46,621 nucleotides of DNA, taken from Bacilli bacterium (GTDB taxonomy: Bacteria > Bacillota_I > Bacilli_A > RFN20 > CAG-826). Location: positions 1-46,621 of the forward strand of contig JAGAHY010000121.1 of assembly GCA_017626815.1 (NCBI GenBank). The letters run 5' to 3'. Each line of letters opens with the position of its first letter. The stretch's first letter is position 1. The notes beneath the pieces are model-generated. The model saw only the letters and a program-made list of their open reading frames with translations, had not been told where the DNA came from and made no database searches. Shown here piece after piece: positions 1-46,621 of the stretch. The position numbers and the translations under genes were made by a program.

Positions 1-1
1 A

Positions 2-292
2 TACTTGACCTCCGAAAAAGGCCAGATCGAGCGTTTCGAAGAATTGCAATGGGGCCCCTCCAACCTTGCCGCCTCTGAATCCGATGCTGTCTTGGCCGCT
101 CCTCAGATCGCCGCTCTTGCGAAGCAGAACGTCTACGCCAAACCTCAGGGCCAATTCCCTAAGAAGTGGTGGGACAATGCCGGTGCTATCGGCTCTTCCA
201 TCCAGGCTCTTGGCAAAGATGGCGCTACCGAAACTGCGGTCCAAGGCATCCTTGACACCTATGCCGCTGGCTTAGACGATCTTCTTTCCTAA
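2..292 (+). CDS. Maltose/maltodextrin ABC transporter substrate-binding protein, C-terminal end (partial)
   Basis: This is the last 96 codons of an extracellular solute-binding protein whose beginning lies outside the window; the frame is open to the left edge, so the TTG at position 5 is not the true start. The residues AAPQIAALAKQNVYAKPQG followed by a Trp pair and a final helix resemble the C-terminal lobe of MalE-type (family 1) binding proteins. In the family the protein captures maltodextrins outside the membrane and delivers them to MalF/MalG. The genes directly downstream encode those permeases and the ATPase, which supports the assignment. A strong hairpin separates it from the permease genes. 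The substrate is inferred from the starch-degrading neighbours and could be another oligosaccharide. Confidence 0.75.
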   Translation, partial: YLTSEKGQIERFEELQWGPSNLAASESDAVLAAPQIAALAKQNVYAKPQGQFPKKWWDNAGAIGSSIQALGKDGATETAVQGILDTYAAGLDDLLS

Positions 293-325
293 TTCGCTAG
301 CCTGCGTTAATTAAGTTTTGATTTC

Positions 326-362
326 ACGCGGGCTGACCTGAATTGACCGGGTCGGCCCGCGT
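326..362 (+). promoter_or_regulatory. Intercistronic hairpin between binding protein and malF-like gene
   Basis: Arm 326-338 pairs with 350-362 (13 pairs including one G-T), closing an 11-nt loop. There is no T-run after it, so it is unlikely to be a full terminator. Its place between the binding-protein gene and the permease genes fits an mRNA-stabilising or attenuating element that keeps binding protein more abundant than permease. The role is inferred. Confidence 0.5.
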
Positions 363-406
363 CTTCGTTAAAGTCAACATTCGAAATAAAGAAAAGGGAG
401 AAAAAT

Positions 407-1924
407 ATGGCGAGTGCTATGAGCCAATACGAATTGCTCCGCTATGGTAAAGCGAAGCGCTTCGGCTACAAATTCGTGCAATTTTTCAAAAGCCTTCCTC
501 GTCGCCTTCTGAATTTGTTGATCAAACTCGGGATTATCATCAAGAATCTCGTGTTCGGTATCGGCCGATTCTGCAAAGACGTCGTCATGACTTTCGTCCG
601 TGGGACATGGAAGACCCGTCTTACCTATGTCGTCATGGGCTTTGGAAACTTGGCACACAAGCAGTTCTTACGCGGCCTGCTCTTTTTAGCGTTTGAGGCC
701 GCCTTTATTTTCTACATGATCTTTGCTGGGGGATATTGGCTTAGTCAGTTGCCTACCCTTGGTACCGTCAAAGTCCACACCGAGACTCAAATCGTCGCCG
801 GCAAGGAAGTGCCTACCACCGTCTATGGTGATAACTCCTTCAAAATCTTGCTTTATGGCGTTTTGACGATCTTCTTCATCGTCGCCTTGGTTTTCACTTG
901 GTGGCTAAGCGTCAAGCAAAGCCGCACCTTGGACCAAATCGACGAGGACAAGAAGAAAATCGCGACCGATAAAGATGACCTCCGTGGCTTGGTCGACGCG
1001 AACTTCCACCGCACGATGCTCGCTTTGCCCCTCGTCGGCATGGTCGTCTTCACCGTCATCCCAATCATCTTCATGATTCTGGTCGCCTTCACTAACTTTG
1101 ACCTGAACCATAACCCACCCGCAGGTCTATTCACTTGGGTCGGATGGGACAACTTCGGTCAGCTCTTCACTTGGGGCGGTTCCAAATTCTCCGCAACTTT
1201 CGGTGAAATTCTCGTTTGGACGTTAATTTGGGCCTTCTTCGCGACCTTCACCAACTATTTCCTTGGCATGCTCGTCGCGTTGCTCATCAACAAGAAAGGC
1301 ATCAAATTCAAGAAAGGTTGGAGAACCATCCTCGTCTTGACCGTCACCATTCCGCAATTCATTTCCTTGCTTTACATCTCCAAGATGTTCGGCGAGCAGG
1401 GCATCATCAACAAAACCCTCTCCGATTGGGGCTGGATCTCCTCTCCGATTTATTTCTGGAAAGACCCGACTCTTGCGAAGATAACGGTCATTATCATCAA
1501 TATTTGGATCGGCATTCCTTACCTCATGTTGATGGTCACCGGTATCTTGATGAACATCCCCGCCGACTTATACGAATCCGCTAAGATCGACGGCGCGAGC
1601 CCGCTTCAGCAATACATGAAGATCACGCTTCCTTATATGCTATTCGTCACGGGCCCGTATCTGTTGACTTCCTTCACCGGCAACATGAATAACTTCAACG
1701 TTATCTACTTGCTGACCGGTGGCGGTCCGACCAACGTCCGTCTTTACAACTCTGCCGGTCAAACCAACTTGTTGATCACCTGGTTATACGCGACCACCGT
1801 CTCGGACAACCAGTACAACCTCGCCGCGGTTATCGGCATCATGGTCTTCATCGTTGTCGCGCTTATCTCGATGATCGTTTATAACCTTCTTCCGAGTAAC
1901 CGCAACGAAGAAGATCTCGCCTAA
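407..1924 (+). CDS. malF: Maltodextrin ABC transporter permease, MalF-type
   Basis: Inner-membrane permease of 505 aa, about the size of E. coli MalF (514 aa). A basic amphipathic N-terminus (residues 1-75) leads into membrane segments near 88-115, 146-168, 204-228, 266-294, 306-328, 358-382, 408-424 and 472-495. The ATPase-contact EAA loop is visible at about 389-410 (ESAKIDGASPLQQYMKITLP). The purine-rich stretch AAAAGGGAG a few bases upstream serves the ATG at 407; an ATG four codons further in is less well placed. It is followed after 15 nt by the MalG-type gene, with which it should form the translocation channel. Function is secure to the maltose/maltodextrin (CUT1) permease level; exact substrate is inferred. 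Confidence 0.85.
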   Translation: MASAMSQYELLRYGKAKRFGYKFVQFFKSLPRRLLNLLIKLGIIIKNLVFGIGRFCKDVVMTFVRGTWKTRLTYVVMGFGNLAHKQFLRGLLFLAFEAAFIFYMIFAGGYWLSQLPTLGTVKVHTETQIVAGKEVPTTVYGDNSFKILLYGVLTIFFIVALVFTWWLSVKQSRTLDQIDEDKKKIATDKDDLRGLVDANFHRTMLALPLVGMVVFTVIPIIFMILVAFTNFDLNHNPPAGLFTWVGWDNFGQLFTWGGSKFSATFGEILVWTLIWAFFATFTNYFLGMLVALLINKKGIKFKKGWRTILVLTVTIPQFISLLYISKMFGEQGIINKTLSDWGWISSPIYFWKDPTLAKITVIIINIWIGIPYLMLMVTGILMNIPADLYESAKIDGASPLQQYMKITLPYMLFVTGPYLLTSFTGNMNNFNVIYLLTGGGPTNVRLYNSAGQTNLLITWLYATTVSDNQYNLAAVIGIMVFIVVALISMIVYNLLPSNRNEEDLA

Positions 1925-1939
1925 TGGAGGAATATTACG

Positions 1940-2863
1940 ATGGCTAACAACGAAAATCCCAATCGTGATCTCACTCCGATGGAAAATCTAGAACGCGGCA
2001 AAGAGAAGCGGGGCATGGGCATCAAAACCCGCCGCCGCATCTCCAATACGATCGCCTATGTCGTCTTGATCCTGATTTCCATTATTTGGATCGCACCGTT
2101 CGTCTTCCTCATCTTCCAGTCCCTCGAAGTCTCTTCGACCGGCTGGAGCGCGCACGTCATCCCGAAGGCTTGGGGGTTCGATAACTATATCTACCTCTTC
2201 TCCGCGGAAGCCAACTTCAACCGTTGGTACTTCAATACCTTCGTCATCGCGTTGTTCTCCTGCATTGGCCAAACCCTCATGCAGATCATGATGGCCTACG
2301 TCTTATCGCGCTTCCGGTTCAAACTCCGTAAGCCCTTGATGAACTTCATGTTGATTCTCGGTATGTTCCCGGGCTTCCTCACGATGATCATTCTCTACAA
2401 CGTCTTGAAAGACCTCGGCCTCACCCAGGCCAACGCCGTTCCGGGCTTGATTCTTGTCTCCATCGCCTCCTCCGGTATGGGCTATTACGTCATCAAAGGT
2501 TTCTTCGACACCGTCTCGAAATCCCTTGACGAAGCGGCCCTCATCGATGGCGCGACCCGCGGACAAGTGTTCGTGAAGGTCATTCTCCCGCTGACCAAGC
2601 CAATCGTCATCTACACGATCTTGACTGCCTTCATGGCACCTTGGGGCGACTTCATCTTTGCCTCCTATATCGCGTTTGGCAGCTCGCAGGGCTACAACGT
2701 CGCCGTCGGTCTCTACCAATGGCTCACCGTCGAGCAGTTGCCGTACCATTACACCCATTTCTGCTCTGGTGGCGTGGTGGTCTCCGTTCCGGTCATCACC
2801 TTGTTCCTCATGTTGCAACGTTACTACGTCGAAGGCGTCACTGGCGGCGCCGTCAAAGGCTAA
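1940..2863 (+). CDS. malG: Maltodextrin ABC transporter permease, MalG-type
   Basis: Second permease of the importer, 307 aa. After a charged 35-residue N-terminus there are six predicted membrane segments, beginning with one at 38-60. The EAA loop lies at 197-217 (DEAALIDGATRGQVFVKVIL), the expected place for MalG-family proteins. The start has a GGAGG site (TGGAGGAATATTACGATG) 15 nt after the malF stop, and the ATPase gene follows after 18 nt, so these are one transcription unit. Family knowledge: MalF and MalG form the heterodimeric channel on which the ATPase dimer docks. Confidence 0.85.
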   Translation: MANNENPNRDLTPMENLERGKEKRGMGIKTRRRISNTIAYVVLILISIIWIAPFVFLIFQSLEVSSTGWSAHVIPKAWGFDNYIYLFSAEANFNRWYFNTFVIALFSCIGQTLMQIMMAYVLSRFRFKLRKPLMNFMLILGMFPGFLTMIILYNVLKDLGLTQANAVPGLILVSIASSGMGYYVIKGFFDTVSKSLDEAALIDGATRGQVFVKVILPLTKPIVIYTILTAFMAPWGDFIFASYIAFGSSQGYNVAVGLYQWLTVEQLPYHYTHFCSGGVVVSVPVITLFLMLQRYYVEGVTGGAVKG

Positions 2864-2881
2864 AGATAAAAGGAGAAAACA

Positions 2882-4150
2882 ATGGCTACTGTTGTTTTAA
2901 AGAACGTAAAGAAAATTTACCCCGGCAGCACCGAGCCTGCCGTTCATGACTTCAACCTCTCGATCGCCGACAAGGAATTCATCGTCTTCGTCGGTCCGTC
3001 TGGCTGCGGCAAATCGACCACCCTTCGTATGGTCGCCGGCTTGGAAGACATCTCCGAAGGCACCGTCGAAATCGACGGCGAAGTCGTCAACGACCTTCAA
3101 CCGAAGGACCGCGGCATCTCGATGGTCTTCCAAAACTACGCTTTGTACCCGCACTTAACCGTCTATGAGAACATGGCGTTCCCCCTTCGCTTGCTTCGCA
3201 ACCCGAAGATGAGCAATGACGAGATCTATGAGCGCGTCACCAACGCCGCCAAGATCCTCGGCATCACCCAATACCTCACCCGTAAGCCGAAGAACCTCTC
3301 CGGCGGTCAGCGTCAGCGCGTCGCCATCGGCCGCGCCATGGTCCGCGACTCCAAAGTCTTCTTGATGGACGAGCCTCTTTCCAACCTCGACGCCAAACTC
3401 CGTAACCAGATGCGCGCTGAGATCATCCTTCTCCGCCAACGTATCCAAACGACCTTCATTTACGTCACCCACGACCAGACCGAAGCTATGACCCTTGGCG
3501 ATCGTATCGTCATTATGAAAGACGGCTTCATCATGCAGGTTGGCTCCCCGACCGAAGTCTTCGACCGTCCGGGCAACCTCTTCGTCGCCGAATTCATCGG
3601 CGCCCCGAAGATGAACACCTTCATGGCCAAACTCGTCAAGGACGAGAAGGACTATCACGTCGAGTGCTTTGGCGAGAAGATCCCCGTCACTGGCGAAAAA
3701 GCCCGCGAACTCAGCGAAAAGGGCATCGGCACGCAGACCATCGTCCTCGGCATCCGTCCGGAACACATGGTCTTCTCCGAAGAACCCAAGCCTGGTTATA
3801 TTCCCGTCGAGGTCGTCGTCAACGAAATGATGGGCTCTGAGGTCCACCTCCACGTCACGACCCCCGAGGTCCCCGAAGGCGCTTACGACACCCTCACCGA
3901 AGCCGAAGCCCGCAGCCGCGACTTCGCCGATGAGCAGTTGTTGCTCCCCGGTGGCAAGAAGGAACTTATCATCCGCATCCAGACCATCAACCTCACCGAT
4001 AAGCAGCGCGCCGAGTTCGTCCCTGGCAAGAAACTCTATCTTTCCGCCGAATCCCGCGTCATGCATTTCTTCAACTACCAGAAGGGCAAACTCAAAACGA
4101 ACTTGCTCTATGGCCCTGGCGCCGAAGCGGAAGCCTCTCTGGCTAACTAG
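2882..4150 (+). CDS. Sugar ABC transporter ATP-binding protein, MalK/MsmX/UgpC type
   Basis: ATPase of 422 aa, longer than most MalK/MsmX proteins (about 370). Visible motifs: Walker A GPSGCGKST (38-46), Q-loop near 84, signature LSGGQRQR (139-146), Walker B VFLMDEP (159-165), D-loop SNLDAKL and the switch THD (196-198). The region after 240 is the regulatory/TOBE domain; an acidic insert around 320-350 explains the extra length. It ends in TAG and begins 18 nt after malG behind AAAGGAG. In Gram-positives such ATPases can energise several sugar importers, so it may also serve other systems. The specific name (malK, msmX or ugpC) cannot be decided from sequence alone. Confidence 0.88.
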   Translation: MATVVLKNVKKIYPGSTEPAVHDFNLSIADKEFIVFVGPSGCGKSTTLRMVAGLEDISEGTVEIDGEVVNDLQPKDRGISMVFQNYALYPHLTVYENMAFPLRLLRNPKMSNDEIYERVTNAAKILGITQYLTRKPKNLSGGQRQRVAIGRAMVRDSKVFLMDEPLSNLDAKLRNQMRAEIILLRQRIQTTFIYVTHDQTEAMTLGDRIVIMKDGFIMQVGSPTEVFDRPGNLFVAEFIGAPKMNTFMAKLVKDEKDYHVECFGEKIPVTGEKARELSEKGIGTQTIVLGIRPEHMVFSEEPKPGYIPVEVVVNEMMGSEVHLHVTTPEVPEGAYDTLTEAEARSRDFADEQLLLPGGKKELIIRIQTINLTDKQRAEFVPGKKLYLSAESRVMHFFNYQKGKLKTNLLYGPGAEAEASLAN

Positions 4151-4169
4151 GTTCTAGGAGGGCAACATC

Positions 4170-4505
4170 ATGAAAAGAAACAAAATTGCCAAATCCAAGA
4201 TGGCAACGATAATGATGTTCGTTTTCCTTGCCTTGTTCCTCATTCTCTTCATCGTCTTCTTCAATGTGGCGGATGGCTTCAAATCCTCCTATTCCGCATT
4301 GAAAGTCGAACTCGCCGGCAACGCGACCTCCTTGGTCGACAAGCTCCGGATCCGTTCGGAAATGTCCCATTTGAACCAACAATACGAGCTCTTCGCCGTG
4401 CTCTCCTACGTGTTCTCGATCCTCTCGATCGCCGCGTTGGGCATCGGCCTCGCCCTCACGGACAAGTTCAAAACGCTTGAAGAGAAAGCCGCTGAAAACG
4501 CTTAA
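4170..4505 (+). CDS. Small membrane protein at the end of the maltodextrin operon
   Basis: A 111-aa protein I do not recognise. It has a basic N-terminus and two hydrophobic segments: about 11-35 (MATIMMFVFLALFLILFIVF, ending before ADGFKSS) and about 70-92. The polar section between contains Lys/Glu/Asn residues, and the C-terminus is charged. A good site (TAGGAGGGCAACATCATG) lies 19 nt after the ATPase stop, so it is translated as part of the importer operon, and an intrinsic terminator follows it. The context suggests an accessory role in sugar uptake, but nothing in the sequence shows what it does. Confidence 0.6.
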   Translation: MKRNKIAKSKMATIMMFVFLALFLILFIVFFNVADGFKSSYSALKVELAGNATSLVDKLRIRSEMSHLNQQYELFAVLSYVFSILSIAALGIGLALTDKFKTLEEKAAENA

Positions 4506-4520
4506 TCATCTTGTCGTTAA

Positions 4521-4550
4521 GGGCCGCTTTAACAGGCGGCCCTTTATTTT
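4521..4550 (+). terminator. Intrinsic terminator between importer operon and pullulanase 1
   Basis: GGGCCGC (4521-4527) pairs with GCGGCCC (4536-4542), an 8-nt loop, then TTTATTTT. It lies only 14 nt before the pullulanase ATG at 4565, so it cannot be separated from that gene's leader. It may act as a partial terminator or attenuator. Confidence 0.8.
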
Positions 4551-4564
4551 CAAGGAAAGAACAT

Positions 4565-7315
4565 ATGAAAAAAATCCCATTTATCCTGTGTGCCGGCGCA
4601 CTTCTGGCATTAGCTTCCTGCGGTGGTGGTGGCAATCCGTCCTCGAACACGTCAGTTGTCTCGGACGAATCCCAGCCTTCCTCCTCGGAACCCAGCAAAG
4701 AATCCGAAATCTCCTCTGCCTCACAGTCTCAATCTGAGTCAAAAACCGAAAGCACCGTTTCTTCCTCGGAGGAATCCAGCAAGGAACCCTGGTCCAAAGC
4801 GGATATCCACGAGTCCTTCATTATCCATTACCACCGCGATGACGGCGATTATAAGACCTGGACTTTATGGCTTTGGGCCACGGGCAAAGTCGGAACGAAC
4901 AACCCGTTCAATTACAAAGATTCTTATGGCGGCATCTGCGTTGTTCCCATCGCCAATTTCTATGAAGATGTGGCTGGGCAGAACCTCAATTACATCGTCC
5001 GCGATCCCGATTGGGGCAAAGATGTCTCCGAAGATCGCTATGTCGCGTTAGACACGCTGACTCCAGACGGCAACGGCAACTACGAATTCTGGCTCTATAC
5101 CGGCGTGAAGCAACACTATACCGCCGAACCGGGCAACGTGTCCTATTTGTCCATTTGTTCCTTCGCCTCGATGAGCAAATTGAACCTCACCGTCGGGGCG
5201 GGCACCCTCTTCAAAGCCGAAATCCTTGAAGATGGCACGGTCGTCCAAACCGAAAACTACGAAAATGGCACCAAAAAAGTCAGCGTCGACCTCAAGTTCA
5301 CCCCGAAGATCGACCGCCTCTATGAACTTCGCGCGACCTACGAAAACGACTATGTCGCGAAGCAAAACATCGCGATGATCGGCCTTTATGAAGATGAGGG
5401 CTTCAATAACCTTTATTATTATGAGGGTGATGACCTCGGCGTCACCTATACCGCCAGCGCCTCGACGTTTAAAGTCTGGAGCCCCGTTTCCAAGGCCATT
5501 ACCTTAAAGATTTATGACACCGGCACCCCTGCGGATCTTGGCGCGGACGGACATCCTGGCTCGGATACCCCCGCCAAAACCGTCGAGATGACCAAAGGGG
5601 AGAAGGGCGTCTTCTCCGCCAGGGTCGAGGAAGACCTAAATGGCAAATATTACACCTACGAAGTCAACAACTATATGTTCGACAAGCAGGAAGTCGTCGA
5701 CCCATACGCCAAAGCGGTAGGGGTCAATGGTCTCCGCGGCATGATCCTCGATTTGGCCTCCACCAACCCCGATGGCTGGGACGACTTCACCCCGAGGAAC
5801 ATCGACCGCAAAGCCCTCACCGTCTACGAGACCCATATCGCCGACCTCACCAGTTCCTCATCGTGGAACGGCACGGCGGAAAATGCCCGTAAATACGCGG
5901 GTTTCCATGAGGAAGGCACGCGCTTCATCGGCGCGGACCTCACCGTCAAAACCGGTTTCGACCACGTCAAGGAACTCGGCGTCAACGCCGTCCAGATCCT
6001 GCCGATGTTCGACCAAGCCAACGACGAAGTCAACGTCGAATTCAACTGGGGCTATAACCCATTGAACTACAACGTCCCCGAAGGTTGCTATTCCTCAAAT
6101 CCCTACGATGGCGAAGTCCGTATCCGCGAGCTCAAGGAATTGATCCTCGACTATGGCAAAGCCAACATGAACATCATCATGGACGTCGTCTATAACCATG
6201 TCAACTCGGTCAATGGCTTGAACTTCGATGTCTTGATGCCGTATTACTATTTCCGTTACGATTCCAGCCTTGGCTTGACCAATGGCTCCGGTTGCGGCAA
6301 CGAAACGGCTTCCGAGCATCTCATGTTCCGCAAATTCATGATCGATTCCGCGACCTATTGGGCCAAGGAATACAAACTTGGTGGTTTCCGCTTCGACCTC
6401 ATGGGTCTCCATGACCTCGATACGATGGAACTCCTCACGAAAGAAGTGGAGAAAGTCAATCCGGGCGCCGTCATCTATGGCGAGCCTTGGACGGGCGGCG
6501 ACACTCCGCTAAGTTCCTTAAAACGCGCCGATCAGAAGAACCAAAGCAAATATGTCGGTTATGGCGCCTTCAATGACCGCATCCGCGACGCCTTGATCTC
6601 CGGTGGTCTCAACGATTCGACCTCTAAAGGCTGGGCGACCATCACCTCGGGCAAAGCCAACTCGGCGGCCATGAACCTCGCCGCGGGTATCTTGGGACAG
6701 CAAACCAATACCCTCGACCCCGACAAGACCGTCTCCTACGCGACTTGCCACGATAACTACACCCTCTATGACCGCGCCTACGCGGCCTATGCCAAGGAAC
6801 TTCAGAAAGATCCTAAGGCCTTGACCGATGAGATGGCCCTGAAGATGGCCCGCCTCGCCCAGTCGGTCGTCCTGACGTCGCAAGGCACCGCCTTCCTCCT
6901 CGCGGGCGAAGAGATGCTCCGCACCAAAGGCGGCGACCATAACTCCTACAAGTCTTCCTATGAAGTCAATGAGTTGAACTATGCGAAAAAGATCGATTAC
7001 ATCGACCTCTTCAAAACGTATCAGACCTTGATTAAACTGAAACAAGACTTCGCTGGCCTCCATCTTGCCGAAGCCGATGCCCGCGCGGTAACCGTCACCC
7101 GTTCGGAAACCAACACGATCCTCTCCTATGAACTTACCGATGGCGTCAATACTTACAAATTCGCCCACGCCAATGGCATCCACGCCGGTGACGCGCTAGA
7201 AGAGACGGTGGACTTCTCCGGATACACGTTGCTCCACGATACGTTAGGCGTGTCCAACGAGTTGACCGCGAACACCAAGTTACAGGCGTTTGAGTCGATT
7301 ATCGCCTATAAGTAA
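4565..7315 (+). CDS. pulA: Lipoprotein type I pullulanase (GH13_14) with CBM41-like module
   Basis: A 916-aa surface lipoprotein predicted to cut alpha-1,6 branch points of starch, glycogen or pullulan. The ATG at 4565 is chosen over an in-frame TTG at 4511 because it follows AAGGAAAG and starts a lipoprotein signal with lipobox LASC (Cys19). A Ser/Glu-rich linker (about 23-75) precedes a CBM41-like module (about 82-190; IHYHRDDGDYKTW) and a CBM48 module (about 285-385). In the barrel the type I pullulanase motif appears as NWGYNP. Catalytic residues by alignment with the family are Asp611 (FRFDLMG), Glu640 (YGEPW) and Asp730 (CHDN). The products would be linear maltodextrins suited to the importer just upstream. 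A paralogue lies at 14117. Confidence 0.9.
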   Translation: MKKIPFILCAGALLALASCGGGGNPSSNTSVVSDESQPSSSEPSKESEISSASQSQSESKTESTVSSSEESSKEPWSKADIHESFIIHYHRDDGDYKTWTLWLWATGKVGTNNPFNYKDSYGGICVVPIANFYEDVAGQNLNYIVRDPDWGKDVSEDRYVALDTLTPDGNGNYEFWLYTGVKQHYTAEPGNVSYLSICSFASMSKLNLTVGAGTLFKAEILEDGTVVQTENYENGTKKVSVDLKFTPKIDRLYELRATYENDYVAKQNIAMIGLYEDEGFNNLYYYEGDDLGVTYTASASTFKVWSPVSKAITLKIYDTGTPADLGADGHPGSDTPAKTVEMTKGEKGVFSARVEEDLNGKYYTYEVNNYMFDKQEVVDPYAKAVGVNGLRGMILDLASTNPDGWDDFTPRNIDRKALTVYETHIADLTSSSSWNGTAENARKYAGFHEEGTRFIGADLTVKTGFDHVKELGVNAVQILPMFDQANDEVNVEFNWGYNPLNYNVPEGCYSSNPYDGEVRIRELKELILDYGKANMNIIMDVVYNHVNSVNGLNFDVLMPYYYFRYDSSLGLTNGSGCGNETASEHLMFRKFMIDSATYWAKEYKLGGFRFDLMGLHDLDTMELLTKEVEKVNPGAVIYGEPWTGGDTPLSSLKRADQKNQSKYVGYGAFNDRIRDALISGGLNDSTSKGWATITSGKANSAAMNLAAGILGQQTNTLDPDKTVSYATCHDNYTLYDRAYAAYAKELQKDPKALTDEMALKMARLAQSVVLTSQGTAFLLAGEEMLRTKGGDHNSYKSSYEVNELNYAKKIDYIDLFKTYQTLIKLKQDFAGLHLAEADARAVTVTRSETNTILSYELTDGVNTYKFAHANGIHAGDALEETVDFSGYTLLHDTLGVSNELTANTKLQAFESIIAYK

Positions 7316-7356
7316 TCTTCATTCTGCCGGTATTCCAATACGATTGGAAGCAAAAT

Positions 7357-7390
7357 CCCCGATAATCTTCGTGATTATCGGGGTTTTTTA
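7357..7390 (+). terminator. Intrinsic terminator after pullulanase 1
   Basis: An 11-bp perfect stem, 7357-7367 (CCCCGATAATC) with 7373-7383, a 5-nt loop TTCGT, followed by six T residues. It lies 42 nt after the pullulanase stop. Confidence 0.92.
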
Positions 7391-7491
7391 TCGTAGTAGT
7401 GGGTATATTCCTATAACTTGTATCTTTTGCAGTATGTTAATCAGCGCGTTATTTAGAACGGATTTGTTATCGATACAATATCAAAACCGAA

Positions 7492-7518
7492 ATAAAAAGG
7501 CCACGACGATGCGTGGCC
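7492..7518 (-). terminator. Intrinsic terminator of the minus-strand lipoprotein gene
   Basis: On the minus strand GGCCACG (7518-7512) pairs with CGTGGCC (7505-7499) and is followed by TTTTT. It lies 23 nt beyond the stop of the convergent lipoprotein gene. Confidence 0.88.
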
Positions 7519-7540
7519 AGGGTTTGTTTGAGTGGTGGGC

Positions 7541-8335
7541 TTAGGCGTTCTTTTCGTAGATCGCGTAGAGGGTGAAGGACTTCGTGATCGGGGTGTTCTC
7601 GAAATCAAAGCCTTCCTTATCGCTCTTCTTTTCCGCCCAGAATTTGAAGGTGTAGCCGTCGCGGACGGGGTCGGCGCCAGGCTTGGAGGCGAGGCCATTG
7701 CGCTCAATCGCCTGATAATAACCATTGGCGTAGAAGGGGTTCTTAACGTTGAGGTCGTCTCCACTAAGGCCGGTATCGAAGTTGACAGTGAAGGTGCTTG
7801 AGTAGGTCAAGGTCGAAATATTGCGATGAACCGCGGTTTCCTCACCGACGTTGACGGAGTATTCGTGGGTGACTTCCGTCGCGAATCCGAGATTGTTGTA
7901 AGTGATGGAGGTCGCAACGGTGAGTTCATAGTCCTGCTCGTTGACCGTGATCGTGTCTTTCTCGCCCTGTCTAAGGCAGGTGATTTCGCGGCCCTCGGCG
8001 TAGAACTTGTAGTTCAGGTTCACCATCTCATCGACGCCCTCGAGGGTGAGACGATATTCCGGAAGTTCCTCGTCGGTGATTTGCGCTTTGCTAACCTTCG
8101 GGTAGGCTTTCTTCAATTCGGAGATGACCGAAGAGAATTCCTTGGATTTGCCAGTGGTCGGGGAGGACCAAATGTTGGTGGAGAGGTAGTTGTCGACGAA
8201 ATCTGGCGCTTCACCATAACTGCTGACGAGGTTACGGATCGTGTTAACGTCGACTTCTTTAAAAGCGTTGCCGCAAGAGGCGAGTGCGGCAAGTGAGACG
8301 AAACCCAAAATAAAACGGGAATGTTTACGAATCAT
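7541..8335 (-). CDS. Lipoprotein with C-terminal InlB-type (Listeria-Bacteroides) repeat
   Basis: A 264-aa exported lipoprotein of unknown function. The ATG at 8335 follows AAGGAGAATCGCATCA and starts a signal peptide with lipobox LASC (Cys21); the frame stays open further upstream but without any better start. Residues about 22-180 form a polar domain I do not recognise. The last about 70 residues carry the InlB/Flg_new pattern (PVRDGYTFKFWAEK ... FTLYAIYE), a small beta-grasp module common in surface proteins of Bacillota. It is convergent with pullulanase 1 and divergent from the galactanase operon, so it may share control with the latter. A role in surface attachment or glycan contact is only an inference. 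Confidence 0.75.
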   Translation of the reverse strand: MIRKHSRFILGFVSLAALASCGNAFKEVDVNTIRNLVSSYGEAPDFVDNYLSTNIWSSPTTGKSKEFSSVISELKKAYPKVSKAQITDEELPEYRLTLEGVDEMVNLNYKFYAEGREITCLRQGEKDTITVNEQDYELTVATSITYNNLGFATEVTHEYSVNVGEETAVHRNISTLTYSSTFTVNFDTGLSGDDLNVKNPFYANGYYQAIERNGLASKPGADPVRDGYTFKFWAEKKSDKEGFDFENTPITKSFTLYAIYEKNA

Positions 8336-8620
8336 TGATGCGATTCTCCTTAAGCTTGTGCGTTTATTATGGCACCCTATTTTTAAAAACGCACGCAATA
8401 AATCATATATCCGCGCAGGAAGTGCGCCCGCACGCGGAATTGAACAGCGTTTTTTCAACGTTTTGGCCGTTTACGCGGCAAAAAGCAGGCGGCGTCAAGG
8501 AAAACGGCAGATGCAACTAAGAAAAATGGTTGGTTAATAATCGGTATCATGTCATCAGTAATTGTTGGAAAACGCGTCGCCTATTGTGTACAATAAACCC
8601 AGCATTTAAGGAAATATACA
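8336..8620. promoter_or_regulatory. Divergent intergenic region between lipoprotein and galactanase operon
   Basis: No gene is visible in these 285 bases. For the plus strand there is a candidate promoter, TTGGAA (8565-8570), 18-nt spacer, TACAAT (8589-8594), with a weak cre-like core GGAAAACG inside it. An imperfect hairpin (TCCGC 8410-8414 with GCGGA 8434-8438, inner arms GTGC/GCAC) lies toward the minus-strand gene. I found no convincing promoter for the minus-strand gene. Confidence 0.45.
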
Positions 8621-10750
8621 ATGAAGAAAAAGATTCTCTTGCTATCGTCCGCTCTGATGCTCGCTTCATGCGGTGGTTCGACGTCTGCATCAACCGCCAC
8701 AAGCGGCCACTCAAGCGGATTATCCACATCCGAAACGTCATCGTCGGAAGCATCTTCTTCCAGCGAAACTTCCGCTTCCGAATCCGCGCCTTCTTATTCG
8801 CAGAGGACTTACGAAGACACCGAATGGACGCTAAAGGCCAACAAACCCAGCAAGGCCATCGCTAAAGACTTCGCCTTTGGCGTCGACGTCTCCTCTTTGA
8901 AAGAAGTCGAGGAAGGCGGCGGCGTCTTCTATGGCGAAGACGGCAACAAAGCCGATTGCTACCAGATTTTGGCCGATGGCGGCGCCAATTACGCCCGCAT
9001 CCGCCTCTGGAACGATCCTTATGACGGCAACGGCGCCCGCTATGGCGGTGGCACCAACGATATCCAAACCGATATCGAGCTCGCTAAACGCGCCCAAGCG
9101 GCTGGCTTGCAGATCCTCATCGACTTCCATTACAGCGACTCTTGGGTCGACCCAGGCAAATTCTGGGCCCCGAAGGCCTGGAAGGGGATGACTTACGAGG
9201 AGAAAGTCGTCAAATTAGGCAAATTCACCAAAGAAAGCCTCCAAGCCTTCAAAGACGCGGGCGTCACCGTCCACGCCATCCAAATCGGCAACGAGATCAA
9301 TCCGGGCATCGCCGGCATCAAATCCAGCAACTATCAGCGCATCGCGGGCTTCTTCACCGAGGCCATCGAAGCCGCCCATAGCGTCTTCCCGTATTGCAAG
9401 ACCATCGCCCATTATACCAACGTCAATAACCCCGCCATCATCTTCACTTGGCTCGGCTACTTAGAGAAATATAACGCCATGCCCGATATCGTCGGCGTGT
9501 CGTATTATCCCTTCTGGCACGGCGGCCTCGATAACCTCCAGTATGTCTTAGACAAGATCGCGACCGACTTCAAAGTCGACGTCATGGTCATGGAGACTTC
9601 TTGGGGCTTCACCGATGAGGAAGCGCCTTTCTGCAACAACCAGTTCAACTCCGAGACCTTAGGCAAGGCCGGCGGCTATGCCACTTCGCCCCAAGCCCAG
9701 GTCACCGTCGTCGCCGATATCGTCGACGTCCTCTCCAAGGTCCCCGATGGCCATGGTAAGGGCATCTTCTATTGGGAACCTGCGTGGCTGCCCAACCAAA
9801 ATTCCGGTTGGATCACGCAACAAGGCGCCTACTATAACGACAAAGGCGTCGATTGGGTCGGCAAAATCACCAAGGAGCAATTAGACGAGCTCTATGACCC
9901 CGATTATTATGGATGGTCGAGCTGGGCCAACCAGGCGTGGTTCGATTATGAAGGCCATGCGCTTCCTAGCGTCTCCACGTACCGTCACATCATCGTCGGC
10001 GACCATCAGGCCGAGGAAGTCTATGAGGGCCTCCTCAAGTCCGAATCCGACATGATCCTCAATATCTCCGAGGAATGGTCGATGCCGGAAACCATCCCCG
10101 CGGTCACCAACCTTGGCGCCTACCGCCAAGTCACCGTCGACTGGAACGCGGAAGAAGTGGCGGCCATCACCAACCCCGGCTATTACACCGTCCACGGCAC
10201 CGCCGAAGGATTCGAATACGTAGCCCACATCACGGCCGAGAAGAACTTCATCAAAGACCCCGGCTTCGAACGTCAGGGCTGCACGACCGAATCCCCCATC
10301 GTGGCGCCATGGCAAGTCGAAACGACCACCAAATACAAAGACTTCGGCGATGTCCATATCGAAGCGAAGTCCGAACTTGGCGAAAAAGGCAACCAATACC
10401 TCCACTGGTACAGCAACGATGACATCAAGTTCTCCGTCTATCAGGGACTTGGAACTGTCCCCGCGGGCAACTATAACTTCGGCTTCACGATGCTCTCTAG
10501 CTACTTTGACGCGGGCGGAACCGACGGCAAAGTCACCTCCGGTTCCCTCTGGTATAGCGTCAACGGCGAGAAGTTCCCGCTCGACATCCGGGAAGAATTC
10601 GCCGGCTATGGCGTCGGCGCCCACCTCGTCGCCGCGCCGATGGTCACCTTGGAAGCGGACGCCGAGATTGTCATCGGCTTCGACATGGAAGGCACCAAAG
10701 GCGTTTGGGGCCACGCGGACGACTTCTATTTCTCCGCCGTACTTGAATAA
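8621..10750 (+). CDS. Lipoprotein arabinogalactan endo-beta-1,4-galactanase (GH53)
   Basis: A 709-aa surface lipoprotein predicted to hydrolyse beta-1,4-galactan side chains of pectin. A signal peptide with lipobox LASC (Cys17) and a Ser/Glu/Thr linker (about 20-55) precede a GH53 barrel (about 72-430). Family motifs include YARIRLWNDPYD, GGTNDI and IDFHYSDSWVDPG. The acid/base is Glu225 in IGNEINPG and the nucleophile Glu325 in VMETSWGF. After the barrel comes a Big_4-like module (about 480-540; YRQVTVDWN ... GYYTVHGTAEG) and a C-terminal beta-rich module (about 545-709) that looks like a carbohydrate-binding jelly roll. The start follows AAGGAAATATACA. It heads a four-gene operon with a second, cytoplasmic GH53. 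Confidence 0.9.
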   Translation: MKKKILLLSSALMLASCGGSTSASTATSGHSSGLSTSETSSSEASSSSETSASESAPSYSQRTYEDTEWTLKANKPSKAIAKDFAFGVDVSSLKEVEEGGGVFYGEDGNKADCYQILADGGANYARIRLWNDPYDGNGARYGGGTNDIQTDIELAKRAQAAGLQILIDFHYSDSWVDPGKFWAPKAWKGMTYEEKVVKLGKFTKESLQAFKDAGVTVHAIQIGNEINPGIAGIKSSNYQRIAGFFTEAIEAAHSVFPYCKTIAHYTNVNNPAIIFTWLGYLEKYNAMPDIVGVSYYPFWHGGLDNLQYVLDKIATDFKVDVMVMETSWGFTDEEAPFCNNQFNSETLGKAGGYATSPQAQVTVVADIVDVLSKVPDGHGKGIFYWEPAWLPNQNSGWITQQGAYYNDKGVDWVGKITKEQLDELYDPDYYGWSSWANQAWFDYEGHALPSVSTYRHIIVGDHQAEEVYEGLLKSESDMILNISEEWSMPETIPAVTNLGAYRQVTVDWNAEEVAAITNPGYYTVHGTAEGFEYVAHITAEKNFIKDPGFERQGCTTESPIVAPWQVETTTKYKDFGDVHIEAKSELGEKGNQYLHWYSNDDIKFSVYQGLGTVPAGNYNFGFTMLSSYFDAGGTDGKVTSGSLWYSVNGEKFPLDIREEFAGYGVGAHLVAAPMVTLEADAEIVIGFDMEGTKGVWGHADDFYFSAVLE

Positions 10751-10767
10751 CGGATATCATCACAACC

Positions 10768-12600
10768 ATGGAAAACGAATTTATCTTAACGCTCATCCAC
10801 CGGCCCGAAATGGCGCCGGAATACGCGCAAAAAACCACTCAGGCCGGGCAGGCGGATGACCTCGCCTCGACCGCGCTTCTCGACGAATCGCTCTCGATCT
10901 TCCTCTATCAGCAGGAACAAGCCCATAAACGCGGCTTAAAGACGACCATCGAGATGACCTACGCCTCGCTTTTCTCCGACGTCGTCGTCGGTTTGGCGAA
11001 GCAGCACCACAAGGAATTCGGCGACGAAATCGGCCTTTCCTTGCTCGGTCTTCCCTGCGAGCAGTTCTACGAGAAATACAAAACCAAGGATTTCTGCATC
11101 TGGATGTTCTCCAATGAGGACAAGGAAGCGATCGTCGACGATTGCTTCTCCCTCTTCTATGAGAAGTTCGGCTTCTATCCCGAATCCACCGGCTCCTATT
11201 ATCTCGACGCCTACACCATTAACTACATCAAGAAGAAATACCCGATGGTCAAATGCGCCGTCGCGACATGCTGGGAAGAAGGGGTCAAGTGCTACCACAC
11301 GACCAACAATTCCTGGTATACCTTCATCGACGGCGGCCCCTGGGCCCCATGGATCCCGTCCAAAGTCAATTCCTGCCTCCCCGCGGACAGCAAGGAAGAC
11401 GACTCCGGCATCGTCGCCATCCCGCACCTTAGCCGCGACCTTATGGCGTGCTTCGATGGCAATGGCTCCAACTTCGGCACCCATCCCCAAAACGTCCTCC
11501 GCGGCATGATCTACAAGGACAACGAACTCCCATACTTGTTCAACCTTATCGACATGTACCGCCTCCAGGGCAAATACAATAACGGAAACGCCTACAACAT
11601 GATGTTCGTCGGCCCGGGCTGGCTCAACAAAGCCGGGCGCTGGGAACAACCCTATGAATTACTCAAGAAATCCTATGAGGACGGCATGGAATACTACGCC
11701 AAGCTCAAGAGGGAAGGCAAGCTCATCGACATGACGATGTCCGAATACGCCGACCATTACCGGCAGCGTCATCCTTCTTACATGGAACCGGAAGTGGCCT
11801 TATGGAAAGACGTCCTCTATGGTTCCGACAAGCAGTATTTCTGGTACTATGACCCGTTCTACCGCGTCTGTCTCGACTTCAACCAAGGCGGCGCCATGAT
11901 CTGCCTTAACCCCTACGTCAGCAAACTCGACTTGCCCGTCGGCATCGGCACCGGCAATGCCTATAATTGCTCCTATCCTTATATCATCCAAGCCAATTAC
12001 CGCGCGGGTTACTTCACCCATTACGCCGGGCAAGGCACCCTTAAGTCCTGCATTATCCGTTATGGCAAAGAAGAAGTGGACCTCGCCTTGGAACGCACGA
12101 TGGCTTCCTACTCCAAAGTTGGTGAGGACATCCTGCTGACGACCAACCCGATGAAAGTCGAATTCTCCGACTTCTCCATCGAGGTCGTCTCCAAATACCT
12201 CTTCAAGAAGGGGACGGGCGAAATCGTTACCACCCGCGAGGTCAAAGGCGACCTTGGCGGACGCACCATCGAACTCGAGGATTACCTCGTCGGCTGCTAT
12301 GGCATCGACGAATATAGCGAAGACATGACCGGCGTCACCCTCGAGGCGGATGATGGCAAAAGCAAAGACGTCATCGAATATAAATACAAATGCCGTAACG
12401 CGGAGCGCCTTGGCGCGACCGCCAGGGCCATCGTCCCGCAGGTCAACACCATCGTCGAGATGGGCAGCGAGGATCCCGCCTCTATTGGCCGCATCGAGGA
12501 AGGCATCGCCTTCTCGCCGATGTTCCGCCTCTCCAACAAGAAAAAACTCAACGCATCAGGAGAATTCACCACATGGCTCAAGGTAAAAAAGGTAAATTAA
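10768..12600 (+). CDS. Unrecognised 610-aa cytoplasmic protein in galactan operon
   Basis: I do not recognise a named family. There is no signal peptide or membrane segment, so it should be cytoplasmic. Residues about 1-350 look like an alpha/beta (barrel-type) enzyme domain, with aromatic and acidic blocks such as FGFYPESTGSYYLDAY (near 138) and a proline/tryptophan block GGPWAPWIPSKVNSCLPA (near 190), which loosely recalls glycosidase/deacetylase-type barrels. The section after about 350 is beta-rich. It starts 17 nt after the GH53 stop without a clear ribosome site, and its last 28 bases overlap the next gene. Position between two galactanases suggests work on galacto-oligosaccharides (glycosidase, phosphorylase or deacetylase); none of these is shown by the sequence. 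Confidence 0.6.
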   Translation: MENEFILTLIHRPEMAPEYAQKTTQAGQADDLASTALLDESLSIFLYQQEQAHKRGLKTTIEMTYASLFSDVVVGLAKQHHKEFGDEIGLSLLGLPCEQFYEKYKTKDFCIWMFSNEDKEAIVDDCFSLFYEKFGFYPESTGSYYLDAYTINYIKKKYPMVKCAVATCWEEGVKCYHTTNNSWYTFIDGGPWAPWIPSKVNSCLPADSKEDDSGIVAIPHLSRDLMACFDGNGSNFGTHPQNVLRGMIYKDNELPYLFNLIDMYRLQGKYNNGNAYNMMFVGPGWLNKAGRWEQPYELLKKSYEDGMEYYAKLKREGKLIDMTMSEYADHYRQRHPSYMEPEVALWKDVLYGSDKQYFWYYDPFYRVCLDFNQGGAMICLNPYVSKLDLPVGIGTGNAYNCSYPYIIQANYRAGYFTHYAGQGTLKSCIIRYGKEEVDLALERTMASYSKVGEDILLTTNPMKVEFSDFSIEVVSKYLFKKGTGEIVTTREVKGDLGGRTIELEDYLVGCYGIDEYSEDMTGVTLEADDGKSKDVIEYKYKCRNAERLGATARAIVPQVNTIVEMGSEDPASIGRIEEGIAFSPMFRLSNKKKLNASGEFTTWLKVKKVN

Positions 12601-12833
12601 ACTACCGTTGCCCGCAGTGCTTTAACCGCGATATCGACATCGACCTCTTCTTCGACGAGGAGAAGAACGAATATTATTGCCTCCGTTGCTGCTTCCGTGG
12701 CGACGAGGCCAAAGTCAAGGAATGGAACGAGACCATCAAACTCAAATATGGCCACGTCATGGACCGTCTCACCAGTTTAGGTGAGGATAATGAGCCCGCG
12801 ACCTACCACGCCTACAAGAAGGGAGAGTTCTAG
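12573..12833 (+). CDS. Small zinc-ribbon protein in galactan operon
   Basis: An 86-aa protein with two cysteine knuckles, CPQC (13-16) and CLRCC (36-40), spaced as in a zinc ribbon, followed by a charged helical tail. The start at 12573 lies inside the end of the preceding gene; its site AGGAGA (in ATCAGGAGAATTCACC) is also within that gene, which argues for translational coupling and against a chance frame. The following GTG start comes 2 nt after its TAG. Zinc ribbons of this size bind nucleic acid or protein. Here it might be a regulator or partner of the neighbouring enzymes, but this is only inference from position. Confidence 0.65.
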   Translation: MAQGKKGKLNYRCPQCFNRDIDIDLFFDEEKNEYYCLRCCFRGDEAKVKEWNETIKLKYGHVMDRLTSLGEDNEPATYHAYKKGEF

Positions 12834-12835
12834 TC

Positions 12836-13948
12836 GTGCGCCTTGGCATCGATGCCTCCACTTTGGACCAATTGGAGAAATACGATCCCCATTTCTATTA
12901 CGAGGGGAAGGAAATCGAGCCGTTAAGCTTCCTTCATGAGCATAATGGCATCGGTTTGCTCCGCCTCCGTCTCTGGCTCGACCCTTACGATGAGCAAGGC
13001 GTTCCCTATGGCGCGGGCACCAACGACTTCGATTGTTTCTTACGTTTAGCTAAGCGCGGCAACGCCGCCGGCTACAAAATCCTCCTCGATTTCCATTATT
13101 CGGATTTCTGGGTCGACCCCGCCAAGCAGACCATGCCCAAAGCCTGGAGGGGCAAAACCCTCGAGGAAGTGGTGGACGCCCTCTATGAATATACCCGCGA
13201 CACCCTCCTTCGCGTCAAAGCGGAGGGGATAGAGCTCGCGGGCATCCAAGTCGGCAACGAAATCACCCATGGCATGTGCTGGCCGTTAGGCAAACTTAAC
13301 TATGACGCGGATAACCGTAAGATCGCCAAATTCGAGAATCTCGCGTTGCTGCTTAAAGCCGGCACCAAAGCTTGCAAAGAAGTCTTCCCCGACGTCAAAA
13401 CCGTCATCCATCTCGAGCATTCCTGCTCGGTTGAGATGCAAGAACACTGGTTCCGCAGCATCATCGACCTCGGCGTCGAATTCGACGTCATCGGCGAATC
13501 CTATTATTCTTACTGGCATGGCTCGTTGGAGGAACTCGCGGCCAATCTCGATAATCTCCACAAAAAGTTCGGTAAAGAACTTTGGATCGTCGAGCTAGGC
13601 TACGCTTATGAACCGGCGAGACGCGACGATAAAGAAGGACTAGGGAACCTCATTGATGAGCGTTTCCGCGCCACCCATGACCTCAAGTTCGCCCCATATC
13701 CCTTCACCCAGCAAGGCCAATATGACTTCCTCCGTCATTTAATCCGTGTCTGTGCCGAGCATCACGTGGAACAAATGTATTATTGGGAGCCCTTATGGCT
13801 GCCACTTCCAAATTGCGGTTGGGCGGATTTGCCAGGCCAAGCCTACATCAACGAACATGGCGACCCCCAAACAGACGAATGGGCCAATGAAACGCTCTTC
13901 GATAGCAAAGGTAACGCCACCCTCGGACTGGACGCTTATAAGCTATAA
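12836..13948 (+). CDS. Cytoplasmic GH53 endo-beta-1,4-galactanase
   Basis: A 370-aa GH53 enzyme with no signal peptide, linker or accessory module, so it appears cytoplasmic. It starts at a GTG behind AAGGGAGAG, 2 nt after the zinc-ribbon stop. Family motifs parallel those of the lipoprotein paralogue: RLRLWLDPYDEQG, GAGTNDF, LDFHYSDFWVDPA, acid/base Glu142 in VGNEITHG, nucleophile Glu253 in IVELGYAYE, and YYWEPLWLP. GH53 enzymes are normally secreted, so an intracellular version suggests degradation of imported galacto-oligosaccharides. It is the last gene of the operon, with a terminator just downstream. Assignment to GH53 is firm; substrate size and location are inferred. Confidence 0.85.
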   Translation: MRLGIDASTLDQLEKYDPHFYYEGKEIEPLSFLHEHNGIGLLRLRLWLDPYDEQGVPYGAGTNDFDCFLRLAKRGNAAGYKILLDFHYSDFWVDPAKQTMPKAWRGKTLEEVVDALYEYTRDTLLRVKAEGIELAGIQVGNEITHGMCWPLGKLNYDADNRKIAKFENLALLLKAGTKACKEVFPDVKTVIHLEHSCSVEMQEHWFRSIIDLGVEFDVIGESYYSYWHGSLEELAANLDNLHKKFGKELWIVELGYAYEPARRDDKEGLGNLIDERFRATHDLKFAPYPFTQQGQYDFLRHLIRVCAEHHVEQMYYWEPLWLPLPNCGWADLPGQAYINEHGDPQTDEWANETLFDSKGNATLGLDAYKL

Positions 13949-13961
13949 CAAAATATACAAG

Positions 13962-13994
13962 AAAGGCGATATCTGGCTGGATGCCGCCTTTTTT
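13962..13994 (+). terminator. Intrinsic terminator after the galactan operon
   Basis: AAGGCG (13963-13968) pairs with CGCCTT (13985-13990); inside, ATC/GAT can pair; six T residues follow. It lies about 15 nt after the GH53 stop. Confidence 0.75.
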
Positions 13995-14059
13995 GTTTGC
14001 GGAAAACAAGAAAACGAAGACAATATTCTTCAGCGTCTATCGCCGTTGTCGAAAAAATT

Positions 14060-14089
14060 TTGAAAGCGCTTCCCGCACAAGCGTATAAT
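14060..14089 (+). promoter_or_regulatory. Pullulanase 2 promoter with overlapping cre-like operator
   Basis: TTGAAA (14060-14065) and a perfect TATAAT (14084-14089) are separated by 18 nt. The stretch TTGAAAGCGCTTCCC (from 14060) overlaps the -35 box and closely resembles the CcpA cre consensus TGAAARCGYTTTCA. Repressor binding there would block polymerase, so glucose-type catabolite repression of this gene is likely. This is a motif match by eye, and a LacI/MalR-type regulator could use a similar site. Confidence 0.7.
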
Positions 14090-14116
14090 GTCGGGTGAAC
14101 AAAACTAGGAGTGACT

Positions 14117-17100
14117 ATGAAAAAACAGAAGCTTTTCATACCAGTGGTCGCCCTCGGCATGCTTTTGCCAGCCTGTGGCGGCGACCCCGTTTCACCTTCT
14201 TCAAATCCTTCTTCATCCAATCCATCGGATCCTTCCTCCTCGCAAACCGTCTCGGATAGCGGATACGTTTCCACCGAATCCGTCTCCTCGTCCATCAGCG
14301 ACAAGTCGAGTTCCAGCGCCAGCGAAGTTTCCAGCAAAACTTCCAGCGCCTCAAGCGATGATCTCGGCGAGGGTGTCTACGCGGGTAACCTCCGCATTTG
14401 GTACCACCGCGACGACATGAGGTACGACTCGCTGCGCATCTACCTTTGGAATAGCGCGGTCGATGGCATCGAGTACGAGTGGTCGGGCGAGGACGAGGAA
14501 TATGGCGTCTACTACGAGACCAACCTCTCGGAAAACCCGCAGTTCGCCCTTTATCCCTCCACCGATATTCGCCTCATCATCAAATACGCGGGATCCTGGG
14601 GCGGGCAATCCCTCGATACGATCTGCGTTTTCGATGATTTCGAAAAGACGCTGGAAGACGGGCAGGAGTGGCTCAATATCTACCTCGCCGCCGGCGAAGG
14701 CTCGGCCGTCGACCAATTCGCCAAGCGCCAAGACGCTTTAGGCGACCATTTCGACGCCTGCTATGTGGGCGAGGATTGGAAAACCGTCTATATCACCGGC
14801 GTCGGCACCAAGGGGGAGCGCACCGACGAGCAAGTCGGGGCCATCGCCTCCTATGAGCTTTATGGCTTCGACCGCAATTACTATTCACTACGTCCGAGCC
14901 AAAGACCCGCGCTAGAGAACTATTTAATCAAAAACGCCGTCATCAAGCAGGGCGAATTCCACAACAAACTGACCATTACCCTCGACGAGGACGTCGACCC
15001 GACCATCCAATACGAAGTCCGTGGCTATTTCGTCAGCGACACCACCAAACTGAAAACCAAGGCCATCTCGATGAGAAGGCTCTTCGACACGGACAAGTTC
15101 GCCAGGGATTATTCCTATGATGGCGATGACCTCGGCTCCACGGTGAATCCCGATGGCACGGTCACTTTCAAGGTTTGGGCCCCAACTTCGAGCAACGTCA
15201 AAATCCGCGGCTATTTAACCGGCACCCCATGGAACCTCGTGGGCCGCAAAGTCAAAGACCTCAGCGCCGACTTCCCCATGGAATATGAGGGCAGGGGCGT
15301 ATGGTCGCTCACCTGGAACAAATCCTACCAGTGGTATACCTACGTCGCGATTAACGCCAACGGCGCCGTCGAGGCCGCCGATCCTTATTCCAAGGCGACG
15401 GGCTTAAACGGCGAGCGTTCCGCCATCTTAAATTGGAATGATGCCGCCGTGGTGGATCCCGAAGGCTGGAACGATGGGGCCTATGTCGACGAAAAGCTCA
15501 CGCCCATCTCTTCCTCCAACAACATCACCGCCTACGAAGTCCATATCCGCGACCTCACCGCCGACAAGACCTGGACCTCCAACAAAGGCAACCGCCGCGG
15601 CACCTTCAACGCCTTCTGCGAAGAGGGCACGACCTACACGCAGGCCAACAAATCCGTCTCCACCGGTTTCGACCACATCAAGTCCCTGGGCGTCAACGCC
15701 ATCCAGTTGCTCCCCGTGTTCGATAGCGATAACGACGAGCGCGTCGAGACCAACTACGATTCGGTGGAAGGCTCTGGCGAGCTTAACCCCGCCGGCTATA
15801 ACTGGGGCTATAACCCATTGAACTACAACTGCGTCGAAGGCGTCTATTCCAGCGATCCCACCGATCCCAAAGCCGCCATCACCGAATACAAGCACCTCAT
15901 CCAAGTCGCCGCCGATAACGACATCCGCGTCATCATGGACGTCGTCTACAACCATATGTCCTCGGTGGCCAACAATTCCTTCACCAAACTTGTTCCGTTC
16001 TATTTCTTCCGCAGCGACGCTGCCGGTAACTACACCGATGGCTCCGGTTGCGGCAATGAAGTGGCGACGCAGCGCCCCATGGCCTCCAAATTCATCGTCG
16101 ACTCGGTGAAGTGGTGGGCGAGCGAATACCGCGTCAAGGGTTTCCGCTTCGACCTCATGGGTGTCATCGACCTCGATACCATGAAGGCCGTGCGCAAAGC
16201 CGTCAACGAAGTCGACCCGACCATCGTCTTATATGGCGAAGGCTGGACCGGCGGCGGCAGCGCCCTCGAAGGCGGCAAGCAAGCCACGACCAACAACGTC
16301 TACTATAACCTTAACACCAGCGAAGGCTTCCCCGTCGGCTGCTTCAACGACGCGGGCCGCGATGGCGCCAAGGGCAACACCCAATGGGCCGATGTTACCC
16401 CGGCGGGTGGCTGGATCAACGAAGGTTCCAACGTCGAAAACGTCTATAACACGTTAACCCAAATCCTCGGGCAGAACCGCTGGGCCAAGCAAGCCTTGGG
16501 CGATAGCGCGTTCGACATGAACCACAACCAGACCGTCAATTATCTCGCTTGCCACGATAATTACACCCTTTACGACCAAATCAACTATCTCTTCTACAAA
16601 CATAACGGCACCTTCGGCGACGTCAACCACGAAGACGTCATGAAGGCCGCGACGAGCTTAAGTGCCTTATCCCTCATGGGGCAGGGCATCGGGTTCGTCC
16701 ACGGCGGCGATGAATTCTTCCGTTCCAAGATCATCGAAAAAGGCGATTATTGGTTCGATGAGCTCGTCGCTTCCTACAAACACGCGACCAATGGCAAAGA
16801 CAGTTGGATCGAAGGCGATGGCGTCAAGATCGACGACAACCGCTGGTTGGTCCGCAATAGCTATAAGTACGGCGACGCGGTCAATTCCTTCAAGTGGGAC
16901 CGCCTCCTCAACGACAAAGTCGCGCCGAACTTCGCCAAATTCAAAGACGCCATCAAGCTCCGCATAGCCCAGATGGGTAAGACCCTCGGCCAGAATTTAA
17001 CCCAAATCTACGACGAAGGCACAACCTGCTGGAGTTATAATGACCTCTTCGACGGGCAAGGCAAATCCAAAACCGACCTGCTCGCAGGCTTCTTCAAGGA

Positions 17101-17293
17101 CCAAAGCGATAACGCGACCCATTACATCTTCACCAACAAGGGCAATGGCGCGGCCTCGATCTCCATCGGCGATTGCGACCTCGAAGTCCTCTATTCCTCC
17201 ACGGGTGACCATGCCGTTGGGGAGGTCATCAAGTGCACCGGCAGCGTGACCGCGGGGAAATTCGAAACCCTCTTCGTCAAGAAGGTTGCCTAA
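14117..17293 (+). CDS. Lipoprotein type I pullulanase 2 (GH13_14), large form
   Basis: A 1058-aa surface lipoprotein, paralogue of the pullulanase at 4565. The ATG at 14117 follows AGGAG with 5-nt spacing; an in-frame GTG at 14111 overlaps that site. Lipobox LPAC (Cys20) and a Ser-rich linker (about 24-85) precede a CBM41-like module (about 90-190; RIWYHRDDM), a region resembling pullulanase-associated domains (about 200-325), a CBM48 module (about 333-430) and the barrel. The motif YNWGYNP marks a type I pullulanase. Catalytic residues by family comparison are Asp679 (FRFDLMG), Glu708 (YGEGW) and Asp814 (CHDN). It has its own promoter and terminator, so it is a single-gene unit, presumably debranching large alpha-glucans at the cell surface. 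Confidence 0.88.
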   Translation: MKKQKLFIPVVALGMLLPACGGDPVSPSSNPSSSNPSDPSSSQTVSDSGYVSTESVSSSISDKSSSSASEVSSKTSSASSDDLGEGVYAGNLRIWYHRDDMRYDSLRIYLWNSAVDGIEYEWSGEDEEYGVYYETNLSENPQFALYPSTDIRLIIKYAGSWGGQSLDTICVFDDFEKTLEDGQEWLNIYLAAGEGSAVDQFAKRQDALGDHFDACYVGEDWKTVYITGVGTKGERTDEQVGAIASYELYGFDRNYYSLRPSQRPALENYLIKNAVIKQGEFHNKLTITLDEDVDPTIQYEVRGYFVSDTTKLKTKAISMRRLFDTDKFARDYSYDGDDLGSTVNPDGTVTFKVWAPTSSNVKIRGYLTGTPWNLVGRKVKDLSADFPMEYEGRGVWSLTWNKSYQWYTYVAINANGAVEAADPYSKATGLNGERSAILNWNDAAVVDPEGWNDGAYVDEKLTPISSSNNITAYEVHIRDLTADKTWTSNKGNRRGTFNAFCEEGTTYTQANKSVSTGFDHIKSLGVNAIQLLPVFDSDNDERVETNYDSVEGSGELNPAGYNWGYNPLNYNCVEGVYSSDPTDPKAAITEYKHLIQVAADNDIRVIMDVVYNHMSSVANNSFTKLVPFYFFRSDAAGNYTDGSGCGNEVATQRPMASKFIVDSVKWWASEYRVKGFRFDLMGVIDLDTMKAVRKAVNEVDPTIVLYGEGWTGGGSALEGGKQATTNNVYYNLNTSEGFPVGCFNDAGRDGAKGNTQWADVTPAGGWINEGSNVENVYNTLTQILGQNRWAKQALGDSAFDMNHNQTVNYLACHDNYTLYDQINYLFYKHNGTFGDVNHEDVMKAATSLSALSLMGQGIGFVHGGDEFFRSKIIEKGDYWFDELVASYKHATNGKDSWIEGDGVKIDDNRWLVRNSYKYGDAVNSFKWDRLLNDKVAPNFAKFKDAIKLRIAQMGKTLGQNLTQIYDEGTTCWSYNDLFDGQGKSKTDLLAGFFKDQSDNATHYIFTNKGNGAASISIGDCDLEVLYSSTGDHAVGEVIKCTGSVTAGKFETLFVKKVA

Positions 17294-17310
17294 ACACCTC
17301 ATCCGACATC

Positions 17311-17333
17311 AAGGCGGCTTCGGCCGCCTTTTT
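17311..17333 (+). terminator. Intrinsic terminator after pullulanase 2
   Basis: AAGGCGGC (17311-17318), stable loop TTCG, GCCGCCTT (17323-17330), then further T residues. It lies 17 nt after the stop. Confidence 0.92.
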
Positions 17334-17514
17334 CGATGCGACTTCGCGAAAACATAGTACATAGGTATGGCTTTACGTGTGGGTGAGGAGGGGGTGCTGA
17401 AGAAGGCAAAAACTTCGATGCCATCGACCTTTTTCTTGTTGTAAGCCCTTACTTTCCATCTTGTATGTTAAACTTTTGCGTAGTACCCTTATTCCTATAA
17501 GGAGCATCCATTTC

Positions 17515-20190
17515 ATGAAAGAAAAGAAAGTGCTGTTTTTATCCATATTGCCCATCGTCGGCTCTATGGTGCTCGCCGGATGCGGCGGCGCGAGTGTGCC
17601 CGCGTCTTCTTCCGAGCCGAGCCAGTCCCAATCTTCCGCGGAGCCATCGTCTTCTTCCAAGGCGAGCGAATCCGCCTCTTCCAGCAAATCCAGTTCCTCG
17701 TCGAAATCCTCATCTTCCTCCAGCGAAGCTTCCGGAGAATCCCAAACCCATGTCGATAACTACGAGAATTGGATCGATTCCTGGTCGAAGGAAAACCATC
17801 TCTATATCCATTATCTGCGTCCCAACGCCTCCGCGGCGGACTATGAGAAGTACTGCCTCTGGGTTTGGCAGCACGCACCCCAAGATCTCGAAGGTAGTCT
17901 CTGGGGGTATAGCGGCAAGACGAAAGTCTCCGAAAAACTCGAATTAAAGCCCATGTCCACCTCGTGGATGAGCGCCAAAGACGTCGGCAAAGAGGGCAAT
18001 GACCCTTGGAACGACGACTATGGCCGCATCATGGATATCGACCTTGGGGCGAGCAACCTCCTGGGTGGCAAAACCGGTGAGCCGACCTCGTTAGCGGGGG
18101 CCACCAACGTCGGCTTCCTCGTCGTCGACCAAACCTCGATGGATGGCAGCAGCCACTGGGTCACCGATGGCGGAAAGAACATCTACATCGATCATTTCGA
18201 CGAACATTTCCGTGCCACCGGCGCGATGCATATCTTCGCCGTCTCGGGCGATTTGAAGAATTATACCTATGAGTCGGGCCAGCAAGAAATCCGCATCAAT
18301 CCCGTCACCGCGGACACGACCGGCCAATATGTCTCCAAGACGGAGGATATCGTCGACACGATGACCTCCACGCCGACGACCAAGACCAGCGAGGCCTTTA
18401 AGTCCCTAGGCGTTGGCTATCAGGTCTTCGTCCCGAGCTTCCGCGATTCCAATGGCGATGGCTTAGGCGACCTCCGCGGCATCATCGATTCCCTCGATTA
18501 CCTCGAGAGTTTAGGTACCCAGGTCCTCTGGCTCACACCGATTCAGAAGTCGGATTCCTACCATGGCTACGACATTTCCGACTATTACGCGATCGACCCC
18601 AAGTTCGGCACCGTCGCCGATTACCGCGAGCTCATCTACAAAGCCCACGAGAAAGGCATGAAGGTATTGATGGACCTCGTCCTCAACCACACGTCGAAGA
18701 ACAACGTCTGGTTCGAGAAGTCGCAGTGGGCCGTCAACTCCAATAACGCCGAAAGCGACTCCACCGGCATCGAGTGGCGCAACGTCTATTCCTGGAAATA
18801 CAAAGACGACCAGATCCTCAAATACATCAACGGCAAATATAAGACCATCACCGTCGAGGAAGATGCCCATAGTGACAATCCTTCCTGGTACCGCGATGGC
18901 GAGTCCAATTACTATTATTATGGTAAATTCGGCTCGGGCATGCCGGAGATTAACTACGAATATCAGCCGACCCGCGACCTCGTCAAAGACATGGCCCGCT
19001 ATTGGCTCTCCTTCGGCTTGGATGGCTATCGCCTCGACGCGGTCAAACACATCTACATGAAGGATGAAGTCAAGGACACCGGCAACGACATCATCATCAA
19101 AGACGTCGGCTCCAAGCGCGCCTACGATGACGAAAAAGGCGATTATTTCACCAAAGATTTCGACTATTCCAGCGATTTGAACAAGAACGTCACTTGGTGG
19201 AAGGAATTCGCGAACGACCTCAAAGGCGCCTATCCCGATTGCTTCCTCGTCGGCGAGAACTTCGACGGCTGGGGACAGCGCATGGCTCCCTACTATAACG
19301 CCTTGGATTCGCAGTTCGACTTCGCCAATTACTACCATATCTGCCAATACCTCTACGCCAACCCCGCCCATAATGGCGGCAATGGCGGCGCGGGGCAATA
19401 TGCCTCGAGCGAGCCTGGCGAAACCTTCGAAGCCTTCAAGACTTCGGCGAACATCAGCTTAAGCGGCCAGGGCATCAGCGTGCCTGGCGGCAAACGTCCA
19501 GACTTCATTAACGGAGCCTTCACCTCCAACCACGACGTGCCTCGCGCGATCAACCAAGTCAACGGCACCTGGGCTGGCGCGACCGACACCGTCGCAAGCC
19601 CGCGCATCACCGGCACCGCGCAGGAAATCGGCAGGGCCAAAGTCCACGCGGCCGTGACGATGCTTCTCCCTGGCGTCTCCTGGATCTACTATGGCGACGA
19701 ACTTGGCATGTCGGGCAACACGGATACTCACATCGATACCTATGGTAACGAGAATTCCATGGATATCTGGTACCGTCAGCCGATGAAGTGGGGCAAGACC
19801 AGCGTTAAAGGCACCACCGGCTACAAAGCTGGCGCCTATACCTTCGAATGGGATTCCTACAACAAAGACCTTAACGGCGTGGCCGAACAAGACACCGACA
19901 ATAAGTCGATGTTGGCTTGGTATAAAGCCCTCGGTGACATCAAGAAGCAGTATCCGAAGGGCGCTCAAGTCGAAATGAGCAACGGCTCGGATATCCTCAT
20001 CTTTACCATCACCGGCGAAGGCGGACCCTCCTGGAAAATCTACATCAACTGCGGATTTGGCAATGGCGAATCCTATATCGTCAATCCGGGTACCGGCTAT
20101 GCCCAATATGACGCCCCGGTCTTGGCCAATGGCGCGACCACAAGCACCTTCGGTTCAACCAAATACAGCGTCTTGGCGTTCAAGAAATAA
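17515..20190 (+). CDS. Lipoprotein alpha-amylase family enzyme (GH13)
   Basis: An 891-aa surface lipoprotein. The ATG at 17515 follows AAGGAG (17499-17504) and starts a signal peptide with lipobox LAGC (Cys23); an in-frame TTG 18 codons upstream lacks these. A Ser-rich linker (about 26-75) leads to a CBM41-like module (about 93-200; LYIHYLRPNASAADYEKY). The GH13 barrel (about 304-780) has the calcium-loop pattern DSNGDGLGDLRG, region I DLVLNH, and catalytic residues Asp508 (YRLDAVKH), Glu581 (VGENFDGW) and Asp674 (SNHDVPR). The pattern suits an alpha-1,4-acting amylase, neopullulanase or alpha-glucosidase, but the subfamily is not decided. The next gene, a putative starch-binding lipoprotein, is translated from a site overlapping this stop. 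Confidence 0.87.
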   Translation: MKEKKVLFLSILPIVGSMVLAGCGGASVPASSSEPSQSQSSAEPSSSSKASESASSSKSSSSSKSSSSSSEASGESQTHVDNYENWIDSWSKENHLYIHYLRPNASAADYEKYCLWVWQHAPQDLEGSLWGYSGKTKVSEKLELKPMSTSWMSAKDVGKEGNDPWNDDYGRIMDIDLGASNLLGGKTGEPTSLAGATNVGFLVVDQTSMDGSSHWVTDGGKNIYIDHFDEHFRATGAMHIFAVSGDLKNYTYESGQQEIRINPVTADTTGQYVSKTEDIVDTMTSTPTTKTSEAFKSLGVGYQVFVPSFRDSNGDGLGDLRGIIDSLDYLESLGTQVLWLTPIQKSDSYHGYDISDYYAIDPKFGTVADYRELIYKAHEKGMKVLMDLVLNHTSKNNVWFEKSQWAVNSNNAESDSTGIEWRNVYSWKYKDDQILKYINGKYKTITVEEDAHSDNPSWYRDGESNYYYYGKFGSGMPEINYEYQPTRDLVKDMARYWLSFGLDGYRLDAVKHIYMKDEVKDTGNDIIIKDVGSKRAYDDEKGDYFTKDFDYSSDLNKNVTWWKEFANDLKGAYPDCFLVGENFDGWGQRMAPYYNALDSQFDFANYYHICQYLYANPAHNGGNGGAGQYASSEPGETFEAFKTSANISLSGQGISVPGGKRPDFINGAFTSNHDVPRAINQVNGTWAGATDTVASPRITGTAQEIGRAKVHAAVTMLLPGVSWIYYGDELGMSGNTDTHIDTYGNENSMDIWYRQPMKWGKTSVKGTTGYKAGAYTFEWDSYNKDLNGVAEQDTDNKSMLAWYKALGDIKKQYPKGAQVEMSNGSDILIFTITGEGGPSWKIYINCGFGNGESYIVNPGTGYAQYDAPVLANGATTSTFGSTKYSVLAFKK

Positions 20191-20202
20191 GGAGTAACGG
20201 AC

Positions 20203-20919
20203 ATGAAAGCGAAATTCTTAATCCCTCTTCTTAGCCTTGGCATGTTGACGTCCTGCGCCCTTCAAGCCCACGTCGCCTTGGCGGATAACGTCAATACCAC
20301 CTATCTCGTTCTCTCTAGCGTCGGCCGTTATTCCGGCGACATGGAGGTCAAGGAGAAATTCCCTGATCTCTTCCTTGAGAATGTCGTCGTCTTCAAAGGC
20401 GCGCCCGGCACCGCGCTTCCAACAAGCGAGCAAATCACCGCGACTTCTGGCGTTTCCTTCCTCAATTGGGTCAGTTATGATGGCTTAGGCGCGCCAAGCG
20501 TCTATACCGAAGTCCCAAAGGAAGACGGCAAGATCCTATATGCCTATTTCGAAGGCGGCAAAGGTGGCCAAGTCGGCCCCGTCGATCCCGGACAGGAAGT
20601 AACCTATACCTTAACTGGCGCGCCGGAATGGATTACCGATGATGGCTGCGTCATCTTCGCTTGGGTCTGGGGCAATGGCGAGAACGGCGCCTGGGTTAAT
20701 TGTGTCTATGGCGAAGGCGCGAAGCCGACAAGTTTCTCCTTCACCGTCGCCCACGAAATGACAGGCTGTCTCCTTGCCCGCTGCGCCGCTGGCACGACGT
20801 TACCGGATTGGGACCAAAAAACCGATGGCCCTGGTAAGGTTTACAATCAAACCAATGACTTGACGCTGACTTCTGGGCAGTATAACTACACTTGCCCAGA
20901 ATGGAAAGGCATAAAATAA
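20203..20919 (+). CDS. Putative starch-binding lipoprotein (CBM26-like C-terminus)
   Basis: A 238-aa lipoprotein without catalytic domain. Signal peptide with lipobox LTSC (Cys18). Residues about 40-120 form a small repeat-like module (GTALPTSEQITATSG ... ILYAYFEGG) similar to ones in Bacillota surface proteins. Residues about 130-238 have the rhythm of a CBM25/26 starch-binding domain: VIFAWVWGNGENGAW, then FTVAHEM, and a final YNQTNDLTL before a short beta strand. The start is 12 nt after the amylase stop with TAAGGAG overlapping that stop, so it is co-translated. A likely job is holding starch at the surface for the amylase and pullulanases. The CBM assignment is by pattern and needs a profile search. 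Confidence 0.65.
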   Translation: MKAKFLIPLLSLGMLTSCALQAHVALADNVNTTYLVLSSVGRYSGDMEVKEKFPDLFLENVVVFKGAPGTALPTSEQITATSGVSFLNWVSYDGLGAPSVYTEVPKEDGKILYAYFEGGKGGQVGPVDPGQEVTYTLTGAPEWITDDGCVIFAWVWGNGENGAWVNCVYGEGAKPTSFSFTVAHEMTGCLLARCAAGTTLPDWDQKTDGPGKVYNQTNDLTLTSGQYNYTCPEWKGIK

Positions 20920-20950
20920 AGTCAAATAACCTGATTTAGGCTCTTTGAAT

Positions 20951-20989
20951 AGCCCGATATCCCAACCAACCATTGGGCGTCGGGCTTTT
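20951..20989 (+). terminator. Intrinsic terminator after the amylase operon
   Basis: AGCCCGA (20951-20957) pairs with TCGGGCT (20980-20986); an inner CCCAA/TTGGG stem (20961-20965, 20973-20977) extends it; TTTT follows. Confidence 0.85.
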
Positions 20990-21248
20990 CCTTTATGGTT
21001 TATAGCCTGTTGCAAATAACGCTTTTGCTATCTCCGATGAGGAACTAAAGACACAAAAATCTCATAATTCCAAATACGATATAAACAAGAGCAAAGTATG
21101 TGAATATCTTCATAAAAACGGGGTATTTTCGCGCATATAACAAATACGCATTCCTTGCAAAACGCCATCCATTTTTGAAATGTGGAATTGCTATGGCGAT
21201 GCTTGGAAAATAAACGGGAACGGACAAACCTGTTCAAGGGCGGCATAT
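20990..21248. other. AT-richer gap between carbohydrate island and housekeeping block
   Basis: About 260 bases noticeably richer in A and T than the flanks. I see no convincing gene, RNA or repeat in it. A minus-strand frame of 60 codons (21045-21227) would give a hydrophobic peptide but has no ribosome site, so it is not called. The stretch marks the boundary between the glycan-use region and the conserved backbone. Confidence 0.4.
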
Positions 21249-21276
21249 TTGCATTCGTGCGCGCGTAAGGTATAAT
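21249..21276 (+). promoter_or_regulatory. Promoter of the GT2 gene, predicting a leaderless mRNA
   Basis: TTGCAT (21249-21254), 16-nt spacer, perfect TATAAT (21271-21276). The ATG lies at 21287, only 10 nt after the -10 box, so the transcript should begin within a few bases of the start codon. No ribosome site is present in between. Confidence 0.65.
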
Positions 21277-21286
21277 TTGCGCGCCT

Positions 21287-22024
21287 ATGAAAGTATCTAT
21301 TGTTATCCCCGCCAAAAACCAATCCGATAAACTCGCCAAACACCTTCGCGAATCCATCCTGCCGTATTTCGATGGCACCAAAATCGATTACGATGTTTTG
21401 ATCTGCACCGACGGCGGCAGCGAAGAAGAACAACGCAAACTCGAAGACTATGCAAAAGATTTCCCTAAGAACGTCATTTTGCTCCCCTTGGAGAACAAAA
21501 GGGGCAAAGGACACGCGGTGAAGAAAGCCATTTTGGCCGCTGATGGCGATTATGTTCTATTCATGGACGCCGACTTAGCCACCGATTTGCATGTTTTTGA
21601 CTTGATCCAACCGGATCTAGGTAAAAACGACTGCTTCATCGCAAGCCGCGACATGAAAGATTCCAAATATGGCCAAAAGCAGCCATTCATGCGCCGTTTG
21701 ACCCACTGGGGATGCCGCAAAGTGGTCTCCATGAAGTTCCATATGAAAGGCATCAAGGACACGCAATGCGGATACAAATGCATCCGCGCCGATATCGCCA
21801 GGAAGGCCTGCAAGCTCTCCATCATCGACGGGTTTGCCTTCGATGTGGAATTGCTCTACATTCTCTATCTTAACGGTTATCAAATCACCGAACTTCCCTG
21901 CATCTGGACCGATGATCCCGATTCCACGGTTGGAAGTCCGTTAAAAACTACGATGAAGTTCTATAAAGATCTCGGCATCATCAAGAAAAACAGGAAGAAT
22001 TATCTCTTCCAGAAGGAGGAATAA
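21287..22024 (+). CDS. Family 2 glycosyltransferase, dolichyl/undecaprenyl-phosphate sugar transferase type
   Basis: A 245-aa cytoplasmic glycosyltransferase of the GT-A fold. MKVSIVIPAKNQ is a canonical GT2 beginning, so the start is firm although no ribosome site precedes it. Motifs: LICTDGGSEEE (near 45), NKRGKGHAVKKAI (near 70), the metal-binding DADLATD (near 88) and the C-terminal GFAFDVELLYI acceptor region. The pattern matches polyprenyl-phosphate hexose transferases (DPM1/ALG5-like), which make lipid-linked sugars for envelope glycans or protein glycosylation. No membrane segments are present. Its stop is 2 nt before obg, so the two are co-transcribed. Donor sugar and product are not determined. 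Confidence 0.75.
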   Translation: MKVSIVIPAKNQSDKLAKHLRESILPYFDGTKIDYDVLICTDGGSEEEQRKLEDYAKDFPKNVILLPLENKRGKGHAVKKAILAADGDYVLFMDADLATDLHVFDLIQPDLGKNDCFIASRDMKDSKYGQKQPFMRRLTHWGCRKVVSMKFHMKGIKDTQCGYKCIRADIARKACKLSIIDGFAFDVELLYILYLNGYQITELPCIWTDDPDSTVGSPLKTTMKFYKDLGIIKKNRKNYLFQKEE

Positions 22025-22026
22025 CC

Positions 22027-23316
22027 ATGCTTATCGACCGCGCAGTCATCGAAGTCCGCTCCGGCAATGGCGGCAATGGCGCCATTTCCTTCCTTCGGGA
22101 AAAGAACATGCCTAAAGCAGGGCCTGACGGCGGCAATGGTGGCCGCGGCGGGTCCGTTTACCTGGTGGCTAAGGGCGACGTCAATACGCTTTTGGCGTAT
22201 CGTCATTCGCGCCTTATCGCCGCAATGGATGGCGAAAAGGGTGATAAGAAGATGCGTTATGGCCGTTCGGCCGATGACGTCTATTGCGACGTCCCCGTCG
22301 GCACGGTCGTCTACGAAGAAGCCTCCGGTGCCTTTATGGCGGACCTTAGCCATGAAGGCGACATCGTTTGCCTTGCCAAAGGCGGCAGGGGAGGACGTGG
22401 CAACGCGGCTTATAAATCCTCGCGCCTTAAAGCCCCAAAAATTGCTGAGAATGGTTTTCCTGGCGAAAGAAAACGCATCGTTTTGGAATTGAAATTGCTC
22501 GCTGACGCGGGTCTCATCGGGTTCCCATCCGTGGGTAAATCGACGTTTTTGAACATCGTTTCCAAGGCTAACGTGCCCACTGCGGATTACCCTTTTACCA
22601 CGTTGACTCCCAATCTTGGCGTCGTCACGTTAAAGGATGGCGTCCATCAATTCGTCCTCGCGGATATGCCGGGCCTTATCGAAGGGGCCCATGAAGGAAA
22701 AGGCTTAGGCATCACCTTCCTTCGCCACATTGAAAGATGCCGCGTTTTGGTTCACATGATTTCGATGGATGGCGAGCGCGACCCCGTTGAGGATTTCAAC
22801 ATCATCAACGCCGAACTCCGCGACTATGGCGCCAAATTGGAACTTCGCCCACAAGTCGTTGTAGCCACGAAAATGGACTGTGAGGGGGCGGAAGAACGCA
22901 AAGCCGCGTTTGATAAAGCCCTCGGCATCGAATCCATTGGCGTCAGCGCATTGACTGACGATGGCGTCGATGAAGTGCTGAACAAGACTTATGAACTGAT
23001 TACCAAGACACCTTTGTTCCCATTAAAAGGAGTCGAGGAAGAAGAAGTCATCGGCGGGCTCAAAGTCTACGATGCCCACTTGGACAAAAAAGAAGATCCT
23101 TTTGTCATCCTTCGTCCATCCGAGCACAAATTCATTATCACCGGCGAAGAAGTCACGAAGAAATACGCCCTTATCAACCTCTCCACCGATGCCGGCGTCG
23201 CTCAACTCATCGCTTATCTGCAACGCCTTGGCGTCGATGAGGCATTACGGGAAAAAGGCGCCAAAGACGGCGATTTAGTGCAACTGTGCGATTTTGAGTT
23301 TGAGTATATCGAATAG
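22027..23316 (+). CDS. obg: GTPase Obg (CgtA)
   Basis: Full-length Obg of 429 aa, involved in 50S ribosome assembly and stress control. Start behind AAGGAGG (AGAAGGAGGAATAACCATG). The glycine-rich Obg fold is at about 1-158 (VRSGNGGNGAISFLREK, KGGRGGRGN). The G domain follows with G1 GFPSVGKST (165-173), G3 DMPGLIEGAHEGKG and G4 TKMD. The C-terminal OCT domain typical of Bacilli is present (about 345-429). The AGG codon in the conserved GGRGG segment encodes a conserved Arg, showing normal decoding of AGG. The neighbour upstream is the GT2 gene. Confidence 0.96.
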   Translation: MLIDRAVIEVRSGNGGNGAISFLREKNMPKAGPDGGNGGRGGSVYLVAKGDVNTLLAYRHSRLIAAMDGEKGDKKMRYGRSADDVYCDVPVGTVVYEEASGAFMADLSHEGDIVCLAKGGRGGRGNAAYKSSRLKAPKIAENGFPGERKRIVLELKLLADAGLIGFPSVGKSTFLNIVSKANVPTADYPFTTLTPNLGVVTLKDGVHQFVLADMPGLIEGAHEGKGLGITFLRHIERCRVLVHMISMDGERDPVEDFNIINAELRDYGAKLELRPQVVVATKMDCEGAEERKAAFDKALGIESIGVSALTDDGVDEVLNKTYELITKTPLFPLKGVEEEEVIGGLKVYDAHLDKKEDPFVILRPSEHKFIITGEEVTKKYALINLSTDAGVAQLIAYLQRLGVDEALREKGAKDGDLVQLCDFEFEYIE

Positions 23317-23331
23317 TGGTTTCGATTCGTT

Positions 23332-23337
23332 TATAAT
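23332..23337 (+). promoter_or_regulatory. -10 box downstream of obg
   Basis: A perfect TATAAT 16 nt after the obg stop. No good -35 hexamer is visible (TCGAAT at 23309-23314 with 17-nt spacing is the best). It would place a transcript start at about 23344, next to the GTG of a tiny ORF and about 105 nt before ruvA. Confidence 0.4.
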
Positions 23338-23344
23338 TACCCTT

Positions 23345-23443
23345 GTGGATAAGCAACCATTCCCTAAATCCGTCGTCATCACTCTTGTCGCCTCTGGGGT
23401 GTGCTTGCTTGCCGTCATTCTGTTCTTAGCCATTTACCATTGA
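23345..23443 (+). CDS. Possible 32-aa single-span membrane peptide upstream of ruvA
   Basis: A GTG start 8 nt after the TATAAT box opens a frame encoding a polar, basic N-terminus (MDKQPFPKS) and one clear transmembrane segment (VVITLVASGVCLLAVILFLA), ending at TGA 7 nt before ruvA. The composition is that of a real small membrane protein rather than random sequence, and the start would be leaderless. Against it, there is no ribosome site, the start is not ATG, and it would be the only TGA-terminated gene here. Function unknown. Confidence 0.35.
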   Translation: MDKQPFPKSVVITLVASGVCLLAVILFLAIYH

Positions 23444-23450
23444 CAAATTT

Positions 23451-24014
23451 ATGATTTATTCTCTGTATGGAAGCGTCGTCGAAAGGGCCGCGGAGAAAAT
23501 CGCGGTCGATCTAGGCAACATCGCCTATGAGGTTTTCGTTCCGCGCCCGCAGGAATTCCTCCTTGGGGAAATGGCGAAGGTCTATATCCGCGAGATCATG
23601 ACCCAAGATGACCATTATCTAGTCGGTTTCCAGACCAAACTGGAAAAAGAAGCGTTCGATTCTTTGACTGAGGTGAAGGGCATCGGCCCGAAGACGGCGT
23701 TATCCGCGCTTTCTGGAACTACTCCGGAAGAACTATTTAACGCGATCGCCAATAGCGACGCGAAATTCTTGAAGAAGCTCCCTGGCATCGGCCCCAAGGC
23801 CGCTTCGCAAATCATTTTGGATTTGCAGGGAAAACTGGTTAAAGAAGAGCCGAAGAAAGACGGCGACAACTTTCCATCCGTGCGCGCTGCGCTTAAGTCT
23901 TTGGGCTTCAAAGCGAAGGAAATCGATGGCGCAATCGCCACCCTTGGTGATCAGAATCTCACCGACCAAGATGCGTTGCGCGTCGCTTTGCGCAGCCTTA
24001 GAAAGGATTACTAA
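23451..24014 (+). CDS. ruvA: Holliday junction branch migration protein RuvA
   Basis: A 187-aa DNA-binding subunit of the RuvAB branch migrase, slightly shorter than the usual about 200 aa. The start [12 protein letters not shown] is the canonical RuvA beginning (OB-fold, about 1-62). Two helix-hairpin-helix motifs follow: VKGIGPKTA (near 77) and [12 protein letters not shown] (near 112). The C-terminal RuvB-binding helix bundle is at about 142-187. No ribosome site is visible before the ATG, so it may be coupled to the tiny frame upstream. ruvB starts 2 nt after its stop, giving the standard ruvAB operon. Confidence 0.95.
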
Positions 24015-24016
24015 CC

Positions 24017-25021
24017 GTGCCCAGACTCGTCGATGTGCGCAAGGAACCCGAAGACGTTACCGCCGATCTTACATTGCGTCCCATTACTTTAAAGGAATAT
24101 GTGGGGCAGACGGCGATGAAGAAGAATCTTTCGGTTTTCATCGGCGCGGCCAAAAAACGTAAGGAACCCTTAGACCACGTCTTGCTTTATGGGCCGCCTG
24201 GATTAGGCAAAACGACGATGGCGTATGTTTTGGCCAATGAGATAGGTGGACATATCCGTTTAGCTAATGGACCAAGCATCGAGCGCACCGGCGACCTAGC
24301 CGCGATTTTGAGTGAACTTGAGCCTGGGGATGTTCTTTTCATTGACGAAATCCATCGTCTTCCCCGCGTCGTCGAGGAAGTTCTTTATAGCGCCATGGAG
24401 GATTTCAATCTGACCATCATGGTGAACCAGGGCGGGACCAGCCATTCTTTAAGTTTGCCTTTGCCTCCGTTTACGCTTGTTGGCGCGACTACCCGTTCCG
24501 GCGACTTATCTTCGCCGCTACGTTCCCGTTTCGGGATTTCCATCAAAATCGATTATTACACCGAAGAGGAGCTCGAACAGATCGTTAAGAGAACCTCCCG
24601 CGTCTTGCTCGCCCCGATCGCCGATGACGCCGCCAAACTCATCGCTAAGCGCAGCAGGGGAACGCCCCGTTTGGCTAACCGTCTTTTTAAGCGCGTCCGC
24701 GACTTCGCGGATTTTAAAGGGGAGAAGGCCATCTCTATGGAGACGACCCTCGAAGCCCTCTCGGCCTTGAAGATTGATGAACTCGGATTAGATGAAGTGG
24801 ACCTCCGCTATCTTTCCTGCGTCATCGACCGTTTCCATGGGGGTCCGGTTGGCTTAGAAGCCATCGCCAGTTCCATCGGTGAGGAAATCACCAACTTGGA
24901 AGACGTCTATGAGCCATATTTGGTTTTGACGGGCATGATCAACCGCACCGCCAGGGGCCGCGTGGCCACCGAAAAGGCCTACGCTCATCTTAGAAGACCT
25001 CATCAAGTCGGCCTCTTTTAG
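24017..25021 (+). CDS. ruvB: Holliday junction branch migration ATPase RuvB
   Basis: A 334-aa AAA+ motor, normal length. It starts at GTG, 2 nt after ruvA, preceded by GAAAGGATTACTAACC. Motifs: [11 protein letters not shown], Walker [10 protein letters not shown] (59-67), Walker B LFIDEIHR, sensor 1 LVGATTRSG, arginine finger region SPLRSRFG, and a C-terminal winged helix ([12 protein letters not shown]; about 255-334). In Bacillus queA, tgt and yajC follow ruvB; here a terminator and then secDF follow directly. Confidence 0.96.
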
Positions 25022-25028
25022 TCCTTAG

Positions 25029-25054
25029 AAACCCCGCGTTTTTGCGGGTTTTTT
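25029..25054 (+). terminator. Intrinsic terminator after ruvB
   Basis: CCCGC (25033-25037) pairs with GCGGG (25044-25048), 6-nt loop, then six T residues. Confidence 0.8.
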
Positions 25055-25138
25055 CAAAATAAAGCCCCTTCTGCAGGGATTTTATCGATTTCGGGAAAAC
25101 GCGAATTTAGGGCGTGAGGAAATTCCCTTAAATCTTTG

Positions 25139-25167
25139 TTGCCACTCGCCCGCGTGAAGAGTATCCT
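25139..25167 (+). promoter_or_regulatory. secDF promoter
   Basis: TTGCCA (25139-25144), 17-nt spacer, TATCCT (25162-25167). It lies between the ruvB terminator and secDF and directly upstream of an 18-bp palindrome. Confidence 0.5.
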
Positions 25168-25181
25168 TTTACACGTCAGCA

Positions 25182-25199
25182 TGAATTATTAATAATTCA
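25182..25199. repeat. 18-bp perfect palindrome in the secDF leader
   Basis: TGAATTATTAATAATTCA reads identically on both strands. It begins 14 nt after the -10 box and ends 27 nt before the secDF ATG. With no loop it is more likely a protein-binding dyad than an RNA hairpin. Confidence 0.7.
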
Positions 25200-25226
25200 G
25201 TGCGATCCCCCTCGGAGGAAGTTAGT

Positions 25227-28109
25227 ATGCGTCGTTACATTTCTTATTTGTTGCTATGCGGTGCCACGTTACTCGGTGTCGGAGCCTCGGTTGCCCCGAC
25301 CGTTTTGAACATGGATGCCGACATGGCCTATGAAAGTGGTAAGACCATGTACTTCAAGGCCGCCGCTTGGGACGAAACGACCCAAAACGGCAATTACACC
25401 GATGGCGAAGGCGAATTCCTTTCCTATAAGGACGGCGCCTCCAAGCAGCCCATCGAATACATCGCTCAGACGATGCGCGACCGCCTTGATGCCTATGGAC
25501 TTACAGGCTATAAAGTCGAAACCCAGGGTTCCGACACCGTCTCGGTCACCGTCCGTGCCCGCAAGGATTCCGAAACCATCTATGGTTACCTCGAGAAGTA
25601 TCTTTCCTTCTCCGGCGGCGACTATGAGCTTGATGCTTCCATCGTCACCGGCACCGATTACGCCTATAACGAGCATTGGGCCGACATCATCGATGGTCAG
25701 ACCGCTTATATCGTCGATATGGAGCAGGGTGCCTATAACGTCCCGACCGTCGTCGTCCCCTTAAAAGAAGGTTCCGATTATAAGGACGCCTTCGACAACT
25801 TGGTCAAATATTGCAAAGACAACACGACGGAAGCGGATGAAGAAGCCGGAACCGAAGGCTCTTCCTGCATGATCGTCGTCTGGAGCAACCGCGACGAAAA
25901 CGACACCTATGAAATCGCGGGCAGCGACCCCAATATCTCCGCCAAAATCGTCTCCATGGTGAGCCCCAGCAATGGCGTTTACTATGAATCCAGCGATTCC
26001 GAACAGGAAAAACCCTTCCTTCGTTTGATCCCAACCTCCTCCGCGACCTCTGGCGAAAGCTACGACCCCTCCAAGACCGTCGAAGCCTATGACGCCGCCC
26101 GCACCTTGATGCTCACCATCAACGCCGGCAAATTCCAATATGACGAATTGAAGGACAACTCCGGCAGCGAGGCCCCTCAATACGCCGTCTCCTTCACTTA
26201 CAGCGAAAATACCCCGGCTTCCGTCGAGAATTTGCTCAAAAGCGGTGATTGGAACCGCACGGTCGCCTTGTCTTCGACTCTCATCTCCATCGGCGTCGCC
26301 ATTATCTTCGTCGCCGTTATGCTTGCCTTCTTCCAGCGCATCCTCGCGCCCTTGCAGCTTGCCACTATGGCGATTACCGCCTTTGCTTCCTTTGCGGTTT
26401 ACGTTGCCTTTGGCACTCCGTTTAACATCGCCGCGTTGATCGGCCTTGTCGCGACCGCCTTCATCGGATTGTTCGGCTCCCTCTTCTATGGCGCCAAGCT
26501 CAAAGAAGAGATCTACAAAGGCCGCACCTTAAAGAAAGCCCACGCGGAAGCAGTGAAGCGTTCCTTGCTTCCGACCCTCGACCTCAGCGTCATCTCCGTC
26601 CTCATCGGCGTCTGCCTCTATGGTTTAGGCGGCGACGTCGCCTCCAAAGCTGGCGTCATGCTCGTCCTCGGTGGCTTCTTCGGCTTCATCGTCAACACCC
26701 TGTATACCCGCATCGGCGGATGGTTGCTTTGCAACGATTCCACGATGGCATCGAAGTTCGGTAAGCAACTCGGCATCCGCGAAGACCGCATCCCGGACCT
26801 CGTCAAAGAAGAGAAACCTTCCTATTTCGGACCTTACGCCAATAGCAATTTCTCCAAAGGAAAGAAGATCTCCTTGATCGCGACCTGCGCCTTCCTCCTT
26901 GCCGGCATCGGCGCTTCCATCGGATGGGGCATCGCGTCCAACGGTTCTTCCTTCTTCAATTCCAGCGCTTATGAAAGCGCGGCCCCGATTCTCCGCCTCG
27001 ATGTCCGTTCCAACCAGAGCAACGTGATCTCCGTCACCTCGTACTCGGAAACCTCGCGCCTTCTCGACGCCAACTTCGACGCCGAAGACCCGCAAGACTT
27101 ATTCCATATTTATAAGATAAACGACGCCTACCTCGCCGATTATGTCAGTGATGACATCCAGCTCTCCTCCAGCGCCAAATCCGTCTATACCGGGCAAGGC
27201 GACGAAGGCCAAACCTATTATTGGTTCTATTACCAAGTCACCCTCGGCAAGAAATCCAGCGTCTTCACCAAAGCCTTAACCGAAGATGCGACCATCAAAG
27301 TCGAGCGTTGGAATGGCTCCTCCTATGTCAACGTCGGTGAAGCCATGTCCCTCTCCGATTTCTCCTCCGAACTCATCAACACCACGTTAGGAGAAGCGGT
27401 GACCACGACCGACTATGGCGCCTATTCCAATGACCTTTACGTCACCTTCAGTGCTGTCAAACACGCTGATTTGACCCCGTATCTATGGCAAGTCACCCTC
27501 GGCATGGGCATTGGCTTAGCGAGCGTCCTCGTCTACATGATGCTCCGTTATCGCCCAAGCCGCGGTATCGTCGCTGGTCTCATCATCGCCGCCAGCTCCT
27601 TCATTGGCACTTCCTTCTTCATCCTTACCCGCATTTCCACCAGCCCCGTGGTCTCCTTAGGTTCCATCCTCGCAGCCGTCTTGGTCGCCGCGATGGCTAT
27701 CTATGTCCTCGCCGCTGAAAAGGAAATCTACCGCGATTCCAAGGAAAAGGACAAAAACACCCCCGAATTCCGTGCCCAATGCCTCCAAGACGCGACTTCC
27801 CGCCAGGCCCACAATGTATTCTTATTCGTGGCGCTTGCCCTCTATGTCGCCATCTCTTGCTTCGGCTTCGGACCTAGGATTTACGCGAATTCCTACCTTT
27901 CCATGCTCATCGCGATCGCGTTTGGCCTCAGCCTTGTGCTCACCGCGATGGCTTCTTCCAGCGCATTACTTGGCAAACAGTTCGCGAAGATTCAATTCAG
28001 CCGTGGACCTTCCAAGAAAAAGAAGAAAGCCAAACAAGGCGGCCAGCTCATGAAGAAAAAGAACTCCGCAGAACCCGAGGAATCGATCTTCATCGGTATT
28101 AACGATTAA
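25227..28109 (+). CDS. secDF: SecDF protein-export membrane protein (fused SecD-SecF), large
   Basis: A 960-aa fused RND-type Sec accessory subunit that uses the proton gradient to help export. The ATG at 25227 follows CGGAGG; an in-frame GTG at 25200 sits before that site. Segment order: TM1 (about 5-25), a large P1 exodomain (about 26-345; MRDRLDAYGLTGYKVE is the SecD signature region), a SecD membrane block (345-520), a second TM1-like segment (about 545-570), an exodomain (570-745) and a SecF membrane block (750-915), then a Lys-rich cytoplasmic tail. Bacillus SecDF is about 740 aa; the extra length is mostly in the exodomains. Sequence is divergent, but topology and position before recJ agree. 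Its stop overlaps the recJ start. Confidence 0.82.
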   Translation: MRRYISYLLLCGATLLGVGASVAPTVLNMDADMAYESGKTMYFKAAAWDETTQNGNYTDGEGEFLSYKDGASKQPIEYIAQTMRDRLDAYGLTGYKVETQGSDTVSVTVRARKDSETIYGYLEKYLSFSGGDYELDASIVTGTDYAYNEHWADIIDGQTAYIVDMEQGAYNVPTVVVPLKEGSDYKDAFDNLVKYCKDNTTEADEEAGTEGSSCMIVVWSNRDENDTYEIAGSDPNISAKIVSMVSPSNGVYYESSDSEQEKPFLRLIPTSSATSGESYDPSKTVEAYDAARTLMLTINAGKFQYDELKDNSGSEAPQYAVSFTYSENTPASVENLLKSGDWNRTVALSSTLISIGVAIIFVAVMLAFFQRILAPLQLATMAITAFASFAVYVAFGTPFNIAALIGLVATAFIGLFGSLFYGAKLKEEIYKGRTLKKAHAEAVKRSLLPTLDLSVISVLIGVCLYGLGGDVASKAGVMLVLGGFFGFIVNTLYTRIGGWLLCNDSTMASKFGKQLGIREDRIPDLVKEEKPSYFGPYANSNFSKGKKISLIATCAFLLAGIGASIGWGIASNGSSFFNSSAYESAAPILRLDVRSNQSNVISVTSYSETSRLLDANFDAEDPQDLFHIYKINDAYLADYVSDDIQLSSSAKSVYTGQGDEGQTYYWFYYQVTLGKKSSVFTKALTEDATIKVERWNGSSYVNVGEAMSLSDFSSELINTTLGEAVTTTDYGAYSNDLYVTFSAVKHADLTPYLWQVTLGMGIGLASVLVYMMLRYRPSRGIVAGLIIAASSFIGTSFFILTRISTSPVVSLGSILAAVLVAAMAIYVLAAEKEIYRDSKEKDKNTPEFRAQCLQDATSRQAHNVFLFVALALYVAISCFGFGPRIYANSYLSMLIAIAFGLSLVLTAMASSSALLGKQFAKIQFSRGPSKKKKKAKQGGQLMKKKNSAEPEESIFIGIND

Positions 28110-29659
28110 TGGAAGACCTTCGCACTAGACTATTACAATATTACGACCTTACAGAAGAGGACTGCGCGCGCATCACGCGCGAGCCCTCTTTTTCTAGCAT
28201 TCCGACCATCGAAAACGAGCTTTCCGCGGTGACGGCCAAAAACCGCATCCTGCAGGCCATCAAAGACGATGAACGGATCCTTATCTATGGCGACTATGAT
28301 ACCGATGGCATCATGGCCACCTCCATCATGCTCCGTTGTTTCCATATCCTAGGCAAAACGGCGTCCTTCTTTATTCCATCCCGGTATATCGACGGTTACG
28401 GTTTGACGATGGAAAATGCGAAAAAGATTGCAAAAAGCGGCTATTCTTTATTGATTTTGGTCGATAATGGGGTCGGATGCCTTCAAGAAGTCAGCTATCT
28501 TCTTAGCCAAGGCGTCGAAACCATCATCATCGACCATCATGAACTTCCTAGCGTCTTGCCACCCGCCTTGGCCACCATTCACCCTGACCTTCTCCCTTAT
28601 GGCCAAGTACCCGTCAGCGCGGGTTATCTTTGTTTCCTCTTTTCCATCTGCCTACTGGACAAAGCGGACGATTACCTGCTGACATTAGGGGCCGTCTCCA
28701 CGATTTCCGACTGTATGCCAATGAAATACCATAACCGCGAGCTTGTGGCGTTGGCATTACGGAACATCCGCAAAAACAAATACCCACAGGTGATGTACCT
28801 CGCCGAGCGTTCCGTCGTGGATGAATCCACCTTGTCGATGACCGTCATCCCGACCATCAACGCGGTAGGGCGCATGATCGAGGACCATAAAATATCGCGT
28901 GTCGTCCATTATTTCGCCGAATTTGAGCATAAAGATTTATCCCAAACCGCGGATTGGATGAAAAAAATCAACGAGGATCGCAAAGCCGCGACCAAAGCCG
29001 CGATGGAACGTCTCCGCCCCGAACCTGAGCTTCCCGCGATCGTCGTCGTCGGTCGGCTTCAGGAAGGGCTTAACGGCCTCTTAGCCAACCGTCTGCTCAA
29101 CGAATACAACAAACCTGTCGCCTGCTTCTCCCAAGCCAAAAGCGATCCGGACCTCTATGTCGGCTCCCTGCGTTCCAAGCCGGGATTCGACGTCATGGAT
29201 TTCGAAGCCTCTGTGTCCGAACTTTTAGTCAAGGGTGGGGGACATGCTTTCGCAGGTGGCGTATCCATCAAGAAAAGCGATTACGGCGCCTTTAAGGACG
29301 CCTTTGAGAAATACGCCTTCCGGCACCCCCTTGAAGAAGAGAAAAAGCGCACGGTTCCTTTGCTTTTGTCCGAAGTCAGTATGGATACGTACCGCATCAT
29401 CCGTTCTTTCGGGCCGTTTGGCTATGATTACCTCGAGCCGGAATTCTTGATCGAGAATCTGCCCGTTTCCTCGCTTCGTTTCTCCCAAGACGGGCGTTTC
29501 TTAAGCACGCCTTTAGGGAAAGGAGTGCGCTTATTTTCCTTTTCCTATGGAAAACCATCCTTGATTAATTCCAACGATAAAGTATCGTTGTCGGGTACAC
29601 TCAAACTCGATGAGTTCCGTGGACAGTTGCAGCTGACGTTCCGCTGCGAGAAAAAGTAA
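28109..29659 (+). CDS. recJ: Single-stranded-DNA-specific exonuclease RecJ
   Basis: A 516-aa DHH-family 5'-3' exonuclease for recombination and repair; compact compared with E. coli (577 aa) or Bacillus (about 785 aa), lacking the long C-terminal extension. Motifs: YGDYDTDG (60-67), ILVDNGVG, the DHH triad (142-144; IIIDHHELPS), a DHHA1 domain with KGGGHAFAGG, and a C-terminal OB-like region. The start ATG shares an A with the secDF stop (TAATG), and no separate ribosome site lies close, so translation is coupled. In Bacillus apt lies between recJ and rel; here rel follows after 19 nt. Confidence 0.92.
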   Translation: MEDLRTRLLQYYDLTEEDCARITREPSFSSIPTIENELSAVTAKNRILQAIKDDERILIYGDYDTDGIMATSIMLRCFHILGKTASFFIPSRYIDGYGLTMENAKKIAKSGYSLLILVDNGVGCLQEVSYLLSQGVETIIIDHHELPSVLPPALATIHPDLLPYGQVPVSAGYLCFLFSICLLDKADDYLLTLGAVSTISDCMPMKYHNRELVALALRNIRKNKYPQVMYLAERSVVDESTLSMTVIPTINAVGRMIEDHKISRVVHYFAEFEHKDLSQTADWMKKINEDRKAATKAAMERLRPEPELPAIVVVGRLQEGLNGLLANRLLNEYNKPVACFSQAKSDPDLYVGSLRSKPGFDVMDFEASVSELLVKGGGHAFAGGVSIKKSDYGAFKDAFEKYAFRHPLEEEKKRTVPLLLSEVSMDTYRIIRSFGPFGYDYLEPEFLIENLPVSSLRFSQDGRFLSTPLGKGVRLFSFSYGKPSLINSNDKVSLSGTLKLDEFRGQLQLTFRCEKK

Positions 29660-29678
29660 GACGAAAGGGGGCAAACCC

Positions 29679-31913
29679 ATGCCGGAAGAAGTGAAACAAA
29701 AGCCATTAGTCCCCAATGGCGGCTACCCCATGCACCGATTTGAGGACCTTGAGAGCCTCTATTTTGTCTATATCACCAACCCCGATGACCGAGCGATGAT
29801 CAAACGGGCCTATGAATTCGCGAAGCTAAAGCACGAGGGGCAGATGCGCCGCTCGGGCGAACCCTACATCCAGCACCCCATCGGAGTCGCCTATATCTGC
29901 GTGCAATTGCAGACTGGCCCGGCTACCATCGCCAGCGCCTTCCTCCACGATGTCGTCGAGGATACCGATACTTCGATTGAGGACATCAACCGGATGTTCG
30001 GCCCCGATGTAGCGAAAATCGTCGACGCGCTAACCAAAATCCAGCGCATGAAGTTCTCCCACATGACCGCGGAGGACTTTGAAGCCGAGGATCACCGTAA
30101 AATCTTCCTGGGCATGGCGCAGGACGTCCGCGTCATCATCGTCAAGTTGGCCGACCGTCTCCATAACCTTCGCACTTTGGATTCGCTCGCGCCTAACCGC
30201 CAAATCGCCCTCTCCAAAGAAACCTTGGAAGTCTTCACCCCAATCGCCCACCGCCTGGGTATCTATACCGTCCAATCGGAGTTGGAGGACCTCTCGCTAA
30301 AATACCTTGAACCCCAGAAATACCAAGCCATCTTGACCTTGGTCAACGAGAAGTTCGAACACCGTAAAGCCTCCTTGGAAAGCTTGAAGAAAAGGATCGC
30401 CGACTTACTCCTCGACCATGACATTCCCTTTAAGATGGAATCCCGCGTCAAGTCGATTTACTCTATTTACAAGAAAATGTATAAGAAGGGACATTCCTTC
30501 GACGATATCTATGATATTTTAGCGATTCGTATCATTACGCAGTCGGTTTTAAACTGCTATGAGATCCTTGGCATGATCCACTCGACCTATAAGCCAATTC
30601 CCGGCAGGTTCAAGGATTATATCGCCATGCCTAAACCCAACATGTACCAGTCGCTTCATACCTCGATTCTCACTGGCGACGGGCAGGTTTACGAAGTCCA
30701 AATCCGCACCGAGGAGATGGACACCATCGCCGAGACCGGCGTCGCCGCCCACTGGAAATACAAAGAGGGCAATAACTATAACGCCCACGCCGAGCAGAAA
30801 GAGATTGAGGAGCAGCTTCACTGGTTCCGTGATTTCGTCTCCATCTCGGGCGAACGCAAAGATTCCAGCGCCTCCGAGTACATGGCCGCGCTTTCCAACG
30901 ACGTCTTCGGCGCGAACGTCTATGTCTTTACTCCACTTGGCAAAGTCATCGACCTCCCCACCGGGGCAACGACCCTTGATTTCGCCTACAAAATCCACAC
31001 GAAAGTAGGGGATTCGGCCATGGGCGCCATCGTCAACGGCACCCTCGTCCCGCTAAACACGGTCTTAAAGACAGGCGACGTCTGCGAAATCCGCACCTCC
31101 AAGACGGCCCATCCCAACGATTCCTGGCTGGAGATCGCCAAGACTTCCTCCGCGAAAGGGCATATCCGCCGCGCGTTGCAACGCCGCGACGCCGAATTGC
31201 TCCGCGAAGAACGTTCCAAAGCCGGGAAGCAATCCCTAGTCGACGCCTTCAAGATGCAGGGCATCGATGAGCCGGAGATGGTCAAACTCATCGAATCCTC
31301 CCAAGCCCTCAAAAACGAATATCATTTCGATAACATTGAAGATCTCTATGTCATGGTTTATGGCAAAAACCCGGCTCCGGGCGCGGTCATCGACATGCTG
31401 CGCATCCGCAAAAAGCCAACCATGCCCGTGGTCAAACCTTCGAAGTCATCGAACAAAATCGCCGAGGACAAAAACCCCGTCGAAGTCTCCGGAGGCGTCA
31501 CTGGCCTAGCCATCGCCTTAAGCCAATGCTGCACCCCGATCCCAGGGGATGCGATCGTCGGTTACATCACCAAAGGCAAAGGCATCACGGTCCATCGTTC
31601 CAATTGTCCTAACGTGGCCGCCACCAAACGCCTAATCGATGTGCATTGGAAAGAGGACCTCGGCATTTCGGTGTATCCCGTCGATATCTCCGTCTTCGCC
31701 AACGACCGTCCAAACCTCGTCTCTGATATCCTGACGACTTTCGCCGCCAAATCCGTGGCCGTGCGCGACCTCCACGCCCATTTGATCCCCGAGAACAATA
31801 ACGTCGTCGTCGACATGACCGTAGCCGTCCCCGATGCCAAAGTCCTCGAGGACTGCTTCGCCGATTTGATGGGGGTCCGCGGCGTTTACGACGCGACCCG
31901 CGTCATTCACTAG
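29679..31913 (+). CDS. rel: Bifunctional (p)ppGpp synthetase/hydrolase Rel
   Basis: A 744-aa full-length long RSH protein that makes and degrades (p)ppGpp. Order: HD hydrolase (about 40-200) with HP in EPYIQHPIG and HDVVED (His90-Asp91); synthetase (about 235-360) with the RFKD motif (310-313, GRFKDYIAMPK) typical of bifunctional Rel rather than RelA (EXDD); TGS domain (about 405-470; VYVFTPLGKVIDLP); helical and zinc-finger region with CCTPIPGD; C-terminal ACT domain (about 665-744). Start behind AAAGGGGG. The conserved Arg310 is encoded by AGG. It is expected to be transcribed with secDF-recJ. Confidence 0.94.
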   Translation: MPEEVKQKPLVPNGGYPMHRFEDLESLYFVYITNPDDRAMIKRAYEFAKLKHEGQMRRSGEPYIQHPIGVAYICVQLQTGPATIASAFLHDVVEDTDTSIEDINRMFGPDVAKIVDALTKIQRMKFSHMTAEDFEAEDHRKIFLGMAQDVRVIIVKLADRLHNLRTLDSLAPNRQIALSKETLEVFTPIAHRLGIYTVQSELEDLSLKYLEPQKYQAILTLVNEKFEHRKASLESLKKRIADLLLDHDIPFKMESRVKSIYSIYKKMYKKGHSFDDIYDILAIRIITQSVLNCYEILGMIHSTYKPIPGRFKDYIAMPKPNMYQSLHTSILTGDGQVYEVQIRTEEMDTIAETGVAAHWKYKEGNNYNAHAEQKEIEEQLHWFRDFVSISGERKDSSASEYMAALSNDVFGANVYVFTPLGKVIDLPTGATTLDFAYKIHTKVGDSAMGAIVNGTLVPLNTVLKTGDVCEIRTSKTAHPNDSWLEIAKTSSAKGHIRRALQRRDAELLREERSKAGKQSLVDAFKMQGIDEPEMVKLIESSQALKNEYHFDNIEDLYVMVYGKNPAPGAVIDMLRIRKKPTMPVVKPSKSSNKIAEDKNPVEVSGGVTGLAIALSQCCTPIPGDAIVGYITKGKGITVHRSNCPNVAATKRLIDVHWKEDLGISVYPVDISVFANDRPNLVSDILTTFAAKSVAVRDLHAHLIPENNNVVVDMTVAVPDAKVLEDCFADLMGVRGVYDATRVIH

Positions 31914-31950
31914 CGTGCACGTACGTATGGCATAATGCGCGCAATGCGCC

Positions 31951-31956
31951 TATAAT
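31951..31956 (+). promoter_or_regulatory. -10 box of the hisS-aspS unit
   Basis: A perfect TATAAT between rel and hisS, preceded by GC-rich palindromic sequence (ATGCGCGCAATGCGCC). No clear -35 box. The predicted leader is only about 18 nt, enough for the GGAGA site but too short for a T-box. Confidence 0.55.
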
Positions 31957-31980
31957 ACCTTCGTCAATTTGGAGAAGATT

Positions 31981-33261
31981 ATGCCAACCATCAATCCCGT
32001 TAAAGGAACCCATGACATCATCGCCGACGAGGCGGATGTTTATTCCTATATCGAATCCGTCTTCGCGAAAGAGGCGGAATCCTTTGGCTATCGCCATATC
32101 GTGACTCCCGTTTTGGAACATACCGAAGTCTTTGACCGCGCCACCGGCGAAGGTTCCGACGTCGTCCGCAAGGAGATGTACACCTTCCTCGACAAGGCCG
32201 AGCGTTCGGTCACGCTGCGCCCGGAAGGGACGGCAGGGGTCATGAGAAGCATTATGACCAACAAACTCTACGCCACCCCGGACATGCCGCTAAAATACTA
32301 TTATTCCGGCACGACGTACCGCTATGAGCGTCCCCAGCTTGGGAGATACCGCGAATTCCGTCAAATCGGCGTGGAATGCGTGGGCGAAGATAGCGTCTAT
32401 CTTGACGCCGAAACGGTCGCTTTGGCGGCCCGCACGCTGCAAAAACTAGGTTTCAAGGACCTGAGATTGAAGATCAATACCCTCGGCGATAAAGCCTCCA
32501 GGGAAAACTATAAGGAAGCATTACGCGCTTTCTTTGCCACGCGCATCGACCAGATGTGCCCCGATTGTCATGAGCGTCTTCGCCTCAATCCGCTGCGCAT
32601 CCTCGATTGCAAAGTCCCCGAGGACCACGCCCTCGTCGCCGATGCGCCCAAGATGAAGGACTACCTCAGCCCCGAATCGCTCGAACGCTACCAGAAAACC
32701 CTCGATTTGCTGCGCCTTTTAGACATTCCTTTTGAGGAAGACGATACCCTTGTCCGCGGCCTTGACTATTATGGCGAGATCGTGTTTGAGGTCCATTGTA
32801 TCTCCCCCGAAGGCAACGACTATGGCGCGATCTGCGGTGGCGGCCACTACGAAGGCATCCTCACCAATTTTGGTGGGCCCAAGGAAATCGACGTCGGCGT
32901 CGGTTTCGCCATGGGCGTCGAACGCGTCTATGCCCTGATGAAGGAATTCGGCCTCATCGGCGGCCTCGCCAGCACCCTTGACATTTATCTGATGCCACTA
33001 GGGGAAGAAGCCATCCGCCCGGCCTATGAACTTGGCGACACCCTGCGCGGGCTTGGCTATTCCGCCTTGGTTCCCTATAAGCCCGGGAAACTAGGCGCCT
33101 ATTTCAAGAAAGCCGAGCGCAAAGGCGCGCGCTACGCCATCATTTTCGGCGAGACGGAACTTCAAAACGGCTTTGTCCAGGTCAAGGACCTCACCAAGCA
33201 GCAGCAAGAGGAAGTCAATTTGAAGGAACTTCCGGACTATCTTGCCGCCCATTTACGTTAA
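31981..33261 (+). CDS. hisS: Histidyl-tRNA synthetase
   Basis: A 426-aa class II synthetase. The ATG at 31981 is preferred over a TTG four codons upstream because GGAGA (31971-31975) precedes it by 5 nt and MPTINPVKGTHDI is the usual start. Motif 1 lies in the N-terminal part, motif 2 in YRYERPQLGRYREFRQIGVE, the histidine-specific signatures in LVRGLDYYGEIVFE and GGGHYEGIL, and the anticodon-binding domain at about 335-426. aspS follows after 29 nt, the same pair as in Bacillus (dtd, often upstream of hisS there, is absent). Confidence 0.96.
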   Translation: MPTINPVKGTHDIIADEADVYSYIESVFAKEAESFGYRHIVTPVLEHTEVFDRATGEGSDVVRKEMYTFLDKAERSVTLRPEGTAGVMRSIMTNKLYATPDMPLKYYYSGTTYRYERPQLGRYREFRQIGVECVGEDSVYLDAETVALAARTLQKLGFKDLRLKINTLGDKASRENYKEALRAFFATRIDQMCPDCHERLRLNPLRILDCKVPEDHALVADAPKMKDYLSPESLERYQKTLDLLRLLDIPFEEDDTLVRGLDYYGEIVFEVHCISPEGNDYGAICGGGHYEGILTNFGGPKEIDVGVGFAMGVERVYALMKEFGLIGGLASTLDIYLMPLGEEAIRPAYELGDTLRGLGYSALVPYKPGKLGAYFKKAERKGARYAIIFGETELQNGFVQVKDLTKQQQEEVNLKELPDYLAAHLR

Positions 33262-33290
33262 ATCACTTCGAAGAAGGAGAATATTCGACT

Positions 33291-35024
33291 ATGTACCGCA
33301 ACCATTATAACGGGACCCTCCGCAAAGCCGACGTCGGAACCAAAGTGACGTTGGTCGGCTGGGTCGCGCAGCGCAGGAACCTTGGTTCCTTGCTGTTTTT
33401 GGACCTTCGCGACACGACTGGCATCGTCCAGTGCGTCTCCGCGAACCCCGACGATCTTCCCGACGTCCGCAACGAATATGTCGTTCAGGTGGAAGGCGCC
33501 GTCCAAGCCAAAGATGTCCCTAACCCCAATTTGCCTACGGGCGAAGTGGAAGTGAACATCGAAAAGCTCACGGTCATCAACAAAGCCCAAACCACCCCGT
33601 TCATCATCGCGGATAAGACCGACGCCCTCGAGGAAACCCGCCTCCAGTACCGTTATTTGGACCTTCGCCGTCCCATCTTGCAACGCAACCTCCGCATCCG
33701 CAACAAAATCTGCCACGCGGCACGCGAATATTTCGAGGAGAACAATTTCTTGGAGGTCGAGACCCCGATGCTCAACCTCTCTTCCCCCGAAGGCGCGAAG
33801 GAATATCTCGTTCCTAGCCGCCTCCACCATGGCTCATTCTACGCCTTGCCCCAATCCCCGCAGGTGTGGAAGCAGATGCTCATGATCGCCGGCGTCGACC
33901 GTTATTACCAAATCGCCCGTTGCTTCCGCGACGAGGACCTCCGCGCCGACCGCCAACCCGAATTCACCCAAATCGACTTAGAAACCTCCTTCCTCAGCCA
34001 GGATGAGATTCTTACCATCATGGAAGGATTCCTCAAGAAAGCCTTCAAGGAAGCCGCCGATGTCGATATCCAGACCCCGCTCCGCCGCATCCCGTATTGG
34101 ACCGCCATGGACACTTATGGCTCCGATAAGCCCGATACGCGCTTTGGTTTGGAACTCCATGACGTCTCCGTCATCCTCAAGAAGGGCACCTTCGAAGGAT
34201 TCGGCGAAAAAGACTATGTCAAAGGCATCGTCGTCCCCGGCGTCGCCGCGACGACCAGCCGCAAAAACCTCGATGAACTCAACCTTGAGGCCAGGAAATT
34301 CTCCCTTAAAGGCGTCATTGCCCTCAAATACCTTAACGGCGCTCTCGAAGGCTCCTTCACCAAATTCCTTAATGAGGATATCCTCAAGGAACTCGTCGCC
34401 GAGCTCGGCTTAAAGGAAGGGGATCTCTTCCTCTTCGCCTCCAGCGCCTCGCGCCGTCAAATCGATAACGGCCTAGGCGCCTTGCGCACCCTCTACGCCC
34501 GCAAGCTTGGCCTAATCAAGCCCGGCACCTACGACCTCCTCTGGGTCGTCGACTTCCCGATGTTCACGCCTGTAGAAGGGGAAGAAGGCAAATACGTGGC
34601 CGAGCACCATCCGTTCACCCGTCCCCGCGACGAGGACCTCGACAAGCTCGACACCAAGCCCGAAGACGTCCTTGCCTATGCTTACGACATCGTCATCAAC
34701 GGCTACGAAGCCGGCGGTGGAACCCTCCGTATCTACGACCACGATACCCAATGGAAGATCTTCAAATTACTTGGCTTAAGCGACGAAGACGTCTCCAACA
34801 AGTTCGGCTGGTTCATCAACGCGTTCAACTACGGCGCGCCCCCACACGGTGGCATCGCCTTCGGTTTGGACCGCCTCACGATGATCATGGCGGGCACGGA
34901 GAACATCCGCGACGTCATCGCCTTCCCGAAGAACCTCCAAGCCGTCGACCCGACCTCCAAAGCCCCGCGCGAAGTCTCGCCGGACCAACTTGAAATCCTT
35001 GGACTCGATTTGAAGGAAGAGTAG
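33291..35024 (+). CDS. aspS: Aspartyl-tRNA synthetase, bacterial type
   Basis: A 577-aa class II synthetase starting behind AGAAGGAGAATATTCGACT. Domains: OB-fold anticodon-binding (about 1-105; VTLVGWVAQRRNLGSLLFLD), class II core with YRYLDLRRP, motif 1 EVETPMLNLSSPEGAKEYLV, QSPQVWKQMLMIAG, motif 2 FRDEDLRADRQPEFTQIDLE, the bacterial GAD insertion (about 275-410), and motif 3 GIAFGLDRLTMIMAG. Length is normal. It may be discriminating or non-discriminating for tRNA-Asn; that cannot be decided here. It shares the hisS transcription unit. Confidence 0.96.
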   Translation: MYRNHYNGTLRKADVGTKVTLVGWVAQRRNLGSLLFLDLRDTTGIVQCVSANPDDLPDVRNEYVVQVEGAVQAKDVPNPNLPTGEVEVNIEKLTVINKAQTTPFIIADKTDALEETRLQYRYLDLRRPILQRNLRIRNKICHAAREYFEENNFLEVETPMLNLSSPEGAKEYLVPSRLHHGSFYALPQSPQVWKQMLMIAGVDRYYQIARCFRDEDLRADRQPEFTQIDLETSFLSQDEILTIMEGFLKKAFKEAADVDIQTPLRRIPYWTAMDTYGSDKPDTRFGLELHDVSVILKKGTFEGFGEKDYVKGIVVPGVAATTSRKNLDELNLEARKFSLKGVIALKYLNGALEGSFTKFLNEDILKELVAELGLKEGDLFLFASSASRRQIDNGLGALRTLYARKLGLIKPGTYDLLWVVDFPMFTPVEGEEGKYVAEHHPFTRPRDEDLDKLDTKPEDVLAYAYDIVINGYEAGGGTLRIYDHDTQWKIFKLLGLSDEDVSNKFGWFINAFNYGAPPHGGIAFGLDRLTMIMAGTENIRDVIAFPKNLQAVDPTSKAPREVSPDQLEILGLDLKEE

Positions 35025-35028
35025 GGGT

Positions 35029-35047
35029 TATATAACAAAGTTATATA
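35029..35047. repeat. AT-rich inverted repeat between aspS and transketolase
   Basis: TATATAAC (35029-35036) and GTTATATA (35040-35047) form a perfect dyad around AAA. There is no T-run, so it is a weak terminator candidate at best; an operator for the transketolase gene is possible. The half-site CTATATAAC recurs near 41784 before dinB. Confidence 0.5.
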
Positions 35048-35098
35048 GACAAACTAAATATTCACTAAAAAACTACTAATAATTAAAGGAGATAAATC

Positions 35099-37075
35099 AT
35101 GGATAAGAAAGCACTCGAACAAGCAAACCTATCCGTTTCCGCGATGCGTTCGCTCGTCATCGACATGACCAACAAAGCCCATTCGGGGCACCCTGGCATG
35201 GCCCTAGACATCGCCCCGGCGGTGTATGCCTTATTCCATGATCACCTCATCGCTGATCCCACCCATCCCACATGGATCAACCGCGACCGCTTCGTTCTTT
35301 CCAGCGGCCACGTGAGTTCGTTGCTTTACGCGACGCTGCATCTTTGTGGCTATGACTTATCCATGGACGACCTTGGGCAGTTCCGTCAATTCGGCTCCAA
35401 GACCCCAGGCCACCCCGAATACGGTTGGACCTGTGGCGTCGATAGCACCTCGGGGCCTTTAGGCCAAGGCATCGCCACGGCCGTCGGCATGGCCATCGCC
35501 GAGCGGGCGATTTCTGGCCAATATCCTGATGCCAAGGGCGTTTTCGGCCATTACACCTATTGCGTCTGCGGCGACGGTTGCCTCCAAGAGGGCATCTCCC
35601 AAGAGGCGATTTCCCTCGCCGGCCACCATCATCTCAACAAATTGATCCTCATCTATGACCAAAACGGCGCGACCCTCGACGGGCCGACCGATGATTCTTT
35701 CAGCGAGAACGTCGAACTGCGTTTCCTCGCCAGCGAATGGAACGTCCTTAAGGTTGAGGATGGCAACGACATCGCCGCCATCTCCAAGGCCATTGGCAAA
35801 GCCAAAAAGAGCAAAGACCCGACGCTGATCATCGTTAAAACCCGCATCGGCTATGGCTCGGTGAACGAAGGTTCCCACAAAACCCATGGCGAGCCGCTAG
35901 GGGAGGAAGATGGCGCCCACGCCAAACAAGTCTATGGCTACGCCTACCCGCCCTTCACCGTCCCCGAAGAAGTCTACGCCGACTTCAAGTCCGCCTTTGC
36001 CCAGCGTGGCCAAGCCGCTTACGCCGAATTCGAGGGCGCCTGTGGCAAATTCCGCGCCGAGCATCCCGAGGAAGCGAAGAAATTCTCCGATGCCTTCGAA
36101 AGAAATTACGATTCCTATGTCCCCGCTTACCCCAACTTCGAAGTCGGGAAGGCGGAGGCGACCCGCTCCTTCTCCGGCAAATGCCTCGCCGCGCTTCATG
36201 ACGCGCTGCCGTTTACTTTCGGCGGATCCGCGGACGTGGCCGGTTCCACCAAGACGAGCATGAAGAACGAGTCCATGTTCACCTTCGACAATTTCGCCGG
36301 GCGCGACATGCATTGGGGCATCCGCGAGTTCGCGATGGCCGCCTGCTGCAACGGCATCGCCCTCCATGGCGGGTTATTGCCTTACGGCTCCACCTTCTTT
36401 GTGTTCTCGGACTATCTCAAGCCCGCGGTGAGGTTAGCCGCGCTACAAAAGCTCCCGTTATTCTATATTTTCACCCACGATAGCATCGCCGTCGGCGAAG
36501 ATGGCCCAACCCACCAGCCGATTGAACAGCTCGCGATGCTTCGCAGTATCCCTGGCCTAGAAGTCATCCGTCCCGCCGACGCCAAGGAAGTCATCGGGGC
36601 CTATGAAATCGTCCGTAAGAAAGCGGAAGGGCCCACGGCCTTGGTCTTGACCCGCCAAAACGTCGAGACCCTCGAAGCCACCGACCCCGAGAAAGTGGCG
36701 AAAGGCGGCTATCTCGTCTATAAGCCTGAGGGCGCAACCCATTTGATCCTGGCTACCGGCTCCGAAGTCGCCCCGGCGGTCCATATCGCCAAGGCTTTGG
36801 AAGAAGAGGGACTTAAAGTGGCCGTCGCCTCCTTGCCCTCGGTCTCCCGCTTCCTGGAACAGGACGAAGCTTATGTCGCGGAAGTCCTCTTCGTCCCTTG
36901 GCAGAACCGTATCTCTTTAGAGATGGCTTCGACATTCGGATGGGGAGGATTAGCCAAAAACAATATCGGCATCGACCGTTTCGGCGCCTCCGCGCCAGCC
37001 AAAGACGTCATCGCCGCCTACGGCTTCGACGAGGCTTCGCTGAAAGCCAAAGTTGTCGCGGCCCTCAAGAGGTAA
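35099..37075 (+). CDS. tkt: Transketolase
   Basis: A 658-aa thiamine-diphosphate enzyme of the non-oxidative pentose phosphate pathway, normal length. Start behind AAAGGAGATAAATC. Motifs: KAHSGHPGMALD (near 26), DRFVLSSGHVSSLLYA (near 63), GPLGQGIATAVGMA, the thiamine-diphosphate motif GDGCLQEGISQEA (near 159), the phosphate-binding HKTHGEP region, and in the second half FTHDSIAVGEDGPTHQPIEQ. It could feed ribose phosphate toward the deoB product pathway and erythrose-4-phosphate or glyceraldehyde-3-phosphate to Dxs, but these links are only metabolic knowledge. The Asp23 gene follows after 6 nt. Confidence 0.95.
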   Translation: MDKKALEQANLSVSAMRSLVIDMTNKAHSGHPGMALDIAPAVYALFHDHLIADPTHPTWINRDRFVLSSGHVSSLLYATLHLCGYDLSMDDLGQFRQFGSKTPGHPEYGWTCGVDSTSGPLGQGIATAVGMAIAERAISGQYPDAKGVFGHYTYCVCGDGCLQEGISQEAISLAGHHHLNKLILIYDQNGATLDGPTDDSFSENVELRFLASEWNVLKVEDGNDIAAISKAIGKAKKSKDPTLIIVKTRIGYGSVNEGSHKTHGEPLGEEDGAHAKQVYGYAYPPFTVPEEVYADFKSAFAQRGQAAYAEFEGACGKFRAEHPEEAKKFSDAFERNYDSYVPAYPNFEVGKAEATRSFSGKCLAALHDALPFTFGGSADVAGSTKTSMKNESMFTFDNFAGRDMHWGIREFAMAACCNGIALHGGLLPYGSTFFVFSDYLKPAVRLAALQKLPLFYIFTHDSIAVGEDGPTHQPIEQLAMLRSIPGLEVIRPADAKEVIGAYEIVRKKAEGPTALVLTRQNVETLEATDPEKVAKGGYLVYKPEGATHLILATGSEVAPAVHIAKALEEEGLKVAVASLPSVSRFLEQDEAYVAEVLFVPWQNRISLEMASTFGWGGLAKNNIGIDRFGASAPAKDVIAAYGFDEASLKAKVVAALKR

Positions 37076-37081
37076 TAAACT

Positions 37082-37423
37082 ATGGCCATGAGGGATTTCA
37101 TTTCCATCAATAATTATTCGGGTTTAGGCCAAATCGGGTTTTCCCGCGGCGCCATCGCCGCCGTCGTCTCCTATTCCGTCAAGGAAGCGGGCGAGGTACA
37201 GCTGTTTTCCCCGCGTAAAAGCTCCCGCGGCGCCGCCTCTGGGGTGAAGGTCATTTTCACCAAAGACGGCAAGGCGTTGATCAAGATGGACGTCACCGTC
37301 CACAAGGGCACGAATGTGGCCGCCGCCTGCGAAAAGGTGCAGAAGGACGTGGCCACGGCCGTCTCCTTGATGTGCGACATGGTCCCCTTCGACGTGCAAG
37401 TGAAGGTGATGCGCATTGTCTAA
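37082..37423 (+). CDS. Asp23/Gls24 (YqhY-type) family protein
   Basis: A 113-aa protein with the Asp23/DUF322 pattern: an N-terminal stretch with SRGAIAAVVSYSVKE, the central GVKVIFTKDGKALIKMDVTV and a C-terminal VQKDVATAVSLMC with VQVKVMRIV. In Bacillus the related yqhY sits just upstream of nusB and is tied to lipid synthesis control and envelope stress; here it also lies close to nusB. The ATG at 37082 follows GAGGTAATAAACT; the ATG two codons in is also possible. The stop is overlapped by the TTG start of the next gene. Confidence 0.82.
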   Translation: MAMRDFISINNYSGLGQIGFSRGAIAAVVSYSVKEAGEVQLFSPRKSSRGAASGVKVIFTKDGKALIKMDVTVHKGTNVAAACEKVQKDVATAVSLMCDMVPFDVQVKVMRIV

Positions 37424-37910
37424 AAACAATCAGCAAGCAAGGGAGCGTTTCGACTCCCTTTTGTCTACCTACCAGAAAATCTGCATTTTGCTGCTGTTCC
37501 CGCCGCTGATGACGACGTTTTCCTGTTTCGTTGGCTTGTTTGCCCCGAATTACCAGATGACTTTGGCGATGGCATTCGCCTTTGGCGTCAAGCAATTCGC
37601 CGGAGAGCAGGGCGCTTTGATCGCCTTAATCGCGTCCCTTGGCGTGACCGCCGCCTCCGTCCCTTTGACCATCTTCGGGGCGAAAGGAAAACTCTGGTGC
37701 TATGTCCTGGGCATGGCGTTAATCTTCGCCGATACGGTCTACCTTGGCTTTCTTTTTGGTTCCTATGAAACGATGCGCTTCGTGATTACGATGATCATCC
37801 ACGTGGCCTTCCTTGGGGCCTATGTCGTGGGGTTAGTTTTCTATCTCCGCGCCGACAAATATCTCAAGCTACATTCGAAGGAAATCCTCAGCCAACGCAA
37901 AAGAAAGTAG
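37416..37910 (+). CDS. Four-span membrane protein between asp23 and nusB
   Basis: A 164-aa membrane protein I do not recognise. It starts at a TTG (37416) overlapping the Asp23 stop by 8 nt, with AAGGTGAT at the right distance upstream. Hydrophobic segments lie at about 22-44, 55-80, 88-112 and 124-145, and the C-terminus is Lys/Arg-rich (YLRADKYLKLHSKEILSQRK), which places it inside by the positive-inside rule. Overlapping translation with the Asp23 protein suggests that the two may work together, for instance by recruiting Asp23 to the membrane as AmaP does in Staphylococcus; that parallel is inference only. Confidence 0.65.
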   Translation: MSKNNQQARERFDSLLSTYQKICILLLFPPLMTTFSCFVGLFAPNYQMTLAMAFAFGVKQFAGEQGALIALIASLGVTAASVPLTIFGAKGKLWCYVLGMALIFADTVYLGFLFGSYETMRFVITMIIHVAFLGAYVVGLVFYLRADKYLKLHSKEILSQRKRK

Positions 37911-37995
37911 GGCGACAAGCCCATATGCCGCATTGCCTATGGCAAGAACGCGGCCTCTATGGTAAGATTTGGCCGCTCTTAAGGAGAATGGTTCT

Positions 37996-38442
37996 ATGTA
38001 CGATGACGATGAATTCACGCTGGACGAATCGCGCAACAGCATGCAAAAGGCGGCGCTGATCGCGATTTATGACGCCCTCACATACCGTGACATGGGCTTA
38101 GAGGTCGATGTCCGCGGCATCGTCAGCGCCCTTTTTGACGATCGGCCTTATGAAGATTGCGGCTATTTCGTGAAGGCTTGCTTGGTCATGGCCATGAAGC
38201 ATTTCAACGAGATCGTCGAGGCCTATAACAAACTGATGCGCGGCTGGACTTTCGACCGCCGCAACCGCGTCGAGCAAGCCATCTTGCTTTTGGCCTACGC
38301 CCATTTCTACTATGTAGAACCCGAGGTCGAGAAAGGCGTCGTCATCGACATCGCCGTCAAGCAAGCCAAAGCCTACCTCGACATGAAGGACTACAAATTC
38401 GTCAACGCCATTTTGGACAACGCCTTGACCCATGCAGAATAA
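37996..38442 (+). CDS. nusB: Transcription antitermination factor NusB
   Basis: A 148-aa all-helical NusB that, with NusE, supports rRNA antitermination. The ATG at 37996 follows AAGGAG; a TTG nine codons upstream lacks a ribosome site. The family pattern is visible in MQKAALIAIYDALTY (near 16), a central helix WTFDRRNRVEQAILLLAYAH and the terminal VVIDIAVKQAKAYLDMKDYKFVNAIL, a close match to the NusB C-terminal NEAVELAK..YGxxxSxkFINGVL region. xseA overlaps the last 11 nt. An inverted repeat GCGGCC/GGCCGC (37950-37955, 37971-37976) lies just before its ribosome site. Confidence 0.88.
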   Translation: MYDDDEFTLDESRNSMQKAALIAIYDALTYRDMGLEVDVRGIVSALFDDRPYEDCGYFVKACLVMAMKHFNEIVEAYNKLMRGWTFDRRNRVEQAILLLAYAHFYYVEPEVEKGVVIDIAVKQAKAYLDMKDYKFVNAILDNALTHAE

Positions 38443-39640
38443 CCCCCAGCGCGAAACGATTTCCGTTTCCGAGCTTAACGCCTACATCAAGGCCAAGCTC
38501 GAGGGGGATTTTTTGTTGTCCTCGGTGTACCTGCGCGCCGAGATCAGCAATTTCAAAATCTATCCTAGCGGCCATTGCTATTTCACCCTGAAAGACAAAG
38601 ACTCCATGATCTCCGCGGTCATGTGGGCCTCCAGCGCCACGCGGCTTTCCTTCCGTCCCAAAGATGGGGACGAAGTTCTTTGCCATGGCCGGGTTGGCGT
38701 CTATCCGCCGCGAGGTTCTTACCAATTTTCCGTCGATCAAATGGAGCTTTTTGGGCTTGGGGCCGAGCTTTTGCGGCTAGAACAGCTAAAGAAAAGACTC
38801 GCCGCGGAAGGGCTCTTTGACGCGGAGCGCAAACGGATGTTGCCCCGCTTTCCGCGACGGGTTGGCGTTATCGCTGGCAAAGATTCGGCCGGGTTACGCG
38901 ATATCGTCGTCAACATCTATAACCGCTGGCCCATCATTGAATTGGTTCAGTTTCCGTCGTTAGTCCAAGGCAAAGAGGCCCCTAAAGACCTCATCGCCAA
39001 CTTCAACAAAGCCCAAGAAGCGGATTTGGACGTCCTAATCGTCGCTAGGGGTGGCGGCAGCAGCGAGGATTTGATGGCCTTTAACGATGAAGGCCTCGTC
39101 CGCGCCTTAGCCACCAGCAACTGCCCCGTGATTTCGGCCGTCGGCCACGAAGTGGACGTTACGCTTACCGATTTAGTCGCGGATAAGCGCGTTTCGACCC
39201 CTACGGGAGCGGCCGTGGCGGCGGTTCCCGACAAAAACGAGATCTTCCAAGGCCTAGACGAATCCTTAACGCGCCTCCAAAACGCGATTTTAGGCCGTTT
39301 AGAGCGTTTAAAGACCAAGCTCGGGTATCTTTCGGGTCGGAGCTTCTTTTTGCGTCCAGAGAGCCTTTATCACGATAAAATCGAGAAGCTGGAGACCATG
39401 CGCCATCGCTTGGAGCTCGGCGTCGGCAACCAGATGCAAAGAAAATCCCAACAAGTGGATGCCCTAAAAGAAAAGCTTGGGGCGCTTGATCCCTTTAAAG
39501 TGCTGGGCAGGGGTTACTCCATCCTTATGGATGAGCAGGGGAAGCCCGTGACCAAAACCCAGGATATCGAAATCGGCGAACGTATCAAGACGCGCCTGAA
39601 AGATGGTATAATAGAGTCACAAGTCGTGGCGAAAGAATAA
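38432..39640 (+). CDS. xseA: Exodeoxyribonuclease VII large subunit
   Basis: A 402-aa large subunit of ExoVII. The start overlaps nusB by 11 nt, so it is translationally coupled. N-terminal OB-fold (about 8-105; ISVSELNAYIK, LRAEISNFKIYPSGHCYFTL), then the catalytic domain with RVGVIAGKDSAGLRDIV, the conserved VARGGGSSEDLMAFND and PVISAVGHEVDVTLTD (active-site region), a coiled-coil stretch (about 270-345) and the C-terminal LGRGYSI. Slightly shorter than the E. coli protein (456 aa). It is followed after 5 nt by the small subunit. Confidence 0.95.
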   Translation: MQNNPQRETISVSELNAYIKAKLEGDFLLSSVYLRAEISNFKIYPSGHCYFTLKDKDSMISAVMWASSATRLSFRPKDGDEVLCHGRVGVYPPRGSYQFSVDQMELFGLGAELLRLEQLKKRLAAEGLFDAERKRMLPRFPRRVGVIAGKDSAGLRDIVVNIYNRWPIIELVQFPSLVQGKEAPKDLIANFNKAQEADLDVLIVARGGGSSEDLMAFNDEGLVRALATSNCPVISAVGHEVDVTLTDLVADKRVSTPTGAAVAAVPDKNEIFQGLDESLTRLQNAILGRLERLKTKLGYLSGRSFFLRPESLYHDKIEKLETMRHRLELGVGNQMQRKSQQVDALKEKLGALDPFKVLGRGYSILMDEQGKPVTKTQDIEIGERIKTRLKDGIIESQVVAKE

Positions 39641-39651
39641 GGAGCATGACC

Positions 39652-39855
39652 ATGAGCGAAGAAAAGAAAAGCTTTGAAGAGCGTTTGTCCCGCCTCGACC
39701 AAATCGTCGCTAAAGTCGAAGGGGAAACATTACCCTTGGACGAGGCGATGAAACTATTCGAAGAAGGTAAGAAATTAATCGACTCCCTGCAAAGCGAATT
39801 GAAAGAAGCGGAAGAGAAGATTGCAAAGTCCCTGAAAGGGAATTCCGAAAATTAG
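39652..39855 (+). CDS. xseB: Exodeoxyribonuclease VII small subunit
   Basis: A 67-aa helical small subunit. The ATG at 39652 is preferred because AAGGAG (39639-39644) precedes it by 7 nt; the in-frame ATG at 39646 is too close. The family signature is SFEERLSRLDQIVAKVEGE followed by LPLDEAMKLFEEG and a Lys/Glu-rich helix, matching the usual 60-80 aa length. In Bacillus the next gene is ispA; here dxs follows after 25 nt with no ispA between. Confidence 0.93.
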   Translation: MSEEKKSFEERLSRLDQIVAKVEGETLPLDEAMKLFEEGKKLIDSLQSELKEAEEKIAKSLKGNSEN

Positions 39856-39880
39856 TAGATTTATAGTAGAAGTTCAGTTT

Positions 39881-41764
39881 ATGTCTGGTAATAATTCCAA
39901 AACCCCTTTATTCTATGAGGATCCCTCATTTTTGAAGGATAAGACCTATCCGGAACTTTCCGCTATCTGCAAGGATATCCGCACCGAAATCATCCGCATT
40001 TGCTCCGAATACGGCGGTCATTTGTCCCCAAACTTGGGCGACGTCGAGCTCACCGTGGCGTTGCACCGCCAGTTCGATTTCAAACGGGATAAGCTCATCT
40101 TCGACGTCGGTCATCAATGCTACGCGCATAAGATCCTCACGGGTAGAAGCCTCGAACATCTTAACGAAAAAGACCACGTGGCGGGTTTCCAGAAGGTCGC
40201 CGAGTCCGTGTATGACCCTTGGGAAGCAGGGCATTCCTCGACTTCCATCAGTGCCGCCCAAGCCTTTGCTTACGCCCGCGACCAAAAGAAGGAAAAGTTC
40301 GATGTGGTGGCCTTTATCGGCGATTCTTCCATCGTCAATGGCCTCTCTTTCGAAGCTTTGAATAATGTCGGCGCGCATAACAACAAAGTCATCGTCATCC
40401 TCAACGATAACGACATGTCGATTTCCCAACCCGTAGGCGCGCTAGGCAATTTCTTTAGAAAGATTTCCACCGGCAAAGCCTATAACACCTTCAAAAGAGG
40501 CTACCGTAATGTCTTGTTCCGTTCCAAGGCCGGCCACAAAATCTACGACTGGAGCTCCGCCTTTAAGAACAAAATCAAGCGCAAACTGATCTCGAGCAAT
40601 ATCTTCGATAACCTCGGATTCAACTATATCGGCCCCGTCGACGGCCATGACATCAAAGCCTTGGAAAAAGCCCTCATCCGCGCGAAAAGGTCGACCAAAT
40701 CGGTCGTTTTGCACGCGATCACCATCAAAGGGCGCGGCTATTCCTACGCCGAAAAAGACAAAACCGGCTATTGGCATGGCGTCACTCCCTTTGACATCGA
40801 AACCGGCCAACCGAAGAATTTCCATCCCGGGAAGATCTCCTGGAGTCATTTCTTCGCCGACCTCACCGAGGAAATCATGAAGGAAAAGCCCTATGCCCAG
40901 CTCGTCGTCCCCGCGACGAGAAAGGGCAGTGGCTTAGAGAAAGTTTTCTCCACTTATGAGGAACGCTGCCACGACGTCGGCATCGCCGAAGAGCACGCGG
41001 CTACCCTCTGCGGTGGCTTATACATGAACGGATATCATCCGATTTTATCGATATATTCGACGTTCATGCAACGTTGCTATGACGAACTTAGCCACGACTG
41101 CGCCAGAATGAAGGCCAACATGACGGTCCTCGTCGACCGCGCGGGCATGGTGGGCAAAAACGGTGATACCCATCAAGGTATCTATGACGTGGCCTACATG
41201 AAGACCATCCCCAATACCGTCATCACAATGCCCTCGACCAAGGCCATCGCCAAGGCCCTTTATTATCAATCCTTCGATAAACACGGCCTTTTCGTGATCC
41301 GTTATCCTCGCGAGATGGTTTCGGAAACGGAAGATTATTTCCATGTGGACTTACCCTATCTTCGTTGGCGCTACGAAGGGCTCACCACGACCAAGAAAGT
41401 CGCCGCAGTCGTCGTCGGACCCCGCGAACGCGATATGGTCGAGGAAGTCAAAAAGCGTTACCTCGACGTCGAAATCATCGATCCCGTCTATCTTTATCCG
41501 TTGCAGGAAGATAACCTCTTGCCGTTGCTTCAGTATGAGAACATCGTCCTTTATGACTGCTATGGAACGAAGGAAGGCTTCGCCGACAGCGTCTGTTCGT
41601 CCTTACTCTCTTTAGGATATAAAGGGAAAGTCCTCGTCCGCGCCATCCCTAACGTCTTCGTGTCCCAAGCCAAATCCAGCGAGCAACTTGGCCAATTCGG
41701 TTTGCTTCCGGAGCAGATTTGCCTCGAGCTTGAAGCCATTCTCAAGAAACAAGCCGGCTTTTAG
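39881..41764 (+). CDS. dxs: 1-deoxy-D-xylulose-5-phosphate synthase
   Basis: A 627-aa thiamine-diphosphate enzyme starting the MEP isoprenoid pathway. Motifs: GGHLSPNLGDVELTVALH (near 45), DVGHQCYAHKILTGR, the thiamine-diphosphate region at 147-150, FNYIGPVDGHD, IKGRGYSYAE, the transketolase-like VGIAEEHAATLCGG and GDTHQGIYDVAY. The cofactor motif reads GDSSIVNG instead of the usual GDG, although the downstream LNDNDMSIS part is intact. No ribosome site is clear before the ATG; AGAAG 12 nt upstream is weak. Position after xseAB matches Bacillus gene order. Confidence 0.93.
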   Translation: MSGNNSKTPLFYEDPSFLKDKTYPELSAICKDIRTEIIRICSEYGGHLSPNLGDVELTVALHRQFDFKRDKLIFDVGHQCYAHKILTGRSLEHLNEKDHVAGFQKVAESVYDPWEAGHSSTSISAAQAFAYARDQKKEKFDVVAFIGDSSIVNGLSFEALNNVGAHNNKVIVILNDNDMSISQPVGALGNFFRKISTGKAYNTFKRGYRNVLFRSKAGHKIYDWSSAFKNKIKRKLISSNIFDNLGFNYIGPVDGHDIKALEKALIRAKRSTKSVVLHAITIKGRGYSYAEKDKTGYWHGVTPFDIETGQPKNFHPGKISWSHFFADLTEEIMKEKPYAQLVVPATRKGSGLEKVFSTYEERCHDVGIAEEHAATLCGGLYMNGYHPILSIYSTFMQRCYDELSHDCARMKANMTVLVDRAGMVGKNGDTHQGIYDVAYMKTIPNTVITMPSTKAIAKALYYQSFDKHGLFVIRYPREMVSETEDYFHVDLPYLRWRYEGLTTTKKVAAVVVGPRERDMVEEVKKRYLDVEIIDPVYLYPLQEDNLLPLLQYENIVLYDCYGTKEGFADSVCSSLLSLGYKGKVLVRAIPNVFVSQAKSSEQLGQFGLLPEQICLELEAILKKQAGF

Positions 41765-41820
41765 CCGCATGCCGCAAAATCGCTATATAACTTAACATAA
41801 TCTAGGGGCATAATTAAGGT

Positions 41821-43005
41821 ATGTCCAAGGTCATCATGCACATTGACTTGAATGCCTTCTTCGCGACCTGCGAAGTTTTGCGTGACCCTTCCTTGAAAGG
41901 CAAACCCTTGATCGTGGGGCATGTGGGACGCTCGGGAATCGTCTCGACTTGCTCTTACGAAGCCCGCAAATACGGCGTCCATAGCGGGCAGCCGACCTTC
42001 CAAGCCCTCAAGTGTTGCCCCGAGGCGATCGTCGTCGAGCCGCATTTCAAAATCTATGAGGTTTATTCCCGTTCGTTTTTCTCTTATGTGAAACGCTACT
42101 CGCAGATCATCGAAGTCGCCTCCATCGACGAATGCTATGTCGATATGACCAAACCCTTGACGGAATGCAAAGATCCCGTGGCGTATCTTCGCGCGATGCA
42201 GTTCGAACTCAAGAAGGAGACAGGGCTATCCTGTTCCATCGGCATCGCCCCGACGAAATGGCTCGCGAAGATGGCCAGCGACATGAAAAAGCCGATGGGG
42301 CTGGTCTTTTTGCGCAAAAAGGATATCCCCAAGATGCTCTATCCCATGCCCATCGAGAACTTTTGGGGCATCGGCAAGAAGACGACGCCGCGTCTTCGTG
42401 AGCATGGCATCAACACCATCGGGGACCTCGCCAAAGCCGTCGAATATGAGGATAGTTATCTGCAAAAAGAACTCGGCAAGTTCTATCTAACCGTCAAGCA
42501 GTGGATCCAAGGGGGTGGAAGCGACACGGTCGAAGTCGAATACGCCGACCCCAAATCCATCGGGGTGTCCGAGACCTTGATGTATGACTCCACGGGCTAT
42601 GACGAAATCTCCAAAACCCTCCATGAAATCTGTTTGGAAGTCTCCCGCCGCGCCGCCAAGGAAAACAAAGTCGGCAAAGGCATGACCCTGCACGTCAAAG
42701 ACACCGCATTCAAATCCCATAGCAAAGCCATGACCTTCGAGGAGCCTACCCGCGATGGGGAGACGCTTTTCGCCCGCGCCTCGGCCCTATATAAAGCCCA
42801 TTACAACACGTTGGAAGTAAGGCTGGTGGGGGTAACGCTAGAAAAACTAGGCTCCATGGCCAAAGCCGAAGTGCAGATGAACCTTTGGAACTACGAGCAG
42901 TATGAGGAGCTCGACAAAACCAAGCTCCTCATCGCCGAATTGAACCGCAAACTCGATAAGCCATCTTTAATGCGCTTATCCGAAGCCAAAAAGAAAGGGG
43001 AATAG
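41821..43005 (+). CDS. dinB: DNA polymerase IV (Y-family translesion polymerase)
   Basis: A 394-aa Y-family polymerase. Motifs: VIMHIDLNAFFATCE (catalytic Asp in the palm, near residue 9), STCSYEARKYGV, the catalytic SIDECYVD (Asp103, Glu104), SCSIGIAPTKWLAKMASDMKKP, a helix-hairpin-helix thumb with FWGIGKKTTPRLREHGI, and the little-finger domain (about 240-350). No consensus beta-clamp box is obvious. Upstream, CATAAT (41809-41814) lies 7 nt before the ATG and only AAGG could serve as ribosome site, so the mRNA may be nearly leaderless. xerD follows after one base. Confidence 0.93.
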   Translation: MSKVIMHIDLNAFFATCEVLRDPSLKGKPLIVGHVGRSGIVSTCSYEARKYGVHSGQPTFQALKCCPEAIVVEPHFKIYEVYSRSFFSYVKRYSQIIEVASIDECYVDMTKPLTECKDPVAYLRAMQFELKKETGLSCSIGIAPTKWLAKMASDMKKPMGLVFLRKKDIPKMLYPMPIENFWGIGKKTTPRLREHGINTIGDLAKAVEYEDSYLQKELGKFYLTVKQWIQGGGSDTVEVEYADPKSIGVSETLMYDSTGYDEISKTLHEICLEVSRRAAKENKVGKGMTLHVKDTAFKSHSKAMTFEEPTRDGETLFARASALYKAHYNTLEVRLVGVTLEKLGSMAKAEVQMNLWNYEQYEELDKTKLLIAELNRKLDKPSLMRLSEAKKKGE

Positions 43006-43006
43006 C

Positions 43007-43903
43007 ATGGACTTGCCCATGGAAGACGCGCTGGAAAACTATTTCCAATACTTGCTGGTTGAGCGGGGCCTTTCACGCACCTCCATCGAGGACTATAGGT
43101 CGGATTTGAAGATATTCCTCGAGATGTTCCCTGACCGCACCAGCACCGATAAGCTTCTTTCCAGCGACATCTATGATTTCACCCTTAAGCAAGGCGAGGA
43201 AGAGCGTTCCTCCGCGACCATTTCCCGCCGGATATCGACGCTTTATGGATTTTTCCAGTTCTTGGCTCGGGAGGGGTATATCGCTTCCCCGGGCGACCGC
43301 GTCGAACGCCCTAAATCCTCCAAGCGCCTGCCCGTGGTCATCTCCAGGGAAGAAGTCGAGGCTTTGCTTGACCAGCCTAACCCCGACAAAGATTCCTCTT
43401 CCCGCGATAAGGCGATGTTGGAAGTAATGTATGCTTCGGGCCTTCGCGTCAGCGAGCTATGCGCCTTAAAACTCAAAGACGTCCATTTCAGCGAGAATGT
43501 CATCATCGTCTCCAAAGGCAAAGGGGCCAAAGGCCGCGTCGTTCCCGTCTCCCCGTTTGCCTTGGAATGGCTTAGCCACTATATCGACGGGGCCAGGAAA
43601 CGTAATCCCGGCAAAAAGTCCCCGTATATCTTCCTTAACCGCGAAGGGGAACCCATATCGCGGCAATATTTCTTCATGCAGGTGAAAAAATACGCCGTGG
43701 AGGCTGGCATCCGCAACGCCGATGCCATCTCGCCCCATACGCTAAGGCACTGTTTCGCCACCCATCTCATCGAGGCGGGGGCGGAAGTGCGCGCGGTGCA
43801 GGAGATGCTTGGCCACGCCCACCTGTCCACGACCCAAATCTACACCCACGTATCGACAAGACGAATCTATGAAGCCTACGCGGCCTTTGCCAGCCGCAAA
43901 TAA
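43007..43903 (+). CDS. xerD: Tyrosine recombinase, XerD type
   Basis: A 298-aa site-specific recombinase. Start behind AAAGGGGA, one base after dinB. N-terminal SAM-like core-binding domain (about 5-92; [20 protein letters not shown]). The catalytic domain carries the family set: Arg147 (ASGLRVSEL), Lys in [10 protein letters not shown], His244 and Arg247 ([13 protein letters not shown]), His270 ([10 protein letters not shown]) and nucleophile Tyr279 (IYTHVS). Arg247 is encoded by AGG. The following deoB is the same neighbour as in Bacillus (xerD-drm), which supports the chromosomal dimer-resolution recombinase over a mobile-element integrase. Confidence 0.93.
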
Positions 43904-43907
43904 TGTG

Positions 43908-43913
43908 TATAAT
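43908..43913 (+). promoter_or_regulatory. -10 box upstream of deoB
   Basis: A perfect TATAAT between xerD and deoB, 24 nt before the ATG. A TTGCCA at 43887-43892 is 15 nt upstream, slightly short spacing. Confidence 0.5.
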
Positions 43914-43936
43914 AATCTGTCCCGGAGGTCACACCT

Positions 43937-45145
43937 ATGCAAGAACCCTTGAAATTCAAACGCATCTTCCTCATCGTCGCCGATAGCGCTGGCGTCGGCG
44001 AAGAGCCTGACGCCGATAGATTCGACGACGTCGGCTCCAATACCTTTGCCCATGCGGCCGAAGCCGTCGGCGGGCTTAACGTCCCCGTCATGGAATCCAT
44101 GGGGCTAGGAGAATTAGACGACATCATGGGCGTCAAGGTCATCAAAGACCACCCGCACGCCTTCAGTCTCCGCTGCCGCGAAACCAGCAATGGCAAAGAC
44201 ACGATGACGGGGCACTGGGAGATGATGGGCGTGAATACGGTAACCCCCTTCCAAACCTTCACCGACACCGGTTTCCCAAAAGAACTCATGGACGAACTCG
44301 AGAAGCGGACCGGCCATAAACTCATCGGCAACTATTCCTCCTCGGGCACCGAGATCCTCAAAGTCTTGGGCGAGGAGCAGATGAGGGACAATTCATTGAT
44401 CGTCTATACTTCCGCCGACAGTGTCCTTCAAATCGCCGCCCATGAGGAAGTCACCGGTCTGCAAGAACTCTATCGTTGCTGCGAGGTCGCCAGGGAACTT
44501 TGCATGAAGCCCGAATGGAAAGTCGGCCGCGTCATCGCCAGGCCCTACGTCGGTACCTGCGCGAGCGACTTCAAGCGCGTCACCGGCGACCGCCACGACT
44601 ACGCCCTCTCCCCGAGCGAGCCCACCCACATGGACGTCTTGAAGGAGAACGGGTACATGGTTTCCTGCGTCGGCAAAATCAGCGACATCTTCAATAACGC
44701 CGGCGTCGTCAAGACCGTCCACACCGTCTCCAACGAAGACGGCATGGATAAAACCATCGAACAGCTCAAAAACGAGGATTGGACCGGACTTTGCTTCGTC
44801 AACCTCGTCGAATTCGACAGCGAATACGGCCATCGCCGCGACGCGGTGGGATACGCGCGCTGCCTCGAGGCCTTGGACAAGAGATTAAAGGAATTCATCG
44901 AGAACATGCGCGAGGATGACCTCCTCATGGTCACCGCGGACCATGGCAACGACCCGACCTTCAAAGGCACCGACCATACCCGCGAGAAAGTGCCTCTGCT
45001 GATCTATTCCCCCAGCATCAAAAACGGGCGTTACCTCGAAGAGACCGACACCTTCGCCTGCATGGGCGCGACGATCCTCCATAACTTCCGTTTAAGCAAT
45101 AGGCCCACCTTGCTTGGCAAGCCTTTGATGGAAGTCTTCGAATAA
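43937..45145 (+). CDS. deoB: Phosphopentomutase
   Basis: A 402-aa alkaline-phosphatase-superfamily enzyme interconverting (deoxy)ribose 1- and 5-phosphates in nucleoside salvage. Start behind CCCGGAGGTCACACCT. Motifs: [15 protein letters not shown] (metal-binding Asp and the start of the core), [26 protein letters not shown] (phosphate-accepting Thr region), [38 protein letters not shown] and the metal ligands [10 protein letters not shown] with [12 protein letters not shown]. Length is normal. A bidirectional terminator follows immediately. Confidence 0.96.
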
Positions 45146-45174
45146 AGAAAACGGACCCTCGGGTCCTTTTCTTT
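45144..45174. terminator. Bidirectional terminator between deoB and the ABC permease
   Basis: GGACC (45153-45157) pairs with GGTCC (45162-45166). AAAGAAAA flanks the left side and TTTTCTTT the right, so the element is symmetric and gives a T-run in both directions. It overlaps or abuts the stop codons of both convergent genes. Confidence 0.85.
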
Positions 45175-45937
45175 ATATCCTGTCGCGAAGAAGATATCGA
45201 AGCAGGAAGTGGAGGCCGTCGAGGATCAAGATGGCGATGATGGCGAGCAAAGTGATCGCGAAGATTGGGGATAAGTCGGTGGGGTCGAGGTTGCGGTAGT
45301 TGCGGATGAGCCCGCCTAAGCCTAGGGAGGTCGAGCCGGTGATGATCTCCGCCATGATCTCCGTCTTGAAGGAAAGGGCGAAGCTATTGAGGACTCCTAA
45401 GGCCACATAAGGGGCGGCGAGAGGAATCTTGATGGCCATCAAGGTCCTTATCTTGGTCCCTTGGTCGACGCGGCTCGCCCATAGGATTTCCCTAGGGATG
45501 GCGTTGATGCCGGAGACCACGGATTCATACAATATCGGGAAGGCTAAGATGCTCACGACCCATATCGGCGCGTTCGAGCTTCCCGATATCACGAGGAAAA
45601 GGAAGACGAAAGCCGCGGTGGGGGCGCTTTTGAAGACGATGATCAGGGGTTTGAAGAAATGCTGCAGAGGCTTGATTTCTCCCGCTAAGGAGCCTAGCAG
45701 AAGCGCGAAGGCAAAAGCAAAGGCGAACCCTTCTAAGGTCCGTAACAAGGAAGAGTCTAAGGCGTTCCATGTCGAGCCTAAGGAAAGGAGTTCGCCAAAA
45801 CGTCCAAATGTCTCAATGGGTGAAGGGAAAACAAGGTTTCCCCGTCCTTGCGATAAGGAGATGATGAACCAAAGCGCGAAGACGAATAAAACACCGAAGA
45901 AGAAGAGAAGGTTATTATTGGTAATAAACTTCTTCAT
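45173..45937 (-). CDS. ABC transporter permease, SsuC/ThiX/TauC type
   Basis: A 254-aa inner-membrane permease. Six segments can be seen, starting at about 9-29 and including 68-88, 99-117 and 225-245. The ATPase-contact loop is around ASRVDQGTKIRTLMAIKIPL (about 155-175), and the C-terminal GLGGLIRNYRN is characteristic of permeases for nitrate, sulfonate, taurine or pyrimidine thiamine precursors. It starts inside the end of the binding-protein gene (23-nt overlap), with GAGCGAGG upstream. No ATPase gene is visible in the window; it may lie upstream of the binding protein. Substrate cannot be told from this gene. Confidence 0.82.
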   Translation of the reverse strand: MKKFITNNNLLFFFGVLFVFALWFIISLSQGRGNLVFPSPIETFGRFGELLSLGSTWNALDSSLLRTLEGFAFAFAFALLLGSLAGEIKPLQHFFKPLIIVFKSAPTAAFVFLFLVISGSSNAPIWVVSILAFPILYESVVSGINAIPREILWASRVDQGTKIRTLMAIKIPLAAPYVALGVLNSFALSFKTEIMAEIITGSTSLGLGGLIRNYRNLDPTDLSPIFAITLLAIIAILILDGLHFLLRYLLRDRI

Positions 45938-46619
45938 TGACCTCGCTCATGCCGAATAATTTCATGAATTCGGCGATAGATTCTTTGTTGTCGTATGCTT
46001 TCTTGTATCCTAAGCCCATGCGGTTGTTGGCCTTGGCCATGTTCTTTAGCATCGCGGCGGGGGCGCTTAACTTGGACTGCACGAAGGCGGCGTCAAGGTC
46101 CTTGGTGGCTTCGTCGAGGACGTCGGGGTTGGCCAAGAAGGAGTTCAAGTCTTTCTCGATTTCGGAGAGGAAGACGCTGACTTTGGCCTTGTCGGAAGAA
46201 TTGGCCACGAAGACCGAAGCTTGGGTGATTTCCTTGCCGCCGGATTTCTCTTTGAAGACGCTTTGGAGCGAGGAATATTCGGAGATATCGGCGTTTTTGG
46301 ATTTGGCGGCGGTGAAGGCCGGCTCGGCGATGAGGACATAGTCGGCAGGGGCGTTGTCATCGGCTTCGTTGACGCCGGAGATGAGGACGCGTTGGGCATC
46401 GGTGGCCGCGGTCACATAGTGGGTGTTGGTGAGGTTAAGGTCCCCATAGCAATATTGGAAGAGCTTGTCGGGGACGTTATTTTGCTGGAAGAGGACGACA
46501 TAATCATCCGCATCGAGCTGACTATCGTCATCATGGCCGGTCGCGGCGAGGTAGAAATTGCCGAAAGTGAGGGTTGCGGCGAGTTTATAAGGCGCGGCTT
46601 TCTTGGCGATGGAGGTAAG
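45915..46619 (-). CDS. ABC transporter substrate-binding protein, NMT1/SsuA-like (N-terminus outside window)
   Basis: The frame is open to the window's right edge (234 codons visible), so the beginning including the signal peptide is missing; the GTG at 46415 is internal. The visible part has AAPYKLAATLTFGNFYLAATG, DYVVLFQQNNVPDKLF, and ADYVLIAEPAFTAAKS, a pattern typical of family 9-like binding proteins for thiamine precursors, sulfonates or nitrate (the usual D-Y-A-L-L-E-P motif). The C-terminus ends NEEVYYQ, overlapping the permease start by 23 nt, which ties the two into one operon. Ligand unknown. Confidence 0.75.
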   Translation of the reverse strand, partial: LTSIAKKAAPYKLAATLTFGNFYLAATGHDDDSQLDADDYVVLFQQNNVPDKLFQYCYGDLNLTNTHYVTAATDAQRVLISGVNEADDNAPADYVLIAEPAFTAAKSKNADISEYSSLQSVFKEKSGGKEITQASVFVANSSDKAKVSVFLSEIEKDLNSFLANPDVLDEATKDLDAAFVQSKLSAPAAMLKNMAKANNRMGLGYKKAYDNKESIAEFMKLFGMSEVNEEVYYQ

Positions 46620-46621
46620 GC

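Follow-up and report, generated by a model that had tools for sequence, protein, structure and literature searches.

X610, a protein family of GH53 galactanase loci, and its overlapping zinc-ribbon-like partner ZR: a candidate two-subunit carbohydrate enzyme of gut and rumen bacteria

The window, meaning the whole 46,621-nucleotide stretch of Bacilli DNA analysed here, begins with the forward-strand genes of an ABC importer: a solute-binding protein gene cut by the window edge (2..292), two sugar permease genes encoding 505 and 307 residues (407..1924 and 1940..2863) and the gene of an MsmK-type ATPase of 422 residues (2882..4150), each assigned from its open reading frame and from cluster membership across loci. 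A 111-aa ORF lies 3' of the ATPase gene (4170-4505) and is kept in four loci (cluster 24). Further along the same strand, a 610-residue, predicted cytoplasmic protein (henceforth X610) is encoded by an ATG-start ORF at 10768..12600. The original prediction had set this gene between two galactanases, close behind the first and overlapping downstream. Both flanking genes are indeed GH53 by Pfam PF07745: a lipoprotein-type endo-beta-1,4-galactanase of 709 residues upstream (8621..10750, E 6.7e-98), whose stop is separated from the X610 start by 17 nt, and a cytoplasmic GH53 protein of 370 residues with a GTG start downstream (12836..13948, E 4.6e-86). The downstream overlap is also real, but its partner is not the second galactanase, which starts only at 12836; it is an 86-aa ORF at 12573..12833 (henceforth ZR). 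A hydrophobic N-terminal stretch is present in 0 of 81 X610 relatives, in agreement with the predicted lack of a signal peptide.

Relatives of X610 were confirmed by tblastn at no fewer than 576 loci in genome contigs, of which we kept 80 that are full length with 59-88% identity, their hosts being Bacilli, Lachnospiraceae, Oscillospiraceae, Clostridium and Blautia. Because of this number of confirmed loci and the full-length identity among the kept relatives, a chance ORF is excluded, and the family spans hundreds of gut and rumen bacteria. Column identity averages 76% in the alignment of 81 sequences, whose invariant stretches include DGGPWxPWIPS, IPHLSRD and C[FY]DGNGSNFGTHPQNV. The protein had been said to belong to no nameable family, and it is undescribed in the family libraries searched: X610 has no significant match in Pfam, NCBIfam or PHROGs, none of 28 members has a convincing family match in Pfam, and no profile match tied X610 to a characterised family of unrelated role. 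A Pfam DUF596 match (E 0.08 over 31 residues) lies under the cut-off of that family, recurs in only two of the 28 members and was rejected. A search of PDB sequences returned chance Kunitz matches only for the single protein and nothing for a 28-sequence profile, and a scan of viral contigs found no relatives. Run against genomes around one L. phytofermentans genome (198 from its class, 299 from its phylum), the X610 profile recovered close members only. We met no description of X610 in passages from studies of how Clostridium phytofermentans, Roseburia and Butyrivibrio use galactan.

ZR is new here. Its reading frame is -1 with respect to X610, it shares 28 nt with the 3' end of that gene, and it encodes a zinc-ribbon-like protein of the CxxC...CxxC type, with the consensus MaQ..KG.LNyRCP.CF.RD.D.D.FyD..k.EyyC.RC...G.E and four conserved cysteines. 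By sequence reading, an AGGAG Shine-Dalgarno-like motif (12558..12562, forward strand) lies within X610, 10 nt 5' of the ZR ATG. Family libraries gave no significant match for ZR, the nearest, all weak, being zinc-finger families and a phage DNA primase (PHROG 47, E 0.011). All 100 X610 loci with enough downstream DNA carry ZR in the same frame with an overlap of exactly 28 nt, GH53-less lineages included; these loci include same or near-identical genomes and amount to 86 distinct sequences at the overlap site. The start codon is ATG in 98 of the 100, and the Shine-Dalgarno-like motif precedes ZR in 82 of the 86 distinct loci, against a background of 11-12%. Some constancy of an overlap is to be expected wherever two frames under constraint use the same bases, so constancy alone does not prove function. 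Stronger evidence is the perfect pairing of the two genes across lineages: among 61 related genomes, each of the 16 that have X610 has a single ZR, and the others have none. The strictest partner of X610 is ZR rather than a galactanase, and the two proteins probably make up an obligate pair.

GH53 is nevertheless a strong associate. In the same 61 genomes, which surround the species of the window, GH53 occurs in 19, all 16 X610 genomes fall within these 19, and X610 is found in 0 of the 42 GH53-less genomes (Fisher p 4.8e-12, ignoring shared ancestry), which is the association with GH53 among relatives that a conserved-neighbour check had been proposed to reveal. GH53 was found in 66 of 81 X610 loci, many of which end early, and in Lachnospiraceae the genes usually run LacI regulator, solute-binding protein, permease, permease, X610 and GH53. 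The link is not absolute, however, and the original interpretation is borne out in part: C. sardiniense, C. nigeriense, C. tertium and one Blautia MAG (G257, G260, G261 and G262), all outside the 61 genomes, carry X610 with no GH53 anywhere in the genome. A 640-aa protein (cluster 27) precedes X610 in C. nigeriense, C. tertium and a further Clostridium, where it lies between the permeases and X610 (L050:6056-7978, L055:6056-7978 and also L076). The C. nigeriense protein (L050) has no Pfam or NCBIfam match and is homologous (E 6.4e-117) to BACCELL_00875, a PL27 L-rhamnose-alpha-1,4-D-glucuronate lyase whose substrate is gum arabic (PMC8377490). The protein encoded ahead of X610 in C. sardiniense has 1680 residues and matches GH39 weakly; in Blautia GH20C-type genes take this place, and one Blautia locus has GH36 and GH31 nearby. 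Since X610 follows a PL27-like lyase or a GH20C gene in most GH53-less genomes, its substrate would not be pectic beta-1,4-galactan only; the common theme of its loci may be galactose-containing glycans. At another locus an inositol-monophosphatase-like gene (PF00459) lies 3' of X610 (L041:6830-7591), and a gene of the same cluster (23) takes that position in L073, L034 and L039 as well.

The domain organization of X610 was derived from two AlphaFold2 models, built from 28 and 81 sequences (mean pLDDT 81.2 and 81.7, pTM 0.86 for both), together with fold matches and the 81-sequence alignment. The layout that had been anticipated from the sequence, an alpha/beta domain and then a beta-rich part, appears in both models as an N-terminal (beta/alpha) barrel (about residues 1-340) and a C-terminal beta-sandwich (about 340-610). 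The top solved-structure match of both is 3LM3 (Z 30.5 and 27.6 over 381 and 362 residues, rmsd 3.3 and 3.2). The barrel matches CE4-type deacetylases (Z about 19-20 over 251-264 residues) and the GH57 (beta/alpha)7 barrel (Z about 18 over about 255 residues, rmsd 3.2-4.3), and the sandwich matches galactose mutarotases (Z about 16). Thus the fold search agrees with the original view that X610 is built like carbohydrate enzymes, with a barrel of the deacetylase/GH57 type and a mutarotase-like sandwich. On these models X610 would share a fold group with DUF3863, CE4 and GH57.

Catalysis in X610 would take place at the mouth of the barrel, where Asp147, at the end of strand 4, and Asp224, at the end of strand 6, are the lead candidates for catalytic residues. 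At strand 4, where GH57 holds its nucleophile Glu by motif reading, X610 carries the stretch STGSYxxDA with the invariant Asp147. Both aspartates are kept in a distant Parabacteroides relative, and in DUF3863 Asp224 is kept whereas Asp147 is replaced by Ser, although the alignments are uncertain at such distances. The loops worst modelled by AlphaFold2 (171-191, 230-247 and 411-421), which the 81-sequence model does not resolve either, fall in the most conserved stretches of the protein (about 96% against 87% for the barrel). Low model quality combined with top conservation suggests that a partner or ligand is missing from the models, and ZR may be the protein that completes or stabilises these active-site loops.

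Gut and rumen Firmicutes use pectic galactan, a dietary fibre. We consider it most likely that X610 and ZR form one two-subunit cytoplasmic carbohydrate enzyme, a complex that we infer from their pairing, and we tentatively favour cytoplasmic glycosidic cleavage of imported beta-galactosyl oligosaccharides as its reaction. By this scheme GH53 would cut beta-1,4-galactan at the cell surface, the ABC transporter would bring in the galacto-oligosaccharides, and X610-ZR, most likely as an exo-acting glycosidase, would take galactosyl units off them inside the cell, while the cytoplasmic GH53 would assist by cutting down longer chains; where a lineage lacks GH53, the substrate of X610-ZR would be galactosyl units released from other glycans. 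The activity on galacto-oligosaccharides that the original prediction suggested for X610 is in this respect plausible. GH42 was found in 0 of 18 X610-bearing genomes of the window's order, and none of GH42, GH2_C, GH35 and GH1 was found in the X610-bearing genome G172, which is 96% complete, or likewise in G256 and G612; such genomes fit a role of X610 in turning imported galacto-oligosaccharides into galactose. X610 would not always be the missing beta-galactosidase, however, since GH42 is also present at 19 of 97 X610 loci and other genomes have GH2 or GH1 candidates, among them the window's own with a LacZ-like GH2 and a GH1. What counts against a beta-galactoside role is that the known glycosidases on this barrel, GH57 and GH38, cleave alpha bonds, whereas beta-galactan is beta-linked. 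In a bolder form of the proposal, which we regard as conceivable and rather doubtful, X610-ZR would be the founder of a new class of carbohydrate-active enzyme, in which a barrel of the deacetylase fold and a zinc-ribbon subunit, encoded with a fixed 28-nt overlap, form an obligate heteromer and cleave beta-galactosides by a mechanism unused in the known families of this fold.

Alternatively, X610-ZR may act as a debranching glycosidase, stripping imported galacto-oligosaccharides of alpha-linked decorations (arabinose, galactose, rhamnose or similar) by a retaining mechanism like that of GH57 and GH38. This alternative, possible though on balance doubtful, draws on the GH57-like barrel, whose members act on alpha bonds, on the Clostridium loci in which X610 goes with a protein homologous to the PL27 enzyme, itself active on decorated arabinogalactan, on the Blautia locus with GH36 and GH31, and on the GH42 genes already at many X610 loci. 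It leaves unexplained the genomes that have X610 and GH53 but none of the four beta-galactosidase families named above, and no arabinan or other debranching gene is consistently near X610.

Strict conservation of metal- and thiol-type side chains raises a different alternative. Cys97, Cys110, Cys168 and Cys228 as well as His53, His220, His239 and His418 of X610 are invariant in 81 of 81 sequences, which, with the four conserved cysteines of ZR, would be in keeping with a metal- or cysteine-dependent lyase, isomerase, epimerase or redox enzyme of galactoside catabolism, and no glycosidase, to which ZR gives a metal site or electrons. We judge this unlikely: Cys168 alone of the invariant cysteines is kept in the Parabacteroides relative, and no cofactor motif was recognised. 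The barrel's resemblance to CE4-type proteins (Z about 20) could likewise point to CE4-like deacetylation of acetylated pectic galacto-oligosaccharides, yet the FDD motif is found in 0 of 81 X610 sequences, the CE4-type H[STN]x1-3H pattern in only 10 of 81 with no conserved His pair at CE4 spacing, and the CE4 profile PF01522 has no X610 match at E up to 10, so that such an activity seems very improbable. Finally, the -1 frame of ZR and an in-frame A_AAA_AAG site read in the window's overlap would allow -1 ribosomal frameshifting to add ZR to the C-terminus of X610 in place of a separate protein, an idea we hold to be far-fetched because the site occurs in only 15 of the 86 distinct loci and ZR nearly always has its own Shine-Dalgarno-like motif and ATG start.

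Should X610-ZR prove to be a cytoplasmic galacto-oligosaccharide enzyme, as we tentatively propose, a step that apparently lacks a named enzyme in some genomes would gain one, and a family found in hundreds of species would become annotatable. It would be unusual for a carbohydrate enzyme to depend on a zinc-ribbon partner and for the overlap of their genes to stay at exactly 28 nt throughout Bacilli and Clostridia; and if ZR is needed, assays of X610 alone could fail without the partner.

How X610 compares with known families can be followed from the fold matches to the motifs. GH57 enzymes, which have retaining alpha-glycosidase or glucanotransferase activity, have the same barrel (1K1X and the amylopullulanases) at about 10% identity. 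The GH57 4-alpha-glucanotransferase 1K1X aligns with both domains of X610, but the domain arrangement differs (rmsd 18.6 and 19.0). The GH57 profile PF03065 matches 0 of 28 X610 members at E up to 10, and GH57 motifs 1 (HxHxP) and 3 (WLxE, with the catalytic Glu) are in 0 of 81 sequences, as is the HxDxGW zinc/nucleophile motif of GH38. CE4 polysaccharide deacetylases have a barrel like that of X610, but their FDD and His-pair motifs are not conserved features in it. The best fold match is the DUF3863/DUF3864 protein of Parabacteroides distasonis (PF12979/PF12980; 3LM3), which is 14-15% identical and, at 477 aa, much shorter than X610, leaving room for little of the C-terminal sandwich. The DUF3863 profile PF12979 matches 0 of 28 X610 members at E up to 10, and a profile comparison of X610 with a DUF3863 member is not significant (probability 6.8%, E 0.005). 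A DUF3863 search gave 0 matches in 100 and 249 Bacillota genomes but carries no weight, the controls being equally silent. Because the sequence features tested for DUF3863, CE4 and GH57 are not borne out in X610, we file it in none of the three.

A further comparison comes from a P. distasonis plasmid that encodes a distant homologue of X610 (31% over 131 aa by tblastn). This Bacteroidota protein, WP_172986044.1 (P0001, L104:14587-16287), aligns with X610 over 370 columns by hhalign (probability 95.8%, E 6.5e-9), is about 24-26% identical and keeps Asp147, Asp224, Asp230 and Trp285. Unlike X610, it has a hydrophobic, lipoprotein-like N-terminus, and its next gene is not ZR but a DUF3863 gene. 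It belongs to a plasmid PUL (a SusC/SusD sugar-uptake locus) in which the X610 relative is directly followed by the DUF3863 protein, nearly identical to PDB 3LM3, and then by two GH2 genes; this arrangement behind SusC/SusD (L104:14587-17710) also gives a context for the function of 3LM3. Two independent leads, the predicted fold of X610 and the gene neighbourhood of its distant Parabacteroides relative, thus point to the DUF3863 group.
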